A DNA stretch of 64,000 bases. It comes from Bacteroidia bacterium (GTDB lineage Bacteria; Bacteroidota; Bacteroidia; J057). This document shows, piece by piece, positions 1-64,000 of the stretch (the first letter of the stretch is position 1; every line of letters starts with the position of its first letter). The translations under genes were made by a program, and so were the position numbers. The stretch covers positions 248,001 to 312,000 of the forward strand of contig JAUIKF010000001.1 in NCBI GenBank assembly GCA_030430575.1, given 5' to 3'. The notes beneath the pieces are model-generated. The model was given only the letters and a program-made list of their open reading frames with translations, was not told the DNA's origin and did not search any database.

Positions 1-1009
1 TGTCTTCCTGAACCGCATATACCTGCCTTCTAAGGCCCTGATTTCGGCTGTAATGCACAAACTGCTGTCCAGCATATTTGCCCAAGCCTCCTCCAGAACT
101 GCCCATCCACAATATCCCCCAATCATCCTCTAATAAACAGCGGACATGGTTGGAGGCAAGGCCCCCATCCGCTGTCAGAAATACCAGGCTGCTATCGAGC
201 CCATCCCATCGCGCTACCCCCTGATTTTGAGTGGCCACCCATAAGATGCCTTTCCGGTCAAACATCAAATCAAAGACAAGGCCTCCTTTTAGGGGGGTCT
301 CTTGAAAAACGGGTTGGAAACCATCTCCTTCCTGGCGATAAACGCCTCCCGCATAGGTAGCTACCCAAAGGGTTCCTAAGGAATCTTCGGCAATGTCCGT
401 GATTTCGAGGCTAGGAATTCCCCTACTTCTGTTGAGGAAGTGAAAAACGTCCTCTTCCATGTAGCCAAGCCCCTTGCGCTGGCCTATCCAGATACGGTTC
501 TTATGATCTTCAAAAATAGCTGTAACGGTCCCATAGCCCACCGACTCCAGTCTCAAAAAGGAACTGTCTTTTCTGCAAAAAACCCCTCCATTAGTTCCTA
601 TCCACATATTTCCTGCGTGGTCCTGAAAGATACACCAGATCGTCAGGCTTTGCCCTGCCAATAGCGGGTATTGGGTAAATCGAAATCCATCGTAACTACA
701 CAGGCCATTTTGAGTGCCGATCCAGAGGATGCCTGCCCGATCTTCATAGAGGGCCTGGATATAATTATTGGGAATTCCGTTGGGATTGGAAGCGGAAAAG
801 ATATCAAATTTTTCGTTGGCAAATCGACACAGGCCGCCGCCTTGAGTACCCATCCAGAGGTAGCCTCTGCTGTCCGCGATCAGGGCGTAGACCTGGGACT
901 GCGCCAGGCCATCACTCACGCCATAGTTTTGCACGTCAAACTGCTGAGCAGGCAACACATGATAGCCTAGCCAGCAAAAAATAAAAAGTAGGCAAAAATT
1001 TTGGCGCAC
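1..1009 (-). CDS. Reg_prop two-component propeller sensor, N-terminal part (runs off left edge)
   Basis: From a GTG at 1009 the minus strand is open without a stop to the window edge (336 codons), so the C-terminal output domain is not visible. The frame begins with a secretion signal (MRQNFCLLFIFCWLGY). It continues with seven evenly spaced propeller strands such as LWMGTQGGGLCRF, LWIGTQNGLCSYDG, LWVATQNQGVARWDG and LWMGSSGGGLGKY, the hallmark of periplasmic Reg_prop beta-propellers. In Bacteroidota these sensors usually continue into a Y_Y_Y domain, a membrane helix and a histidine kinase, hybrid kinase or LytTR output. Which of these applies cannot be told here. The gene is divergent from lptE, with 61 bases between the chosen starts. 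The GTG is chosen because it places the signal peptide at the N-terminus and no ATG lies nearby in frame. Confidence 0.85.
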   Translation of the reverse strand, partial: MRQNFCLLFIFCWLGYHVLPAQQFDVQNYGVSDGLAQSQVYALIADSRGYLWMGTQGGGLCRFANEKFDIFSASNPNGIPNNYIQALYEDRAGILWIGTQNGLCSYDGFRFTQYPLLAGQSLTIWCIFQDHAGNMWIGTNGGVFCRKDSSFLRLESVGYGTVTAIFEDHKNRIWIGQRKGLGYMEEDVFHFLNRSRGIPSLEITDIAEDSLGTLWVATYAGGVYRQEGDGFQPVFQETPLKGGLVFDLMFDRKGILWVATQNQGVARWDGLDSSLVFLTADGGLASNHVRCLLEDDWGILWMGSSGGGLGKYAGQQFVHYSRNQGLRRQVYAVQED

Positions 1010-1070
1010 AATTAGAAGAATAGATTTAATAAATAAGGTAAATTTGGGAGAAATTATTGAAGTAATTACC

Positions 1071-1577
1071 ATGAAAATCAAAATTGTTCTCTGGCTAGTC
1101 CTAATAATGGCAATTTGTAGCAGTTGCAAATTTTCCATAGGCTTCAATCCTGGCCCTCAAGACGACAACCTGAAGACCTTGAATATCCAGGCTTTTGGGA
1201 ATGACGCCAGCTTGGTGGTGCCTTATTTGGCGCAGGAATTTACGGAGGAATTGCAAGACCGCTTCTTGTCGCGTTCGCGGCTAACGCTTACCGACGGCGA
1301 AGCCGATGTGGTGATTTCAGGTGCGATCAGCAATTATACCATTAGGCCTGTCGCGATTGCCGGGGGTGAGACCGCTGCTCAGAACCGGCTTACAATCTCT
1401 GTGAAGGTGAAATACGAAAATAACATTTCCCCTAATGATAATTGGGAGCAGACTTTTACCAACTACAGTGATTTCAGTAGTAGCCTGAATTTTGCTAGTG
1501 AAGAGAGAGGGCTCATCGAAGAGGTGATAGATTTAATCTCTCAAGACATTTTTAACCAAGCTTTGGGGAAATGGTGA
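1071..1577 (+). CDS. lptE: LPS-assembly lipoprotein LptE family
   Basis: This predicted outer-membrane lipoprotein of 168 aa would help LptD insert lipopolysaccharide in the outer leaflet. The ATG at 1071 (MKIKIVLWLVLIMAIC) is preferred to an in-frame ATG at 1044 because it puts a classic lipoprotein signal at the N-terminus, with the acylated cysteine in the CSSC-K segment around residues 15-18. The rest shows the LptE pattern: a short hydrophobic segment, LNIQAFGN, then a conserved ADVVISG-like strand and a C-terminal helix. In Bacteroidota lptE commonly precedes a gene with a TPR-like tail and secG, exactly the order found here. Family assignment rests on length, lipobox and context rather than a catalytic motif. 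Confidence 0.75.
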   Translation: MKIKIVLWLVLIMAICSSCKFSIGFNPGPQDDNLKTLNIQAFGNDASLVVPYLAQEFTEELQDRFLSRSRLTLTDGEADVVISGAISNYTIRPVAIAGGETAAQNRLTISVKVKYENNISPNDNWEQTFTNYSDFSSSLNFASEERGLIEEVIDLISQDIFNQALGKW

Positions 1578-1625
1578 GAAGTTGAGCAAAATTGGCGTTC
1601 AGCTAAAAAACTACGCTCTAGCGTC

Positions 1626-1752
1626 ATCGCGGAAAATTTGTGAGGCTTTGCAAACAAATTTATCCGCGATCTCCAGCAAAAAAACAGTTGAGATGCTTTG
1701 AAGCGGGAGACCTCGGATATTTTTTTCCCAAAGCGTCAAAAAATTCCGAGGT
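1626..1752. other. Two long stem-loops in the lptE downstream spacer
   Basis: The 325-base spacer 1578-1902 has no convincing gene. It holds a hairpin with arms 1626-1641 and 1654-1670 (ATCGCGGA outer stem, AAATTTGT inner stem, one bulge) and a second one with arms ACCTCGGA at 1710-1717 and TCCGAGGT at 1745-1752 with T-rich and A-rich inner flanks. Both could be rho-independent terminator-like or REP-like elements. Function is not known. Confidence 0.6.
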
Positions 1753-1902
1753 GACGTGAAATGAGGAAACTAATCCTCGCTTTTATGTACTTAATTTAAT
1801 GCCTATAAGATTGTGGGGTTTGTTCATTTATTCAAGAAGGTTTTTTGATCAATACTGAGGGGAATTTGCGGTTTTCAGGATAAAGTTTTTATTTGAACCG
1901 AC

Positions 1903-2574
1903 TTGTCAAAACAACTACCATACGACTTATTTGCCCTAGTAGAATTCGAAGGAATTGCGGGCAAGCACCATCCATTGTTGGTTCCATTTACTATACACAT
2001 TCCTCAAAGGTCATCGGTTGACCATCCATTTCTTCACACAGAAATCCAGGTAATTGTATCCAAGTATCTCCCACAAGTAGATCGGGTCCTGGATCAACTT
2101 ACTTCACCCATTACTCCTCAACCCAGCGATAAACCTTCCAAAAAACCTTCTCAACCGATACGTAAGGCTGATGGGAGTCAGGTATACCATATTGGGGCTG
2201 ATGGCAGAAAAGTAGCGATCTCGGTATCTCCCGAACAATACGCCCAGTATTTCGATCCATCAAAAAAGGCAACGCCTCCTGCCCCCCAAAAGCCAATCTC
2301 GCCGAAAGCGGACGACAGGGTTTTTGACCTGTTTTTGCAAAATCCGAAACGAATCCGCAAAACGGCCGCCCAACAAGCGCCTGCCTCCACTGACAAATCT
2401 ATCAAGGCTAGTTTGGAAGCCGATGATGAAATGGTAACGGAAACTTTGGCAAAACTCCACCTGCGTCAGGGGAACAAATCTGATGCGATCCATATTTATG
2501 AAAAGCTCAGTTTGTTATTCCCTGAAAAAAGTAGTTATTTCGAGGCTCAAATTGAAAAAATAAGAAACAAATGA
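1903..2574 (+). CDS. Conserved Bacteroidota protein with TPR-like C-terminus (lptE-secG neighbour)
   Basis: The 223-aa product has no recognised catalytic domain. The start is a TTG at 1903, because an in-frame TGA lies three codons upstream and the first ATG comes far inside. Residues about 70-150 are proline/lysine rich and probably disordered (PSDKPSKKPSQP, PPAPQKP). The last 50 residues form a tetratricopeptide-like helical hairpin (VTETLAKLHLRQGNKSDAI followed by YEKLSLLFPEKSSYF). That tail is typical of the protein encoded between lptE and secG in many Bacteroidota. The stop overlaps the secG start by four bases (ATGA), implying translational coupling. The N-terminal half is shorter than in most relatives I know of. 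Confidence 0.75.
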   Translation: MSKQLPYDLFALVEFEGIAGKHHPLLVPFTIHIPQRSSVDHPFLHTEIQVIVSKYLPQVDRVLDQLTSPITPQPSDKPSKKPSQPIRKADGSQVYHIGADGRKVAISVSPEQYAQYFDPSKKATPPAPQKPISPKADDRVFDLFLQNPKRIRKTAAQQAPASTDKSIKASLEADDEMVTETLAKLHLRQGNKSDAIHIYEKLSLLFPEKSSYFEAQIEKIRNK

Positions 2575-2933
2575 CCGCAATATTTTACCTTCTCGGAATT
2601 CTAGCCATGCTTATCGGTGGCGTTTTGATTTTTGCTGTAACTATTCAGAACAGCAAAGGTGGTGGGCTATCTAGCACTTTTGGTGGAGGCAGCAGTGCTT
2701 CCAACTTGCTGGGCTCTCGCAGAAGTACTGAAATCATTGAAAAAGTAACCTGGTACTTGTTTGCAGGCATGGCTATTTTGGCATTTTTCTCAAATGTCGT
2801 AGGCACCAACCTCGCTAACTCTGACCCTTCCAAGCTCGAAATGGAAGAGACCCTCAATGCAACCGACGCTTATACCGAAGATGTCACTCAGCTGCCTTCT
2901 TTTGAGGATCAAGGTGACAATGCTGGTGAATAA
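2571..2933 (+). CDS. secG: Preprotein translocase subunit SecG
   Basis: SecG is the small inner-membrane subunit of the SecYEG protein-export channel. The 120-aa product has the canonical layout: a first membrane helix at about residues 4-24 (FYLLGILAMLIGGVLIF), the cytoplasmic loop QNSKGGGLSSTFGGG, and a second helix at about 60-80. It is followed by an acidic C-terminal tail (about 35 residues) that is usual in Bacteroidota SecG. It overlaps the preceding gene by four bases and is followed by a strong terminator, so it closes the lptE transcription unit. Confidence 0.95.
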   Translation: MTAIFYLLGILAMLIGGVLIFAVTIQNSKGGGLSSTFGGGSSASNLLGSRRSTEIIEKVTWYLFAGMAILAFFSNVVGTNLANSDPSKLEMEETLNATDAYTEDVTQLPSFEDQGDNAGE

Positions 2934-2979
2934 CACTGGCTCCCAAAGGCAATAATTCTACTTTGCAGATAAACCTAAG

Positions 2980-3005
2980 AGTCCTCCTTCCGGGAGGACT
3001 TTTTC
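2980..3005 (+). terminator. Rho-independent terminator of secG
   Basis: A perfect 8-bp stem (AGTCCTCC / GGAGGACT, 2980-2987 and 2993-3000) with a five-base loop is followed by a T-run. It lies 47 bases after the secG stop. Confidence 0.85.
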
Positions 3006-3056
3006 ATTTTGATCCAATTGCGCCAAACAAAATGTCTAAATAATAGTTCTGCGGCC

Positions 3057-3335
3057 ATGAGTGCTTCTCCTAAACAATCCCCCTGGGACTATTTATTGAT
3101 CCTTCTTGTCTTTGCCATCACGGGAAGCACAGCCGCCTACCTTTCCAAACTGATCATGCCGCTCACAGGCATAGAAGGTGGTTTCTGGTATGTCGTAGTC
3201 TATATTTTGCTCATCACCCCTATTTATCAGGTATTGTTGCTGGGGTATGCTTTTGTATTTGGGAAATTTTCGTTTTTTTGGGAAAAACAAAAGAAGATTG
3301 GGCGGTGGATTGCTCGTCCTTTCAAGAAAAAGTAA
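3057..3335 (+). CDS. Small two-helix membrane protein, DUF6787-like
   Basis: The 92-aa protein is predicted to span the membrane twice: roughly residues 12-33 (LLILLVFAITGSTAAYL) and 48-72 (GFWYVVVYILLITPIYQVLLL). It ends in a basic tail (KKIGRWIARPFKKK) that should stay in the cytoplasm. The sequence layout, including FGKFSFFWEKQKK, resembles small Bacteroidota membrane proteins of the DUF6787 type, whose function is unknown. The start at 3057 (MSASPKQSPWDY) is preferred over an in-frame ATT-proximal frame opening at 3009, since the extra 16 residues look like spacer sequence overlapping the secG terminator tail. Confidence 0.65.
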   Translation: MSASPKQSPWDYLLILLVFAITGSTAAYLSKLIMPLTGIEGGFWYVVVYILLITPIYQVLLLGYAFVFGKFSFFWEKQKKIGRWIARPFKKK

Positions 3336-3442
3336 TGTTGAATTTTGAATGATGAATTTTGAATGGAAGATTCTATTCAGCTATTCATTCAAGTGGTTTC
3401 GACCCTAAACTCTGAACTCTGAACCCCAAACCTCCCTCCCCC

Positions 3443-3820
3443 GTGAAGCAAACTATTTACACCCCTTCCGCCCCCAATGCGATTGGTCCTTACAGTCAAG
3501 CCGTCAAAGCTGGTAACACCTATTACCTTTCTGGTCAAATCGCCATTGACCCCTCCACAAATACAGTCATACAAGGCTCTGTAGCTGACGAAGCTCACCA
3601 AGTCATGCGCAATATTGGTGCGTTACTTTCGAGTCAAGGCCTTGGGTATGAGCATATCGTAAAGTCTTCTATTTTCCTGAGAAGCATGGACGACTTCGCA
3701 GATGTCAATGCAGTCTATGGATCGTATTTCGAAGGAGATTACCCTGCTCGGGAAACGGTGGAAGTGTCACGGCTACCCAAGGATGTGGCAGTAGAGATTT
3801 CTGTAATTGCAGTTGAATAG
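3443..3820 (+). CDS. ridA: RidA family enamine/imine deaminase
   Basis: RidA hydrolyses reactive 2-aminoacrylate and related enamines released by PLP enzymes, protecting the cell from PLP-enzyme damage. The 125-aa product matches the family length and shows the signature features: IGPYSQAVKAG near the N-terminus, the YLSGQI strand, the substrate carboxylate-binding arginine in YPARETVEV, and the conserved glutamate in VEISVIAVE. The start is a GTG at 3443, since the frame has no nearby ATG and homology begins immediately (MKQTIYTPSAP). The next gene downstream is a PLP-dependent trans-sulfuration enzyme, a plausible source of its substrate. Confidence 0.93.
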   Translation: MKQTIYTPSAPNAIGPYSQAVKAGNTYYLSGQIAIDPSTNTVIQGSVADEAHQVMRNIGALLSSQGLGYEHIVKSSIFLRSMDDFADVNAVYGSYFEGDYPARETVEVSRLPKDVAVEISVIAVE

Positions 3821-3841
3821 TATTTTCTTCTCTTTTTTTTG

Positions 3842-3913
3842 AACCATATAAGGCATTTAAGGGCATATAAGCTGAGGCTCTTCCTTAAATGTACTTATAT
3901 GCCTTATATGGTT
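3842..3913. repeat. Imperfect inverted repeat upstream of the trans-sulfuration gene
   Basis: Perfect 15-bp outer arms (AACCATATAAGGCAT at 3842-3856; complement at 3899-3913) enclose two further complementary words, CATTTAAGG with CCTTAAATG and CATATAAG with CTTATATG, in swapped order. Two alternative hairpins can therefore form. The repeat lies directly between the T-run after ridA and the start of the next gene and could act as terminator or leader structure. Confidence 0.6.
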
Positions 3914-3928
3914 GTTCAATTTTACCCA

Positions 3929-5086
3929 ATGAACAATTTAGATTATATCATCAACCACCTCGGCGAGGAGCGCAGCAACTATTTTGGAGCGGTGAGTCCG
4001 CCAGTGATCCAAACCAGCAATTTCTGTTTTGAGACGTTAGAAGAGATGCGCGAAGCGCTGAAGCGCGAAATGGATGATCCATTTTACACCCGAGGAGTGA
4101 ATCCCACTGTGGCGATCCTACGGAAGAAACTTGCTGCGTTGGAGGGTAGTGAGGAATGTATGGTATTTGGCAGTGGGAGCGCGGCGATAGCCGCAGCGGT
4201 GATGTCTAGTGTAAACGCAGGAGATCACGTGGTCTGTGTACAAAAGCCCTATTCCTGGACAAATACGTTGTTGAATAAGCTTCTTTCAAGATTTGGAGTT
4301 GAATGTACCATGGTTGACGGACGAGACCCTGCCAATTATCAAAACGCCATCAAGCCCAACACCCGCCTCTTCATGCTTGAATCGCCCAATTCTGGCACTT
4401 TTGAGTTGCAGGATCTTCCCGCTATCGCGGCCATTGCCAAAGCCCACAACATCACGACCATCGTCGACAATAGCTACGCTACACCGCTCAACCAGCAGCC
4501 CATCAAGATGGGCATCGATATGACCGTACACTCTGGCACCAAGTACCTTAATGGGCACAGCGACCTGGTCGCTGGGGTGTTATGTTGCAGCCGCAAAAAG
4601 TATCAAGAGATATTTGAATCTGAATTCATGACTTTTGGAGGAATTATCTCTCCCCATGATGCCTGGCTTATGATTCGTGGTCTCCGGACCCTTCCGATCC
4701 GCATGCAGCGAGTAGCTGACTCTACGCCCAAAGTGGTCTCATTTCTTGAAAATCACCCTAAAGTCTCCCAAGTCATTTATCCCTATTCCCCTTCCTTTCC
4801 TCAATACAATCTCGCGAAACAACAGATGAAAGCCCCAGCAGGGCAGTTTTCCATTCTCCTGAAGGTGGATCACCTGGAGGAGCTAGATGCTTTCTGTAAT
4901 AAATTGAAGTATTTCCTCATGGCTTGCTCCTGGGGGGGCTACGAATCCCTTATCTTTCCTACAGGCGCACTTGTGGATTCACAAAACTATAGTGAATCTG
5001 ATCTTCCGTGGAACCTGGTTCGGTTCTATGTGGGGCTGGAGGACCCGGAGGTACTGATTGCGGACTTGGCGCAGGCGTTAGGGTGA
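3929..5086 (+). CDS. PLP-dependent trans-sulfuration enzyme (Cys/Met metabolism family)
   Basis: This belongs to the cystathionine gamma-synthase / gamma-lyase / methionine gamma-lyase fold group, which forms or breaks C-S bonds of sulfur amino acids. Visible are the N-terminal SPPVIQTSNF segment, the YTRGVNPTV motif, GSGSAAIAAA for phosphate binding, the cofactor aspartate in TIVDNSYATP, and the Schiff-base lysine in HSGTKYLNGHSD. The start is set at 3929 (MNNLDYIINHLGEE), giving 385 aa, the usual length. An upstream in-frame ATG at 3839 would add 30 residues encoded by an inverted repeat. Sequence alone does not say which member it is; neighbouring ridA fits an enzyme that releases reactive enamines. 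Confidence 0.85.
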   Translation: MNNLDYIINHLGEERSNYFGAVSPPVIQTSNFCFETLEEMREALKREMDDPFYTRGVNPTVAILRKKLAALEGSEECMVFGSGSAAIAAAVMSSVNAGDHVVCVQKPYSWTNTLLNKLLSRFGVECTMVDGRDPANYQNAIKPNTRLFMLESPNSGTFELQDLPAIAAIAKAHNITTIVDNSYATPLNQQPIKMGIDMTVHSGTKYLNGHSDLVAGVLCCSRKKYQEIFESEFMTFGGIISPHDAWLMIRGLRTLPIRMQRVADSTPKVVSFLENHPKVSQVIYPYSPSFPQYNLAKQQMKAPAGQFSILLKVDHLEELDAFCNKLKYFLMACSWGGYESLIFPTGALVDSQNYSESDLPWNLVRFYVGLEDPEVLIADLAQALG

Positions 5087-5145
5087 GGGCGAGTTCAAGT
5101 TCAAGAATAAACGATTATGGTTGAGTTTGAATCTTTTCTTCTCCC

Positions 5146-7671
5146 CTACTCAAACTTCATCACCACCCGTAAATTCAGCAAGCGCTGCGAGAGGTGATTG
5201 GGCACGGCAAACTGGTTGTTTTGCAGGTCCTTGATCCAGATATAGGAAACGGTGTTGGCGCGCTCCAGAAGGTTAAAGACTTCAAGGGTGGCCCAGATGG
5301 ATTCAAGTGCACGTTTGCCTTCTTTCTTTTCTTTAAAGGTGAAAGTCTTGCTGAGGCCAAGGTCTACGCGCTGGTAGGAAGGGAAGTCAAAATTGGTCCT
5401 ACTGAGAATCCGCTCAGGCGGGCCAAAAGGCAAGCCGCTGGCATAGGTAAAGCTCACATGCACTTTGTAGGTAGGATTGAGGGGTAATTCGTCCTGGAAG
5501 TACATGGAAAAGGAAAATCGCTGATCTGAAGGGCGAGATACAAAGCCTAAGGTATCGCCAACCACATCTTCACTCGTCTTGAGAATATTCATGCTCAGCC
5601 ATGAGTCTACGCCTTTGATAAACTGCCCGTAGAGGCGGGCGTCCAGACCATAGGCATAGCCAGTTCCTGGAAAATCAGGATAATAACGGACCCGCACGTT
5701 TTGGGCTTCATAAGTATAGATGTGATTGAGGTCCTTATAATACAGTTCTGCAAAAAAGCGGAAGGGACGGTTCCAGATGGGGAATTGGTAATCGAGGCCC
5801 GCGATATAGTGGATCGCCAATTGCGATTTGAGGTCGAGGTTGACGGTACCGTCGAGTCTTCGGAATTCCCGGTAGAGCGGCGGCTGGTAATACAAGCCTC
5901 CTGCCATCCGAAGGCGAAGCTTAGGCCCTCCGACATTTTTTGACATATCATAAATCAACTGCAAACGAGGTGATACCAATAATTCATCAGTTTGATCATA
6001 ATAAATCCCACGAACTCCATAGATCAAGGTCATTGGTGCACTCAACTGCCATCGGTGTTGTAAAAAAGCTTTAAAGCTATTATTCTTTAACCTAACAGAT
6101 CCCCTCAAATACCCATCTAATCCAAATTGCCCATTGGGATTGATAAAGAAATCAGCCGAGTCCAAGGCCTGGTATTCCTTCAGGTCATCTTCGATGTCTC
6201 TATACACATACTGCGCCCCCGCATACAATTTATGTCGACGGGTATCGTCTGTGGTCCATTCTGTTCGAAATTGACCTGATAATACATTCACCGTGAGGTA
6301 GTTACGTGCATGCCGAAACTGGGTCCCTATTCCCAACAGAAATTCATCCTCCCCAAATTCATCCGACCCAAAGCTCGTATTGACTTCACTCAACAAATAG
6401 CCTCCTTCCACATCAAATAGCTCGGATTCCTGCGCCCTGTAAGCAGTCAGGGTATAATCAAAGCGTAGCCGCGCATGTGGTCGATGGGTCAGACTCACCG
6501 CCCCAAGACCAGTCGTATAACGCGTGATCTCACGGCCTTCGGCAGCGACACGCAAACGAAATGCCTGTTGGATGGTTCCAAAAGTTGTCTCTGAAACATC
6601 AGGTTCAAAGAGGTAATTGTTTCGGGAAAAATTGATGAATGTGGTAAGTTTCAGCCTTTCGGTGGGCAAATACATGGTGTCCTGGGTCCCGTCCTTCCGC
6701 GTCCTGATTTTTAGGCTTTTCCGCTTGGTCTTAGGCACATAAGTGAACATCCCTTGATAGTCCAGGTAATTGGGGTTATATGATCCTTTGCTTTCCAAGC
6801 TATTCAGCAAATACGCCCAGGTGTAGCGTCTTGCGCCCATGAGATAGGTAAATCTACCTTTTCTATACAAACTATCATCTGGTCGTTCTTTGGATCGGTC
6901 GATCACTCCTTCAAAGTGCAGGTTAGTCGTTAAAATCCCTGCCTCTACCGTTGCTTTAAAATCAGAAGGGGTTCTGTAGGTCACATCAAGCACGGAAGAG
7001 AGTTTATCTCCATATCGGGAGGAAAAGCCCCCTGTGCTGAACTTGATCTCTTGCGTCATGTTGAGGTTGCTGAACCCCAGGCCTTCTTGAAGACCTGAAC
7101 GGATCAGGAAGGGCCTGTAAATCTCGATTCCATTCACATACACCAGGTTTTCATCAAAATTCCCACCGCGGACGCGATATTGAGAGGAGAACTCATTGGT
7201 AGAGCCTCCCGTCACAAGGGCCATCAGGCGTTCAGCAGAAGTCACGTTGACGATCTTCCCCGCGTCTTCTGCACTGATGGGCATAATGTCCATTTGCTCC
7301 TCAGCGGTGATGTCCGTGATTTGTTGATTGCCGGTAACTACCTGCTCGTCCAGGTTCAGGGTCCGCATAATGATAGGCTTATCATGCACATTATTGGCCA
7401 CTACTTTCACCTCAAGAACTGTGGTATCATGAGTAGGGTGGGTAAAACGGATGCGTTGAAGCTCCCCAGCAGGCATAGTGATTTTGTACAACCCTTCTTT
7501 ATCGGTGCTTGTCACAGGAAGATTCACCTCAAGGGCTTCCACTTTCACCCCTTCCAAAATTTCATTGAATTCATTTTTGACCTTACCTTGGACAATACCC
7601 GTTTGGGCAAGGAGGGTTTGGGCAAAAAATACCCCGAGTATGCAGAGTGCGATATGCTGTAATTTCATCAA
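5146..7671 (-). CDS. TonB-dependent outer-membrane receptor with carboxypeptidase-like N-domain
   Basis: This 841-aa receptor is predicted to import an unidentified substrate across the outer membrane with TonB energy. It has a signal peptide (LQHIALCILGVFFAQTLLAQ), a carboxypeptidase-regulatory-like beta sandwich at about residues 25-105 (GIVQGKVKNEFNEILEG), a plug domain around 130-240 with YRVRGGNFDENLVYVNG, then a long aromatic-rich barrel ending in LRVVMKFE. No SusD-like partner lies next to it, so it is not a standard polysaccharide-utilisation pair. Two ATGs lie side by side at the start, 7671 and 7668. It is transcribed in the same direction as tsaD but separated from it by a strong inverted repeat. 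Confidence 0.9.
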   Translation of the reverse strand: MMKLQHIALCILGVFFAQTLLAQTGIVQGKVKNEFNEILEGVKVEALEVNLPVTSTDKEGLYKITMPAGELQRIRFTHPTHDTTVLEVKVVANNVHDKPIIMRTLNLDEQVVTGNQQITDITAEEQMDIMPISAEDAGKIVNVTSAERLMALVTGGSTNEFSSQYRVRGGNFDENLVYVNGIEIYRPFLIRSGLQEGLGFSNLNMTQEIKFSTGGFSSRYGDKLSSVLDVTYRTPSDFKATVEAGILTTNLHFEGVIDRSKERPDDSLYRKGRFTYLMGARRYTWAYLLNSLESKGSYNPNYLDYQGMFTYVPKTKRKSLKIRTRKDGTQDTMYLPTERLKLTTFINFSRNNYLFEPDVSETTFGTIQQAFRLRVAAEGREITRYTTGLGAVSLTHRPHARLRFDYTLTAYRAQESELFDVEGGYLLSEVNTSFGSDEFGEDEFLLGIGTQFRHARNYLTVNVLSGQFRTEWTTDDTRRHKLYAGAQYVYRDIEDDLKEYQALDSADFFINPNGQFGLDGYLRGSVRLKNNSFKAFLQHRWQLSAPMTLIYGVRGIYYDQTDELLVSPRLQLIYDMSKNVGGPKLRLRMAGGLYYQPPLYREFRRLDGTVNLDLKSQLAIHYIAGLDYQFPIWNRPFRFFAELYYKDLNHIYTYEAQNVRVRYYPDFPGTGYAYGLDARLYGQFIKGVDSWLSMNILKTSEDVVGDTLGFVSRPSDQRFSFSMYFQDELPLNPTYKVHVSFTYASGLPFGPPERILSRTNFDFPSYQRVDLGLSKTFTFKEKKEGKRALESIWATLEVFNLLERANTVSYIWIKDLQNNQFAVPNHLSQRLLNLRVVMKFE

Positions 7672-7720
7672 GGCAAATATAAGGTATTTGTCCTATGAGA
7701 AAGAAGGGAAAAAAGCGGTA

Positions 7721-7771
7721 GTATTTTTTAGGAGGTGTTTTTTCAGAGAAAAAACACCTCCTAAAAAATAC
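7721..7771. terminator. 51-bp perfect inverted repeat between tsaD and the TonB receptor gene
   Basis: Arms of 24 bases match perfectly (7721-7744 and 7748-7771) around a three-base centre. Each arm carries GGAGGTG or its complement flanked by A/T runs, so the transcript has a T-tract in either direction. It most likely terminates tsaD, which ends 11 bases upstream on the minus strand. Confidence 0.85.
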
Positions 7772-7781
7772 ATAACCTCTT

Positions 7782-8786
7782 CTATTCCTTTCCCACTCGT
7801 GTAAAAGGGGTGGCAGTGAGGGAAGCAAACTGGCCAGCTTGTAGTTTGTGGTGGGCTGCAATGGCGATCATCGCTGCATTGTCAGTGCAGTAGGCGAATG
7901 CTGGGATATGGGCTTTCCAGCCTTTAGCTAGACATAGTTCCTTGAACCTACGGCGCAGTTCGCTATTTGCGGATACGCCCCCGGCAATCGCCAGGTGCTC
8001 CACCCCTAAGTCCTTGGCTGCCAAACGCATTTTTTCGAGCAAGATGGTCACGATCTGATATTGGTAGCTGGCGCAAATATCAGCTTTGTGCTTCTCGATA
8101 AATTCGGGATCTTTTTTTAGCCCACGCTTAAGCAGATATAACAAAGACGTTTTTAGCCCACTAAAGCTGAATGCATATCGGTCCACATGTGGGGTAGGGA
8201 ACGCAAAGGCAGTGGGATCCCCTTCTTTTGCCAGTCTGTCTACCACAGGCCCGCCAGGATAACCTAAGCCCATGATCTTGGCGCCTTTATCAAATGCCTC
8301 TCCAGCAGCATCATCTATTGTCTGACCGATGACTTCCATGTCCAGGTAGTCACGGACGTGAACGAGTTGCGTATGGCCACCAGAGACTGTCAGACAGAGA
8401 AAAGGGAAGCTTGGTTTCTCTTCCGATAGAAAGTTGGCGAGAACATGAGCTTGCATGTGGTTCACATCGATGAGAGGAATGTCAAGTCCCAAGGCGTATG
8501 CCTTGGCAAAGCAGGTCCCTACCAAAAGTGCCCCCAACAAGCCTGGGCCTCTGGTAAAGGCTATGGCGTCCAATTCTTTTTGGGATACAGCGGCTTCCTT
8601 GAGCGCAGCCTGTACAACAGCGACAATTTGTTGCTGGTGGAGGCGGGACGCAAGCTCTGGCACGACCCCTCCGTATTCACTATGCTGAAGCTGAGAGCTA
8701 ACGATATTGGATAATATCTCTCCATCCCGACAGACGGCCGCAGAGGTTTCATCACAAGAAGACTCAATAGCGAGTAAAATATTCAA
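7782..8786 (-). CDS. tsaD: tRNA N6-threonylcarbamoyladenosine transferase TsaD
   Basis: TsaD transfers the threonylcarbamoyl group from TC-AMP to A37 of ANN-decoding tRNAs, working with TsaB and TsaE. The 334-aa protein has the ASKHA-fold signatures: ILLAIESSCDETSAA at the N-terminus, the metal-binding HMQAH motif, TVSGGHTQLV, GEAFDKGAKIMGLGYPGG and the C-terminal IAGGVSANSELR. The frame stays open to 8921, but the extra 45 residues do not resemble the family. The TTG at 8786 gives the expected start (MNILLAIESSCDE), so I use it. Confidence 0.95.
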   Translation of the reverse strand: MNILLAIESSCDETSAAVCRDGEILSNIVSSQLQHSEYGGVVPELASRLHQQQIVAVVQAALKEAAVSQKELDAIAFTRGPGLLGALLVGTCFAKAYALGLDIPLIDVNHMQAHVLANFLSEEKPSFPFLCLTVSGGHTQLVHVRDYLDMEVIGQTIDDAAGEAFDKGAKIMGLGYPGGPVVDRLAKEGDPTAFAFPTPHVDRYAFSFSGLKTSLLYLLKRGLKKDPEFIEKHKADICASYQYQIVTILLEKMRLAAKDLGVEHLAIAGGVSANSELRRRFKELCLAKGWKAHIPAFAYCTDNAAMIAIAAHHKLQAGQFASLTATPFTRVGKE

Positions 8787-9074
8787 GGGCGAATTTGATA
8801 GGTTCACGAAGTAAAAACAGGCGTTTAGTCCTTTTGAGTCAGCAAAAGTAACGAGAATGAGAGAACTTTCCGTTACCTTCTTATAACAAAACAAAAAAAC
8901 GGAAAATAGTTCAACCCACACGCTTACTAGGATAGGGCCTATTTTCTGAAAATAAATAACCAGAACACTCGTCTAATTCACCAACAGCCAATCAACATCA
9001 ACCTAATCTTGAACATTGCCATGAAAACACTACAGAAAAACCACCCAACCACTATTCGCCTCAATTTTACTACC

Positions 9075-9713
9075 ATGAATACACACATAACACAACAACG
9101 CATGCGCTTATCTGCTTTATTCCTCGCATTGGCTGCAAGTCTCTTTATCGGTCTTGGAGACCTCCATGCACAACGACTCAGCATCACTGCCAATATCAAT
9201 TCTTTTGAATCTAACCGTGTCCAAGGTGACCAGTTGTCCTTCGCTGGCAGCACCAATCTTGGTGTCAACCTCCGCTGGTATACCCGCAGCAAATTTGCTA
9301 TCCGTGTAGGAGCTGGCCTAGAAAACCTAAACTACAGCGTATCTGATGGATTATCAACTGATTTTGACTCCAAGCGACAAGATCTTAAGGGCGTAGTAGG
9401 TCTTGAATGGCACCCAACTATCGGTGACTGGCTAGACATCTACCCTGGCCTTTATATGCCGCTGACAATCACTGGGGATGATGTAGTTGCACAAAATATC
9501 AATCAATTCTCAGGCGGAAATTTCTCTGCAGGTTTGGGAGCCGTGATAGGTGCCAACATCCGCTTCCTGAAGATCCTTCGCGTCGGAGTAGAGTTTGACG
9601 CCAAGTATGAAAACTTCAAAAGTGCTGCCTGGGAATCCATTTCCAGTACTTCAGTCGCCCCATTGAAGCGTATCAATTACAACACAAACCTTACAGTTGG
9701 GGTGCTATTCTAA
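9075..9713 (+). CDS. Outer-membrane beta-barrel protein, OmpW/OMP_b-brl type
   Basis: This is a secreted, probably outer-membrane-embedded protein of about 212 aa. A signal peptide (RLSALFLALAASLFIGLG, cleavage after LHAQ) is followed by alternating amphipathic strands with terminal aromatic residues (LGVNLRWYTRSKFAIRVGAGLENLNY, split here only as description). The last strand is NYNTNLTVGVLF, ending in the terminal phenylalanine typical of BAM substrates. Function is unknown. Alternative in-frame ATGs lie at 9009, 9021 and 9102; 9075 gives a signal peptide of normal length. It stands alone with its own terminator. Confidence 0.7.
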   Translation: MNTHITQQRMRLSALFLALAASLFIGLGDLHAQRLSITANINSFESNRVQGDQLSFAGSTNLGVNLRWYTRSKFAIRVGAGLENLNYSVSDGLSTDFDSKRQDLKGVVGLEWHPTIGDWLDIYPGLYMPLTITGDDVVAQNINQFSGGNFSAGLGAVIGANIRFLKILRVGVEFDAKYENFKSAAWESISSTSVAPLKRINYNTNLTVGVLF

Positions 9714-9736
9714 CATCCTAAAGCATATATAAAACT

Positions 9737-9775
9737 AAGGGAGAGGGACAATTCCTCTCCCTTTTCTTTTTTTTT
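9737..9775 (+). terminator. Rho-independent terminator of the barrel-protein gene
   Basis: An AAGGGAGAGG / CCTCTCCCTT stem (9737-9746 and 9754-9763) with a seven-base loop runs into a long T-rich tract. Confidence 0.9.
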
Positions 9776-9880
9776 ATAGGGTATTATAATTCTGGAATTA
9801 AAGGTTCCTTCCTTATGAAGGTTTTCACGGATAAAAATTACCATATACTAGGTATTAATAGGTAAATGACCGTAGTAAAA

Positions 9881-9928
9881 ATACCATCATATTGGTATTG
9901 TAGAGCCTCTAGTGTAGGTCTATATTTG
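9881..9928 (+). promoter_or_regulatory. Promoter-like element with a palindrome
   Basis: TTG at 9898-9900, 20 bases, then TATATTTG at 9921-9928 fits the Bacteroidota sigma-ABfr consensus (TTG-N19-21-TAnnTTTG). Overlapping its upstream side is a palindrome ATACCA-N6-TGGTAT (9881-9898), the size of a dimeric repressor site. No protein gene follows on this strand before the convergent der gene. Confidence 0.45.
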
Positions 9929-9934
9929 TAACAG

Positions 9935-10058
9935 TTAAGCAAAAGTGTTTACTGAAAAGTAACAAATCCTACCACAGAGATCATTAAGATTTCCTTTCTC
10001 TACCTAACCTACCTTTACCCCCCTACATCAATGAGGCTTCCCCAGCCTCATTTTTTTT
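9935..10058 (+). ncRNA. Candidate small RNA between the barrel-protein gene and der
   Basis: A promoter-like element ends at 9928 and a clear terminator lies at 10031-10058: stem ATGAGGCT / AGCCTCAT, loop TCCCC, then eight T on the plus strand. Nothing between them reads as a protein, and the barrel-protein gene upstream already has its own terminator, so this terminator has no other obvious client on the plus strand. The result would be an RNA of about 120 nt with a pyrimidine-rich, mostly unpaired middle. It could also be a decayed gene. Confidence 0.4.
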
Positions 10059-10062
10059 ATCC

Positions 10063-11367
10063 CTATTTCTTCCGGAAGAATACATTGATAGGTGTCCCCG
10101 TAAAGTCGAAATGGGCACGAAGTTGATTTTCGAGGTAGCGTTTATAGGATTCTAGGATATGGTTGGGATGATTCGCGTAAAACAAAAAGGTAGGTGTCTT
10201 TGAGGTAGGTGCTTGGCGCACGTATTTGATCCGCACGATTCGGCCTCGATAAGCGGGGGCATGATGGCGTGCGATAGCGGCTAGCATCACATCATTCAGC
10301 TCTGAGGTAGGCACACGCCTGCTGCGATTTTCAGAGACTTTCATGGCAGTGTCCAGGACCTTTAGCAAGCGTTGCTTTTCCATGACTGAAGTAAAGAGAA
10401 TGGGCACATCGGAGAAAGGTTCCAATCGCTTGCGAATCGCCTGTTCCATGTCGCGGGCCGTATTGGTCACCTTTTCCACCAAGTCCCACTTATTGACAAC
10501 TATGACGACCCCTTTCTGGTTTTTTTGGATCAATTGGAATATGGCAAGATCCTGAGCTTCAATGCCTTGGGTGGCATCGAGCAATAAGATGGCAATATCG
10601 CAATCCTCTATGCTGCGAACACTTCTCAACGTGGAATAGAATTCCACATTCTCTTTGACCTTGGCCTTTTTGCGAAGTCCCGCAGTGTCCACCAGCATGA
10701 CATCGTGGCCAAATTGGGTATACCGCGTATGCACACTATCTCGTGTCGTACCAGCGATGGGCGTCACAATATTGACATCGACTCCTAGAAGCGCGTTCAC
10801 CAAGCTCGATTTGCCCACATTAGGACGACCCACGACTGTGATTCGGGGCAGGCCTTCATCATCAAATACAGGTTTTTCTGGCAACCCCTCGACCACGAGG
10901 TCGAGCAGATCCCCTGTCCCACTGCCATTAATCGCAGAGACAGGCATGACTTCATCCAGCCCCAATTCATAAAAATCGTAGATCAGATCGCGCTGGCGGG
11001 TCCCATCCACTTTATTGGCAGCGAGAATCACTCGCTTGGGACTTTGGCGAGCGATATTAGCGATCTCGCGGTCTAGGGGCATAACGCCTGCCGTGGCGTC
11101 CACCATGAAGACCAGTAGGTCTGCCTCCTCCATAGCGATATGTACCTGTTCGCGGATTGCCCGCTCAAATACATCTTCCGAATCAGGCACATAACCGCCT
11201 GTATCAATGACGGTAAATTCCCGTCCATTCCACTCTGCCTGACCGTAATTCCGGTCACGCGTCACCCCACTCATGTCATCTACGATGGCTTGACGATCTT
11301 CAATCAAGCGATTGAAGAGAGAGGATTTACCCACATTGGGTCTGCCGATAATTGCTACTATGCTCAA
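10063..11367 (-). CDS. der: Ribosome biogenesis GTPase Der (EngA)
   Basis: Der is an essential double-GTPase that assists maturation of the 50S ribosomal subunit. The 434-aa product carries two tandem G domains, each with a GRPNVGKSS P-loop (one at the N-terminus, one near residue 180), DTGG / DTAGLRKKAKV G3 segments, and NKVD / NKWD G4 motifs. A C-terminal KH-like domain ends in PINVFFRKK. Length and architecture are those of the full family. It lies close downstream of era on the same strand. Confidence 0.97.
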   Translation of the reverse strand: MSIVAIIGRPNVGKSSLFNRLIEDRQAIVDDMSGVTRDRNYGQAEWNGREFTVIDTGGYVPDSEDVFERAIREQVHIAMEEADLLVFMVDATAGVMPLDREIANIARQSPKRVILAANKVDGTRQRDLIYDFYELGLDEVMPVSAINGSGTGDLLDLVVEGLPEKPVFDDEGLPRITVVGRPNVGKSSLVNALLGVDVNIVTPIAGTTRDSVHTRYTQFGHDVMLVDTAGLRKKAKVKENVEFYSTLRSVRSIEDCDIAILLLDATQGIEAQDLAIFQLIQKNQKGVVIVVNKWDLVEKVTNTARDMEQAIRKRLEPFSDVPILFTSVMEKQRLLKVLDTAMKVSENRSRRVPTSELNDVMLAAIARHHAPAYRGRIVRIKYVRQAPTSKTPTFLFYANHPNHILESYKRYLENQLRAHFDFTGTPINVFFRKK

Positions 11368-11388
11368 AAGAGAAGAAGATTCTAAGTT

Positions 11389-11418
11389 TTATGTTCTAGG
11401 TTCTAAGTTCTAGGTTCA
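11389..11418. repeat. TTCTAGG-type heptad repeat
   Basis: Short tandem run of variants of TTCTAGG / TTCTAAG in the der-era spacer. The same word recurs at 47.0 kb and 56.8 kb. The rest of the spacer up to 11536 is low-complexity A/T-rich sequence (repeated CATTCTTCATTCT-like words) without a gene. Confidence 0.7.
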
Positions 11419-11536
11419 ATGATAGAATGAGTGGATGATAGGATGAGGGAATGAAATGGTTAGATGATTAAATGGTAAAGGTGTCTCTTCCATTTTTCAT
11501 TCTTCATTCTCCATTTTTAATTCTTAATTCTCCCCC

Positions 11537-12421
11537 CTATTCATATCCGAAGCCGCGAAGATAGCGATTATTGTCCTTCCAGCCGTCGGAAACCTTGACA
11601 AAAAGCTCAAGATGGACTTTTTCGTCCAAAAAAGCTTCGATGTCCTTTCGGGCGGCCATGCCTATGCGCTTGATCATGGTACCGCCCTTGCCGATGATCA
11701 TGCCCTTTTGAGATTTACGTTCTACATGGATATTGGCAGAGATGCGCGTAAATTTTTCGCCCTCCTTAAACTCCATGATCTCCACTTCCGAGCTGTATGG
11801 TAGTTCTTGCTTCAAAAAGCTGAAGACTTTTTCCCGAATCATCTCAGAGACAAAAAACCGCTCAGGGCGATCGGACATTTGATCTTTATCAAAATAGGCT
11901 GGCCCTTCTGGCAAATGCCTCAAGACAAGGTCTCGAAGCGGCCCTACATTAAAATCTTCTGTAGCTGAAAGGGCGATTTGCTCTACAAATTCCATTTTAT
12001 CCCCAATCTCATCCATGCGACGTTGCACCATTTTGGGAGTTGACAAGTCCATTTTATTCATCGCCAAGATCTTGGGGATATGTGATTTGGAGGCGAGCTT
12101 GAGGAGTTCTGCCTCAGGAAACTTTTCATCAACAGCGATCAATAGCACGATCACATCTGCGTCTTCGACAGCATTTTTGACAAACCGCATCATGCGATTG
12201 TGCAATTCATACTTCGGCTTGATCACGCCTGGTGTATCCGAATAGACAATTTGGTAGTCATCTCCATTCTCTATGCCCAAAATGCGGTGGCGCGTCGTAG
12301 AGGCCTTAGGCGTCGTAATGGCTAGTTTTCGACCCATCAACGCATTGAGGAGGGTGGACTTTCCGGCGTTGGGCTTACCGATAATGCTGACAAAACCCGA
12401 TTTGTGGATTATTTCTTTCAA
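11537..12421 (-). CDS. era: GTPase Era
   Basis: Era binds the 3' end of 16S rRNA and couples small-subunit maturation to growth. The 294-aa product shows the Era G domain (GKPNAGKSTLLN P-loop, SDTPG at G3, MNKMD at G4) and a C-terminal KH domain with GMIIGKGGTMIKRIG. The stretch AARKDIEAFL and the final GW / RGFGYE residues are typical of Era. Start ATG at 12421 gives the normal length. It precedes der on the same strand and faces away from the split tRNA gene. Confidence 0.97.
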   Translation of the reverse strand: MKEIIHKSGFVSIIGKPNAGKSTLLNALMGRKLAITTPKASTTRHRILGIENGDDYQIVYSDTPGVIKPKYELHNRMMRFVKNAVEDADVIVLLIAVDEKFPEAELLKLASKSHIPKILAMNKMDLSTPKMVQRRMDEIGDKMEFVEQIALSATEDFNVGPLRDLVLRHLPEGPAYFDKDQMSDRPERFFVSEMIREKVFSFLKQELPYSSEVEIMEFKEGEKFTRISANIHVERKSQKGMIIGKGGTMIKRIGMAARKDIEAFLDEKVHLELFVKVSDGWKDNNRYLRGFGYE

Positions 12422-12505
12422 TTTTTTTGGTATTAATGTTGCAAATGTAAACTAAAAACCTGAGCTTTGTCATCCCATTAGAAATAATGGCGTTATTTAA
12501 CATAG

Positions 12506-12854
<349 letters not shown>

Positions 12855-12861
12855 AAATTTT

Positions 12862-12896
12862 AGCCTCTTCAGCATTTGCTGGAGAGGCTTTTTTAA
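12862..12896 (+). terminator. Terminator of the split tRNA gene
   Basis: An 11-bp stem (12863-12873 with 12878-12888, one G-U pair) and an ATTT loop are followed by six T. It starts eight bases after the CCA end. Confidence 0.88.
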
Positions 12897-12935
12897 TTTT
12901 ATCGAGGCTATCGCCTACGATAAAATTAAAAAAGC
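12887..12935. repeat. 18-bp perfect inverted repeat overlapping the tRNA terminator
   Basis: Arms 12887-12904 and 12918-12935 are perfectly complementary around a 13-base loop. The left arm shares the terminator T-run, so the two hairpins exclude each other. It may terminate minus-strand transcription. Confidence 0.7.
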
Positions 12936-13030
12936 ATAAATATTGTTGTATGAAAGAAGCTAGGTTGGATTTCTGGATTGTGGGAGGGTCTATAGCGTAA
13001 TCCGACCTAATATCCCAAATAGAATTTTGT

Positions 13031-13558
13031 TTACCCAAACTCCTCCGAATACACCACCTCTCCCCTCACTCCTTCCAAGCCTCCTTCCACCAATTCCAAC
13101 ACCATACAGTTCTCATCTGGCACTTCAAAGGGTAGCGAAATGCCAAAGTCACTTCCCTTTCGGTAGCCAAATCGAGGGTAATACCCCGCATGGCCCAATA
13201 GCACAATTGAACGATAGCCCAAGGGTCTCGCTATCCGATGTGCTTCTTCGATTAACATTCCCCCAATACCTTGTTTCTGAAAAGCGGGTTTAACAGAAAC
13301 AGGTGCTAAGGCAAGAGAGGCTGAAGTAATTTCTGCATTTTTGATGGTAATCTTGGTGAGTAAAATATGGCCTACGATCTCTCCATTTACTTCAGCGACC
13401 ATGGACAATTCTGGGATAAAGGCGTCAGAGTTTCTCAGTCGTGCGACCAGCAAATGCTCTGTTTGGTCGCTATAGGCTTCGTTGGCGAAGGCTTCTTCGA
13501 TGATTTTTTCGACGAACTTATAGTCTGCTGGCGTTTCTTTACGGAAGATGAGGGTCAT
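13031..13558 (-). CDS. GNAT family N-acetyltransferase
   Basis: The 175-aa protein has the GNAT acetyl-CoA-binding fold: an N-terminal RKETPADYKFV strand-helix, the central IVGHILLTKI strand, and the pyrophosphate-binding loop PAFQKQGIGGMLIEEA with the Q/R-x-x-G-x-G/A pattern. YYPRFGYRKG near residue 130 is the form seen in YhbS-like members, which acetylate small molecules or proteins. The substrate is unknown. It starts three bases after the stop of the upstream secreted-protein gene on the same strand, so the two are probably co-transcribed. Confidence 0.85.
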   Translation of the reverse strand: MTLIFRKETPADYKFVEKIIEEAFANEAYSDQTEHLLVARLRNSDAFIPELSMVAEVNGEIVGHILLTKITIKNAEITSASLALAPVSVKPAFQKQGIGGMLIEEAHRIARPLGYRSIVLLGHAGYYPRFGYRKGSDFGISLPFEVPDENCMVLELVEGGLEGVRGEVVYSEEFG

Positions 13559-13561
13559 TTG

Positions 13562-14269
13562 CTATTTTTCTTTTATCCAGGCGATTAGACGGTGGACGCT
13601 ATCTGTTTGCTGAGGAATTATTAGGTGCCAATCTCCTTCCGACGTTAAAACCCATACAGATTGCCTTGCCAACTCTCCTATCCTATTTCCAATAAGGGTA
13701 TCATCTGTACAAGGATCTCGCATCAAACTATCATTGACAGAAGGAATCGTTCGTAGGGTACCCGAAAGTTGTTTGTGAAGAAACTTAGGGCTTTCACTGA
13801 TCTCAGTTTCATAGTGGAAAGAAATTATATCCTCTGTGACCTTTGAAGCCTTATCTACCTCAACCTTCACCAGGTCAGAATAGGCATCACAACAGCAACT
13901 GTTTTTCACAAAATACACAACTGAAGTTTGGGATGTTTGCTTAATGGCTTGTAAAGCACCTATATAGGTATATACCTCTTCCAAGCGTTTTCCATTATTT
14001 AGATACATTTGTACATTAAGATAAGGGGGAAATCCTAAGGTATAAATCAAATCATTTTTTCCATCTAAATTCAAGTCAACCACATGGCAGCCAGCAAGGT
14101 CAAAGTTTTCTTTGCCTAAAGGCAATTGACCATATCCTGTCGTATCCAGGGAAAGCATTATCGAATCCGTCAGAAGGCTGATTCTATAAGAAAGGCCCTC
14201 GATCTCTTGGGCGTAAATGGATGGGCAAAAAGCTAAATGGAGTAGGATTAATAGGCTTGTATTTCGCAT
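13562..14269 (-). CDS. Secreted protein of unknown function with an FG-GAP-like calcium loop
   Basis: The 235-aa product has a signal peptide (TSLLILLHLAFCPSIYAQ), a single DLNLDGKNDLIY motif near residue 70 (the D-x-N-x-D-G calcium loop of VCBS/FG-GAP repeats), and an unusual CCC triplet at about residue 128. The C-terminal 60 residues (TLRTIPSVND, then ARQSVWVLTSEGDWHLI) resemble a bacterial SH3-like fold. I do not recognise a named family. It is upstream of and close to the GNAT gene. Confidence 0.6.
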   Translation of the reverse strand: MRNTSLLILLHLAFCPSIYAQEIEGLSYRISLLTDSIMLSLDTTGYGQLPLGKENFDLAGCHVVDLNLDGKNDLIYTLGFPPYLNVQMYLNNGKRLEEVYTYIGALQAIKQTSQTSVVYFVKNSCCCDAYSDLVKVEVDKASKVTEDIISFHYETEISESPKFLHKQLSGTLRTIPSVNDSLMRDPCTDDTLIGNRIGELARQSVWVLTSEGDWHLIIPQQTDSVHRLIAWIKEK

Positions 14270-14346
14270 ATTGGGAATCTAATTAGGGGTAATCAAAATT
14301 ATCGATTAAAGCCTCGATAAGCATGCTATTGCTTTCATCAATATTA

Positions 14347-14532
14347 CTAGATTAATTTTTTAACAATTGGTTTCGCCAAATACCGAACCACATTCCCCAC
14401 AAGCAACACCCCCAGCAGCCCAGGCATCACTACCACAAATAACCAAAAGTTAAATACCTCATAGCTGATTCCCAGCAGATTAGCCATGTTGACACAGAAG
14501 TCAGTACAGTACCAATAGAGCGAATTAAGCAT
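14347..14532 (-). CDS. Small membrane protein
   Basis: The 61-aa product has one or two hydrophobic segments (FNFWLFVVVMPGLLGVLLVG) and a basic end (KPIVKKLI). Its start overlaps the end of the upstream 106-aa membrane protein gene by eight bases, so it is probably translated by coupling. No family recognised. Confidence 0.5.
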   Translation of the reverse strand: MLNSLYWYCTDFCVNMANLLGISYEVFNFWLFVVVMPGLLGVLLVGNVVRYLAKPIVKKLI

Positions 14533-14845
14533 GCTTACGTCGTTTTCGGATCAGACTCCATAGGGCAAAAACAATCATCAAGGGAAACAAGATCACATAC
14601 AGCAACAGATTCATCTGCTGATAGCTAAGACCGAAGGGATTGGCCTTCAGCCAATTGATGTTAGCAGCGTAGACCTTTGCTTGCCAACCTGAGAGCGTCC
14701 CATGCGGACAACCGTGGTTGTGGCAATACCGCGTGCAGGCGCTTTGATCCAACTGGCTACTGGGAGCTGGACTCGTCTCGTTGACCATTATCATGAGGAT
14801 AATTGGCGTAAGGAGCAGAAGGGCAAAAAGTTTCCAGAAGTTCAT
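14525..14845 (-). CDS. Two-helix membrane protein with conserved cysteines
   Basis: The 106-aa product has an N-terminal membrane helix (LFALLLLTPIILMIMV), a periplasmic loop with three cysteines (CTRYCHNHGC) and a second helix (LLLYVILFPLMIVFALW) followed by basic RKRRKH. The topology is short, with a Cys/His-rich external loop that could bind metal or form a disulfide. It sits six bases downstream of the ATP-grasp gene and overlaps the next small gene, so the three form one unit. Function unknown. Confidence 0.6.
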   Translation of the reverse strand: MNFWKLFALLLLTPIILMIMVNETSPAPSSQLDQSACTRYCHNHGCPHGTLSGWQAKVYAANINWLKANPFGLSYQQMNLLLYVILFPLMIVFALWSLIRKRRKHA

Positions 14846-14851
14846 TCTTTC

Positions 14852-15748
14852 TTAAAATACCTCTTTCAGTTTTCTATACACCGCTTCCTTGTCCGCATGA
14901 TCAGGCAAACCAGCCACCTGTCCATCTCCTAATTCCATGATGATCCAGCTGCCATCTTCTTTTTGGGCGATGTCCATGGTGAAGAAATGGCTTTGGATTT
15001 GGGCGGCGATAGGCAAAAAGTCTGCGACAGGTGGTTCCAAGGTCCCATAGTCCCCTTCCTCCCAATAATCGAGCACAGCTATTAGCGTTTTATTGGCAAA
15101 AATGAGCCGATACTCTAGGGTGAGCGGCATGTCACTTTGAGAATGCTGGGTCAAAAAAGTAAGTTTTTCAAATTTGCGGAACACCAAGCCTTCATTTAAC
15201 TCACTCTCCCGAAGGGCCAAAAAGGCTGCCACGACCTCCTTCACCTTGGCTTCGTCTGAAGCTGAAGGAATGAAACAGGCCGTTTCCCAAAAGTGCTTCT
15301 CCGATTTCACATAGTCTTTGACAATAAGCGGGCTATCGCCAAACTGCTTGACAAGCGGCAAAACCTCATAGACACCGAAATCTTCCTTTACCTCCATCCA
15401 CACCGATTCCGGCGTATAGCCCTCAATCAAGGCATAGGATTCTGGCAAATAATGACAATGCTTGTATTCAGTAGGATCATTGATCAGGCGAATGTTTCTG
15501 GTCAATAAGCCCTTATAGAGCACTTCGTATAAGGCAGGCGTCAACATCCACCCTCGGTAAATCGCACGCTCCTCCTTGCCTACCACCGGCACATAACGCA
15601 ACGCCTGGTGCACATTCCTCATCGTAAGTTCCTCAAAGCTGATCAGCACAGGCTCCAGCCCCACTGCCAGGGCCGCCTTCCGCTCAGCCTCGTAATCGGG
15701 CTCTACCGCCCTCGGATTGATGACACTGTCACAAAAGATGATTTTCAT
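14852..15748 (-). CDS. ATP-grasp domain protein (DUF4343-like)
   Basis: The 298-aa protein fits ATP-grasp ligase-fold proteins that couple ATP hydrolysis to carboxylate-amine or carboxylate-thiol bond formation. Visible are the lysine-containing ATP-binding strand PLIVKDYVKSEKHFW (about residues 140-155), the FRKFEKL strand, and the C-terminal metal-binding segment WIIMELGDGQVAGLP. This last pattern is typical of the DUF4343 group. The substrate is unknown; members often sit in small-peptide or defence-like contexts. It heads an operon with two small membrane proteins, an arrangement I do not recognise. Confidence 0.75.
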   Translation of the reverse strand: MKIIFCDSVINPRAVEPDYEAERKAALAVGLEPVLISFEELTMRNVHQALRYVPVVGKEERAIYRGWMLTPALYEVLYKGLLTRNIRLINDPTEYKHCHYLPESYALIEGYTPESVWMEVKEDFGVYEVLPLVKQFGDSPLIVKDYVKSEKHFWETACFIPSASDEAKVKEVVAAFLALRESELNEGLVFRKFEKLTFLTQHSQSDMPLTLEYRLIFANKTLIAVLDYWEEGDYGTLEPPVADFLPIAAQIQSHFFTMDIAQKEDGSWIIMELGDGQVAGLPDHADKEAVYRKLKEVF

Positions 15749-15849
15749 AGAACTAAAAATAGGAAAAATAGCTATGGCATGGGAATGCCATTGGTCATTG
15801 CGGTAAAAAATAGTGGTTTTCTGACGAATATATGGTCACGATGATGTTG

Positions 15850-15903
15850 TATGGTCACGAACGTAGGGACACGACATGTCGTGTCCCTACGTTCGTGACC
15901 ATA
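15850..15903. repeat. REP-type palindrome 1 (54 bp, perfect)
   Basis: A perfect palindrome centred at 15876/15877 with the core GTAGGGACACGACATGTCG and its complement. An 11-base word TATGGTCACGA occurs just before it at 15831 and again at 15850. It is downstream of the RAYT gene and shares its core with two other palindromes here. Confidence 0.9.
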
Positions 15904-15917
15904 ATTCCCAAAAGGAA

Positions 15918-16721
15918 TCACCCATTCAAATCATCCGAATCCCAATTTTTGGGATTATTGACAATGTATTGCCTAATCCGCATCAATTCATCCAAATCTC
16001 GAACCAGCCGGTCATGGAATTTGCGTTGCCATTCGAAGTCTGGATGGTGATTTTTGCGCGCCCAGCGCGTGACGGTTGCCTTGAATTGGCCGAGGATAAC
16101 GGACAGAGAACCTATCGGCAACGGACCAAAACGGTTGCTGTGGGATTCGCCCATGGCGATATCAAATGCGGCGGAACGGGAAGGGGCTGGAGCAACCCAT
16201 AACCCATCAGGCGATTCCGACCGTTGATCATGCCGTGGGGCGGTCTGCGGCCTATCCAGTGGGTCAAACCGTTGATCATGCCGTGGGGCGGCCTGCGGTC
16301 TATCTGGCGGGTCAAACCGTAGGGTCACGACATGTCGTGACCCTACGGTTTGACCCACATCGGGACCCACATCGGGACCCATATCGGAACCCAATTCGGG
16401 GGCTAAATCCAGGCTCTTAATAGGGAAATCGGCGGCACTATCGGTTTCCCGTGCCCCATCCAAATCAGCCCTCCGCAAATGCAATATCCCATGCATATGG
16501 TTAGGCATGATGACAAATTCATCCAGCGATACATGGGGGAAATGGGCTGGAATTTCCAGCCAGGATTGGGTGGCGTATTCACCGATGGCATTGAGGTGCA
16601 TGGCACCTGCCATGATGTCGCCAAAAAATGGCATCCGATCGCGACAACAGATCGTCACGAAATAAGTACCAAATCTGTAATCGTGATTCCGAAGGCGGAT
16701 ATGTTTCCGATTTCTGGGCAT
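15918..16721 (-). CDS. REP-associated tyrosine transposase (RAYT, Y1_Tnp family)
   Basis: RAYTs are single-copy HUH nucleases related to IS200/IS605 TnpA that nick REP hairpins. The 267-aa product has YFVTICCRDRMPFFG near the N-terminus, the HUH pair in IMPNHMHGIL (His75, His77), the helix SVILGQFKATVTRW, and the candidate nucleophile in RQYIVNNPKNW (Tyr252). It is unusually long: residues about 100-185 are a low-complexity insertion encoded by a REP palindrome, a duplicated 48-bp unit and a 12-bp repeat (GPDVGPDVG). Flanking REP palindromes at 15.85 and 16.81 kb share the core sequence. Enzymatic activity is not assured with this insertion, but the frame and catalytic residues are intact. 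Confidence 0.88.
   Translation of the reverse strand: MPRNRKHIRLRNHDYRFGTYFVTICCRDRMPFFGDIMAGAMHLNAIGEYATQSWLEIPAHFPHVSLDEFVIMPNHMHGILHLRRADLDGARETDSAADFPIKSLDLAPELGSDMGPDVGPDVGQTVGSRHVVTLRFDPPDRPQAAPRHDQRFDPLDRPQTAPRHDQRSESPDGLWVAPAPSRSAAFDIAMGESHSNRFGPLPIGSLSVILGQFKATVTRWARKNHHPDFEWQRKFHDRLVRDLDELMRIRQYIVNNPKNWDSDDLNG
16221..16316. repeat. Tandem duplication of a 48-bp unit inside the RAYT gene
   Basis: Two adjacent units start with CCGTTGATCATGCCGTGGGG at 16221 and 16269 and differ at a few positions. The unit keeps the reading frame (16 codons, RFDPLDRPQTAPRHDQ-type peptide). A shorter 12-bp repeat (ACATCGGGACCC) follows the neighbouring palindrome at 16357-16380. Confidence 0.9.
16309..16356. 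repeat. REP-type palindrome 2, inside the RAYT reading frame
   Basis: A perfect 48-bp palindrome with the core GTAGGGTCACGACATGTCG and complement. It is translated in frame as part of the RAYT insertion (QTVGSRHVVTLRFDPP). Confidence 0.93.
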
Positions 16722-16810
16722 AGGGCTTGGATATTAGGGCGTAAAAATCGTATGGAAGATACGGTTTCTTGGGCATTTTTCTAGGAATAAAGGGGTGTTT
16801 TTTCTAGGTT

Positions 16811-16868
16811 ATTTTTTGCCCCACCGTAGGGTCACGACATGTCGTGACCCTACGGTGGGGCAAAAAAT
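16811..16868. repeat. REP-type palindrome 3 (58 bp, perfect)
   Basis: Centred at 16839/16840, same core as palindrome 2, with outer GCCCCACC and T6/A6 arms. It lies between hsdS and the RAYT gene, upstream of the latter. Confidence 0.92.
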
Positions 16869-16944
16869 TGGGGATATGGGATCAGAATTGATTTTAGCGG
16901 ATAAGAGGATTTGGCTAAGTTCATTCTTCGGAACCCATCATATA

Positions 16945-18201
16945 TTACCCCGGTTCTGATACCTGCTCGATGGCTGAATCCTTCACCGTCACTTGCCCAT
17001 TCATCAGCATAGGAAGAAGCCAATCGCGGAGGTTGGTGAGGTGTTGGTTTTGTTTTTGGTTATTAATTAAAGATGTTCTGCATTTATTAGCTAACCTTGA
17101 ATAGTCCTCCAGCAACGCTCTTGTAGGTACAACTATTCTGACATTTTGGAGATTTTCCTTCGTGATTTTCTTTTGTATTGAACCTGTGGTTATTTGAATA
17201 GCTGGAATATTTTTGGCCGTTTGATATAAAAATTCATTAAAGAACAACTCTTTTGCCCTTAAAACATGAGCATGATTATTCACCCAAGATTTTCCATAAA
17301 TGAATTGAACCAATAAGAATCCCTTTTCAGTCATTACAGACCCATCTTCCGCTACTAAAATATAGTCTCCCTCAAAAATAAAATCATCAACGTAGTCCAT
17401 AACAGAAGTTGCCCCATAATAAGGATATTTACCATGCCTTTTTTCCCTTTGTTTCTTAGATAAAGGAATTCTTTGAGAATCAAAATTATCTACAAAATCC
17501 CCCAACTTCTTCACCTCCCACCCCTCAGGAATCTCTCGCTTTAGCCGCTCGTTATACACCATCTTCCCACCGGAAGATTTGTAGGGCTTGCCCTCGGCAT
17601 CGGGAAAGTCAAACTGCACAAACCAGTAGTCATAGATCAGCTTGGCCATTGCTTCTAGCTCGGCGTTGATGCGGTTGTTGAGGTCGATTTTGGCGTCTAA
17701 ATCTGAAAGGATTTTCGAAATCTCAGTTTGTTCTCTAAGATTTGGTAATGAGAGTTCAAATGAAGGAAACTCAGAAATTGGTATTCGATCAACTGTTGCC
17801 CCTATAATTATATTTCTTTCTACAATCTGAACCCATTCTGGACTAAAGAAATAGTACAATAGGAACTTAGGATCAACAACATTTTTCTTTACCCTTAATA
17901 AAGCCATTCTTCTTCCTAGGCAGCATCTTAGGTCATTTTTTAATAATCCATACCTGTGCAATGTAGCTTCATAGGTGAAAACAATATCGTCATTTTGGGG
18001 CAAAACTCGTTTTGTCCATTTTGGAAAATCTTCTTCTGCTATATGTCTAATCTCATTAAGATTAAGTCTTCCATCTGCTGTCAAATTTTTTATTCCTAAG
18101 AAAACAGGGCCATCCTTAGAAGGAGATGGAGTAGCATGTGGGCCATCAAACAACCCTTCAATAATTTCATTTATCTGATATTTTTTCCAGTATTCTCTCA
18201 T
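16945..18201 (-). CDS. hsdS: Type I restriction-modification specificity subunit HsdS (system 1)
   Basis: HsdS recognises the two half-sites of the bipartite DNA target and positions the methylase and endonuclease subunits. The 418-aa product has the standard pattern: a first target-recognition domain (about 1-150), the central conserved helix (LREQTEISKILSDLDAKID, then AKLIYDYWFVQFDFP), a second recognition domain (about 225-365), and a distal helix ending in LRDWLLPMLMNGQV. It overlaps hsdM by four bases (ATGA). Both recognition domains look complete, so the system should be specific, but the target cannot be predicted from sequence alone. Confidence 0.93.
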   Translation of the reverse strand: MREYWKKYQINEIIEGLFDGPHATPSPSKDGPVFLGIKNLTADGRLNLNEIRHIAEEDFPKWTKRVLPQNDDIVFTYEATLHRYGLLKNDLRCCLGRRMALLRVKKNVVDPKFLLYYFFSPEWVQIVERNIIIGATVDRIPISEFPSFELSLPNLREQTEISKILSDLDAKIDLNNRINAELEAMAKLIYDYWFVQFDFPDAEGKPYKSSGGKMVYNERLKREIPEGWEVKKLGDFVDNFDSQRIPLSKKQREKRHGKYPYYGATSVMDYVDDFIFEGDYILVAEDGSVMTEKGFLLVQFIYGKSWVNNHAHVLRAKELFFNEFLYQTAKNIPAIQITTGSIQKKITKENLQNVRIVVPTRALLEDYSRLANKCRTSLINNQKQNQHLTNLRDWLLPMLMNGQVTVKDSAIEQVSEPG

Positions 18202-19835
18202 GCAGACAGTTTCTCAAAGCTCAATTTTTTTAGGTTCTCTATAATATCTTTTTCCAAAAAAGAGGATTCTTCAAAGAGACTAGTTAAGTTATTTTCAAAT
18301 TTGTTTAACTTACTTTCAAACTCCTCCTTCGATATGTCCACATACTCAATCTTAACTTCAAAATATTGCCCTGCACTTAAGGAATAGTTTTTCTCTTCGA
18401 TCTCCTCATAGGATACCACTACGGAAAAACCATCTTCTGCCTGTTTAGTGTTAAATACCTCAATGATTTTATCCTCTTCTGCTGTGCTAAGAACTGTTTT
18501 TTGGTTTTTCCCTTCCTTCACTGTAGTCCCCGAACTGGAAGCATCAATCAGGACTACCTCCTCTTTATTGTTCACATCCAGAAAGAGGATGCTCACATTG
18601 GTTCCAGTCGTTGCAAATATATTACTTGGCATAGAGATAACCCCTGCAAGCATTTTTTCCTCCACAAGCCGCACTCTGATTTTCTTTTCTATACCACTCT
18701 GAGCCGTAATAAATCCCGTAGGCACCACGATTGCAGCCTTTCCCTTATCTGACAGGCTATACATGATATGCTGAATAAAAAGGGGATAGATAGCCATTTT
18801 GTCTTTGGCCTTATTAGGCACCTTGGCAATTCCTGCAAAGAAGCGTTCTTTATTGGCCTTAGTATCCAATTCATCTCTATAATCGCTAAAGTCGAGCTTA
18901 AAAGGAGGATTGGAAACGATAAAGTCAAACTTCTCCAGTTTACCATAATCATCTCGATGATATGGGTGTGAAATGGTATTGCCTTGAATGATATTCTGGA
19001 TAGAATGCACCAAATTGTTCAGGATTAGGTTTAAGCGCAACAAGCTGGAGGATTTTTGGGAAATGTCCTGTGAGTAGATGGTACATTTTTCCTCTCCTAT
19101 GGCATGCGCCAAGTTCATCAACAAGGTACCAGAACCCGCCGAAGGATCATAACAGGTCACATTTTGCACCGCTTCATTTACCAGACAGGCAGCCATAATT
19201 TTGGCAACGGCGTGCGGGGTGTAATATTCCGCATATTTGCCTCCACTGTCTTTGTTGTAGTCTGAAATCAGGTATTCAAAGATGGTGGCAAAGAAATCGT
19301 ATTTCTCATGGAAGATATGCTCAAAGCTGAAGTTGATCAGCTTATTGATCAGGGCTTTGCAAAAGGCGTCACGCTTGGAAGTATCGGATATGTATTCACT
19401 TACCCGATCAAAAAGGATAATTTTTGCGCCTGAGTCCGTTTTTACAGAAAAAATGTCTGTATTGGTTTTGGCAATATCGAGCAAGGTATCGTCGAAGGTT
19501 TGGGCAAAATTGGCCTCATCTTGACGGTTAAAGAGCGTATCTAAAAAGTGTGCGGGGGATAGCAAGGCCGTACCTGCTGGTACTTGCATGAGCAACATAT
19601 CATAGTCGTCTTTGCTCTTTTGGATTAATGCCTTTTGCCATTCTTTATTGGTTGACAAGGATTTGTCAATCTGCTTCACCTCATGTGCAAATTTGTCATT
19701 CAGGAATTTATACAGGAAAACTTGAGTTATGATTTTAAACTCATTCCCATCATTTCCCAATCCATAATTGGCACATACCCCTTTGAGGTCATCGATTAGC
19801 GCTTTCGTCTTTTGTTCAAATGCTTTGGTTGTCAT
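18198..19835 (-). CDS. hsdM: Type I restriction-modification methyltransferase HsdM (system 1)
   Basis: HsdM methylates adenine in the target site. The 545-aa product has the N-terminal HsdM bundle (FEQKTKALIDDLKGVCANYG), the SAM-binding motif DPSAGSGTLL (about residue 225), and the catalytic SNPPF motif (IVSNPPFKLDFSD, about residue 310). The C-terminal EKNYSLSAGQYFE segment is typical of interaction with HsdS. It overlaps hsdS and hsdR by four bases each, making an R-M-S operon read from hsdR. Confidence 0.96.
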   Translation of the reverse strand: MTTKAFEQKTKALIDDLKGVCANYGLGNDGNEFKIITQVFLYKFLNDKFAHEVKQIDKSLSTNKEWQKALIQKSKDDYDMLLMQVPAGTALLSPAHFLDTLFNRQDEANFAQTFDDTLLDIAKTNTDIFSVKTDSGAKIILFDRVSEYISDTSKRDAFCKALINKLINFSFEHIFHEKYDFFATIFEYLISDYNKDSGGKYAEYYTPHAVAKIMAACLVNEAVQNVTCYDPSAGSGTLLMNLAHAIGEEKCTIYSQDISQKSSSLLRLNLILNNLVHSIQNIIQGNTISHPYHRDDYGKLEKFDFIVSNPPFKLDFSDYRDELDTKANKERFFAGIAKVPNKAKDKMAIYPLFIQHIMYSLSDKGKAAIVVPTGFITAQSGIEKKIRVRLVEEKMLAGVISMPSNIFATTGTNVSILFLDVNNKEEVVLIDASSSGTTVKEGKNQKTVLSTAEEDKIIEVFNTKQAEDGFSVVVSYEEIEEKNYSLSAGQYFEVKIEYVDISKEEFESKLNKFENNLTSLFEESSFLEKDIIENLKKLSFEKLSA

Positions 19836-22800
19836 ATAGCTCTTCCGTGAAATTCACTCATGTATTCTTTGACCACTAAATTGTTGATAAACTTAGAATT
19901 ATCCGCAGTTAAGGGCATACTATTTTTTACGTTAAATTGCTCGACGACCAACCGCCCGATCATCCTTTTGATATAGCTTTCATTTTCAAGCATTTTAGCA
20001 TTTTGCAAGATGTGTTGGTCTGTCACTTCCTTGAGGCTGGATAGGGCTTCAAACAACTGCCTTTCATTCCCTGTCAAATCTCCTTTTTCCATTAATCGCT
20101 TATGGATTCGGGCATACTTGGCGTCGTTTTCATACTTGGCCTTGAGTAATTGGTTTTTGCGGGTTAGCTCTTTCGCTTTTTGATGAATAGAAGTTAAGGC
20201 TTCAATGTTTTGTTCCATTTCTTCCCTACTCACTTCGCTTAGGTTTTTCTGTTTAAACAAGCGTTCCAACTCTTCCTTTAACTTGACAAAAACGGGGTCT
20301 TTTTGATCCATATTTCCCGCAAGGGCTTCACGCGTTTTTTGAAGGATATTTTTGAGCTGATCCGCAAGGATCATTTCCTCTTCGTGGATTTTGGTAAATT
20401 CAAAAATCACGTCCTCCAGGGCAAGGTTTAGCAGATTGGTAGAATCTAAGCTATTTTCCAAGGCTTCCTTGGTATTGATCAGGGCTAAGCGGTTGTTTGC
20501 ATCTCTGGAGAGGATGGTCAATTTGCGGAAGTCAAGCTTCTCCAATAGATCATAATTCCCTGATAAGCGGATCAGGTTGTACAGGCTTTTGGCATTGTTC
20601 AGCGCACGGGTAAGCTCCAACATCTGTTTGCGGTCATTGATCTGACTGATTTGCTGAGTGAAGATTGCCGCGTTTTTGGTATCAAAATAAAAGAGGGCAT
20701 CTTCTATCTCACCTATCTGTGTCTTGATCTCCTCAGGACTCATAAACAAGTTGGAGTAATGCTCCAATTCATCGCCTAATTCCGCTTGTAGCTCATTAAA
20801 ATACGCTTCATTGGTCTTCTTAAATTCGCTCTGAATGTCGGCAAAGTCAACTACGTAGCCATATCTAAATTTCTTATAGGTCCGATTGACACGTGTCAAG
20901 GTCTGCAAAAGGTTGTGTGATTTGATCACACGGCCTATGTACAGCTTTTTGAGTCGCTTGGCATCAAAGCCAGTAAGGAGCATATTGTACACAAAAAGGA
21001 TGTCAACCTTTCCAGCCTTAAAATCACCCACAAAATCTTTGCGGTCCTGCTTTGTCCCTACGTCGTGCAAGATCAGTGCAGCCGATTTGATCGAGGTTTG
21101 AGGAGGCGTATGATGTCCATACATGGGCCGTGGTTCTGCTACCATTGTATTGGATTCTCCCAAGTCACTAGTTCCTGTTTGTGGAGGGCTGAATTTCTCT
21201 GTAAAAATGCGGTACATCTCTTTGGCTTGATCGGAAGAATCACATACCACCATTGCCCCTATGCTATCGTCATTCATGGCAACACGGCTATTGTGAAAGT
21301 CTTGAAGGATATATTCAAGCATGGGTTCCACAAACTTGCGATGAGAAAACACATACCGCTTATCAGCATTTCCTTTGAGAATTTCAATTTCTTCCAGGGT
21401 CTTTTGGAGTTTCAATTGATAACTCGTTTCGATCTCTTCACGGATCAGCCGAACCGTATAGCCGTCTGCAATCGACTTATTGTAATAATACTTGTGAATG
21501 TAGTTCCCAAATAGCTGCCTAGAATTATAATCACTGCCTAAAAGGGGTGTACCTGTCAAGCCTATTTTGACTGAATTTGGGTCTGATTCCCTCAGATTCG
21601 CCAAGAAACTGCCTTTGGGGTTATAGCTACGATGGACTTCATCCAAAAAATAAATTCGCTGTAAGCCCAAATTGTAATCCTTATTCCTCGCTACATCAGG
21701 GTCATCTTTGAACTTCTGAATATTGACCACGGTAATTTCAGGTTTCCCTGAATTGTTCTCAATGGCTTTTGAAGATTTGATAGTTCGGGCAAATTCATCT
21801 CTTGAATTGACATTGTGAATAATCAACCCTCTACTTTTAAACTCTATCCCTGCTTGAATCAACAAATCTAGGCGGTCAACAATGAAATAGAACTTTGGGA
21901 CAATCCCTTTCTTTTGGTAAAAATCAGTCAAAAACTTGACGCAATAAAACGCTAAAGCGGTTTTTCCACTCCCTTGTGTATGCCAAATGATTCCTTTTTT
22001 TATGCCTGCATTCAGCGTCTTCTCTATTGCCTTGGTAGCAAATATTTGGGGATAGCGCATGATATGCTTTTGCAATCCGCTTGCCTCCTGCACATACGCT
22101 ATGGCGTATTTAAGCACAAATGATAGGCGGTCTTTACTCAGTAAAGAAGTACAAATTCTATGGGTGGGCGTATCTGGGTTTTTGTTGGTCAAAAACTCTG
22201 GAGAATGTTTTATTCCTACGAGGTTATTGTCTTTTAGAACCGCGTTCTCAATGACATCATTTTCTGGAGCTAATAATTGCCCTAAATCAAGCTTTTCTTC
22301 TTCACGGAAATAATTAAAAACAGGGTTCTGATAAGAAGCGGAAGCATAAAAAGCCCCTTCAATAGGCAAAGGAGAGCTATCATCATACTCCATATTATTG
22401 GAGAATATCATCAACTGGGTGATGTTGACGAATTTTCTAAAATTCCTGTTTTGAAATCGGGTATTGATCCTATCACGCTCCTTTAAAACCCCATCTTGGT
22501 TATTGGGTTTCTTCACCTCAATAAAGACTAAGGGCATCCCATTGATCAGCAAAGTAATATCAGGGCGAAACTCCTCTTCTTCCTTCTTGCATGGAAGCTC
22601 TGTAACGACGTGAAAGCTATTATTGGCGAAATCCTCAAAGTCTATTAACCTGATGCCTGAACGCTCTACCAGTCGCTCATAAAAGGCTTTTCCCAAATCT
22701 TCATTGTCCAGCAATAAAGAAACATCTTCCAACAATCGCGTTGCCTCCTCCACTGTCATTTGGGGATTAATCCTTTGCATACTTTCCTTGAAAATCTCAG

Positions 22801-22918
22801 GGAAGATATTTGTCTCAATATCCCATTGAGCATTTTTTAGGGAAAGGTATTGATAACCAAGTCTGCATAAGTGCAGAATCGTAGGGATTTTTACTCTTGA
22901 GTCTTCATTGAATGCCAT
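19832..22918 (-). CDS. hsdR: Type I restriction endonuclease HsdR (system 1)
   Basis: HsdR is the ATP-driven translocase and nuclease of the complex. The 1028-aa product has a PD-(D/E)XK nuclease near residue 125-140 (FRPDITLLINGMPLVFIEVK), Walker A in HTQGSGKTALAF (about residue 320), the DEVH Walker B (YFLDEVHRS), and GLTGTPLL. Helicase motif VI region residues include TLTRVNRTYKKFRYGY. It is the first gene of the operon, with a 100-base AT-rich leader upstream (22919-23041). Confidence 0.96.
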   Translation of the reverse strand: MAFNEDSRVKIPTILHLCRLGYQYLSLKNAQWDIETNIFPEIFKESMQRINPQMTVEEATRLLEDVSLLLDNEDLGKAFYERLVERSGIRLIDFEDFANNSFHVVTELPCKKEEEEFRPDITLLINGMPLVFIEVKKPNNQDGVLKERDRINTRFQNRNFRKFVNITQLMIFSNNMEYDDSSPLPIEGAFYASASYQNPVFNYFREEEKLDLGQLLAPENDVIENAVLKDNNLVGIKHSPEFLTNKNPDTPTHRICTSLLSKDRLSFVLKYAIAYVQEASGLQKHIMRYPQIFATKAIEKTLNAGIKKGIIWHTQGSGKTALAFYCVKFLTDFYQKKGIVPKFYFIVDRLDLLIQAGIEFKSRGLIIHNVNSRDEFARTIKSSKAIENNSGKPEITVVNIQKFKDDPDVARNKDYNLGLQRIYFLDEVHRSYNPKGSFLANLRESDPNSVKIGLTGTPLLGSDYNSRQLFGNYIHKYYYNKSIADGYTVRLIREEIETSYQLKLQKTLEEIEILKGNADKRYVFSHRKFVEPMLEYILQDFHNSRVAMNDDSIGAMVVCDSSDQAKEMYRIFTEKFSPPQTGTSDLGESNTMVAEPRPMYGHHTPPQTSIKSAALILHDVGTKQDRKDFVGDFKAGKVDILFVYNMLLTGFDAKRLKKLYIGRVIKSHNLLQTLTRVNRTYKKFRYGYVVDFADIQSEFKKTNEAYFNELQAELGDELEHYSNLFMSPEEIKTQIGEIEDALFYFDTKNAAIFTQQISQINDRKQMLELTRALNNAKSLYNLIRLSGNYDLLEKLDFRKLTILSRDANNRLALINTKEALENSLDSTNLLNLALEDVIFEFTKIHEEEMILADQLKNILQKTREALAGNMDQKDPVFVKLKEELERLFKQKNLSEVSREEMEQNIEALTSIHQKAKELTRKNQLLKAKYENDAKYARIHKRLMEKGDLTGNERQLFEALSSLKEVTDQHILQNAKMLENESYIKRMIGRLVVEQFNVKNSMPLTADNSKFINNLVVKEYMSEFHGRAI

Positions 22919-23041
22919 AATTACCTTCTATATCCACGACCAAACCTATTTCATTCTCAAACTATTGGAAAGGTAATAATTTTGGCAACTAATTGACGGA
23001 TAAAAAGTAATAACAGGCAACTTTATGGCAAAAAAAAGGAA

Positions 23042-23329
23042 TTAGCTTAAATACTCCTCCCTAATTCTTTCCGCCTCTTCCTCCAACTCTTTCAAAAACC
23101 CAAATTCCTTTTTCATAAACAGCGGTAAGCGGTCATACCGCCATGTCTCCCTTTCCCAATATTTAGCCATATCTTCCAAATATAGCAGACGCACCGCCTT
23201 GCGGGTCAGCTTGCCCTTGTGCGTCTCGTGGAAGTGCTTAGAAGGCCGCAATTTCTCCGCTAACCGTTTGCATTCCCAATGTCTTTCATTTGCGTAGTCG
23301 AGCTTAGAGGAGATCTTTAAAGAAATCAC
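23042..23329 (-). CDS. Truncated paralogue of the 217-aa island protein at 36.1-36.8 kb
   Basis: The 95-aa product matches the C-terminal part of the 36138-36791 protein: ISSKL-x-YAN-x-R-x-W near the start, KHFHETHKGKLTRKA against KHFHDTHKGKPTRKA, then LLYL and YWERE-x-WR. It lacks that protein's CPxTGKRCR zinc-ribbon-like half, so it is a fragment or a short form. The start is a GTG overlapping the xisI stop (GTGA), and similarity begins only four residues later. Function unknown. Confidence 0.6.
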   Translation of the reverse strand: MISLKISSKLDYANERHWECKRLAEKLRPSKHFHETHKGKLTRKAVRLLYLEDMAKYWERETWRYDRLPLFMKKEFGFLKELEEEAERIREEYLS

Positions 23330-23670
23330 GCCACTGCAAACCCCGTATCTTCACGCCGAAACGGCGCATAAAACGCCAAAACTATATCAGATTTGGGCAC
23401 GCCTTTATCAATCAGTTCTTTTGCAATTCCTTCTTCAGTCAGGTCTTCTTGTATCCAGATTTTGCCATTAGGTTTTATATCCAAGTGGATTTGACTGAAA
23501 TAGGTTCGTCTTGATCCCTTCCACCCAACACACATCAATTGAAAGTATCTCTTTCCCTTGTCAATAATTACTTGATTTTCATATTCAGCCCAATCCCCAA
23601 TAGGGTGGAACTTAGCATAATTTCTTAATAATGCTTCAATAATTTCCGCATATAATTTTACTTTATCCAT
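23326..23670 (-). CDS. XisI-like protein
   Basis: XisI (fdxN element excision controlling factor) proteins are about 112 aa long and usually occur with XisH, which was first seen to affect excision of a developmentally excised element in Anabaena; the biochemical role is unclear. This 114-aa product has the family look: MDKVKLYAEIIEALLRNYA, the conserved FQLMCVGWKG and IHLDIKPNGKIWIQEDLTEEGIA blocks, and the typical last residues TGFAVA. The start at 23670 (MDKVK) is preferred over 23679. No XisH gene is adjacent, so this is a solo copy. Confidence 0.75.
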   Translation of the reverse strand: MDKVKLYAEIIEALLRNYAKFHPIGDWAEYENQVIIDKGKRYFQLMCVGWKGSRRTYFSQIHLDIKPNGKIWIQEDLTEEGIAKELIDKGVPKSDIVLAFYAPFRREDTGFAVA

Positions 23671-23685
23671 CAATTTCAATTGTTT

Positions 23686-24297
23686 CTATCTCCTTGAATA
23701 GTCATCAACAATCTTCGCCATCTTCTTTTTTACATCCTCCCATTTAAAATCAATTAACATTTCAGGATCAAATTCATCTTCGGCATCCTCAAAATAGGTA
23801 AGTGATTTTAGAATATAAATAGGCGGCTCCTGAGAAAATTTTTCTTCGAAAAACCCTAACAATTCTGATAATCGGAATTGATCCAGCAGTAGGGCTAAAT
23901 CTACGAAGTCCTTCTTTGCACCTCGATTTGCAATTGCAGATAATTTCATAGCTGCTATATCTTCGAGGGATGCCATTCTAATCCCTTCAATTTCAATAAT
24001 ATTGCGAATCAGTGGATATGGATATTGAACCACATCTACTTTTACATTTTCTATATAAACAGAATTGATGGCTGGCCCTCTGTTAATTGGCTGAAAAGGT
24101 TTATCAACTTGAGATAATACTTTGTCAAAGTCTAATGATTCACTACCAAATAAATCCAAGTCAACAGATATTCTGTGACCAAGTTGCAAGGCTAATGAAG
24201 TCCCTCCCACTAAAGTATATGGCTGCAATAAAGGGACCTGCATTAAATGCTTTAATAATTCCAAAGTTTTTGGATAGACGGCTCGGTATTGTAGCAT
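23686..24297 (-). CDS. AbiEii-type nucleotidyltransferase toxin
   Basis: The 203-aa product has the minimal nucleotidyltransferase signature: GGTSLALQLGHRISVDLDLF near residues 31-50, that is GG-x9-D-x-D, followed by the NVKVDVVQYPY strand carrying the third acidic residue. This fits the PF08843 AbiEii family, toxins of type IV-like TA and abortive-infection systems that modify tRNA or other RNAs with nucleotides. It overlaps the preceding DUF6922-like gene by 46 bases, the usual toxin-antitoxin coupling, and sits between xisI and the type I system in a defence-rich stretch. The target is not shown by sequence. Confidence 0.82.
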   Translation of the reverse strand: MLQYRAVYPKTLELLKHLMQVPLLQPYTLVGGTSLALQLGHRISVDLDLFGSESLDFDKVLSQVDKPFQPINRGPAINSVYIENVKVDVVQYPYPLIRNIIEIEGIRMASLEDIAAMKLSAIANRGAKKDFVDLALLLDQFRLSELLGFFEEKFSQEPPIYILKSLTYFEDAEDEFDPEMLIDFKWEDVKKKMAKIVDDYSRR

Positions 24298-24536
24298 CGA
24301 AAAGCTGATTTGGGTAGGTGAAATATGACACTAAGGAAGTTTAGTGTTAATTTATCTAATGACCTAATTTTTACAACCTCTTCTTGTATCCGATCTAGGC
24401 CATAAAAAGCCTTTATTGAAAACCAATCTGCAATTGTCCCTCTCGTCACAACCCGTTCAATTACCTGCCGAGCATGCTTCTCATAATCAATATTTTCTGG
24501 GTTAGTATCCCAAAATAGATATGGACTTAATTTCAT
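24252..24536 (-). CDS. DUF6922-like antitoxin partner
   Basis: The 94-aa product starting at 24536 (MKLSPYLFWDTNPENIDY) fits the small DUF6922-type proteins that precede AbiEii toxins in Bacteroidota. It has DYEKHARQVIERVVTRGT (a helix pair likely to bind DNA) and ADWFSIKAFYGLDRI. The frame is open to 24608, but the extra 24 residues lack family features. It is the first gene of the pair and overlaps the toxin start, as expected for an antitoxin. Binding or regulation is inferred from position only. Confidence 0.7.
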   Translation of the reverse strand: MKLSPYLFWDTNPENIDYEKHARQVIERVVTRGTIADWFSIKAFYGLDRIQEEVVKIRSLDKLTLNFLSVIFHLPKSAFRCYNTEPSIQKLWNY

Positions 24537-24625
24537 ACCCCAATTTACAATAAATTTTGCTTCAAAATTTATTTCCCGATACAAAAAGTGTTTTCTCCTG
24601 ATTATCAATTAGTTATGTTTCTATG

Positions 24626-24660
24626 GGTACAAATAGGGTACAGATTGGACGGATTAGAGG
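24626..24660. other. GGTACA repeats and GGATTAGAGG word in the spacer left of the ABC locus
   Basis: GGTACAAATA at 24626-24635 and GGATTAGAGG at 24651-24660 also occur near the right end of the island (44277-44286 and 44357-44366), in the same order and orientation. They may be arm or core sites of the tyrosine integrase. The rest of 24609-24821 shows no gene. Confidence 0.3.
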
Positions 24661-24821
24661 GGAATTCAAGAATTCTAGCACAAAACTAGGTATGATTTAT
24701 TCAACCTCACAGCATTGAAGGCCAGTCCAGTATTTAGAGTTATGAGAGATACCTTGTAAACATTGGAATCTCGCTTGTTCAATTATAGGCGGCTACAGAG
24801 TAAGGAGTGAAAATTTATGTG

Positions 24822-25460
24822 TTAAGTTTTTGTCTTTGATTTGGGGGTGCGGTTATCAATAGACTCTTGAATTTCATCTTCGTCTTTGGATATAAGCGAG
24901 ACAAAAACTAAAAACCAATACATTCCAGTCCCTGCAATAAAAGAAGGTATTGGATGAACTCCTAAAATTCCCAAATCGTAATAGTTAGACAAAAGAATGA
25001 CTTCTCTAATACTATACAAAACTAGAGTAATATATAATAAAAGATATATCACTAGCTCATTGAGATTTCTTTTCAATGACTTAAAAAGTGAAGGAGATAC
25101 AATTTTAAATATCTTTTTTCGATTGCTAAGTAGGCCATTTTCATAAATAAATCCGAATATTCTAAAAATAGGTATATTTAAAAGAAGTATGTGGATAACC
25201 CCAAATAAAGAAACTAAGTCAAAATAATTTATTCCTAATTCTGATGCAGAACCATTTGTCCAAGTCACTAAGTTGATTAGGATATAATCTGATAACCATA
25301 TACTAAAAACTGGAAACCAGAATAAGTGAATTATCAAATTAGCAGTTAATGCCCTGTAACTTATATATGCAATATTGATTCTCCACCAAAATGGGTGATT
25401 TACAAGGAGATATTTGTCTATTTTTTTTAATTCTTTGTCAATGACTTTATTTTTTTTCAT
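24822..25460 (-). CDS. Four-helix membrane protein, partner of the ABC ATPase
   Basis: The 212-aa product has about four membrane helices (around residues 38-60, 80-102, 132-152 and 170-192) and charged ends, with KIDKYLLVNHPFWW just before the first. That start resembles the membrane partners of Bacteroidota ABC ATPases whose N-termini read like IDKYLL-x-x-P. It overlaps the ABC ATPase gene by 14 bases, so the two are very likely made together. Function is inferred from the pair, not from a motif. Confidence 0.6.
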   Translation of the reverse strand: MKKNKVIDKELKKIDKYLLVNHPFWWRINIAYISYRALTANLIIHLFWFPVFSIWLSDYILINLVTWTNGSASELGINYFDLVSLFGVIHILLLNIPIFRIFGFIYENGLLSNRKKIFKIVSPSLFKSLKRNLNELVIYLLLYITLVLYSIREVILLSNYYDLGILGVHPIPSFIAGTGMYWFLVFVSLISKDEDEIQESIDNRTPKSKTKT

Positions 25461-27030
25461 TATGCTTTTCCCCTTTAAAGTCTTTTCCCAAAGAAAGATC
25501 GGAAAGATATAACATTGTTGATGAACTCACATTTCGAAAAAAATCGAGTTGAATATCATCATTTAAGAGATGGTTGATAATTTCTTTCATAGGAATCGAA
25601 TTGGGAACAAAAAGCCTAAAGTGATTCCCCATATCCAATATTTCTATATTTTTATTCAAGTCCTTTAATCTCTTTTCTGTTTGAATAAAACTAACAGGAT
25701 TTGCTTTCTCTGGTCCTATTTGAAAAACACTTTTCCCACTTGCTAATTTTTGTTTTTTTACTTTTTCGCTAAGTTCTGATCTAGTGCCATAGAATTTTTC
25801 CTGACCATTGTTTAGTACAAGTATATGATCAGATATATTTTCTATATCAAATGGATAGCAAGAACTAATAGCAATAGCAACATTCTCATTACTAAGTCTC
25901 TTTAAATAAACTAGAATTTCACTTTGAGCGTCAGGGTCCAAAGATGCTAGTGGCTCATCAAGTAACAAAAACTTTGGGTTACTAAGTACTGCTTTTGCAA
26001 GCATAAATCTTAGTTTATATCCATTTGATAATTTTTCCCAACTTTTATGAATATGAGGTTCTAGGTTTAACCGATTAATAATCCCCTGAACCCTTTCCTC
26101 GTTTGCCCTGCCCAATGATCCATAGATTGCAGCTTCATAATGAAGGATTTCTTTTAGATTCCCTTTTATCTTTTTTGGAAGGTTCTGAGGAACATAGGCA
26201 TAGTAATATTTTACCTTTCTAATGAGAGACTTATATAGCCTAACATTTTTAGGCTTTGATAATTCAAAGTAATCATTGACCCTCTTTATTAGAGGGTGTG
26301 AAAAAGATTTAATTAGCCTATTTGTTTTAAATATTGGGAATTCTAAGTCCCCCTTATAGTCAGTTTCAATACAAGATAAAATATTCATCAAAGTTGATTT
26401 CCCACTTGCATTATGCCCAATAATAGCAGTAATCTCACCACCTCTAAAAGAAACTCTATTTTCTTTTAAAGATAACTTAAAACCATCCTTTTCGGGAGTC
26501 CACTCAATATTACTGAATGTGCAATATGCTTCTCCATATCTGGCATTTTCAATCTCCTCGGCCTTAATTATACCCTTTGGATTCTCTACTTCATCTTTAT
26601 CTTCAGACAACTTCAGGCTACTATTATCTTGAAGTTTTATCTGATCAATCACCTCGCTTATTTCTAACTTTTTAGATTTTTCTATCTTTAATCTAAGTAA
26701 TGATCGAGTAAGTACTTCACCATATAGCTCTTTACCTAAACTAGAAATTGAGTTCCTAATCCGATTCCTTTCAATATTACATGTATCAACATCCCATTCT
26801 CCTCTCATCTGCATATTCGATAAGTTCTGTAACCTTCCACAAATCCCATTATAATTGTACAAGAATTCATCAACAAGAACTGAGGATAGAACTTGATAAA
26901 TATCGTGTATCAAATCCAACGCGAATTTCAACCTGTCTTTCCTTATGGATTCCATGAACTGCACATAGAATTCATCCGTCTTTTCAAGGTTGAATATTTC
27001 CTTTTGAATCTGGTCCTTAGTTAGCTGCAT
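25447..27030 (-). CDS. ABC-type ATPase with effector-associated-domain-like N-terminus
   Basis: The 527-aa product has an ABC ATPase core: Walker A GHNASGKST (about residue 204), Q-loop YVPQNL, signature LSNGYKLR, Walker B FLLLDEP and D-loop SLD. The H-loop histidine is replaced (SSCYPF where SSH is usual). About 60 extra residues separate Walker A and the Q-loop. The first 120 residues carry an all-helical region (LYNYNGICGRLQNLSNMQ, then NIERNRIRNSISSLGKEL) that matches the pattern of effector-associated domain 11, a death-like adaptor domain of bacterial conflict systems. A C-terminal segment of about 100 residues is not recognised. It is paired with a membrane protein by overlap. Confidence 0.7.
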   Translation of the reverse strand: MQLTKDQIQKEIFNLEKTDEFYVQFMESIRKDRLKFALDLIHDIYQVLSSVLVDEFLYNYNGICGRLQNLSNMQMRGEWDVDTCNIERNRIRNSISSLGKELYGEVLTRSLLRLKIEKSKKLEISEVIDQIKLQDNSSLKLSEDKDEVENPKGIIKAEEIENARYGEAYCTFSNIEWTPEKDGFKLSLKENRVSFRGGEITAIIGHNASGKSTLMNILSCIETDYKGDLEFPIFKTNRLIKSFSHPLIKRVNDYFELSKPKNVRLYKSLIRKVKYYYAYVPQNLPKKIKGNLKEILHYEAAIYGSLGRANEERVQGIINRLNLEPHIHKSWEKLSNGYKLRFMLAKAVLSNPKFLLLDEPLASLDPDAQSEILVYLKRLSNENVAIAISSCYPFDIENISDHILVLNNGQEKFYGTRSELSEKVKKQKLASGKSVFQIGPEKANPVSFIQTEKRLKDLNKNIEILDMGNHFRLFVPNSIPMKEIINHLLNDDIQLDFFRNVSSSTMLYLSDLSLGKDFKGEKHNEKK

Positions 27031-27125
27031 AATCGAGATTTTGAGAAATAAGCTACTCTCTTATTTTACTACAACCATCCATCGCGCAAAAACCAACTCC
27101 TACTCATCAACAAGCCATTTCCCCC

Positions 27126-27332
27126 CTACTCCCCAAACTCCACCTTCGGCAAGCCGTCCACAATATCCACCGTCTGCACACTCACATTGACAATGCTTAG
27201 GAGCAAGTCCAGGATGTACCTGGGATTGCCTACTTCCTGGCTCCAGTCGTTGGAGTCGTTTTTGATGCCGCTTTTTTTGTCCACTTTGACTTGATAGCAT
27301 TCCATGATCCATTCTATCGCACTTTTGCCATA
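27126..27332 (-). pseudogene. C-terminal remnant of a type ISP restriction-modification enzyme
   Basis: Reading the minus strand from 27332 to a stop at 27126-27128 gives YGKSAIEWIMECYQVKVD, then KNDSNDW and NPRYILDLLLSIVNVSVQ. This is the conserved C-terminal tail of large ISP enzymes and related helicase-methylase fusions. A stop codon (TAA) lies directly upstream in the same frame, and no more of the gene is present. It is a decayed third restriction system in the 304-base spacer between the ABC gene and the pentapeptide gene. Confidence 0.7.
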
Positions 27333-27334
27333 GA

Positions 27335-29392
27335 TTATTTAGAGTGTTCATCTTTAAGGCTTGCCTGTCTTAGGAAGTTCATCACCTTTTTAGAGCCATA
27401 ATCCCTTATTTTATAAATATCACGATTCCCCTTACAATTATTATACACATGCATTATTAGTGAATCATTTATTGCTGTGATAGTCGAATCAGATACTTCA
27501 TCCTCTGGATTTCTCTCCCTATCAATAAAATATAGCCAAGGGGTTTCTGTTTCAAAATTGCAAATATCTTTTTTACGATAGGCTAGAAACTCTTCTATGG
27601 AAGAGTTAAAGCTACCATAGTCGACAGTATTATTTTGGAATACTAGTGCTTGATTTAACCTTTCAAGAAACGAGGAATCCTCAACTATTTTGGAATCTAT
27701 ATCTGGGTTAAAAACCAAGGATTGGTACCATTTTTTAACCACAGAAGAATCAAATTTCTTTTCAGAAATTGAATTCAGAAAAAGGCCATAGTCTAACGAA
27801 TTTAGGTTTCTTGTTCCTCTAAGGAATACCTTATCCATGAATGCACCTTTGAGGTTTGCTTCTATGAAAGAAGCACTCCTAACATCTGTTAACTCAAATG
27901 TACAACCAGGAAAACTTGATTCAAGCCAGACTCCTCTTAAGTCAGCACTCACGAAGTCTGAATAAAGGAAGTGAGACTTAAAGAAATGAGATAAAGGAAA
28001 TTCAGCACTTCGGAAGCTTGAATAATATAGGTCGCATCTAAAAAACTCCGCTCCAATTCCACGAGACTCGATGAAATGACTTTTTACAAGAGAAGTAGAC
28101 CTTACCTTAACGCCATGCATTTTGGAAAAATCAAATAAGGTAGAATCAAGATTCGAAGACAAAATCAATGCATTATTCAATATGGAGTTAATAAAGGTTG
28201 CTTTAATACCAATTGAATTTTCAAGGGTTATGGACCTAAGTTTTGCATCTATAAACTTACCTTTTGAAAAATTGCAATTTATTAATCTAGCTCCTGTCAA
28301 ATCAGACCTAGAAAAATTTACTCCAGTCATTTTAATATTTGCAAATTGGGCAAACCTGAAGTTCCTACCAGAAAGATCAAGATTTGGGCTTATTGTATCA
28401 TTATACAATTCTATCTTAGGAATAATGGATTGAATAAATTTAGATTCACTATAAGCACCATTTGATTTCCCTCCTATTGACGTTTGAAGAATGATAAGGC
28501 TTACAAAAGCCATTAGAAAAATCAGGGGATTTTGCAGAAAAATATTAAACTTTTCCTTAAATCCTTTCCTTAATAGAACAATCAGCTTTCTGTTTAAAGC
28601 TCTTTGAATACGTTTTTTAGTACTGTTTTGTGAGTAATTTCTAAAGTACCTTTTCCTAATTACAACACTATAATATAAATATAATACCAGGCCCCACTGA
28701 AATAAGAGGAAAATTGCAATTATCGGAGACGTAAAAATGATCGATATTATAAAAAGCAAAAAAAACAAAACAATATATCCCATTATCAATGACCAAAAAT
28801 CCAGTTTTTGGGTTTTGAATATCCTTTCCAAAAAGTATAAAACAGCAACAAAGTCAACTAAGATTATGAGCGTATGAATTAAGGTAATAGAAAAACTTTG
28901 GTAGTCGGCAAACCTTAATTGAACTATTAAAAGGGAGAATAGGGGTAAAATAAAAAAGGAGAGCTTAACGATAATCTTCAGAAAATTTTTTTCTTTCCCT
29001 TCTAAACCCACTAAGTAATTGAATAGCAAAGGAGGTAATAATTTGCCATTTATAGGTTCAGAAGCTCCTTTATTTTCTGAGAATTGAGAAAGCTTTGATA
29101 ATTCTTCCAATTTTTTCTGGTGAAAAAAAAGATGAATCAAGATATTTAAATGGAGTATTATCGACAATATCGGAATAAAGATATAAAAAATAATCAAAGG
29201 AACCTTAACACCTATTATGGGTAAATTCAAACCTGAATATGGATTTAGTAAATCCATATCAGAAGTTTGAAGGACTGTGATCCCCATATAAGTTAAAAAA
29301 ATGAGGTAGGATATTTCTAGACTCCTAACCAACGATGTTGATTTACCAAGTACCGATTTCACTTCATCAATCTTGTCTTTAATATCACTCAT
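27335..29392 (-). CDS. Membrane-anchored pentapeptide-repeat protein
   Basis: The 685-aa product has an N-terminal half with about six membrane helices (residues about 25-45, 60-85, 130-150, 165-190, 200-230, 290-310) and a C-terminal half of pentapeptide repeats at about residues 335-560, for example NLDLSGRNFRFAQFANIKM, SDLTGARLINCNF and ADLRGVWLESSF. The repeats form a right-handed quadrilateral beta-helix, often DNA-mimicking or protein-binding. The last 130 residues are unassigned. Pentapeptide proteins with membrane segments occur in bacterial conflict loci. Function here is unknown; its neighbour is the ABC pair, with the ISP remnant between. Confidence 0.7.
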   Translation of the reverse strand: MSDIKDKIDEVKSVLGKSTSLVRSLEISYLIFLTYMGITVLQTSDMDLLNPYSGLNLPIIGVKVPLIIFYIFIPILSIILHLNILIHLFFHQKKLEELSKLSQFSENKGASEPINGKLLPPLLFNYLVGLEGKEKNFLKIIVKLSFFILPLFSLLIVQLRFADYQSFSITLIHTLIILVDFVAVLYFLERIFKTQKLDFWSLIMGYIVLFFLLFIISIIFTSPIIAIFLLFQWGLVLYLYYSVVIRKRYFRNYSQNSTKKRIQRALNRKLIVLLRKGFKEKFNIFLQNPLIFLMAFVSLIILQTSIGGKSNGAYSESKFIQSIIPKIELYNDTISPNLDLSGRNFRFAQFANIKMTGVNFSRSDLTGARLINCNFSKGKFIDAKLRSITLENSIGIKATFINSILNNALILSSNLDSTLFDFSKMHGVKVRSTSLVKSHFIESRGIGAEFFRCDLYYSSFRSAEFPLSHFFKSHFLYSDFVSADLRGVWLESSFPGCTFELTDVRSASFIEANLKGAFMDKVFLRGTRNLNSLDYGLFLNSISEKKFDSSVVKKWYQSLVFNPDIDSKIVEDSSFLERLNQALVFQNNTVDYGSFNSSIEEFLAYRKKDICNFETETPWLYFIDRERNPEDEVSDSTITAINDSLIMHVYNNCKGNRDIYKIRDYGSKKVMNFLRQASLKDEHSK

Positions 29393-29456
29393 AGTAAAAT
29401 AGTTCTATTCTGATATATTATAGCTACATTTTTATGAACAAATCCCTTATCCCCCC

Positions 29457-32400
29457 TCACGCAAAAGCCCTTCCTCCACTTTCCGCCTTATCCATCAAAA
29501 AGCTGAATACCTCATTCGATTTCTCCTTGAAGGTAGGCATATCATACACCCCCTCAAGGTGAGGGTAAAGCTGCTTCATAATATAGCGTTCTACATTGAT
29601 CCGTTGGCGTTGGTTTTTATGCCAATCGACCACAAGGATGTTGTCCTTTTCTGCTTTGAGCTTCGCTAAAAGGTCTTGGGAAGCAAGCTTCACTTGTTGT
29701 TTTTCGGCTTTGGTCAATTTGTCTTTGTAAAGGAGGTCAAAGATTTGAAGTTCTTCTTCTGTGAGTCCTTCGCTTTGTGCTCGAAGGTCTTCTTGTCGAA
29801 GTGCTTCAGCGTAGTTTTTCAACTCAGCAAAAAAGCGGTTTACGTCGCTGGTTTTGGTATTGTAGCGATCGATGATTTCTTGCAAGCGTTGGGCAAAGTC
29901 GGTGCGTGTCGTATTGCGGCGAAGCATCTGCTCCAATTTTGTTTGGATAAAGGCTTTGAAATCAACGATAGCAAGGTATTTTAACTCTGTACGTTTGAAG
30001 TTTCGCATGACCTGGTCTAAGTTGACACGACGTAAATCGATTTGCTGTTGAGGGGTGATTTCGTAGGAGGTTGAATAATCTGAATTATCAGAAATCCCCG
30101 TATCCTCAAGCTTTAAAATAGTTTCCTTTATTTCATATCCTTTGGAATAAATGCTATCATCTAATAGTACCCTGGTTTCCTCCACAGCAGCATCAAAATC
30201 ACCTGTATCTCTTTCCCTATTAATAATTTGGCGAAGGTATTCATAAGCCTCTTTAATACGCTTAAACTCGTTGAGAATATCCGTATCTGGCTGAGTTGCT
30301 TTGTAGATATTTCTGATCGCATTTTCATGCACATTAAATTCCTTTCTTAGCTCCTCAGTCTTGGATAGATTATTAGCGAAGGTGGCGAAATGCTTGATTT
30401 TCTTAAACGTATTATCGTTGTCCAAAATCAAAGCTATATCGCATTCATTTTCAAGCAGAAATTCCCTAGCAGTATCGACCGCTTCCACCAATAAATCCTT
30501 CAAAGCTTGCTTATCCTTTACAGGTCTGTCAATGCCTCCTGATTGATCATTTCGCTCCTTTCCATATTTCTCCAACGCCTTTTCGAGGTTCTCAAAAACC
30601 CCAAAATAATCTATGATCATCCCACAGGTTTTATCTATTGCAACCCGATTGGCTCGGGCAATCGTCTGCATGAGGGTATGGTTTTGCATGGGCTTGTCCA
30701 GGTACAGCGTGCTAATCGTAGGACTGTCAAAGCCTGTAAGCCACTTAGAACAAAGGAAAACCAAGGAGAAAGGGTCATCCGCTTTTTGAAAGCGGTCTTT
30801 TAACCTTAGCCGTTCGTTTCCAAATTGCGTCTCCATCGCTTTTCGATGGGGTTTTATATCTAATCCTTGCTTTGCAAATTTCTCCTCTTCATCACTGTCC
30901 TTGCTGATCACTACATACATCTCCGCCTTTCGCATAAACTCCAGTATCTCCCGCTTTTCCTGTTCTTCTTTTGGGGTTGCAGCCGTTGCGATTTCACGGT
31001 TCAACTTTTGTTTTTCCACCTTCCAATGCGCTTTCACCTTATCGTACATCTTCACTGTGGTGTACTTATCCACAGAAATCACCATCGCTTTTCCTTTATA
31101 AGCTCTGTATGGGAAGTGCTTTACGATGTCTTGAGCGATCTCCTCTAGCCTAGCGTCCCGCTTGATAAGCTCCAGTTCAGTGGCGTATTGCCGTTTGAGG
31201 CGTTCTTCATCCTCTAGGGATAGGTTATCTTGTTCAACTATTTTCGCTAAATCCTCATTCAGGTATTTATTCCCCAATTGTACCTGTGGCACCCTGTTTT
31301 CATAGAATAGGGGAACGGTGGCTCCGTCCTCCATACTTTGGGCGAAATTGTATTCACTGATATACTCACCAAACCACTCCCTCGTGGTTTCATTGGCATC
31401 TAACAATGGGGTACCCGTAAAGGCCAAATAATTGGCGTTAGGCATAGCCTTGCGCATATTTTGGGCAAAGGTATTGTACTGGCTACGGTGCGCCTCATCT
31501 ACCAATACAATGATGTCATTTCGTTCTGTCAGAAGAGGGAATTCCTCCCCTTTGTCAGTTCCAAACTTTTGGATCAGGGTGAAAACGAATCGCTTATTGC
31601 CCTCTCCAAGCATCTGCTTGAGTGCAATTCGACTTTTTACTTTGACTTCGTCTTTTTCTCCTATGATTTCAGCCTTTAGAAAGTTTTTGAAGATTTGATC
31701 ATCGAGGCTATCGCGGTCTGTGACAATCACAAAGGTGTAATCTCCTTTATACCTTCTAAAGATTTTCATAGCGAAGAAAATCATAGAAAAGCTCTTTCCA
31801 CTTCCTTGTGTGTGCCAAAAAACGCCCAATCTTCCATTCTGATTCAGCCTATTTTCAAAGGAAGTAATGCCATTATTTACCCCTATATATTGGTGGTTTT
31901 TGGCGACGATCTTGGCCGTATCAGAAAAGTAAAAGATAAAGTTTTCCAAAATGTCAAGCAATCGCCTTTTGTCACACATCCCTTTCACCACACGCTCTAG
32001 GCTAATGCCTTCTTCATCAGGATCATAGGCTTCATCTTCCCGCTCCACACGCTTCCATACAAAATAATGTTCCCAACTTGCCGTAAAGCTTCCCACCTTG
32101 GTATGAATACCATTAGATAGGATATTGAACATATTGCAGTTAAATAAAATAGGGATGTTCCGTTTATATTTGCGGAGGTTCTCAGTGTAGGCAGTCTTTA
32201 CCTCCACATTGGAGTTTTTCAACTCTATAAAAACCAATGGCAAACCATTTACATACACCAATAAATCCGTTCGGCAACTCTTTTTCCCCACTATTGGCAA
32301 TTCCTCTACAATGATAAATTCATTTTTTTCAGGATGATGAAAGTCTATATAGATCACCTTTTCAGGCTTTTCTATGCCGTTTTCATCCTTGACTTTGGTA

Positions 32401-32708
32401 TAATACCCGTCCTTCAATAGAAGGTGTAATTCCTTATTGGCTGCTAGGGGGGAAAGGGTCGCACGTGATCGTGTGATTTCACGAATAGCGTCCTGTAAGG
32501 CTTCTTCTTTATGCTGTGGAGGTAAATGATCATTAATGGATTCTAAAGCTTTCTGTAAGCGTTTCTTGCTTATTACTTGCTTATTGGAAGTCCTGCCAAG
32601 GCTACTATCATCATATTTACAAAAGAGGTGTTCTGAATAGCCAAGGGTATTCAGATACAAATCCACTAACTCTTTTTGTATTTCCTCTTCAGAGATAAAG
32701 TTTGCCAT
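29457..32708 (-). CDS. hsdR: Type I restriction endonuclease HsdR (system 2)
   Basis: The 1083-aa translocase-nuclease has the PD-(D/E)XK site (DLLVYVNGLPLVFIELK, about residue 145-165), Walker A in HTQGSGKSFSMIF (about residue 305), VDEAHRSQY (Walker B DEAH) and FTGTPLL. It is last in the M-S-R operon, 55 bases after hsdS, unlike system 1 where it leads. The protein is only distantly similar to the HsdR of system 1, so the two systems look like independent acquisitions. Confidence 0.95.
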   Translation of the reverse strand: MANFISEEEIQKELVDLYLNTLGYSEHLFCKYDDSSLGRTSNKQVISKKRLQKALESINDHLPPQHKEEALQDAIREITRSRATLSPLAANKELHLLLKDGYYTKVKDENGIEKPEKVIYIDFHHPEKNEFIIVEELPIVGKKSCRTDLLVYVNGLPLVFIELKNSNVEVKTAYTENLRKYKRNIPILFNCNMFNILSNGIHTKVGSFTASWEHYFVWKRVEREDEAYDPDEEGISLERVVKGMCDKRRLLDILENFIFYFSDTAKIVAKNHQYIGVNNGITSFENRLNQNGRLGVFWHTQGSGKSFSMIFFAMKIFRRYKGDYTFVIVTDRDSLDDQIFKNFLKAEIIGEKDEVKVKSRIALKQMLGEGNKRFVFTLIQKFGTDKGEEFPLLTERNDIIVLVDEAHRSQYNTFAQNMRKAMPNANYLAFTGTPLLDANETTREWFGEYISEYNFAQSMEDGATVPLFYENRVPQVQLGNKYLNEDLAKIVEQDNLSLEDEERLKRQYATELELIKRDARLEEIAQDIVKHFPYRAYKGKAMVISVDKYTTVKMYDKVKAHWKVEKQKLNREIATAATPKEEQEKREILEFMRKAEMYVVISKDSDEEEKFAKQGLDIKPHRKAMETQFGNERLRLKDRFQKADDPFSLVFLCSKWLTGFDSPTISTLYLDKPMQNHTLMQTIARANRVAIDKTCGMIIDYFGVFENLEKALEKYGKERNDQSGGIDRPVKDKQALKDLLVEAVDTAREFLLENECDIALILDNDNTFKKIKHFATFANNLSKTEELRKEFNVHENAIRNIYKATQPDTDILNEFKRIKEAYEYLRQIINRERDTGDFDAAVEETRVLLDDSIYSKGYEIKETILKLEDTGISDNSDYSTSYEITPQQQIDLRRVNLDQVMRNFKRTELKYLAIVDFKAFIQTKLEQMLRRNTTRTDFAQRLQEIIDRYNTKTSDVNRFFAELKNYAEALRQEDLRAQSEGLTEEELQIFDLLYKDKLTKAEKQQVKLASQDLLAKLKAEKDNILVVDWHKNQRQRINVERYIMKQLYPHLEGVYDMPTFKEKSNEVFSFLMDKAESGGRAFA

Positions 32709-32763
32709 CTTTTTGATATTTGGAGGTCAATGCTTGGCAAGGTTTCTTTTCTACATGTGAGTA

Positions 32764-33915
32764 TCAGACTTTTAGTTTGCCACTTAATAAGCGCGGGAGT
32801 AGACGGTCACGAATCTTTCCTAAAACTTTGTTTTGAGATTTATGCAACTTTATTTTTTCATAAAAGGGGGTCACAATTTGTTCAAACCTATTGATCAATT
32901 CTTCTCCTGGAAGACTTATCGATAATTTTATTAAATCTTTAGGGTAAACATGTGGTTGGGCCGATCCTTTTTGCAGATGAAATATTTCTTTTTGCTTCTC
33001 AATTAAGGACAAGTAGATAAAATAAAAACAACTTGTTGCCTCAGAGTCAATAAATGAGCAATCAGAAGCCCAAATATTTTCAAAATACAGATTAACAAAC
33101 CCTGCATTTGCTCCAGATGCACTTACTGTAATTGTTGGAGATAAGGTATTTGCTTTATTATGAAAATAAGCAGGAGATACCCCCCCTGCAACAACTGGAA
33201 TTTCTCCCTCAGAAACAGTGTTTTTTGTAATATTTCTTCCTTTTCTAATTCTTGCTTTCGTTCCGAGTAGTGACGCTTGCCATCCCTTTGGTAAACCATC
33301 CACCATTTCCACGTCCTCATGTCCAGGAAAGCGAAAGCGTACAAACCACTCCTTATAGAGGTTTTGGGCCATTTGTTCTAAAATGGAGATGCGCTTTTGG
33401 TTGTTCTCAATGAGGTCATCATAGGTGGATAGGATGGAGGCGATTTTTTGTTGGGTGGGTAGTGAAATCGGGACTTTAACTTTTATACTTTCAAAAGCAC
33501 TTTTATTAACATTTTCTCTTCCCGAAGCGGAACCACTTGACATGTATTTCACTTTAGGATTATTATACTCCATTAAGTAGTAGATAAATCGCTCATCATA
33601 TTTTTCTTTATGGGGAATGATTGAGTTTATTTGTTGGTTTGTCATACTTGACTGACTTGTATAACATTGTTTCCCGATACTCCCAATGGTAACTACACAT
33701 GTTGTATCGGAGGGGACAAGAAACCTTTTGAACTTTTTCTCTACTTCTTTCGAAAGCAAATCTTCTGTTTTGGCGATATACCTTTGCCCATTTATTATAT
33801 CAGAAGGCTTTATTAATGGATACTTATTCCCATAATAAACCCGCTCTTTTGTTGGAGGTGTAGTCCCAGTAACAATCCTACCTAAATCACCTATTCTTAC
33901 TTCTTTCCATTGCAT
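32764..33915 (-). CDS. hsdS: Type I restriction-modification specificity subunit HsdS (system 2)
   Basis: The 383-aa product has a first recognition domain with VRIGDLGRIVTGTTPPT at the start, a central conserved helix (LPTQQKIASILSTYDDLIE, then MAQNLYKEWFVRFRFPG), a second domain and a distal helix ending in IRDRLLPRLLSGKL. The start codon shares one base with the hsdM stop (TAATG). Both domains differ in sequence from HsdS of system 1, so the two systems recognise different targets. Confidence 0.93.
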   Translation of the reverse strand: MQWKEVRIGDLGRIVTGTTPPTKERVYYGNKYPLIKPSDIINGQRYIAKTEDLLSKEVEKKFKRFLVPSDTTCVVTIGSIGKQCYTSQSSMTNQQINSIIPHKEKYDERFIYYLMEYNNPKVKYMSSGSASGRENVNKSAFESIKVKVPISLPTQQKIASILSTYDDLIENNQKRISILEQMAQNLYKEWFVRFRFPGHEDVEMVDGLPKGWQASLLGTKARIRKGRNITKNTVSEGEIPVVAGGVSPAYFHNKANTLSPTITVSASGANAGFVNLYFENIWASDCSFIDSEATSCFYFIYLSLIEKQKEIFHLQKGSAQPHVYPKDLIKLSISLPGEELINRFEQIVTPFYEKIKLHKSQNKVLGKIRDRLLPRLLSGKLKV

Positions 33916-36056
33916 TATATGATCTCCTTTAGGTTGAATTCAATTAATTCTTCTAATCTTAATGCCTCTTCATTTAACATCTCGAATTTCTTGTTCAAGG
34001 CCTTCATTTCCGCCCTAAACTCCTCCTCCGTAAGGTTATCTTCTTCCAAAGCTACCCCTACATAGCGTCCAGGGTTGAGGGAATAACTTTGTTCCTGAAT
34101 CTCTTGTAAAGACACAATTTTACAAAGCCCCTCTACATCCATAAACTCCCCCTCTGGAAAGTGTTTTTCATGCCATTTAAAATGGTTATTGAAGTAACCT
34201 ATCCGCTCTTCTATAAACTGGAAATGCTCAAAAGTACTCGTAGCAGTTTTGAGAAGGTTTTTTATGTTGAATGTGGCAAAACTTTTATTTCCCTTGACTT
34301 TTAAATTTCGTTCGGCAAAAGTGGAAAGGGTTTGGAGACTTTTGAACGCCTCCTGGACATTGACAGGGTCAATTGATTTCAACTTTTCATCAAACGTTTG
34401 CTCTTCTTCTACCAGTTGACTTTTCCCTACGACTAAGGGCTGAATTTCACTATACCAATCGGTTAGGGCTTTGTGGAGGAGTGTCAAAGACTTTTGGGCT
34501 TCTTCCTTGGATTTTTGATGACCACTAAAGGGTTGTTCTAAATTGGAAGGATTGTCAATTGGGCCGTTTTCCCAGCGTCTAAGCGCATCTTTGTATAATT
34601 GAATCAATGCGTTATACTTTTCTTTTTCGCCTCTGTAAAGCCATACAATGGCCGCGAGATCAAACATTTGAGCTTGAGTAAAGGTCCGTAAGGCACGACT
34701 TACCTGTGTATAGGTGTTTCGGGCATCAATAAAAAGTGTTTTGTCTTTTCGATCGGCTGGTTTGCCCTTGTCATAAAACCACAAAGTGATGGGCAAAGTC
34801 ACCGATATAAAAAAATTGGTAGACACTGCTACGATCACATCCACCATCCCTTGGTCCACTATGTTCTTCCTAACTTCCAGTTCTACACTTCTTGCGTCAG
34901 AAGCAGAATTAGCCATTACAAAACCAGCTCTCCCTTTCTCATTGAGGGAAGCCCCAAAGATATTGGCCCATAGATAATTCGCATTGCCAAAGGTGGTTTG
35001 CTTTTGCTTCTTTTTACCAGAATTAGGGGATTTCGATTTTTTAGAAGGGAGGCCATAGAAGTTAAATCGGGTGGCATTGGTCACCTTTTCCTCCACTACA
35101 TCTTTTACATTAAAAGGCGGATTGGCCATTACATAGTCAAAATCCCCGTGACCATGTTCGTCGATGAACGCGTCTATTTCAAATGGGTCTTCATAATAGC
35201 TATTAACATTTCGAATGTCTCCATTCAGCCCATTCACTGCCAAGTTCATTTTGGCAAGGTCTACGGTATCACCTGTCCTTTCCTGCCCATAGATGGAAAG
35301 GTTATTTGCTTGGTTTTGGTGTCGCTTGATGAATTTGGCGCTTTGAACAAACATTCCTCCGCTCCCACAAGAAGGATCAAATATTTTCCCTTTAAATGGC
35401 TCGATTACCTCCACAATTAATTTCACAATGGAAGTAGGGGTAAAAAATTGTCCACCCTTTTGCCCTTCTGCCAAAGCGAATTTCCCTAAGAAGTATTCGT
35501 AAATCTTGCCAAATAAATCTCCTTCAGCATCTACGGGAATCACGGAAAACTCTTTTAACAAATTTTCCAAAATGGCATCGTCAGAGATGGCCGTGTATTG
35601 CTGTTTGGGAAGGGTACCATTAAGGTTTTCATTATAAGCTTCGATGCTCTCCATCGCCTCAATGATTGCCTTCTGGAGGGTCTTTTTACCCTCACTAGCT
35701 ACCTTGTATTCTCCTTCCAACAAATAGCTATATCGAGCATTAGCAGGCAGATAAAACCCACACTTGGCAATGTAGAGCTTCTTGATGTCCTCTTCCTCAT
35801 CCCAAGGTTGAATTTCTTCCTTTACAAGTGGCTCCGCCTGTTCAAATTTATTGGAGGCATACTTCAAGAAGATCAGTCCTAAAACGGGCGTAGCATATTC
35901 GCTCGCCTTTAAGGTCGAATTGGCCCTTAGGCCATTGGCAGCATTCCAAAGTTGCTCTTCCAGTCCTGACACTAAATCCAGTCCATCAAATAAGATGGAT
36001 TCTACATCTTGGCTTGTCATATATTTTTCGTCTATTCTACTTTTCCAAATTAACAT
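33915..36056 (-). CDS. hsdM: Type I restriction-modification methyltransferase HsdM (system 2)
   Basis: The 713-aa protein carries the adenine methyltransferase motifs DPSCGSGGMFVQ (about residue 228) and MANPPFNVKD (about residue 310). It is longer than most HsdM (about 500-550 aa). Extra sequence follows residue about 450, including a charged region (KYNALIQLYKDALRRWENG) and a C-terminal YSLNPGRYVG segment. The latter replaces the usual distal part and is known in a subset of type I systems. First gene of the M-S-R operon. Confidence 0.94.
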   Translation of the reverse strand: MLIWKSRIDEKYMTSQDVESILFDGLDLVSGLEEQLWNAANGLRANSTLKASEYATPVLGLIFLKYASNKFEQAEPLVKEEIQPWDEEEDIKKLYIAKCGFYLPANARYSYLLEGEYKVASEGKKTLQKAIIEAMESIEAYNENLNGTLPKQQYTAISDDAILENLLKEFSVIPVDAEGDLFGKIYEYFLGKFALAEGQKGGQFFTPTSIVKLIVEVIEPFKGKIFDPSCGSGGMFVQSAKFIKRHQNQANNLSIYGQERTGDTVDLAKMNLAVNGLNGDIRNVNSYYEDPFEIDAFIDEHGHGDFDYVMANPPFNVKDVVEEKVTNATRFNFYGLPSKKSKSPNSGKKKQKQTTFGNANYLWANIFGASLNEKGRAGFVMANSASDARSVELEVRKNIVDQGMVDVIVAVSTNFFISVTLPITLWFYDKGKPADRKDKTLFIDARNTYTQVSRALRTFTQAQMFDLAAIVWLYRGEKEKYNALIQLYKDALRRWENGPIDNPSNLEQPFSGHQKSKEEAQKSLTLLHKALTDWYSEIQPLVVGKSQLVEEEQTFDEKLKSIDPVNVQEAFKSLQTLSTFAERNLKVKGNKSFATFNIKNLLKTATSTFEHFQFIEERIGYFNNHFKWHEKHFPEGEFMDVEGLCKIVSLQEIQEQSYSLNPGRYVGVALEEDNLTEEEFRAEMKALNKKFEMLNEEALRLEELIEFNLKEII

Positions 36057-36137
36057 GGGTAAGTTATGGAAAAGAAAAACGATAACGAAAAATAAATCGG
36101 GGACTATCTGTATCCGTTGTTTAGCGTTTAGTGGTGT

Positions 36138-36791
36138 TTACATGTGTTTCTTCATAGACTTCCGCAAAAAATGCGGCAAACTTTCCATTCTCCATCTTTC
36201 CCTTTCCCAATAGTATTCCTTTGCTTTTAAATATAGCAAGTGAATAGCCTTACGTGTGGGCTTGCCCTTATGCGTATCATGGAAGTGCTTGGTTCCCTCC
36301 AATTTTTCAACCATGCGATTGTAAGCCCAATACCTATCATTGGCGTAGGAGAGCTTAGAAGAGATTTGAGAGACATAGTAAAGCCTTTCATCGTAAGCTT
36401 CTCGGCTTTTCCACATATGGGAACCATAAGCCAGGTATAGGATTCTGCACCGCTTGCCCGTTTCAGGGCATACAAAATACAATACTTCTCCTTTTCCCAG
36501 ATTACTGGGAACGGTTACAAGATCGATTAAATAATCATATTTAATGACCTTATCTGTATGACTGTTTTTCACAGAATATTTAAGCCTGATATACCTTTCA
36601 GGCTCCCAGCACGAAGAAATCTTTATTTGGTGTGTTGGGTTTTCTTTACCACCCCAAGCCATTGTACCGCTTCTATTTTTGCCCTTTATCAGAAATCCCG
36701 ATTTTATCAGTGAAGATAGAGAAATGGTGATTGCGCTTTCACATGTCTGTGCGCCTGTTGGTGGTTTTCCCATGATTAAAATATTTTTCAA
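36138..36791 (-). CDS. Island protein with a zinc-ribbon-like motif
   Basis: The 217-aa product has a C-P-x-T-G-K-R-C-R motif at about residue 110, resembling half of a zinc ribbon, and a helical basic C-terminal part (KHFHDTHKGKPTRKA, then YWERERWR). Its C-terminal half is similar to the 95-aa gene at 23.0-23.3 kb on the far side of the defence cluster. I do not recognise the family. It sits between the second type I system and the mobile-element genes. Confidence 0.55.
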   Translation of the reverse strand: MKNILIMGKPPTGAQTCESAITISLSSLIKSGFLIKGKNRSGTMAWGGKENPTHQIKISSCWEPERYIRLKYSVKNSHTDKVIKYDYLIDLVTVPSNLGKGEVLYFVCPETGKRCRILYLAYGSHMWKSREAYDERLYYVSQISSKLSYANDRYWAYNRMVEKLEGTKHFHDTHKGKPTRKAIHLLYLKAKEYYWERERWRMESLPHFLRKSMKKHM

Positions 36792-36818
36792 AAAAATAAC
36801 CGAAATCCTTAGGAGATT

Positions 36819-37424
36819 TTACCAACTCCATCCAATACTGCTTTCTCCATGATCATGGGAAACAGCCTCTACCTTGGGCATAACATAGGGCATAAGCTTG
36901 CACAGGAAGTGCAATTTTTCTTTTGGAGTGAGTTCTTCAAAGTAATCAGGTAGCTTCTCCAATTCAGTGTGGAAGATGCCTTTTAGGCTGGTGCGTAGGT
37001 CACTTACAGCAAGGGGTTTAGGTTGGGCCTGTTTCAAATCTTTCTTTCGTCGGTTGATGTCAGCCTCAAAGACCTTTAGAAAGATTTCCTTCCTTTCATT
37101 CTCAATGGCTACCTCTTCGACCTCTTCCCATGAAGTATCGTTCAAATATGTTGCAATCTGATCCAGAATGAAAACAGCTTGCTTTTCATCAAAGGCAAAT
37201 TTATTGATTTGCTTCTCCAGAATAACCATAACTTTGGTTGGAGAATCAGGATACTTTAGAAAGCTGTCAATCCCTAATTGATAAAGCCGTATAGGTTGGT
37301 GGAGGTCTTCGAAATTCCCTTCCTCTTTTAGCTCAGCAACTAGGTTGATGATATTTTCTTTGTGCCAATCACTACCTGTTTGGTAATAGCTTTCAATGGT
37401 CTTTCTTCTAGGTGTTAATGCCAT
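36819..37424 (-). CDS. Mobile-element protein of unknown function
   Basis: The 201-aa product is mostly helical and acidic/lysine rich (IENERKEIFLKVFEADINRR), and ends in FEELTPKEKLHFLCKLMPYVMPKVE, a tail found at the C-terminus of several phage and island hypothetical proteins. No function can be named. It lies 11 bases downstream of the Toprim gene on the same strand, so it belongs to the replication module of the element. Confidence 0.6.
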   Translation of the reverse strand: MALTPRRKTIESYYQTGSDWHKENIINLVAELKEEGNFEDLHQPIRLYQLGIDSFLKYPDSPTKVMVILEKQINKFAFDEKQAVFILDQIATYLNDTSWEEVEEVAIENERKEIFLKVFEADINRRKKDLKQAQPKPLAVSDLRTSLKGIFHTELEKLPDYFEELTPKEKLHFLCKLMPYVMPKVEAVSHDHGESSIGWSW

Positions 37425-37435
37425 AATCGGTTGGG

Positions 37436-38605
37436 TTATTGGGCTGGTATTAATGAAAATTGATGTACCATGTCTCCCAGAATTGGGTTCCTTTGGATCA
37501 TCTGATTTAAGGTGTTTTCTTGTTCGAGTTGGATTTTTTCTTTTAGGCTCAACCTGTTAGCGGTCAAAGGTTCAGGCTTGGGGGCGGGTGAATCAGGAGG
37601 AGGGGATTGAGGCGACTTTCTGAACGTCTCGACATCGTACTGGAGGAGGTAATCCGCTAGGTCTGCCCCTTCTTTATCTCCTTTGCGCTCCAGTAAATCA
37701 GACACCTCTATTTGGCCTATGTGACTCAATACCTTAGCTTTCTGACTCCATTTATCAAAACCTCCCTGATCTGGGAACAGCGTTATTTTTCTTCCTTTCA
37801 AAACTTTAAGTCGCTTTTCATTCAGCCACTCTAAGCCGAGGACTGCCAACCATATATATTGAGGAAGATAAGCCGTTGCGATAACAGCCGTTTTTGCAGC
37901 TTCTACGATGGCGATAGGCTTGGTTTTGGGTTCATATTCCAGTTGAGGCAATCCAAATAAACAAGGTGCCTTTGGGCTGTTCTCTGAATAGTTTTTGAGC
38001 CAATTGGGAATAGGTTCCTGCTTTTTGAGATAGACATCTTTTATTGCAGTATGTACCCATCCATTACTCCGCTTTTTCCGCCCGTCTGCATGTGTCCCGC
38101 GTACCGTGTGACCCATATCATCAAATAGAATTACTTGCCCTCCAGCGACCTTGTCAGCCTCATCTATGAGCCAAAAAACCGTTGCCCCTTTCCAATACTT
38201 AGAGGTTCCTATCTGGAAGTTTTGAATCAGTTCCCTTGCGAGACTGCCCCCCAATTTTTCTTCCAAAAACTTGGCAAAAACATTACGCTCATAGGTTTTC
38301 AAACTTGCTTCCATGATATTTTTGGGAATGGTTGTAAAGGCTTGGGCTGTCTCAGCCTTGGTCTTTCGGTTCGATTTTGATTGGCCTTTGGTATCCTGTT
38401 CCCTTCGCCCATATCCGTCCTTATAGGGGTTCAAGTGATAACCGCAATTATTGGCGCGATTGCATTTTCCATATTCTAGTGGAAGATAGTTCCCCATCTC
38501 TGTATCGATGTATCTGGAGTATTCGCCCTTTTTCCCACATGATGGACATGTATAGCGCGTTTTTGGGCCTTTATAGTCTTCTAGTTCGTATCTATAGTCT
38601 GACAT
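37436..38605 (-). CDS. DUF6371-type Toprim protein of the element (primase-like)
   Basis: The 389-aa product has an N-terminal four-cysteine zinc-binding region (Cys20, Cys23, Cys48, Cys54 in a CPxC...C...C layout) and a Toprim-like segment around IAIVEAAKTAVIATAYL, followed by LFPDQGGFDKWSQKA. Zinc finger plus Toprim is the arrangement of DNA primases, and DUF6371 proteins occur in Bacteroidota mobile elements. The catalytic acidic residues of a true primase are not all obvious, so activity is an inference. It is followed, in transcription order, by the helical protein and preceded by the RepA-like ATPase. Confidence 0.7.
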   Translation of the reverse strand: MSDYRYELEDYKGPKTRYTCPSCGKKGEYSRYIDTEMGNYLPLEYGKCNRANNCGYHLNPYKDGYGRREQDTKGQSKSNRKTKAETAQAFTTIPKNIMEASLKTYERNVFAKFLEEKLGGSLARELIQNFQIGTSKYWKGATVFWLIDEADKVAGGQVILFDDMGHTVRGTHADGRKKRSNGWVHTAIKDVYLKKQEPIPNWLKNYSENSPKAPCLFGLPQLEYEPKTKPIAIVEAAKTAVIATAYLPQYIWLAVLGLEWLNEKRLKVLKGRKITLFPDQGGFDKWSQKAKVLSHIGQIEVSDLLERKGDKEGADLADYLLQYDVETFRKSPQSPPPDSPAPKPEPLTANRLSLKEKIQLEQENTLNQMIQRNPILGDMVHQFSLIPAQ

Positions 38606-38628
38606 AACTGGTTCATTTTGCCTTAGGC

Positions 38629-38682
38629 GTTCACAGTGTTCACGCTGTTCATAGTGTGAACGCCGTGAACGGTGTGAACACT
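38629..38682. repeat. Six phased nonamers, three direct plus three inverted
   Basis: GTTCAC starts at 38629, 38638 and 38647 (the last is GTTCAT), then its complement GTGAAC starts at 38656, 38665 and 38674. All are exactly 9 bp apart over 54 bp. The tract lies in the 85-base gap between the Toprim gene and the RepA-like ATPase gene. It can fold into alternative hairpins and resembles an iteron or operator array. Confidence 0.85.
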
Positions 38683-38690
38683 AGAGAGAA

Positions 38691-39788
38691 TTATTTCTTT
38701 GAATATTTATTTACAGTCCCTACTGCAATGCCTAATTCTTTGGCAATGGCTCTTTGAGATTTACCTTGCTCAATCATTTCTTTCACCATCAAAATATTAC
38801 TATCCCTATCTTGCTGAGTAAGTTTTTTCAAATGTTCCTCCTCAGTAGAAAAACCCATGAACTCAAATTGCAGGAAATTGTATTCCTTAATAATCTGGCA
38901 AAGACAGACATTCCCCCCATCATAGAGTTGTTCCGTATTGCGTTGTTTGATTTGCTTGAAATACCGAAGTTGTTTGTCTTGGTGACTCTCACCAATGGTA
39001 AATGAGCTATCACAAAAATTGATCAGCATTTTGCTGCCTTGCAAGTCATTTCTGGTAATAGGCTTTGATAAGTCTCGCTTGGGCGTGTGCGCTAAAGCTA
39101 GGATCGATAACCCATATTTTGATTTCAAAGCCTTTAAATGCTTCATTAATGGCAAAGCATCTTTTGCCTTTTCAGTTTCTTGCTTTAAGTAGGTGAGATT
39201 ATCAATAATCAAGACCTTCGCTCCAGTATTGACAATCGTCTGTTCTAAAGAGGCATTGAGGAAGTTTTCAAATGATTGGTTTTCGGGAATCTCTGAATCG
39301 GGGTCTACCTCCACCCTGATAAAGTATTCATCCCAATCATAATGTTTCTCAAAATCTGCCGAATATCGATTTTCAAACTGCTTATCTGAAAGCTCAAAGT
39401 CAAAGTATAGAATCTTCTGCCTCTTAGCATCAAATTTGAACCCTGGTACATGCACTCCCCTACTTATACTATCTCCAATCTGCACTGCAAGGATTGATTT
39501 GCCTAAATTGGTATCTGCGAATAATATGCATAACTCTCCTTCAAACCAGAATTCTCCAAATAACATTTTTGGAATTGGGCGTGTCTTTGCCTGTTCAATC
39601 CACCTATTAGCAGGCATTGCCTTAAACAGTCCGTTTTTAGTTTCGTGACGGTCGAGTAAATCGCCTACTTCTTCCAAAATATCTTTAGATGTTATCGGTG
39701 GTTTGGGTTGAGTCGCTTGATTTGGCTTCCCCAAATCATTGGATTGAGATGCCGTAGCCGACCCTTTATTTTGTCCATGAAATTTCAT
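38691..39788 (-). CDS. RepA-like hexameric-helicase-type AAA ATPase
   Basis: The 365-aa product has Walker A in FADTNLGKSILAVQIG (about residue 90), Walker B in VLIIDNLTYL (about residue 190), and the AHTPKRD loop of RecA/DnaB-like RepA helicases. The C-terminus carries a helix-turn-helix (KSQRAIAKELGIAVGTVNKY), probably DNA-binding. Proteins of this kind replicate or stabilise mobile elements. It lies beside the Toprim gene and the nonamer array, so an origin or control site there is plausible. Confidence 0.8.
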   Translation of the reverse strand: MKFHGQNKGSATASQSNDLGKPNQATQPKPPITSKDILEEVGDLLDRHETKNGLFKAMPANRWIEQAKTRPIPKMLFGEFWFEGELCILFADTNLGKSILAVQIGDSISRGVHVPGFKFDAKRQKILYFDFELSDKQFENRYSADFEKHYDWDEYFIRVEVDPDSEIPENQSFENFLNASLEQTIVNTGAKVLIIDNLTYLKQETEKAKDALPLMKHLKALKSKYGLSILALAHTPKRDLSKPITRNDLQGSKMLINFCDSSFTIGESHQDKQLRYFKQIKQRNTEQLYDGGNVCLCQIIKEYNFLQFEFMGFSTEEEHLKKLTQQDRDSNILMVKEMIEQGKSQRAIAKELGIAVGTVNKYSKK

Positions 39789-39835
39789 AATTTTGTCGTA
39801 TTACGAATACAGTTTTAGATTTTGAAAAAGGAGGG

Positions 39836-40183
39836 TTACGGCCTCCTTTTTTTGTTGTTGGCGTTCATGTATGCCATAGCCTCAGCATCTAGCTCTTCGG
39901 CAGTTTTGATCTTATGGGCGAGCAACCATTCATCAATTTCATTTAGGTCAAAGATTAGCCGTTTCCCGCTTTTACTGTGTGGGATGATAGCAGCCGATAC
40001 CTTTTTGTAAATGGTCGATTTGCTGCCAATAAATGGACGGGCTTTTAATAGGCCGTCGAGGTCTACAATGGATTGTTCCTTATAGGTTGAGGGTGCTTGT
40101 GAAGCAAACGCTTCTCTTACAGCCTGTTCAACTATATTTTTTATAGTCGTTTCTGGAATCGATATTAATACAAAGTCTTGCAT
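39836..40183 (-). CDS. Helix-turn-helix protein, excisionase/AlpA-like
   Basis: The 115-aa product carries a winged-helix/HTH_17-type domain in its second half: SKSTIYKKVSAAIIPHSKSG then KRLIFDLNEIDEWL, the strand-turn pattern of MerR-like excisionases and AlpA activators. An N-terminal 40 residues precede it (ISIPETTIKNIVEQAVREA). It is probably a regulator of the element or an accessory to excision. It lies upstream of the RepA-like gene in transcription order. Confidence 0.7.
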   Translation of the reverse strand: MQDFVLISIPETTIKNIVEQAVREAFASQAPSTYKEQSIVDLDGLLKARPFIGSKSTIYKKVSAAIIPHSKSGKRLIFDLNEIDEWLLAHKIKTAEELDAEAMAYMNANNKKRRP

Positions 40184-40257
40184 AGTTGAGGAAATTAATT
40201 TTCCCCAAAGATGCTATGCCCTATAGCTGAAAATCCATAACGAGGTCGTAAACGTTA

Positions 40258-41004
40258 CTACTTTTTACCCTTTTTAGGGTTACTTAAAATACCATGAAAT
40301 TTAGGCTTATACAGTGGTGTATAGACCTTTTCATAGGTATTCGTATAGGTTTTCTTATCTTGTGCTGGCCTAAAATACTGGTCAATTGAGTTAGCATTTG
40401 AAAAGCAGTTCCTTACCGTTCTATTATCAGGTTTCCCTATCCAGCCTTTCTTTCTCAACTCAATGAATAATTCTGCCAGTTCCCCTTGGGTTCCATTCCA
40501 CTGAATAGGATTTATTATACTTAGTTTCCCAGAGGAGTTCATAAATGTATCTTCTAAAAGGGTCACTACTCTTTTAGCTTTTAGTTTAAAGTCTAAAGGC
40601 TTCCTGTTAGAATGGAGAATTGATTCGCCTACTTTTTTTATTAACAGGATTCTAATTTCTCTCTTTTCCAATAAATTTGCATAGTCAATTAACTCTTCGC
40701 ATAATTCCTTCCCATCCAATATTTCCGTTTTCAACCTGCCAATACCTTCTTTTTTATACCATTTTGCAACGTGATCATAAGGGTGGTTAAAAAGGCATTT
40801 TCTAAAAATTTCCCATTCTTCTATCGTTAACCCAACCTTCGCCAATTCATGGTAAGTTTCTAGCGTATCATTACAACAATATCGAATAATCAATTTCCCC
40901 TCTTTCTCAGCTTGAGTTTGAGCCGCTAATTCATCTGCGTTTAAACTCTTAGGAGCAAAAAAAATATCTTCGTTTTTATAAATTCTTTCAGGATTAAGGT
41001 CCAT
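40258..41004 (-). CDS. Mobile-element hypothetical protein (RteC-like C-terminus)
   Basis: The 248-aa product has an N-terminal helical part (TYHELAKVGLTIEEWEIFRK) and a C-terminal segment WNGTQGELAELFIELRKKGWI, a pattern common at the C-terminus of RteC-type and related Bacteroidota element proteins. RteC in Bacteroides activates excision of conjugative transposons; whether this protein does the same cannot be told. It ends in lysine-rich KKGKK. Confidence 0.55.
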   Translation of the reverse strand: MDLNPERIYKNEDIFFAPKSLNADELAAQTQAEKEGKLIIRYCCNDTLETYHELAKVGLTIEEWEIFRKCLFNHPYDHVAKWYKKEGIGRLKTEILDGKELCEELIDYANLLEKREIRILLIKKVGESILHSNRKPLDFKLKAKRVVTLLEDTFMNSSGKLSIINPIQWNGTQGELAELFIELRKKGWIGKPDNRTVRNCFSNANSIDQYFRPAQDKKTYTNTYEKVYTPLYKPKFHGILSNPKKGKK

Positions 41005-41068
41005 AGTCTTATTTGGTTAGGAGTTTGATTAAAAAATTGAAGAAAGAAGGGAAGAATCCCTTCCCTCG

Positions 41069-42469
41069 TTATGTCCCAAAATTCAGCCTCGACTTCCCAT
41101 TAGTCTGTCTCGCATTAAAATTCTCAATCCTGCATTTGTCAGAACAGAATTTTGCCGTTTTGCGCTTCTTGACAGCCTCCTTGCCGCACGTCTGGCAGGT
41201 GATCAGGTAGCCGTGAACTTCCCGCGTTGTGGTTGTCGTCTTGTCGTGTATTTTGGTGGAAGACGGGTCACGTCTTTTGGCGTGTGTACTGTTCTGTAAA
41301 TCGCGCTTGAGCCGTTCGTTTTCTTCCTTCAAACGCTGCATTTCGGAAGCGTCACTTCCTCCCGTTCGAAACCCTATCCCGCCGTTATTCCCTCCACCAC
41401 TTTTCCCTTTTAGGTCTGCCATTTGGGCAAGGATCACTTCCAAAGCTTGCTTGGTCTGTTCATTGCCAAATTGATATTGCGCCCGTCTGGCTGCTTCCAT
41501 TGCGGCCTGTCGGTCGTGCTTCGTTTCATAAGCTGCAATGAATTGGGCTTCCTTGTCTGGATGGATGGCAAACTCTGCACGGTCGGAATAGTGATTGGAC
41601 ACAAAAGACAATAGGATCGCCAACCCATAGGCGAAATACACCATCTTCCTATGTCCTGATTGCTTGGTACTTACTGACAGGTCGAACCGTCCTTTGTCCC
41701 GTGCATAATCATCTTTGGCCGTTTCTCGCTTGGTAATCTCTGCTTCGCGGATCATCGCCAATTCGGCGTTGTATTCCGTTTCGAGCTTGTCAATCTTTTG
41801 TTGGTATTCAGCAATCAGGCGATGGCCGTAGGTGGTAATCACCCCTTGCCAATGCACCGCGCCCGTCCCGATCTTATAGGGACAAATGGTTTTGCAATGC
41901 TTATCGTGGTTAGGCGTGGAGGCTTTGCCAATGTCCCTAATCCGCGCTATCAGGGCTTCATGCTTGGCAATGGCTGGTTTGTATTCCTGCTCTGCATTTT
42001 CCCGCCTCACCTGGTACTCAGCGTCAATATTATCCAAAGGATTCTGGATGACCTCCTCTGTCGTATCGTATGCGACAAAGTCCACGCCTTGCAGATTGGC
42101 GTAAATGTCCAGACATAACAAAGCGATCAGTCCCACAATGGCAGCGATGAACATAGGCTCATGGCCTTTGGTCTTGTAGTGCCTTTTGGCGATGTAGTCC
42201 AGAACGGTGGCCGTAATACTGGCAATGAGGAAAAACGCAATCAGCGCAACGGATACCGTCACCACATAGGGTAAAAAATCCCCTTGCATATCGGCAAAGC
42301 GATCTAGCATTTTGCGGTAGAAATTCAGGCTCATAAAAGCATTATACCACAATACAATCAGGGTAAACACTTGCGCAGCGACAAAGACCCAAAACCACTT
42401 CCTCAACGTGGGTTCGTTCTGGAGTCTTCCCGTAAATCCTGCAATGATGGTTTTGATGTTATCAAACAT
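41069..42469 (-). CDS. Four-helix membrane protein with a coiled coil and C-terminal zinc finger
   Basis: The 466-aa product has membrane helices near residues 25-45, 65-88, 105-122 and 275-293. A helical region lies between helices three and four, with a second helical/coiled-coil stretch (EMQRLKEENERLKRDL) after a glycine-rich linker. The last 50 residues hold a zinc finger of four cysteines (CQTCGKEAVKKRK, then FCSDKCR). The same finger pattern (CxxCG ... FCxDxC) occurs in the excisionase-like protein at 43.8 kb. The function is unknown. It may tie an element-encoded complex to the membrane. Confidence 0.65.
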   Translation of the reverse strand: MFDNIKTIIAGFTGRLQNEPTLRKWFWVFVAAQVFTLIVLWYNAFMSLNFYRKMLDRFADMQGDFLPYVVTVSVALIAFFLIASITATVLDYIAKRHYKTKGHEPMFIAAIVGLIALLCLDIYANLQGVDFVAYDTTEEVIQNPLDNIDAEYQVRRENAEQEYKPAIAKHEALIARIRDIGKASTPNHDKHCKTICPYKIGTGAVHWQGVITTYGHRLIAEYQQKIDKLETEYNAELAMIREAEITKRETAKDDYARDKGRFDLSVSTKQSGHRKMVYFAYGLAILLSFVSNHYSDRAEFAIHPDKEAQFIAAYETKHDRQAAMEAARRAQYQFGNEQTKQALEVILAQMADLKGKSGGGNNGGIGFRTGGSDASEMQRLKEENERLKRDLQNSTHAKRRDPSSTKIHDKTTTTTREVHGYLITCQTCGKEAVKKRKTAKFCSDKCRIENFNARQTNGKSRLNFGT

Positions 42470-42610
42470 GGAAGCCTCCTTTCTCGATGGCGTGGAAGGG
42501 GTGGAGGCATGAAGGAAAACAGGTTTTTGCCTGTTTGGGCGGTCGGGGAATAGCTTGTGTAACTATTTCCCCCATTTTTAGTAATTTTAGCATGTTAATT
42601 AATGTTAACA

Positions 42611-42657
42611 ATGCCCTGTCGATATTTTAGCGAATGGTAGGCAGGGCACTCTTTTTT
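42611..42657. terminator. Terminator-like hairpin downstream of the integrase gene
   Basis: The stem ATGCCCTG / CAGGGCA(C)T (42611-42618 and 42642-42649) encloses a 23-base loop and is followed by CTTTTTT on the plus strand. In transcription order it lies between the integrase and the membrane protein. The 250-base gap 42470-42718 holds no other gene. Confidence 0.5.
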
Positions 42658-42718
42658 AATACATTATTTTTTCATTTTCGGTTTGTTCGTAACCTGTTAT
42701 TCAGGTTGCAGTGTCATT

Positions 42719-43831
42719 TCATAGTTTTATGTCATTCAATTTATTCATGGCTTCCGTTTTCCGTTCATCTACAATTTTTGCATAAATCTGGGTAGTCCTT
42801 ACGTCCTTATGGCCCAATAATTTGGAGACGGTGTAAAGCCCTGTTCCAAGGTTCATTTGGATAATTGCAAATGAATGCCGCGCACAATGAAAAGTAATCT
42901 TTTTCCTTATCCCAGCCAGAAACACCCATTCTTGAAGCTTGACATTATTCCAGGCGGAATATTTTAGCCCTTCAAATATCTTTTTATCATCCCCTTGCCT
43001 CGATCCTAGCAATTCCCTTGCAGATATGGGAATAGGCAAAGTTTCTTCTGCTTTCGTTTTTTGCTGCCTGAGTCGGATAAAGTACCCATTAGCATCATCC
43101 TTTTGAAGGTCATTCCATGTAAGACCGTTTACATCTACAAACCGCAATCCTGTAAGCGCACTAAATAGGAAGGCTTTCTTCATTACCTCATTTTCACAAG
43201 GTGCTTGAGCCAAGGTTTTCAACTCCTCAATGGTAAGGAATTCACGTTTTGTTTCTTCCGCTTTGATCGCGTTTACCCTTGCACCATAGTTTTCTGGGAT
43301 GTACCCTTTCTTAAAGGCTTCTTTCAAGGCTGCCTTCAATTTATTGAAATAGGAATGCTTGGTGTTTTGTGCCAATTTCAGGCTAGAAAGATATTCCTTG
43401 AAATCCTCCAAAACCTCTACGGATAATTGGCCCATTGTCAGCCCTTCGCTAAAGAACTCCTTCAAGTATTTGGATGCACTATGCCAATTACCGTAGTTTC
43501 CATCAGAAGCGTATCGCTGTTTTACCATCAGGTCGAAGAACTCAATAAAGGACTTTTTCTTATTGGTGCTGGCGGAAAAGCCATAAGTCCCTTCTTGAAT
43601 TTCCTTTTCCCGTTTGTTCTTAATGCTTCGTGCTAAAGCTTTGGTTTCCTTATTGTGTTGGGTTTCGTGTGGTCCCCTTGATCGCTCGAAGATGTAAAGC
43701 CCTAAAAACTCTCTCCTTGTTTTCTTCCCTGTATTAGGATTAAGAATCTCTGGATAAAAATCTAGGTAAAGGCTTTTCCTGCCTTTGCTAATCTTCTTTT
43801 CACGCAAAAATACTTTTATTGACGTTGGCAT
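42719..43831 (-). CDS. int: Tyrosine recombinase / integrase of the element
   Basis: Tyrosine recombinases cut and rejoin attachment sites to insert or excise the element. The 370-aa product has an N-terminal arm-binding region, a SAM-like core-binding domain (about 95-185) and the catalytic domain with Arg in TGLRFVDV, HxxR (His315, Arg318 in HCARHSF), His341 (GHKDVRTTQIY) and the nucleophile Tyr350. It is the Bacteroidota mobile-element type. It lies next to the excisionase-like gene and mnmE, at the right end of the island, as expected for an integrase beside its attachment site. Confidence 0.95.
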   Translation of the reverse strand: MPTSIKVFLREKKISKGRKSLYLDFYPEILNPNTGKKTRREFLGLYIFERSRGPHETQHNKETKALARSIKNKREKEIQEGTYGFSASTNKKKSFIEFFDLMVKQRYASDGNYGNWHSASKYLKEFFSEGLTMGQLSVEVLEDFKEYLSSLKLAQNTKHSYFNKLKAALKEAFKKGYIPENYGARVNAIKAEETKREFLTIEELKTLAQAPCENEVMKKAFLFSALTGLRFVDVNGLTWNDLQKDDANGYFIRLRQQKTKAEETLPIPISARELLGSRQGDDKKIFEGLKYSAWNNVKLQEWVFLAGIRKKITFHCARHSFAIIQMNLGTGLYTVSKLLGHKDVRTTQIYAKIVDERKTEAMNKLNDIKL

Positions 43832-43836
43832 AATGG

Positions 43837-44193
43837 CTATTCAAATAAGCTGTTTAAATCCTGCTTCCTAATAATTACCCGCGTTCCTAGTTTGGCCTTT
43901 TTCAGTTTCCCTTGCTTGATGATCCGCCAAAGGGTAGTTCGGCTTATCCCTAGCAATCTGCACGTTTCATCGATGGTCAAAAATTCTTTGGCTTGTAAAT
44001 CAAGAAGCGGTTGGAGGATCGTCTTTTCTGTTTCTTTATTACTCTTCTCTATCTTCTCCTCCTTTTGCCTCGCCTTATAAGCTGCCTTTGCGCACCTGTC
44101 GCCGCAAAACCTTGTGACGGTGGTCTTCGCTATGAATTCCTCACCACAATGCTCACAGATTCGCAAAACCCTGATATTACTACTCATTAGCAA
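43837..44193 (-). CDS. Zinc-finger plus helix-turn-helix excisionase-like protein
   Basis: The 118-aa product has an N-terminal CxxC ... CxxxC zinc finger (CEHCGEEF, then [11 protein letters not shown]) and a C-terminal HTH_17-type excisionase domain ([20 protein letters not shown], then [16 protein letters not shown]). It precedes the integrase by five bases, so it is likely co-transcribed and acts in excision or in controlling the integrase. The combination of the finger and the HTH is less common than the HTH alone. Confidence 0.82.
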
Positions 44194-44234
44194 TTGTTAA
44201 TTAATGTTTCCTTTTGTTTCATAATTTCCCCCAA

Positions 44235-44286
44235 CTTGTACCTTGAGTTCAATTAGATTCACAAAGATACAGATAAGGTACAAATA
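44235..44286. other. GTAC-containing repeats at the right end of the element
   Basis: TTGTACCTT and AAGGTACAAA form an inverted pair (about 44237-44245 and 44275-44284), and ATACAGATAAGGTACAAATA lies at the right side. The same GGTACAAATA and TACAGAT words occur at 24626-24645. They are candidate integrase arm-binding sites. No gene lies in 44194-44403. Confidence 0.35.
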
Positions 44287-44338
44287 ATCCGCAAGAAACA
44301 GCTAAACAATCACTAAGTAATGATAGGATTTATATAGA

Positions 44339-44372
44339 AAAAGCCCCTAATCGCATGGATTAGAGGCTTTTT
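44339..44372. terminator. Terminator downstream of mnmE (works both ways)
   Basis: AAAAAGCC-CTAATC and GATTAG-GGCTTTTT form a long stem with A- and T-runs on both sides. In the minus direction it would end the mnmE transcript. Confidence 0.75.
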
Positions 44373-44403
44373 ATTTAGTGGTTATTTTCGCTTGTTTTCT
44401 TCG

Positions 44404-45795
44404 TTACTTTCCAATACAAAAATTCGCAAAGATATTCCCCAACACCTCATCCGTCGATATTTCTCCCGTGATCTCCCCAATATGATGAATTGCCGCACGA
44501 ATGTCGATCGCCATCAGGTCCGATGGGATGCCGTCAGCGAGGGCTTGGAGGACCTCCTGAAGGTGCCCTTGGGCGCCTTGCAAAGCCGTCAGGTGCCGCA
44601 CATTGGAGATCATGGGCTGATCTGCGGGGCGATCGCTGAGGGCCGCTACGGCGCCCAGCATGAGGTCGTGCAGGCCGTCGAGGTAGGTGCCGGTTTTGGC
44701 GGAGATCAGGAGCCAGGGATATTGGCCAGCGAGGTCTGTGTCGTATTGACTGGCGTAGGCTTCTTGATCGGGGAGCAGGTCGCTTTTATTGCCGATGACG
44801 ATGACTTGAGCCGTTTCTGGCAGATCGAGGCTTTTGACGTATTGGGCAGCTGCTTCGGGCGTCTCTTGGGTGCTGTCAAAGAGGTAGATGACGAGGGAGG
44901 CAATTTGGGCTAAATCGAGGCTGCGCCGCACGCCTTCGGCTTCAATGACATCGCCCGTCTCGCGCAGGCCTGCGGTATCTTGCAGGCGAAATTCGATGCC
45001 TTGGATGACGAAACGGTCTTCGACCACGTCGCGGGTCGTTCCTGGAATGTCCGAGACGATGGCGCGGTTGTCGTTGAGCAAAGCGTTGAGGAGGGTGGAT
45101 TTGCCAGCATTGGGTTTACCGATGATGGTGGTGGGCACGCCGCGCTTTATGGCATTTCCGAGGCTGAAGGACTGGATGAGCTGTTCCAAATGGTCGAGGA
45201 TGCGCTCGACGAGCGCATTCAACTCGCTGCGGTCCGCAAACTCCACGTCCTCTTCCCCAAAATCCAATTCCAATTCGATCATGGAAGTGAAATGCAGCAA
45301 CTGGGCGCGCAGGGACTTAAGCTCCCGCGAAACGCCGCCGCGCATCTGGTTCATGGCCAGTTGGTGGGAGCCGGCAGAGCTGGAAGCGATGAGGTCGGCG
45401 ACCGCTTCTGCCTGGGCCAGGTCCATGGCCCCGTTGAGGAATGCGCGCTGAGTGAACTCACCCGGCTGGGCGAGGCGGGCACCTTGATCGACCAAAAGCT
45501 GCAAAGCTTGCCCTAAAATAAAGGAACTACCATGGCAGGAGATTTCCACTACGTCTTCTCGGGTAAAGGAACGCGGCGCACGAAATACCGACACCACCAC
45601 TTCGTCCAAGATCGTTTCCCCTTTCATCAACTTCCCATAATGAAGACTGTGCCCCGCCGCTTGAGAGAGGTCCTTGGGCTGAAAAACGCCATTTACTAAA
45701 GAAATCGCTTCATTTCCCGTCAATCGAATCACCCCCAAGGCTCCTTGTCCGCTGGGCGTACTAATCGCAACAATCGTATCCGTAGATGAAATCAA
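44404..45795 (-). CDS. mnmE: tRNA modification GTPase MnmE
   Basis: MnmE, with MnmG, makes the 5-carboxymethylaminomethyl group on U34 of tRNAs. The 463-aa protein from a TTG at 45795 (MISSTDTIVAISTPSGQGAL) has the formyl-THF-binding N-domain, the G domain inserted in the helical domain (GKPNAGKSTLLN, DTAGLRET, NKSD), and the essential C-terminal cysteine in CIGK. The frame is open to 45864, but the added 23 residues come from a low-complexity A/T leader and are not family-like. The right end of the mobile element lies just downstream. Confidence 0.95.
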   Translation of the reverse strand: MISSTDTIVAISTPSGQGALGVIRLTGNEAISLVNGVFQPKDLSQAAGHSLHYGKLMKGETILDEVVVSVFRAPRSFTREDVVEISCHGSSFILGQALQLLVDQGARLAQPGEFTQRAFLNGAMDLAQAEAVADLIASSSAGSHQLAMNQMRGGVSRELKSLRAQLLHFTSMIELELDFGEEDVEFADRSELNALVERILDHLEQLIQSFSLGNAIKRGVPTTIIGKPNAGKSTLLNALLNDNRAIVSDIPGTTRDVVEDRFVIQGIEFRLQDTAGLRETGDVIEAEGVRRSLDLAQIASLVIYLFDSTQETPEAAAQYVKSLDLPETAQVIVIGNKSDLLPDQEAYASQYDTDLAGQYPWLLISAKTGTYLDGLHDLMLGAVAALSDRPADQPMISNVRHLTALQGAQGHLQEVLQALADGIPSDLMAIDIRAAIHHIGEITGEISTDEVLGNIFANFCIGK

Positions 45796-45916
45796 ATTAA
45801 AATGAAAATTAAAATCTAAATCAAAATTATTATCAAGCTCAAAATTAGCTACTTTTAGCAACAAATAACTACAACTACTATTCTTGTTTTCATTTTCATT
45901 TTAATTTTCATTTTAA
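45796..45916. promoter_or_regulatory. Divergent A/T-rich leader with mirrored words before both TTG starts
   Basis: Read toward each gene, both mnmE and pfkA are preceded by TTTTAATTTTCATTTTAA directly before a TTG start. The mnmE copy is at about 45796-45815, the pfkA copy at about 45897-45916. The middle holds no gene and no clear promoter. It may affect translation start or melt easily. Confidence 0.5.
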
Positions 45917-47014
45917 TTGAAAAAACGAATCCTTATCCTTACTGGCGGCGGCGACTGTCCGGGCCTAAATGCAGTTATCCGTGCAGTCGTCAAAAGTGCC
46001 GAGAATGCTGGCGACTGGGAAGTCATTGGCAGCATAGAAGCGTATAATGGCTTACTCACCTCCCCTTTCCAGGTGGTTTCCCTCAACGAGCTAGCCGTAG
46101 CAGGTATTCACTTCCGTGGGGGCACGATCATCGGCACCACTAATAAAGGCGATCCATTTGGCTTTCCCGTCAAGCAAGCAGACGGTTCGGTGAAGACCGT
46201 AGACCGATCTCAAGAAGTCATGACAGCCCTCAAACAACTCAATGTCCAGGCGGTCATCAGCATCGGCGGGGATGGTTCACAAAAGATTTCTCAGCAATTT
46301 TTTGAAATGGGCATGCCTGTCATTGGCGTACCCAAAACCATTGACAATGACCTTTCCGCCACCCAAATGACATTTGGCTTTCAGACGGCTGTGCAAATAG
46401 CTACAGAAGCTGTAGACAAACTGGTCACGACCGCTGCTAGTCATAACCGCGTCATGATCCTGGAAGTAATGGGACGAGAAGCGGGCTGGATCGCTCTTCA
46501 TGCTGCCCTCGGCGGCGGGGCAGAAGTCTGTCTGATTCCCGAAATCCCCTATGACATCGATATCGTCACCGAACGCATCAATGAACGCTACCACGCAGGC
46601 AAAGGCTTTGCCAATGTCATCATTGCCGAAGGGGCCAAGCCCAAAGGCGGCTCCATCGTCGGCAAAGAAAGCGGCGAAGCCGGTTATGGCCATGTCCGCT
46701 TGGGCGGCATCGGTTATCAGCTTGCAGAAGAGCTCAAAGCAAATGGCTGCCAAGGGGATATCCGCGTGACCGTTTTGGGGCATTTGCAGCGCGGAGGCGT
46801 GCCGATCGCCTTTGACAGGGTACTGGCGACCCAGTTTGGCGTGCGCGCTTTTCAGCTAGCTCAAGAAAGTAAGTTTGGACGAATGGTCGCCCTCGTCGAT
46901 GGCAAGATCAGCGATGTGACCCTCAAAGAAGCTACCGCAGCCTATAACTATGTTCATCCGGATGACTTCCGCCTCAAATCAGCCCGGGCGATGGGGATTT
47001 CCCTAGGAGATTGA
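45917..47014 (+). CDS. pfkA: 6-phosphofructokinase
   Basis: The 365-aa product phosphorylates fructose 6-phosphate, a committed step of glycolysis. Visible are the phosphate-binding GGGDCPGLNAVIR, the donor motif SIGGDGSQK (the glycine in GGDGS is the ATP-type residue), the substrate-binding PKTIDNDL, the VMGREAGWIA segment and GHLQRGG near the C-terminus. The combination of GGDGS with PKTIDND matches the ATP-PFK group that is close to PPi-dependent enzymes. The start is a TTG at 45917. tpiA is 5 kb away, in a separate transcript. Confidence 0.93.
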   Translation: MKKRILILTGGGDCPGLNAVIRAVVKSAENAGDWEVIGSIEAYNGLLTSPFQVVSLNELAVAGIHFRGGTIIGTTNKGDPFGFPVKQADGSVKTVDRSQEVMTALKQLNVQAVISIGGDGSQKISQQFFEMGMPVIGVPKTIDNDLSATQMTFGFQTAVQIATEAVDKLVTTAASHNRVMILEVMGREAGWIALHAALGGGAEVCLIPEIPYDIDIVTERINERYHAGKGFANVIIAEGAKPKGGSIVGKESGEAGYGHVRLGGIGYQLAEELKANGCQGDIRVTVLGHLQRGGVPIAFDRVLATQFGVRAFQLAQESKFGRMVALVDGKISDVTLKEATAAYNYVHPDDFRLKSARAMGISLGD

Positions 47015-47021
47015 AGACATT

Positions 47022-47112
47022 GTTCTAAGTTTTAGGTTCTAGGTTCTAGGTCAGACTCACCCTAAAACATAAAACCTAGAACCTAGAACCTAGAACCTAG
47101 AACCTAGAACTT
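47022..47112. repeat. TTCTAGG / CCTAGAA heptad repeat with inverted halves
   Basis: Three to four TTCTAGG-type heptads are followed by about six CCTAGAA heptads. The two halves are complementary, so the RNA can fold into a long hairpin just after pfkA (terminator-like). Nothing else is seen in the pfkA downstream gap. Confidence 0.85.
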
Positions 47113-47204
47113 TTCTTACTCCCCACAAGCCGCCAAAAACCCAAAAATCCGGCAAGCCTAAACTTACCGGACAGGTTAATTGGATGTGTTTACCAATTGT
47201 GTGC

Positions 47205-47579
47205 TTAAATCCGCTTGAGAATAAGCTTCTCATCAGCTAGGATTCCTTTCTTGCAAGTGGGATCAAACCACTTGCTGGCAGGCAGCACGTAATTGTCAGG
47301 GTGCAGACTGAGCCAATGCTTTTTGTGAAAAATCACCAACAACATACGCTGCGCAAAGTTTCGCTGAGCCTGCTCTCCTCCCTGTCCCATCAGCAGCTTA
47401 AGCGTCGCTTTCAAAGCGCCTTCCTGCTCCTTAGATGAATCAGTGGTTTTACCCGTCAAAGGTGCCAATTGTCGATCATAGGCATCCAACAGGGTCATCG
47501 CCAAATCAATAGGGACAGAGGTGTTAACGTGGGGGCGGGAGAGTTTTTTAGACTGATTACCAAATTTGAGGATTTTCAT
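47205..47579 (-). CDS. Conserved hypothetical protein
   Basis: The 124-aa product has no family I recognise. It is basic near the N-terminus (MKILKFGNQSKKLSRP), mostly helical in the middle (LLDAYDRQLAPLTGKT, EGALKATLKLLMGQGG) and ends in a tryptophan-containing segment (HKKHWLSLHP, ASKWFDP). It stands alone, convergent with pfkA. The 212-base gap to 47791 holds a GAATTTTTTC / GAAAAAATTC hairpin at 47688-47712. Confidence 0.55.
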   Translation of the reverse strand: MKILKFGNQSKKLSRPHVNTSVPIDLAMTLLDAYDRQLAPLTGKTTDSSKEQEGALKATLKLLMGQGGEQAQRNFAQRMLLVIFHKKHWLSLHPDNYVLPASKWFDPTCKKGILADEKLILKRI

Positions 47580-47791
47580 GGTTGTTGAGTTCTGTGGTTT
47601 CTATTCTAACAATGGGAGTGTCAAATACATTCTACTTTTGGCAAAGGATATGCCTATATTATAAGTCACTAACAATCAGTCACTTAAGAATTTTTTCCTA
47701 AAGAAAAAATTCGCAATTTGAGAAAGTGAATCTCATTTTGAGTAATATTACCTACAAATACCTATCTATTTACCCTTAATTCTCTCCTAAT

Positions 47792-49489
47792 TTGGACTAT
47801 AACCAAATCGCCCTTACGCGTGCTCGTGTGTCACGCACAGCCATCGAAAAACTCTATGTAGAAATGCGCCACCTCGTCAACCGAGGGGTATATAAGCCAT
47901 GGGAAAGCAGTGGAAAAGTCATCCGTGATGCCCTCTTGAGTCTGAGTCCAGAGATATATGGATCGATGGGAGATGCGGAGAAAGTAGAATTAAATGGGCT
48001 TGTGTATGTCATCGAGCGCCTCCCCAAAGGCATAGAAGCATGTCGGTATATTCGATTAATATCTGAGGAAGGATTTGAAGATGCCGGGTTTGAGGTTATC
48101 ATCCCCTCAGCCAGGCGTCGCAACTGCTATCGCATCGATGAAGAACGCATGTATATCGAAGTCACCCGTGGCAGATCGGAGATATACGATATTTTGACCC
48201 ACCTTACTTTTCTATTTATTGAGGCAGATAAAATACGGCAGCATGCGCTCGATGAAAATGGCAATCCCATCCAAGAGTGGAAGAAGCTCCGAAAAATCGC
48301 CTTGGGCAAAACCAAACTCACAGAAGAAAATCAGAAGGTTGCCTATGCCTATCTCAGTGTCATCCTAGGTCGTACCGCCGCAGAGACCCAGCATGCTTGT
48401 GAACGACTTGTTAAAACAGACGGGACCAATAGCGGCCTCTTTTCTGTTGTGTACTGGCTTGGGAAGCGGGCTATTGAAGAGGCATCTGATCATTATGACC
48501 GTGAAATCAGCTTTTCTCCTAAACTCGCTGAGCGAATCGGTCACCATCTTTATGGCGAACGATGGGCCAATGGGATCAAGGAACATTTGCTTACCCAGCA
48601 ACTTGCCCATAGACCTATCCATATCATCAGTGCCAATATGCACTCTGTTATGACTTCGCTATATGCGTATCCAGCACTTAAGCTTAATTTCAATAAAGAA
48701 AACCCCTTAGAAGAAGTAGCAAGAGAACTCAGTAGGCCTAGCAATGAAAAACTCCGGGATCAAGTTAAATCTTTTGCCATGGCTAATGGGATGGCGTTGT
48801 TGGAGGAACATTATGGGACACATATTCAAGTACAAATTTTTGACTCCCTCGCCCTGCTTGGGTTAGGAGAAGATTTTCATATTCCCATCGACCGAAAACG
48901 CATTGAACAGGAGAAACCGCTAATCGTGGTGATGGATTATGCATTTGGAGAACAAGCATACGAGACCCTGGATGAATTGCTCAAACCTTATAAAAACAAA
49001 GGAGAAGAAATTAGCTTAAATATCGCGTCCATTTCGATTATGGGAAAAGCAGGCATCTTGCATGGAGGGAAAGGAGATCTGATGGTGCCTACGGCCCATG
49101 TTTTTGAAGGCACGGCCGACAACTACCCCATCGAGAATGAATTCTCGAAAGAAGACTTTGAAGGCCATGGCCTCAAAGTGGCCGAAGGGCCTATGATCAC
49201 TGTACTCGGTACTTCCCTTCAAAATCGCGACATCTTGGCATATTTTGCCAAGTCCAGTTGGCAGGCCATCGGCCTTGAGATGGAAGGTGCCCACTACCAA
49301 AAAGCCATTCAGGCGCAAGTCAAGATCAGGGGAAATGTCAGCGGAAAAGTCGCATTGCGCTATGCGTATTATGCATCGGATAACCCCCTGGTGACTGGCA
49401 GTACCCTCGCCTCGGGTTCTCTGGGAGAGACAGGCGTCAAGCCTACTTACCTAATCACAAAAAAGATTTTGGAGAAGATCCTGGGGTAG
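47792..49489 (+). CDS. DUF6909 family protein with a nucleoside-phosphorylase-like C-terminal half
   Basis: The 565-aa product has an N-terminal helical region (RTAIEKLYVEMRHLVNRG) and a C-terminal half reading like the phosphorylase superfamily: SISIMGKAGILHGGKGDLMV, then EGPMITVLGT, and AIGLEMEGAHY in which Glu is the ribose-contact residue of PNP/AMP nucleosidase members. Bacteroidota carry such long DUF6909 proteins of unknown substrate. Start at a TTG (47792). Not proven to be an enzyme. Confidence 0.7.
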   Translation: MDYNQIALTRARVSRTAIEKLYVEMRHLVNRGVYKPWESSGKVIRDALLSLSPEIYGSMGDAEKVELNGLVYVIERLPKGIEACRYIRLISEEGFEDAGFEVIIPSARRRNCYRIDEERMYIEVTRGRSEIYDILTHLTFLFIEADKIRQHALDENGNPIQEWKKLRKIALGKTKLTEENQKVAYAYLSVILGRTAAETQHACERLVKTDGTNSGLFSVVYWLGKRAIEEASDHYDREISFSPKLAERIGHHLYGERWANGIKEHLLTQQLAHRPIHIISANMHSVMTSLYAYPALKLNFNKENPLEEVARELSRPSNEKLRDQVKSFAMANGMALLEEHYGTHIQVQIFDSLALLGLGEDFHIPIDRKRIEQEKPLIVVMDYAFGEQAYETLDELLKPYKNKGEEISLNIASISIMGKAGILHGGKGDLMVPTAHVFEGTADNYPIENEFSKEDFEGHGLKVAEGPMITVLGTSLQNRDILAYFAKSSWQAIGLEMEGAHYQKAIQAQVKIRGNVSGKVALRYAYYASDNPLVTGSTLASGSLGETGVKPTYLITKKILEKILG

Positions 49490-49995
49490 GAGACCGCTCG
49501 GGCTTCGAAGACTCGCCCTCGCTGCGAGACCGGTCGCCCTGCGGGCTCCCTACGAGATCGTTCGTCGCGGGGCTCCTCCCTGCGAGACCGCTCGGCTCGA
49601 AGACTCGCCTTCGCTCCGAGACAAGAGACTTTTTCTGGTCTGGCCTTGCGGGTTGACCCCTTGTGTGATGGCATGAAGGGTAGGCGAAGGGGGCGGCTCG
49701 TGCGATGGGGGATGTGACCACCCTGTGAGACCAAAATTTTCTTCACTCTCACTTTCAACCTCACACTTCATAAAAGACCGCTCGAGGACTCGCTACGAGA
49801 CAAGAGGGAAAAATGCATTGCGTCCTTCGACAGGCCTTCGGCGCGAAATCAGGCGAACGCTCACGATGAAGTCTCCGGACAAGTCCCGCAGCGAGGCGAG
49901 TCTTCGAGCCGAGCGGTCTCGCAGGGAGCCTCAGCGACCGGTCTCGCCTCTCGCAGTGAGGAGCGAAGCGACGAACGGTCCTATAGCCCGAGCGG
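49490..49995. repeat. GC-rich GAGACCG inverted-repeat tract between convergent genes
   Basis: About 500 bases without a gene hold repeated GCGAGACCG / CGGTCTCGC and TTCGAAGACTCGCC words. The left copy 49577-49615 is nearly the exact complement of 49889-49927 (39 bases, one gap). Further partial copies lie on both sides (49497-49575 and 49930-49990). The composition is richer in G and C than the genes around it. The tract sits between the convergent DUF6909 and M28 peptidase genes and could form a very large hairpin in either transcript. Confidence 0.85.
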
Positions 49996-49997
49996 TC

Positions 49998-51527
49998 TCA
50001 CTTGAGTCTCTCCTCGCGGTTCGCGATCTCCCAAGCTGTCAAAAACACCAGCTGGGTCACCTTTGCCATTTTTTCAAAATTGATCTTCTCTATCGTGTCA
50101 GTGGCACGGTGATAATCCTTGTGGGTACCAGAGAAATAGAAAATGATGGGTATCCCTTTTTCTGCGAAGTGATAGTGGTCACTGCGTTCATAGTAGTTGT
50201 TGGGGTCGTCCTCAGCATTGTAGGTGTAATCCAACGTGAGTTGGGTGTATTTCGAATTGGTGGCTTCGCTCAAGTCATGCAATTCTTGACTGATTCTGTC
50301 AGCGCCGATCAGGTAGACATAATTGCTGGAATCAGCTGTCTGGGCATATTTGTCATCCGATCGTCCGATCATGTCGATATTGAGGTCTACCACGGTATTT
50401 TCCAGGGGAAAAACAGGATGATCTGTATAATAAGCAGAGCCCCATAGCCCTTTTTCCTCTCCAGAAACGGGCATGATCAAAATACTTCTGCGGGGACGCT
50501 GACCCGCTGCTATCGCCTTGGAGAAAGCCTCTGCAATTTCCAATAGTGCGGCGGTTCCAGAACCGTCATCATCAGCTCCATTAAAGACCTCTTTATCATT
50601 TTTACCAATATGATCCATATGGGCCGTGATAATCACTATCTCCTCCTTTTTATCTGTCCCTTCTATGAATCCCAACACATTGGAAGCGGTTAGCTTTTCG
50701 CGATTGACAGATGCTTTATAAGCGAATTTCAGCTTTTTGAAAATGAGCGGTTTCACTGCTGCATCTTGTTCTAGTGCCGTTTTTTGTGCTGCTACAGTCG
50801 TTTTTGCGGTAAACAAAAGGGCATCCCCCATCTCAGGAGAAAGGTAGAACAGCGGGAATCCCTTCTCATCTCCGTCAGAGATATTGACAATGGAACTGGG
50901 TTTGGCGTATGCATTGAGTCGATCAAATCCCTGCTGGGGCAGGATCATGAGGGCGGCTTTGGCGCCTTTCTCTTTGAGGGCGCGGGCACGCGCGATCCAG
51001 CCATAGATTTGACCTCTTAAGCGCTTGGGCGCTTGAGACTTGGGGCTTCCAGCCATTAGGACAACGATTTTATCCGTGACGTCCATCTCTGCGAGGTTGT
51101 CATATCCTTCTTTCGAAATCCCATAACCAGCAAATACCACTTCGCCTTTTAGGCTTTCGGGAACTCCGTGCCCCCCAAACGTAAAAAAGTCCTTTTTATA
51201 CTGATAATCCTTTTTCCCCATCCGCATCTCAATAGCTTTCACATCACTCTTCATCAATTGGTAGTCCAAATAGTAACTACCCTTATTCCCAGGCTCAAGG
51301 CCCATTTTTTGGAATTGGGTCGCTAAATAAAGGGCAGCGAGATGTTGCCCCCTCAAGCCTGTCTCACGCCCTTCCAGCAGATCATCTGCGAGAAAGGTAA
51401 GATGCGCTTCCAGGTCTGCGGGCGTAATGGTTTTTGATAATTCAAGCCCTTGATCTTGCACGGCTTCTTGTGCAATGAGGGAAGTTCCCAAAAGTAATAG
51501 CGAGAGGGAGAGGAAATATTTTATCAT
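49998..51527 (-). CDS. Secreted M28 family zinc peptidase with a PA-type insert
   Basis: The 509-aa product is predicted to be a secreted aminopeptidase-like hydrolase. It has a signal peptide (KYFLSLSLLLLGTSLIAQ), a PA-like domain (about 130-260), and the M28 metal site: AHMDHIG, NGADDDGSG, SGEEKGLWG, LNIDMIG and KDYHRATDT. All five ligands or catalytic acids are in place. It overlaps tpiA by four bases, so the two are translated in one operon. Confidence 0.92.
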   Translation of the reverse strand: MIKYFLSLSLLLLGTSLIAQEAVQDQGLELSKTITPADLEAHLTFLADDLLEGRETGLRGQHLAALYLATQFQKMGLEPGNKGSYYLDYQLMKSDVKAIEMRMGKKDYQYKKDFFTFGGHGVPESLKGEVVFAGYGISKEGYDNLAEMDVTDKIVVLMAGSPKSQAPKRLRGQIYGWIARARALKEKGAKAALMILPQQGFDRLNAYAKPSSIVNISDGDEKGFPLFYLSPEMGDALLFTAKTTVAAQKTALEQDAAVKPLIFKKLKFAYKASVNREKLTASNVLGFIEGTDKKEEIVIITAHMDHIGKNDKEVFNGADDDGSGTAALLEIAEAFSKAIAAGQRPRRSILIMPVSGEEKGLWGSAYYTDHPVFPLENTVVDLNIDMIGRSDDKYAQTADSSNYVYLIGADRISQELHDLSEATNSKYTQLTLDYTYNAEDDPNNYYERSDHYHFAEKGIPIIFYFSGTHKDYHRATDTIEKINFEKMAKVTQLVFLTAWEIANREERLK

Positions 51528-52285
51528 AAAGCTTTAATTATTTCAACAAAATCACGCGCCTTTAAACTGGCACCACCTACTAGGCCGCCATCGATGTCTG
51601 GTTGAGAAAAGAGGACACCGGCATTGGCGGGCTTCACGCTGCCTCCGTACAAGATGGGAGTGGCCTGTGCCACGGCATCGCCATATTGCGTGGCCAGTTT
51701 TATTCTCAAATAATGGTGCACTTCCTGGGCTTGCTCCGGGGTCGCCGTAAGCCCTGTTCCAATCGCCCAAATCGGTTCATAAGCGATGACGAGACGATTC
51801 CATGCACTAGCATCTAGGTGAAAGCAGCCTTCGGCTAGTTGGCGGCCGACCACTTCGGCGGTAACGCCTGACTCACGTTCTTCGAGGGTCTCCCCTAGAC
51901 AATAAATCACTGTAAGACCATTTGCTAGCGCTTGATCTATTTTGTTGGCTAGCAAGGCATTGTCCTCGCCGAAGTATTGGCGGCGTTCCGAATGCCCCAA
52001 AATACAATGACTCGCACCTGATGACTTAATCATCGAAGCTGATACTTCTCCCGTATATGCCCCTGCTTCTTGCTCATGAAGATTTTGCGCGGCAACATGG
52101 ATATTACTGACATCACTGACAAGTCTGTGAACAGGGACAAGAAAAGGAAAGGGAGGCGCCAAAATGACTTCTGCTTGACCAATATATTCATCTTTCACCA
52201 TAGCAGCCACTTCACTAGCCAGCTTTTGTGCTTCTTCCAAGTCAAGGTTCATCTTCCAATTACCGGCTGCAATTTTTTTTCGCAT
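51524..52285 (-). CDS. tpiA: Triosephosphate isomerase
   Basis: TIM converts dihydroxyacetone phosphate and glyceraldehyde 3-phosphate. The 253-aa product has the (beta/alpha)8 signatures: GNWKMN with the active-site lysine, CILGHSERR with His, AYEPIWAIGTG with the catalytic Glu, and YGGSVKPANA with the phosphate-binding loop. Start ATG at 52285 (MRKKIAAGNWKMN) is used rather than 52291. It precedes the M28 peptidase in one operon. Confidence 0.97.
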   Translation of the reverse strand: MRKKIAAGNWKMNLDLEEAQKLASEVAAMVKDEYIGQAEVILAPPFPFLVPVHRLVSDVSNIHVAAQNLHEQEAGAYTGEVSASMIKSSGASHCILGHSERRQYFGEDNALLANKIDQALANGLTVIYCLGETLEERESGVTAEVVGRQLAEGCFHLDASAWNRLVIAYEPIWAIGTGLTATPEQAQEVHHYLRIKLATQYGDAVAQATPILYGGSVKPANAGVLFSQPDIDGGLVGGASLKARDFVEIIKAL

Positions 52286-52356
52286 ATCCATTAAAGAATT
52301 ATTAATTATTGATTGACTTATGATTGATTGATGATCGGTAAATAATTAATAATCAA

Positions 52357-53181
52357 TCAATTAATAATCTCTCCCCCTTTTTGCTTTTTTTTCCAATAAG
52401 ACCATAACAATAGGCCTAAACTTGCTACAATTACGGGTATACTCAACCAATGTCCCATATTGAGAGCCATCTCTGCCTCCCTTTCGATTTGCTCTGCCTT
52501 GAAAAATTCGAGCACAAAGCGGGCTATAAAGAGGAGCATGAGCATCAGACCAGACTGAAAGCCTGGCTGGGTCGTAGCTTTTCCTTTTTTGTAAAAATAG
52601 AAGAGTATCCCGGCTAAGGCTAAATAGGCCAATGCCTCGTAGAGCTGTACAGGGTGTCTTCCAAGTGCAGCAGGTCCATCGTGGCGCACAAATTCAAATG
52701 CCCAGGCCACATCGGTGGTCTTCCCTACGATCTCTGAATTGAAGAGATTCCCTAAGCGAATGCAGCAAGCTGCCAAGGATACTTGCATGGCCAGACGGTC
52801 CATGATCCATAAAGGTGGTTTTTTGCTCACCTTTCGAGACCATAATATGAGCGCCGTGATCACGCCAATAACGCCTCCATGAGAGGCTAGGCCGCCTTTC
52901 CATACCATGGGTATTTCCAGGAGGTGATCAGCGTAGTAGTCCCATTGGTAGAAAAATACATGTCCCAATCTAGCCCCTAGGACGGTACCTACAACCAGGT
53001 AAATCAAGAGGCTATCCAGCCATTTTTGATCCAGGTTTTCTCGTTTAAATACCCAGTCTGTCAACAGGTAGCCCAACAAGAATCCCGAAGCAAACATAAG
53101 CCCATACCATCTGGGCCCAAAGCCATTGATCTCAAATATGGCGGGATCTACATTCCAATGTATCGCTAATAGTATGTCCAT
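52357..53181 (-). CDS. lgt: Prolipoprotein diacylglyceryl transferase
   Basis: Lgt transfers diacylglycerol from phosphatidylglycerol to the lipobox cysteine of prolipoproteins, in the inner membrane. The 274-aa protein from 53181 (MDILLAIHWNVDP) has the seven-helix layout and the signatures GARLGHVFFY, GGLASHGG with the catalytic His, RLGNLFNSEIVGK and RHPVQLYEAL. An in-frame ATG at 53217 would add 12 residues not typical of Lgt. Several lipoproteins in this window (lptE, amidohydrolase) depend on it. Confidence 0.96.
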   Translation of the reverse strand: MDILLAIHWNVDPAIFEINGFGPRWYGLMFASGFLLGYLLTDWVFKRENLDQKWLDSLLIYLVVGTVLGARLGHVFFYQWDYYADHLLEIPMVWKGGLASHGGVIGVITALILWSRKVSKKPPLWIMDRLAMQVSLAACCIRLGNLFNSEIVGKTTDVAWAFEFVRHDGPAALGRHPVQLYEALAYLALAGILFYFYKKGKATTQPGFQSGLMLMLLFIARFVLEFFKAEQIEREAEMALNMGHWLSIPVIVASLGLLLWSYWKKKQKGGEIIN

Positions 53182-53407
53182 GAAAAGAAATGATGAATCA
53201 TTATAAAAACGCTCCAAAGCTACGCCCTATCTATCGAGATGCAAAAATGCAGCTAGAAAAAAACAAACAGTATGTCGAGAATTTGTATCTTTGCAGGGAG
53301 GATTCGCTAACATTTAATAAGGAATCGCCGTTTATGCGGTAAGAACTGACAAGGTTGGGTTGGAATAACCAATCAATAATCTCTCAATCAATCATTAATT
53401 AACCCCC

Positions 53408-53890
53408 GTGGCACGCATAGTACTCATCATAGGAATGGTCGTCAGTATGCTCTGGAGCACTTCCGGAGTCGTATTGCTGCGTCATTACTGTGGCGGAGAG
53501 CTCAAGCGTCAAGGCTTGTATACCATTCCTGGGGAAGAAGATTGCCACCATCATTCGTCCAAAAATACCTGTCACCTTACTGCTGAATCAACTTCGCCAA
53601 AAAGTTGTTGTGCTGCGAAAGATATTGACACGCCTCCTGCTTCCTCCACTTGCCCCACCGGAGATCACTTCCATTGTTGTGAGGACGAAGTGACATTCCT
53701 AGCGGTTGAGGATCAGTATATCAGTGTTTCTTTAGAGCTTGCCCCTCCCCTACTCGACTTTTCTTTTCCCCTTTCTTATACATCGAATTTCCCTCCTTCC
53801 GATCTACTGGTTTCTACTAACCAATTTGATGGGCATCCCCCAGAACGAATACGGTCGGAAGCCATTCTGTTTCAAGTTTTTAGGCTGTGA
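53408..53890 (+). CDS. HYC_CC_PP family copper-associated protein
   Basis: The 160-aa product has a signal-anchor-like N-terminus (IVLIIGMVVSMLWSTSGVVL), then the name-giving motifs: HYCGGEL at residues 26-32, CC at 67-68 and 90-91, and PP further on. It is rich in Cys and His (HHHSSKNTCH). HYC_CC_PP proteins are encoded beside copper-linked TonB receptors in Bacteroidota. Start GTG at 53408. A TATCTTTG promoter-like word lies at 53286 in the leader. It is followed by the receptor, 89 bases on, and then an HMA protein. Confidence 0.85.
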   Translation: MARIVLIIGMVVSMLWSTSGVVLLRHYCGGELKRQGLYTIPGEEDCHHHSSKNTCHLTAESTSPKSCCAAKDIDTPPASSTCPTGDHFHCCEDEVTFLAVEDQYISVSLELAPPLLDFSFPLSYTSNFPPSDLLVSTNQFDGHPPERIRSEAILFQVFRL

Positions 53891-53979
53891 GAGCAACTCA
53901 CTATGCATCATTCACCGAGTAAATGCCCTTTACTTGGAGATCATACATTGAGTTATTCTTTTAGCTAAAAACTTTTATC

Positions 53980-56223
53980 GTGAAACATATCATCATTTTT
54001 TGCACGCTTGTAGGAGGTTTCCTAGCAGCTTTCGCACAAAACCCTAGCGCCAAGGTGAGTGGGGAAGTACTCGGACCTGATGTAACAGGCACCCTTTTGC
54101 CTTTGGAAAAGGCATCTGTTTATTGGTTGACCACCAAACAAGGGGTCCTCACCGATGAATCAGGTCGATTTTCACTGGCTCTCCCTCAACAGGCATCAGA
54201 CAAGTTACTCGTCATAGAATATGCAGGGTATGCTGCGGATACGCTTGCTGTAGGTTCCCCTAGCAACCCCCTTCGGGTGGTATTGAAAGTATTGACTGCA
54301 GATGAGGTTCTCATCTCCGAAAAACAAAAAGGCAGTCGTGTGTCTACGCTCAATCCGATCCGAACGGAAATCATGAGCGAGTTTGAATTGACAAAAGCAG
54401 CTTGCTGTAATCTATCAGAAAGCTTTGAAAACAGTGCAACCGTTGATGTGGCATTTTCAGATGCCATATCTGGCGCAAAACGCATCCGCGTCCTGGGACT
54501 CGATGGAATTTACACTCAGATTCTTACAGAGACTTACCCTTCCATTCGGGGCCTTGCAACGGCCTTTGGCCTGAACCATGTGCCTGGTCCCTGGATGTCT
54601 GGTATTCAGGTCTCCAAAGGAACAGCATCCGTCCAGAATGGCTATGAGAGCATGACGGGGCAAATCAACGTGGAATACCACAAACCCCAAAACACCAATC
54701 GGCTATACATCAATGCTTATATGAACCAATTTGGTCGAATGGAAAGCAGTGCTGTTTTGTCTCACCGCTTCAGCCAAAAGTTGAGCACAGCCCTATTTAT
54801 CCACGGAAACAGATTCCAAAATACTATAGACCGCAATCAAGATTCTTTTCTAGAAATGCCCTTAGTGGATCAATTCATTGTTTTTAATCGCTGGCGATGG
54901 CATACGGGCAGGGGGTTAAGGGGGCAATTTGGGGCAAAATACCTAGAAGAAAACCGCCTGGGCGGGCAGGTCAATTTTGACCCCAAAACGGATCGTAGTA
55001 CTTCCAACGCTTACGGTATCGAAATCAAGACCAAACGTTGGGAGGCATATAATAAGATGGGATATGCCTTTGTGGGCAAAAAAGGCAAAAGCATAGGCAG
55101 TGTTCTCAATGTGTCCCAACATCAGCAGGAAGCGTTTTATGGCTTGGACAGGTATACGGGCCAGCAGCGGAGCTTATATGGAAAAGTGCTTTATTCTACC
55201 ATTCTTGACAATACCAACCACAGTCTGACTTCTGGGGCAAGTTTTCGGTACGATGACTTTCAAGAACAATACAACGACTCCAGCTTTCAGCGCCGGGAGC
55301 GCGTCCCTGGTCTGTTCACAGAATATACCTACAATCGTCTCAATCGGCTAATTATTGTAGGCGGCTTGCGAACTGATTTTCATAACCTGTACGGAAATAT
55401 CTATACCGTTCGCTCCCACTTGAAATACAATTTCACCGAAAAAACCATCCTCCGCGCTAGCGCTGGCAATGGGTTTCGCGTCGCAAATGTCTTTGCAGAA
55501 TACCTGCCTGCCCTCATGAGCGGGCGTAAGGTGACTGTATCAGAAGCACTGGTTCCTGAGCGGGCATGGAATTATGGATTTAACCTCACCCAGTATTTTA
55601 AACTTTTTGGGAAAGAAGGCAATATCAGTTTTGATGCCTATCGCACAGACTTCATGCAACAGGTCGTGGTAGATCGTGAAGCTGCAGGGCAACTGATCTT
55701 CAGCAACCTTGAGGGAGCTTCCTATTCCAATGCGATTCAGATAGAAGGCTTTTATGAATTGCTGCCACAAGTCGAACTCCGCGCCGCCTGGAAATGGACA
55801 GATGTCAAAACCACCATCCAAGGCCAACGCCTGGCGATTGCTCTGGTCCCACGTCAACGCGCCCTCCTGACCGTTGGCTACCTGTCAACCAATGAGAAAT
55901 GGCAGTTTGACACCAACCTTCAATGGATCGGAAAAAGTCGGCTTCCCGCTACTGGAGATTATCCAGTCGATTATCAGCTGGGGGATTACTCACCTTCCTT
56001 TGTTCAACTGGGTGCACAAGCTAGTCACACCATGGGACCTTTACAGGTCTATATCGGTGGAGAAAACCTGACAGGTTTCAGGCAGGAGAATCCCATCATG
56101 GCAGCTGACAAGCCGTTTGGGCAGTACTTCGATGCTTCCTTGATCTGGGGACCAGTCCTTGGCCGCCGCGTCTACGCAGGCATCCGCTTCAAAATTAAAG
56201 GCAATCAACCCGAAGGGTTTTAA
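53980..56223 (+). CDS. TonB-dependent receptor of the copper locus
   Basis: The 747-aa product has a signal peptide (IIIFCTLVGGFLAAFAQ), a carboxypeptidase-like domain (about 25-105), a plug domain (about 125-230) with KAACCNLSESF near residue 140 and GYESMTGQINVEYHKP, then a 500-residue barrel. The CC pair in the plug is rare in TonB receptors and fits metal-related substrates. Start GTG at 53980. Placed between HYC_CC_PP and HMA genes, it probably imports or exports a copper complex. No SusD gene is present. Confidence 0.87.
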   Translation: MKHIIIFCTLVGGFLAAFAQNPSAKVSGEVLGPDVTGTLLPLEKASVYWLTTKQGVLTDESGRFSLALPQQASDKLLVIEYAGYAADTLAVGSPSNPLRVVLKVLTADEVLISEKQKGSRVSTLNPIRTEIMSEFELTKAACCNLSESFENSATVDVAFSDAISGAKRIRVLGLDGIYTQILTETYPSIRGLATAFGLNHVPGPWMSGIQVSKGTASVQNGYESMTGQINVEYHKPQNTNRLYINAYMNQFGRMESSAVLSHRFSQKLSTALFIHGNRFQNTIDRNQDSFLEMPLVDQFIVFNRWRWHTGRGLRGQFGAKYLEENRLGGQVNFDPKTDRSTSNAYGIEIKTKRWEAYNKMGYAFVGKKGKSIGSVLNVSQHQQEAFYGLDRYTGQQRSLYGKVLYSTILDNTNHSLTSGASFRYDDFQEQYNDSSFQRRERVPGLFTEYTYNRLNRLIIVGGLRTDFHNLYGNIYTVRSHLKYNFTEKTILRASAGNGFRVANVFAEYLPALMSGRKVTVSEALVPERAWNYGFNLTQYFKLFGKEGNISFDAYRTDFMQQVVVDREAAGQLIFSNLEGASYSNAIQIEGFYELLPQVELRAAWKWTDVKTTIQGQRLAIALVPRQRALLTVGYLSTNEKWQFDTNLQWIGKSRLPATGDYPVDYQLGDYSPSFVQLGAQASHTMGPLQVYIGGENLTGFRQENPIMAADKPFGQYFDASLIWGPVLGRRVYAGIRFKIKGNQPEGF

Positions 56224-56328
56224 GGAAGAAAATCAAAATAAAATGAAAGTTAAAATGAAAATTTCTAAATAATACCGTTCCTTTTATCTCGAATTTTTAG
56301 TCTATTTTAATCTATAAATTTTATCAAA

Positions 56329-56736
56329 ATGAAAACCACTAAAATCCTGTTTATCAGTGTCTTGCTCTTGGTTTTTGGGGTAAAGCTCCAAGCGCAAAAG
56401 ACCGCGAAAGTCGCAGAAGCAGATATCAAAACCTCCGCCCAATGTGGCGAATGTGTAGACCGTATCACCAAAGGGCTGACCTACGAAAAAGGCATCCTGG
56501 CAGTGAACCTCGACCTCAAGACCAATATCTTGAATGTGCGCTACAAAACGCGCAAAACCAATAAGGAAAACATCCAGAAAGCTGTAGTTGCGATGGGGTA
56601 TGATGCAGACGACATGATGGCTAATAAAGAAGCCCATGACAGCTTGCCTGGCTGCTGCCAGAAGGATGGTGAAGCTTGTGGAGATCCTGCACATAAGCAG
56701 GATGAGAACGAAGACGATGACGATGAAGACGAGTAA
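56329..56736 (+). CDS. Secreted heavy-metal-associated (HMA) domain protein
   Basis: The 135-aa product has a signal peptide (MKTTKILFISVLLLVFGVKL) and a single HMA domain with the metal-binding pair Cys39/Cys42 (SAQCGECVDRI). The C-terminal tail carries further CC and C (PGCCQKDGEACGD) and ends in an acidic run (EDDDDEDE). It would be a periplasmic copper carrier. It is in line with HYC_CC_PP and the TonB receptor, so a copper relay is plausible. The C-terminal tail is unusual for HMA domains. Confidence 0.82.
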   Translation: MKTTKILFISVLLLVFGVKLQAQKTAKVAEADIKTSAQCGECVDRITKGLTYEKGILAVNLDLKTNILNVRYKTRKTNKENIQKAVVAMGYDADDMMANKEAHDSLPGCCQKDGEACGDPAHKQDENEDDDDEDE

Positions 56737-56747
56737 AGGGAAGGTTT

Positions 56748-56826
56748 TGGAAGGTTCTAGGTTTTAAGTTCTAGGTTTTAAGTTCTAGGGTAAAAAGCAA
56801 CGTAGAACGTAGAACCTAAAACTTAG
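56748..56826. repeat. TTCTAGG heptad repeat after the HMA gene
   Basis: TTCTAGGTTTTAAG-type units with complementary words (GTAGAACCTAAAACTTAG) at the right side. Same family as the 47.0 and 11.4 kb repeats, again just downstream of a gene. Confidence 0.8.
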
Positions 56827-56843
56827 ATTTGATTTAATGAGGA

Positions 56844-56873
56844 AAGCCCAAGGCAACTGCCTTGGGCTTCTTA
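56844..56873 (+). terminator. Terminator of the copper locus
   Basis: AAGCCCAAGGCA / TGCCTTGGGCTT form a 12-bp stem in which the inner pairs may open to leave a loop; TTCTT follows. It is 108 bases after the HMA stop. Confidence 0.75.
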
Positions 56874-56951
56874 GTAGAGGGCTCTCGTATGCTCTACCCT
56901 TAAAAGAATGCTTCGAGATTTATGGAAAACGGAAAAGTGACTTCAAAAAAA

Positions 56952-57026
56952 AACTAGGGGACTCAAGCACTTTAGTGCGAATCAACCCTAGCCCTTGCTC
57001 TTGTAATTCCGGGACACTGTCCCGTC
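56952..57026. other. Structured non-coding stretch in the gap after the copper locus
   Basis: In the 685-base gap 56737-57421 no gene is convincing. Two hairpins follow each other here: CTAGGG / CCCTAG (56954-56959, 56986-56991) with an inner GCAC / GTGC hairpin, then CGGGACA-C-TGTCCCG (57010-57024). The part from 57030 to 57421 is A/T-rich and shows nothing else. Confidence 0.5.
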
Positions 57027-57421
57027 GTTACTAGTATTTGGCAAAAACTAGACCAGCACTAAAATTCTGTCGGTGCCAGCAAAAAAAAGCTCAAAAATAG
57101 CCTTTTTGCTCAAGGAGAAATGGTTAATAAACGTAATTACAACCACCTTTCCAGGCCCATCTTTCAGCTTTCCCACCTCCTTAATATTATAATAAACAAC
57201 TGAAAATCAATTACTTAAAATAAAAAATCACTGTTTAAGTCTGTGGTTCCTTTGAAAGAATAATCAAAAATACACTTTTTTACTTATAAATTAAAGCGTA
57301 AGATTTTTTATTCTAACATCGTTTGGCCCGATGAATTTTATGCGAAAAAATATACAATATGTACAATACTCCATACAGTGTTATACTTTTTCGTAATGAG
57401 GTGACATTTTTCCTTAGATTC

Positions 57422-59125
57422 TTACATGTTTTTATCCCTTTGGAACTTCACTTCCCCCCCCACAATGGTCATATCTACCCGAGTTTCTAGGATTTCATTG
57501 ACGGGAACCTTTATCAAGTCTTGAGAGAAAACAGTGAAGTCTGCAAATTTTCCTACCTGGATGGATCCCATCTTTGGCTCATCAAAGGCGCCAAAGGCAG
57601 CATCCAACGTGTATGACCGCAACGCTTCCATCCGGGACATCCGCTGGTCTACCTCGTAGCCTTCCTCAGCAGAGCCATCCAGTGGCCGTCGCGTCACAGA
57701 TGCATAATAGCAATTGATGGGGTTGACAGGTTCGACAGGTGCATCCGTCCCATTGATGACTTTGGCGCCTGACTGCAAAAGTTTCTGCCAGACGTAGGCA
57801 CCTTCCTTGATGCGGTCTATGCCGAGTCTATGGATCGCCCATGGGCGGTCCGATGCCATATGGATGCCTTGCATAGAGGCGATTACCCCTAATTCCGCAA
57901 AACGCCCGATGTCCTCCCTGCTCAGGTGCTGCGCATGTTCGATGCGGAAGCGATGGTCTTTGGCTTTTTCAGGCTGCGCCTCGAAGGCCTTCTGAAACTG
58001 GTCGAGGACCTCTCGGTTGGCGCGGTCGCCGATGGCGTGCACGCAGACCTGGAAGCCATAGGTGAGGGCTTGATGGCAGACTTCGCCGATATGCGCCATA
58101 GGCTGCGAGGGCTCTCCTGAAATATCAGGGGCATCCGTATAAGGTGCTAGCAGCCATGCCCCACGGGAGCCTAGCGCCCCGTCACTGTATAACTTGATAG
58201 CCCTGATTGTGAGCCAATCATCTATTTGAGGGCCTTTTTGGTACCATTTCTCCAATAACACACTGTCATGCCCTGAAAGCATTACCCATAACCTAAGGCC
58301 CAATTTCTCTTGCTCCCGATAGCTTTGGTACAACTCAATCGTCTTGGCACTTTCTCCCGCATCACAAAAACTGGTGATGCCATTTTTGAGGCATTCTTGC
58401 ATACCCAATTCGAGGATTTCCTGGCGTACTTCCAAGCTTCCCTCTGGAATATGGCGGGCGATCAGACTGGCTGCCCCTTCGTTAAAAATGCCTGTAGGCT
58501 GCCCATTTTCATCTCTAAACACCTCCCCTCTCCCATCGTAATCTGTATCCGCAGAAATACCTGCAATTTCCATCGCCTTGGCATTGGCAAAGCCCGCGTG
58601 GCCGCTGGCGTGTCGTAGGTAGACGGGATTATCAGGCGAGACAGCGCTGAGCGTCTCGTGAGACTGAAAGCCTTTCACTACCTTCTCGGGCAGTTCATCC
58701 CATTTGCTTTGATGCCAGCCCCGTCCCAAGATCCACTCCCCAGGTTTGGCTTTTTTAACTGCTTCGGCTACACGGGCTACCATTTCCCGGTAATTTTTTA
58801 TATCTGACAAATCAAGCTGGCGCTTCAACTGCCCAATGCCCATGAGGTGGGCATGACTTTCGATGAAACCTGGCGTCATGGCCTTGCCTTGCAAGTCTAT
58901 GACTTGTGTATTGGAATCGACCAATGCTTTGGCGGGTTCTTCGAAGCCCGCAAAGACAATTTTGCCGCCTTTCACTGCAACAGCCTCCACGACTGGCATC
59001 GCTTCATCCATCGTGTAAATGGTCCCCCCAAAGATGACCATGTCGGCTGTATCGGAAGTTTCTGGCGGGGTATTGCAGGCAAAAAGGAGGAGAAAAATGA
59101 GGGATAAAGTGGAGAGGTTTTTCAT
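57422..59125 (-). CDS. Lipoprotein amidohydrolase (Amidohydro_3, YtcJ-like)
   Basis: The 567-aa product is a metal-dependent hydrolase of unknown substrate, held at the membrane by a lipobox (LSLIFLLLFAC, Cys17). The metal site is visible: GFIESHAHLMG (HxH), VCVHAIGDRANREV, RIEHAQHLS and NGTDAPVEP. This is the YtcJ-like Amidohydro_3 branch. It lies alone and divergent from the sigma-factor gene. Confidence 0.9.
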   Translation of the reverse strand: MKNLSTLSLIFLLLFACNTPPETSDTADMVIFGGTIYTMDEAMPVVEAVAVKGGKIVFAGFEEPAKALVDSNTQVIDLQGKAMTPGFIESHAHLMGIGQLKRQLDLSDIKNYREMVARVAEAVKKAKPGEWILGRGWHQSKWDELPEKVVKGFQSHETLSAVSPDNPVYLRHASGHAGFANAKAMEIAGISADTDYDGRGEVFRDENGQPTGIFNEGAASLIARHIPEGSLEVRQEILELGMQECLKNGITSFCDAGESAKTIELYQSYREQEKLGLRLWVMLSGHDSVLLEKWYQKGPQIDDWLTIRAIKLYSDGALGSRGAWLLAPYTDAPDISGEPSQPMAHIGEVCHQALTYGFQVCVHAIGDRANREVLDQFQKAFEAQPEKAKDHRFRIEHAQHLSREDIGRFAELGVIASMQGIHMASDRPWAIHRLGIDRIKEGAYVWQKLLQSGAKVINGTDAPVEPVNPINCYYASVTRRPLDGSAEEGYEVDQRMSRMEALRSYTLDAAFGAFDEPKMGSIQVGKFADFTVFSQDLIKVPVNEILETRVDMTIVGGEVKFQRDKNM

Positions 59126-59275
59126 AGAGAGATTAATTTTGAATGTTGAATGAGGAATTTTGAATGAAAATCTTAAGAAAACCTCAAAATGTGGAATTAA
59201 TAATCACTCAATTTATTAATTAATAATTTTTTGTGCATTATTTACCACATTTACCTGTCTTTACACCTGAATACA

Positions 59276-59869
59276 TTGGACAAAAAGGACTTACATATCC
59301 ATCATCAACTGATCAAAGCATCCCAAAAAGGGGATAGAAATGCACAGGCCAAGTTATATAGCCTGTATGCTAAAGCGATGTTGAATACGAGTTTTCGGAT
59401 CATGAACAATGTGGAGGATGCCGAAGATGTTGTACAAGAGGCTTTTTTAAAGGCTTTTAGAAGCCTGCATACCTATCGGAAAGAAGCCAGTTTTGGGGCG
59501 TGGCTCAAGCGAATTGTGGTCAATCACGCCATCAATGCCCTTAAGAAAAAGCGGTTGGACTTCGTGCCATTAGAGAATAAACATCAAGAAACCCCATCAT
59601 CTGGTACGTTTGAGTTGGACGGGACTTATTCAGCCAAAGAAGCACTCGACGCCTTGCATCAATTGCCTACAGGCTATCGGACGGTCTTTTCTCTCTACCT
59701 CCTGGAGGGATATGACCACAATGAAATCTCTCAAATTCTGGGAGTTACCGTTTCTACCTCCATTTCTCAATACAACCGCGCCAAACAAAAATTAAGAACC
59801 ATTTTACAGGAAAAACACCGACATGGACAAGATAGAGCAGTTATACAAAAAGCATCGGGCCGCATTTGA
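59276..59869 (+). CDS. ECF-type RNA polymerase sigma factor
   Basis: The 197-aa product from a TTG at 59276 (MDKKDLHIHHQLIKASQKG) has sigma region 2 (LYSLYAKAMLNTSFRIMNNV, then DAEDVVQEAFLKAF) and region 4 (LPTGYRTVFSLYLLEGYDH, then ISQILGVTVSTSISQYNRAK). The frame is open to 59231, but the extra 15 residues lack family features. It overlaps the next gene, an anti-sigma-like thioredoxin protein, by 47 bases, so the pair is surely co-regulated. Confidence 0.92.
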   Translation: MDKKDLHIHHQLIKASQKGDRNAQAKLYSLYAKAMLNTSFRIMNNVEDAEDVVQEAFLKAFRSLHTYRKEASFGAWLKRIVVNHAINALKKKRLDFVPLENKHQETPSSGTFELDGTYSAKEALDALHQLPTGYRTVFSLYLLEGYDHNEISQILGVTVSTSISQYNRAKQKLRTILQEKHRHGQDRAVIQKASGRI

Positions 59870-60470
59870 TGTGCTGGAACCAAAGCCTGCTCTGTGGGAT
59901 CACCTAGCGCAGGATCTGGCCCAAAAACCGCCCAATACCACTTGGTGGGCAAGAAATAGCTTCCGATTGGCAGCCGTTTTGGTTGTATTATTGGGCATTG
60001 GATTTGGGACCAAATTGGTTTTGCAAAAACCGCCTATCGGACTGGACTACTATCAGATATCCCCCGACATCGAACTTCAGACGCCAGAAGGGCATGAAAT
60101 TGCCCTTTCAGACTTGGAAGGGAAAGTCGTTTTGGTGGAGTTCTGGGCATCGTGGTGCAATGTCTGCTCCCAGAAAAATTGTGAAGAGCTTTTACCCGTT
60201 TACGATACCTATAAGGAAAAGGGATTTGAGATATACGCTGTCTCTGTCGATGAAGACCAGCGCCAGTGGGTCAGCGGCATCGAAACCCATAAGCTCCCCT
60301 GGATTCACGTCTCCGATCTTAGAGGACTTTCCTCCCCTATCTCCCAGCAATTTCAAGTTGAGAAAACGCCGACGACTTATCTCCTCGATGAGAAGCGAAG
60401 AATCATCGGGAAAAACCTCAGCCGGGAAGAGCTGGAAGTGAGATTGGGTGAGTGTTATTCTGGGAATTAG
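59823..60470 (+). CDS. Anti-sigma-like / thioredoxin (TlpA-type) fusion protein
   Basis: The 215-aa product has a cytoplasmic N-terminal segment MDKIEQLYKKHRAAFDVLEP, then KPALWDHLAQDL, the form of Bacteroidota anti-sigma factors. A membrane helix follows at about 47-65, then a periplasmic TlpA/AhpC-TSA thioredoxin fold with the redox motif WCNVC (Cys112, Cys115) and a cis-Pro-like TPTTYLL segment. It overlaps the ECF sigma gene. The simplest reading is a redox-sensing or redox-active anti-sigma factor, an inference from the fusion. Confidence 0.82.
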   Translation: MDKIEQLYKKHRAAFDVLEPKPALWDHLAQDLAQKPPNTTWWARNSFRLAAVLVVLLGIGFGTKLVLQKPPIGLDYYQISPDIELQTPEGHEIALSDLEGKVVLVEFWASWCNVCSQKNCEELLPVYDTYKEKGFEIYAVSVDEDQRQWVSGIETHKLPWIHVSDLRGLSSPISQQFQVEKTPTTYLLDEKRRIIGKNLSREELEVRLGECYSGN

Positions 60471-60489
60471 GGAATATTTGACAGATAGC

Positions 60490-60527
60490 AACACCCCGTA
60501 GGTTTCTGAAACCTACGGGGTGTTCTT
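60490..60527. terminator. Bidirectional terminator between the sigma locus and the 611-aa gene
   Basis: AACACCCCGTAGGT / ACCTACGGGGTGTT form a 14-bp stem with a seven-base loop (60490-60503, 60511-60524). It lies between convergent genes and can serve both. A similar GTAGGTTTC palindrome is widespread as a REP-like element, so this copy might be one. Confidence 0.85.
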
Positions 60528-60530
60528 CAT

Positions 60531-62366
60531 CTACTCCAGCAAATAGCCAAACGTTTGCAATCGCTTCCGAAACTTCTGGATGTCTTTCTTGGCAATGAGG
60601 ATCAAGAACCCTTCGGCCTTCAAGCTAAGTCGTTTGAGTTCAGGGTCTCTTACGATTAACTGTAGCAGGCTGCGATTATCCTGATCCACCCTAAAAATGG
60701 CAAAGTCTTTTTCCTCCTCAAGTGGATTGACTTTCTGCTTGATTTCCTCAAAAAAGACCTCCCAATTGGCAGGAAGCTTTTCGGAAAATACAGTGGTGAA
60801 TATCTGAATCTTGTGGTCTAGATCCGCAGGGCTTTTGCAATCTCCCAAAAACAGTTTGGCGTCCGTATAAAATCGCTTATTCCCAAATGGCTTGGCAAAA
60901 CTGGCAATAGCCATAGCCGCTCGTTCTAGGTCGCCATCAGTGAGCAGAATAGAGAGGGAATCATCAGCGAGTTTTAGGGTAAAGGGGGCCTTGACCTTGG
61001 ATTCATAGGTTGATGTTTTCCCAAGAACAAAAGCTCCTAGGTCATTCAACCTGATGGCCCTGATGCCATCATAAGGAGAATCGGCAGTGATAGAGGGGAT
61101 ACTGAAGTCGGGTTCTTCATAGATGATATCAATAAGTCCCCAAGAGGCCATAAAAAACAACGTGGCGCGAAATGAAGGCCACAGTACCAATTTTTCCGTC
61201 CTATCCGGATGGATACTCACCGTATCCATAAAGCCATACTCAGAAGTCTGATCAGGCACTTCTAGGTAGAGGTCATACATGCCTGGGCGTGCAATAGGAA
61301 ACTTAAAAAAGCCCTGTCTTTTGAGAGACAACTCTATCTCTTCATATCCCATCCATTGCCCTACTGGCAATCCCTTGATCAAGTCTTTATAGATTGTTCC
61401 TTGATTGGTGATGTAATAGGTATTTAGCTTGGAAATCCCCCCCATATATCCAAACATGTGAATGGGTAAATGGAAACCTTGAAGAAATTCGTGATCAAAT
61501 AGCCTTTCGGTCAGCTCGATGAGGTTATCCGTCTTGAGCTTTTTTGATAAGGCTAATAGCCCTATTAAGGAGCTTGATCTGATGTATTGGAGGTCCGCTT
61601 GCTTGGTATCGGAATAAAATTCTTGGATTTTTAACTTTTTGCTGATACTCCTAACAGAAGCAATCGAAGGACGTCCTTTCTTGGTTAGTTTCAGCGGTTT
61701 TTGCTGTAGGCGAATGAGCAACCCTGGCAGCTCCTCCTGGATCAGTGATTCGCCTAGGAGCATTTTTTCTTCAGCTCGGTCAGGCTGTGGTTCATAAGGG
61801 GGAATAAAAAGTGGTTCAGGGAAAAGCAGAGGCAATACCAAGCCTCGGATTTCAAGCGATAGGCTATAAGAAATCTCTTCATTGGTATAGCTGTAGTACC
61901 TATTGGGATTCTTATTTTCAAAAAAACGGAGTTCGGGTGAATCGGTCAGCTTATAGTTCCCTTGCCAATCTGGTTTCCGAGATTTGACAGCACCTTCTAT
62001 CCCAAATTTGCTTTTTAATTCTTTATGATCAATAGAGCCATTGAGCGCGACATATTCGAGAATCGTTTGGGCATCTTTGGGGAGGTATTTGACAAATCGC
62101 TTGAAGCATTCAGGGTGCAAAAATGGCACAGCGTTAAAGGCAAGCGCAGCCCATTTTGCGTTTTTATTTGAATTCCCAATTTGCACTGCTTCTAGGGCAG
62201 CCTGCTTTATTCGCTCCTCCTGTTTGAAGAGCCAATTGGCTTCTCCTTTCAAAAAGGCTTTGGTATAAGGTTTGAAATGCCTGTCAAGCTCCGTTTTATT
62301 ATACGTATCTAGCCTCGAATTAACCTCCTGCCTGGTCCATCCTATATCGAGTTTTTTCTTGCTCAT
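60531..62366 (-). CDS. Uncharacterised protein paired with a SNF2 helicase
   Basis: The 611-aa product has no family I recognise. It is helical and basic at the start (TRQEVNSRLDTYNKTELDRH), has several charged hinge regions, and ends in a small alpha-beta part (RSLLQLIVRDPELKRLSLK, then FRKRLQTFGYLL). It overlaps the SNF2 gene by four bases and is transcribed after it, so the proteins probably act together, perhaps in DNA repair or remodelling. The assignment is by context only. Confidence 0.6.
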   Translation of the reverse strand: MSKKKLDIGWTRQEVNSRLDTYNKTELDRHFKPYTKAFLKGEANWLFKQEERIKQAALEAVQIGNSNKNAKWAALAFNAVPFLHPECFKRFVKYLPKDAQTILEYVALNGSIDHKELKSKFGIEGAVKSRKPDWQGNYKLTDSPELRFFENKNPNRYYSYTNEEISYSLSLEIRGLVLPLLFPEPLFIPPYEPQPDRAEEKMLLGESLIQEELPGLLIRLQQKPLKLTKKGRPSIASVRSISKKLKIQEFYSDTKQADLQYIRSSSLIGLLALSKKLKTDNLIELTERLFDHEFLQGFHLPIHMFGYMGGISKLNTYYITNQGTIYKDLIKGLPVGQWMGYEEIELSLKRQGFFKFPIARPGMYDLYLEVPDQTSEYGFMDTVSIHPDRTEKLVLWPSFRATLFFMASWGLIDIIYEEPDFSIPSITADSPYDGIRAIRLNDLGAFVLGKTSTYESKVKAPFTLKLADDSLSILLTDGDLERAAMAIASFAKPFGNKRFYTDAKLFLGDCKSPADLDHKIQIFTTVFSEKLPANWEVFFEEIKQKVNPLEEEKDFAIFRVDQDNRSLLQLIVRDPELKRLSLKAEGFLILIAKKDIQKFRKRLQTFGYLLE

Positions 62367-64000
62367 TTGCTTAAAATAAAGTCTATATCATCTTCCGTCA
62401 TGGACTTCAGCGCAGCGGAGTCTGCACCGATGACATTGTCAAACAGTTCCTGTTTTTTCTCCTGGAGGAGCCTGATTTTCTCCTCAATCGTGCCTGCGGC
62501 AATGAGCCGCAAGGCGTGAACCTTATTCTTCTGCCCGATGCGGTGTGTCCGATCGATGGCTTGTTTTTCGGCAGCCACATTCCACCAAGGATCATATAGG
62601 AAGACCGTGCTAGCTGCGGTCAGGTTGAGGCCTGTACCGCCAGTTTTGAGCGTCATCAAAAACACGCGACAGTTGGGGTCTTCCTGGAAGCGATCCACCA
62701 ATTCTTGGCGGTTGCGGGTAGCCCCCGTCATAGACACAAAGTCAATTCCAAGCTTGCTCAGTTCTTCGCCCAAAATCTCCACAGCAGCCAAGAAATTCAC
62801 AAAAATAAGCGCTTTATGGCCATTGGCGAGGGTTTCCTCCAATTGTTCCAGCAGCAACTCCCGCTTGGAAGAAATGGTTTTCCCATTGGAAAACTGCTCT
62901 GGAATGGTGGCAATCTGGCGCAGCTCGTTGAGTGCTTGAAAGATCACAAACTGTGATTTCTGGATACCTTTGCTGGCTACTTCCTGCTTGATCACTTCCT
63001 GATAAAAGCGGCGGCGAAGCTCGTACAGCTTTTTCTGATCCTCCCCCATATCCACATAGATGGTCTGTTCCACTTTATCAGGCAAATCTTTGAGCACATC
63101 CTTTTTCTTCCGCCTCAATACAAAAGGAAATATCTTTTTCCTCAGTAGGGCCACAGCTACCTCGTCATTATGCTTCTGTATAGGCGTACCATAATCGGCA
63201 TTGAATTGGGTGGATGTGCCAAACATGCCAGGATTCAGGAACCGAAACAGTGAATACAGCTCTGACAGATTGTTTTCGATAGGCGTTCCGCTCAAGGCAA
63301 GGCGATGTTTGGTGTTCAGCATAAAGGCTGCGCGGGTCGTCTGGGCTTCCAGGTTTTTGATATTCTGGGATTCATCCAGGATAGCGTAATACAGCTCCGT
63401 TTCCTTAATGGCCTGGATGTCGTTGCGCATCAGGGCATAAGTGGTAATAATGACCTGGGCCTGCTGTGCCTGTTCCCAATTTCGATCACTACCGTAGTAG
63501 ATATGGGTCTTGAGTTGCGGAGCAAATTTCTCACATTCCTTTTTCCAGTTTTGGAGCAAAGAGCGTGGCCCTACAACCAAGGAAGAAAGCTTCTCTTTTC
63601 CTTGGTATACCTTGGCCAGCATGGCAATAGCCTGTAATGTTTTCCCCAATCCCATATCATCTGCCAGACAGCCCCCCAATTCGTTTTCGTGAAGGTAGGA
63701 TAACCATTTGAAACCATATACTTGATAGGTGCGAAGCTTGGCTTTGAGTGTTGGAAGCTTGGTCCTTTTTTTATCAATTTTGCCAAATCCCTCAAATACT
63801 TCTCTGGACTTTTTAAAAGGTGATCGGTCTTGATCAGGTGCCATCAATTCCTCCACTAATGGCATATCAAAAAAGGATACTCGCGCTTCGTCTTTTTTTG
63901 CTTTTTTCTTAAACAATCGCTCCAGCCGCCGGACATAGGTTTCATCCAACACTGCTTTGTCTCCATTGGAGAGCATGATATAGCGTTGCTTTCGGTATTG
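62363..64000 (-). CDS. SNF2 family DEAD/DEAH helicase, C-terminal part (runs off right edge)
   Basis: The minus-strand frame has no stop up to the window end, so the N-terminus is missing; an internal ATG at 63976 is not the start. The visible 545 residues hold the SNF2 ATPase: motif I DDMGLGKTLQAI, motif II LDESQNIKN (DESQ in place of DEAQ), GTPIENNLSELYSLFRFLNPG (SNF2-specific, split as description), and motifs V-VI MTLKTGGTGLNLTAAS, then THRIGQ. Large bacterial SNF2 proteins carry an N-terminal helicase-associated region, probably outside the window. The gene comes first in the pair with the 611-aa protein. Confidence 0.93.
   Translation of the reverse strand, partial: QYRKQRYIMLSNGDKAVLDETYVRRLERLFKKKAKKDEARVSFFDMPLVEELMAPDQDRSPFKKSREVFEGFGKIDKKRTKLPTLKAKLRTYQVYGFKWLSYLHENELGGCLADDMGLGKTLQAIAMLAKVYQGKEKLSSLVVGPRSLLQNWKKECEKFAPQLKTHIYYGSDRNWEQAQQAQVIITTYALMRNDIQAIKETELYYAILDESQNIKNLEAQTTRAAFMLNTKHRLALSGTPIENNLSELYSLFRFLNPGMFGTSTQFNADYGTPIQKHNDEVAVALLRKKIFPFVLRRKKKDVLKDLPDKVEQTIYVDMGEDQKKLYELRRRFYQEVIKQEVASKGIQKSQFVIFQALNELRQIATIPEQFSNGKTISSKRELLLEQLEETLANGHKALIFVNFLAAVEILGEELSKLGIDFVSMTGATRNRQELVDRFQEDPNCRVFLMTLKTGGTGLNLTAASTVFLYDPWWNVAAEKQAIDRTHRIGQKNKVHALRLIAAGTIEEKIRLLQEKKQELFDNVIGADSAALKSMTEDDIDFILSK

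Follow-up and report, generated by a model that had tools for sequence, protein, structure and literature searches.

A sigma factor gene of the ECF family overlaps a gene for a predicted anti-sigma factor joined to a ResA/TlpA-type thioredoxin domain in Bacteroidota

The 64,000-nucleotide stretch of DNA analysed here (the window) derives from a genome of 8.16 Mb, referred to as G000, and carries an ECF sigma factor gene whose end is overlapped by the start of an unusual second gene. The product of the latter consists of a short N-terminal segment, a membrane helix and a ResA/TlpA-type thioredoxin domain, in that order. This raised the question of whether the second protein could be an anti-sigma factor and, if so, what a thioredoxin domain might contribute to the control of a sigma factor.

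The sigma/fusion pair and its control region

The sigma factor gene (59276–59869, + strand) begins with a TTG codon and encodes a protein of 197 amino acids without cysteine, and the fusion gene (59823–60470, +) begins with ATG and encodes 215 amino acids. The two frames share 47 bases (59823–59869, +), from which we infer that their translation is coupled. The pair stands alone, the nearest long frames on either side (57422–59125 and 60531–62366) both being encoded on the other strand. Elsewhere in the window, a frame at 56329–56736 (+) encodes a small protein whose N-terminal half, judged by eye, is HMA-like and contains a CxxC motif, and whose tail is acidic. An alternative in-frame TTG for the sigma gene lies upstream at 59231; position 59276 was preferred because the ortholog described below begins at about the equivalent place, and because a conserved promoter-like element occupies 59230–59259.

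The same pair was found in G001 (locus L009; sigma gene 2087–2668, –; fusion gene 1495–2121, –), where the frames overlap by 35 bases, and it is thus present in both of the two genomes of the genus that were examined. Since the same pair occurs in the second genome, the arrangement is not due to chance, and the overlap of an ECF sigma gene with the fusion gene, proposed in an earlier sequence-only reading of this DNA, was confirmed. The window and L009 proteins are 59% (sigma) and 56% (fusion) identical, and the genes flanking the pair look different in the two genomes. Within the fusion, 94 of 137 aligned residues are identical over residues 76–215 and 23 of 71 over residues 1–75; the thioredoxin half is the more conserved half.

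The sigma factor matched Sigma70_r2 (8.7e-17, residues 27–93) and Sigma70_r4_2 (2.1e-12, residues 122–173) in Pfam and scored above the cut-off of the sigma70-ECF superfamily model in NCBIfam. With sigma regions 2 and 4 only and a length of about 200 amino acids, it belongs to the ECF group. When 54 sigma factors were placed in a tree, it clustered with its L009 ortholog (support 0.996), and this pair was nested in a clade of 20 sigma factors (support 0.807), all of them paired with the N-terminal module described in the next section; as the loci for the tree had been picked through that module, the clade shows nesting and is not independent proof. The ECF repertoire of G000 is very large: the ECF sigma model matched 68 times, 51 of these matches exceeding its cut-off. 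Our survey of ECF neighbours in this genome covered 30 of the 68.

The promoter-like element, TTTGTGCA-N16-CCTGTC (59230–59259, +), lies just upstream of the sigma gene. Both of its blocks and their spacing are common to the 80 bases preceding the window and L009 sigma genes, and the element ends 16 and 13 bases before the respective start codons. Any 8+6 match with a spacing of 12–20 was obtained in only 1 of 5000 shuffled pairs, and the ungapped score was reached by 2 of 2000. ECF promoters have a similar spacing and TGTC box, a resemblance which suggests that the sigma factor may autoregulate the sigma/fusion operon through this element. An exact match occurs once in each of G000 and G001, with three further one-mismatch sites in G000 and two in G001, compared to none in either genome for the backward control pattern. 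These sites lie inside long frames or have no convincing gene downstream, so no regulon can be named, and the same scan of both genomes linked no thiol-stress gene to the element as a target. When three mismatches were allowed, the window contained 10 sites where 5.6 would be expected; 4 of 100 shuffles had at least as many.

An N-terminal module common to ECF-linked proteins

The N-terminal segment of the fusion (59823–59936, +; residues ∼1–38) has two predicted helices (residues 3–15 and 22–33) and a D16/P20/W25 motif. It is followed by a single membrane helix (59958–60023, +; residues ∼46–67), also noted in the sequence-only reading, for which residues 49–67 are the best hydrophobic stretch (mean Kyte-Doolittle hydropathy 2.35); the flanking charges fix its orientation weakly. 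In the AlphaFold2 model a helix was placed at residues 39–59 with low confidence, and the N-terminal helices were also modelled with low confidence (block means of pLDDT 53–67).

Family models gave no name to this segment. Pfam matched nothing in residues 1–79, and no anti-sigma family was matched up to an E value of 1 in either Pfam or NCBIfam. This lack of a family match, together with the lack of cysteine in residues 1–111, sets the protein apart from class I anti-sigma factors (RseA/RsiW/zf-HC2 type). Of five relatives, two were matched by the NCBIfam model 'anti-sigma factor' NF052375, with values of only 0.025–0.042, which fall well short of its cut-off. Comparison of the module profile with solved chains gave nothing relevant (best 0.13); no CnrY chain was present among its nine weak PDB matches, and thus no sequence relation to class II anti-sigma factors was detected.

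A relationship was instead evident from searches of 149 genomes of relatives. The first profile was built from three rows, namely the N-termini of both fusions and of a paralog from G000 (L040), and gave matches at E ≤ 0.1 in 43 genomes. At 28 of the 30 loci fetched, an ECF gene lay directly upstream on the same strand (26 of 28 when the two fusions are set aside), with the sigma gene ending within ∼150 bases before the module match or slightly inside it; the two loci without an upstream ECF gene (L095 and L096) were weak matches over the membrane helix, with an E value of 0.007. Because this profile contained L040, the search was repeated with the two fusion N-termini only, which makes it the non-circular test of homology. 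It returned 13 non-self matches at E ≤ 1e-3, every one directly behind an ECF sigma gene, including the thirteenth (G001:C48, locus L189); at E ≤ 0.1, matches extended to 35 of the 149 genomes. The other twelve belonged to the loci fetched before, and in these the start of the module frame varies between a position slightly within the sigma frame and one about 130 bases beyond its end. In the reverse direction, when 16 relatives that have no thioredoxin domain (of 29 available, the weaker ones being dropped) were made into a profile, it matched residues 2–62 of the window protein at 1.6e-13 and L009 at 6.9e-9, compared to 0.014 for the best other reading frame; all 16 had been part of the first profile (L040) or were found by it, and that profile included the window. 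A 62-amino-acid frame near a contig end (L174, –) gave a marginal match of 0.014 to the module profile.

The module consensus is E-x-x-I-x-x-N-R-x-x-x-D-x-x-E-P-x-x-x-L-W, in which D16 is invariant and P20 and W25 are nearly so (alignment A7, 18 sequences). The window and L009 proteins both have the D-x3-P-x4-W segment followed by one membrane helix, and both are encoded directly behind an ECF sigma gene. The homology and the gene context, with 13 of 13 matches linked to ECF genes, bear out the anti-sigma-like N-terminal segment recognised in the sequence-only reading. It is well supported by these comparisons that the N-terminus of the fusion represents a Bacteroidota anti-sigma module, predicted to bind the sigma factor, and likewise that a module common in Bacteroidota appears here joined to a thioredoxin domain. 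Conservation of the pair, and the homology of the fusion's N-terminal segment to other ECF-linked proteins, led us to reject the idea that an ordinary TlpA protein simply adjoins an unrelated sigma gene.

What lies beyond the membrane helix differs greatly between proteins with this module. In the commonest relatives (for example L070, L073, L075, L085 and L189) it is an outer half of ∼120 residues that looks helical by eye. The module is combined with SprB, PKD and CHU_C domains in L072 (202–1692, –), and a PKD domain follows a weaker module match in L094. At L081 (1495–3165, +), the module and membrane helix encoded behind an ECF gene are fused to a VWA domain (vWF_A 5.5e-38, VWA 6.2e-18). 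Outer-membrane beta-barrels follow weaker module matches at L091 (above the Pfam cut-off; module match E 0.001) and L086 (below the cut-off; module match E 1.6e-4). The window's own genome encodes three further ECF-linked proteins that resemble the Dma anti-sigma factors discussed below, L061 (179–1444, –), L054 (2199–3449, +) and L045 (1964–3448, +), with a short W-containing N-terminus, a membrane helix and a C-terminal OMP_b-brl_2 barrel, which in L045 is below the cut-off (E 0.0058); the N-termini of L061 and L054 resemble the module at the level of the motif only. The same genome also contains the paralog L040 (1973–2551, +), which has the module with a different C-terminus and overlaps its sigma gene by 29 bases. 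Judged from these sequences, the outer half behind the module is exchangeable, and the window protein is its thioredoxin version.

Some further observations were made on these relatives. The CHU_C type IX secretion signal in L072, of which L078 is by eye a close homologue, is odd for an anti-sigma factor of the inner membrane. L040 and L189 (–) form a second ECF/anti-sigma pair of the module type that is present in both genomes, apparently orthologous and with a helical-looking outer domain.

The thioredoxin domain and its cysteines

The outer half of the fusion (60060–60461, +; residues 80–213) was matched in Pfam by AhpC-TSA (3.6e-17, residues 80–194), Redoxin (4.2e-15, residues 81–200) and Thioredoxin_8 (4.5e-15, residues 100–194). 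An AlphaFold2 model made with 33 TlpA relatives had block means of pLDDT of 92–98 for residues 81–210 and low values before them. Its closest solved structure was 3fw2 (Z 21.6, rmsd 1.6, 140 residues aligned), followed by 3fkf (Z 21.4, rmsd 1.6, 137 residues) and ResA, 1st9 (Z 19.9, rmsd 1.8, 133 residues), and Foldseek agreed on the structural neighbours. Membership of the TlpA/ResA family is indicated by the thioredoxin fold, the CxxC motif, the cis-proline and an acid before FW; C112, C115, the buried acid E106 and the cis-proline P183 are all retained. A thioredoxin domain with a WCNVC motif, as had been read from the sequence, is thus supported by both sequence and predicted fold, with C112 and C115 numbered correctly. 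Given the family and the preceding membrane helix, the domain is presumably periplasmic and redox-active.

In several respects this domain differs from its relatives. The active-site motif C112-N-V-C115 (60156–60167, +; CNIC in L009) takes the place of the CxPC usual in Bacteroidota TlpA relatives, which was present in 76 of 80, CNVC or CNIC occurring in none of the 80. The cis-proline P183 (60369–60371, +) was found in 33 of 33 aligned relatives, and the residue before it, T182 in the fusion, was I, V or L in all 33. These 33 sequences, used for the structure alignment, were chosen from the 80 loci, and had been baited with EFWASWC or MD[KR]IEQL[YF], so that conservation of those letters is biased. 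There are also two extra cysteines, C120 (60180–60182, +) and C211 (60453–60455, +), both kept in L009, as is T182. Because 17 of the 33 aligned rows end before the C211 column, cysteines were counted again on 80 full frames: none had a cysteine up to 12 residues after the CxxC, none had one at least 75 residues after it when read to the frame end, and only three had any cysteine after it.

The model places C120 in the helix that comes next after the active site, and C211 is part of the final helix. As these helices pack on one face in thioredoxin folds, a second disulfide, between C120 and C211, is possible. Neither the sigma factor nor residues 1–111 of the fusion contain cysteine, all four cysteines lying beyond the membrane helix, and so any thiol control exerted by the protein's own cysteines must act via the outer domain. 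The conserved active site and the four conserved cysteines are consistent with the hypothesis, also put forward in the sequence-only reading, that the protein's own disulfide could exert redox control. The genome in addition encodes related TlpA domains with 44–47% identity and one match to a DsbD-type electron carrier (1.1e-17).

Outside G000 and G001, the full-length fusion was absent from the matches listed in searches of 149 genomes of relatives and 395 genomes of the class, a result that a divergent fusion could escape. It was also absent from the best 80 of 531 relatives from named genomes, which were ordinary TlpA proteins, all from Bacteroidota by title, so that the organism of the window is presumably a Bacteroidota as well; a search of these 80 loci with the sigma profile placed an ECF gene directly upstream in none and nearby in two, both more than 1.5 kb downstream. 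Five partial matches, L190–L192 from the class search (starting at residues 31–34), and L193 (at residue 44) and L194 (at residue 29) from the search of 149 genomes, were fetched as stretches of 2.7–2.9 kb and contained no ECF or module match; these are ordinary TlpA proteins, and the L194 frame contains internal stops. As only two natural examples were found, both in one genus, the peculiarities of the active site and cysteines rest on two sequences.

Possible modes of signalling and relation to known systems

Taken together, these results are best explained by a sigma/anti-sigma pair of the ECF type that regulates its own expression and contains a thiol-redox sensor, an explanation which we regard as probable. 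On the basis of homology and gene context, residues 1–38 of the fusion would tether the sigma factor to the cytoplasmic side of the membrane, and we propose the same role for this segment in the other Bacteroidota proteins that have it. One helix is predicted to cross the membrane and would thereby place the ResA/TlpA-like domain in the periplasm, together with its complete dithiol site and its two additional conserved cysteines. Oxidation or reduction of the domain, or its linkage to a partner by a mixed disulfide, might then alter the conformation, partner binding or proteolytic stability of the anti-sigma factor and so free the sigma factor, which would then drive transcription of its own operon, at the least, from the element at 59230–59259. 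More tentatively, and with somewhat less than even confidence, we suggest that the protein may be a transmembrane redox switch contained in one polypeptide, in which a CN[VI]C ResA/TlpA-type domain and a second cysteine pair directly gate an ECF sigma factor. It could then exemplify a plan general to Bacteroidota, whereby a short anti-sigma module is set on interchangeable outer modules (helical, beta-barrel, SprB/PKD, VWA or thioredoxin), each reporting a different condition of the envelope.

The same features can be read in other ways, and they fit client sensing as well as sensing of the bulk redox state. The thioredoxin domain might respond not to the bulk redox potential but to a partner, such as an apocytochrome, a misfolded protein with cysteines or a DsbD-type reductase, bound at the active-site cysteine and groove; the sigma factor would then be set free by occupancy rather than by oxidation. 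The ResA family acts on specific substrates, and the ResA-like fold, the complete dithiol site with its cis-proline and the DsbD-type carrier encoded in the genome would all suit such a sensor, as would the possibility that CNVC and T182 tune specificity rather than potential. However, no obvious partner gene adjoins the pair in G000 or G001, and the extra C120/C211 pair would be superfluous for simple binding of a client, so we consider this reading rather unlikely, if less so than the two that follow. Single-pass anti-sigma factors of other families are commonly released by proteolysis, and the unrelated C-terminal domains of other module proteins would fit a protein in which an inert thioredoxin fold sets access for a protease through its stability, with release by regulated intramembrane proteolysis as for RseA-like factors. 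Such a fold need not have kept the CxxC, the buried acid and the cis-proline, yet all are kept, and the thioredoxin domain is the more conserved half; this explanation seems improbable. Little probability also attaches to the view that the thioredoxin domain is a working periplasmic reductase or oxidase, fused to the anti-sigma module so as to be made together with the sigma factor, without any role in signalling. Its active-site residues are intact and the related TlpA domains of the genome would have made recruitment easy, but CNVC/CNIC and C120/C211 have no counterpart in the 80 TlpA relatives, and the module elsewhere carries varied and apparently non-enzymatic C-termini. The thiol-redox sensor is the explanation that we favour over these three.

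The fusion resembles ResA, TlpA and CcmG in its fold, CxxC and cis-proline. Proteins of this family have a membrane anchor, as does the fusion, whereas the relatives examined lack the anti-sigma module, and the fusion is distinguished by CNVC/CNIC and two extra cysteines. CnrY responds to nickel and cobalt via CnrX and not through a thioredoxin domain such as the fusion carries. According to PMC7406223, CnrY, of class II, binds sigma4 and sigma2 with two helices. The fusion is similar in having a short segment with two predicted helices, of low confidence, before its membrane helix.

In RsrA the cysteines lie in the sigma-binding domain. As outlined in PMC4960319, RsrA is a zinc-binding redox anti-sigma factor that places a sigma factor under the control of thiol (disulfide) stress, which for the fusion is a hypothesis, and it acts in the cytoplasm, whereas the four cysteines of the fusion all lie beyond the membrane helix. 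The Dma anti-sigma factors of Bacteroides thetaiotaomicron (Dma1/Das1 and Dma2/Das2), as described in PMC13088901, share with the fusion an N-terminal sigma-binding domain, one membrane helix, a neighbouring ECF gene, an origin in Bacteroidota and a large module outside the inner membrane. In Dma proteins the C-terminus is a beta-barrel on a long disordered tether, in place of which the fusion has a short linker and a thioredoxin domain, and the sigma factors cognate to Dma belong to group ECF21; the distinction from Dma was made by description, the sequences compared being the Dma-like L086 and L091.

In a survey described in PMC7406223, class I anti-sigma domains were found in the vicinity of just 6% of the ECF sigma factors of Bacteroidetes, compared to 32% over all phyla. 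The module, whose outer half varies between proteins, is a candidate for some of the regulators missing from this count. Its thioredoxin version, if redox-controlled, would provide a direct link from the periplasmic thiol state to transcription. In agreement with the sequence-only reading, no anti-sigma factor with a thioredoxin or TlpA domain was found in those portions of the open-access literature that were covered. As these sources describe them, anti-sigma factors with a short segment (CnrY), with an elaborate outer part (Dma) and with cytoplasmic thiol-based control (RsrA) are already known, and the thioredoxin fusion is a new variant among these.
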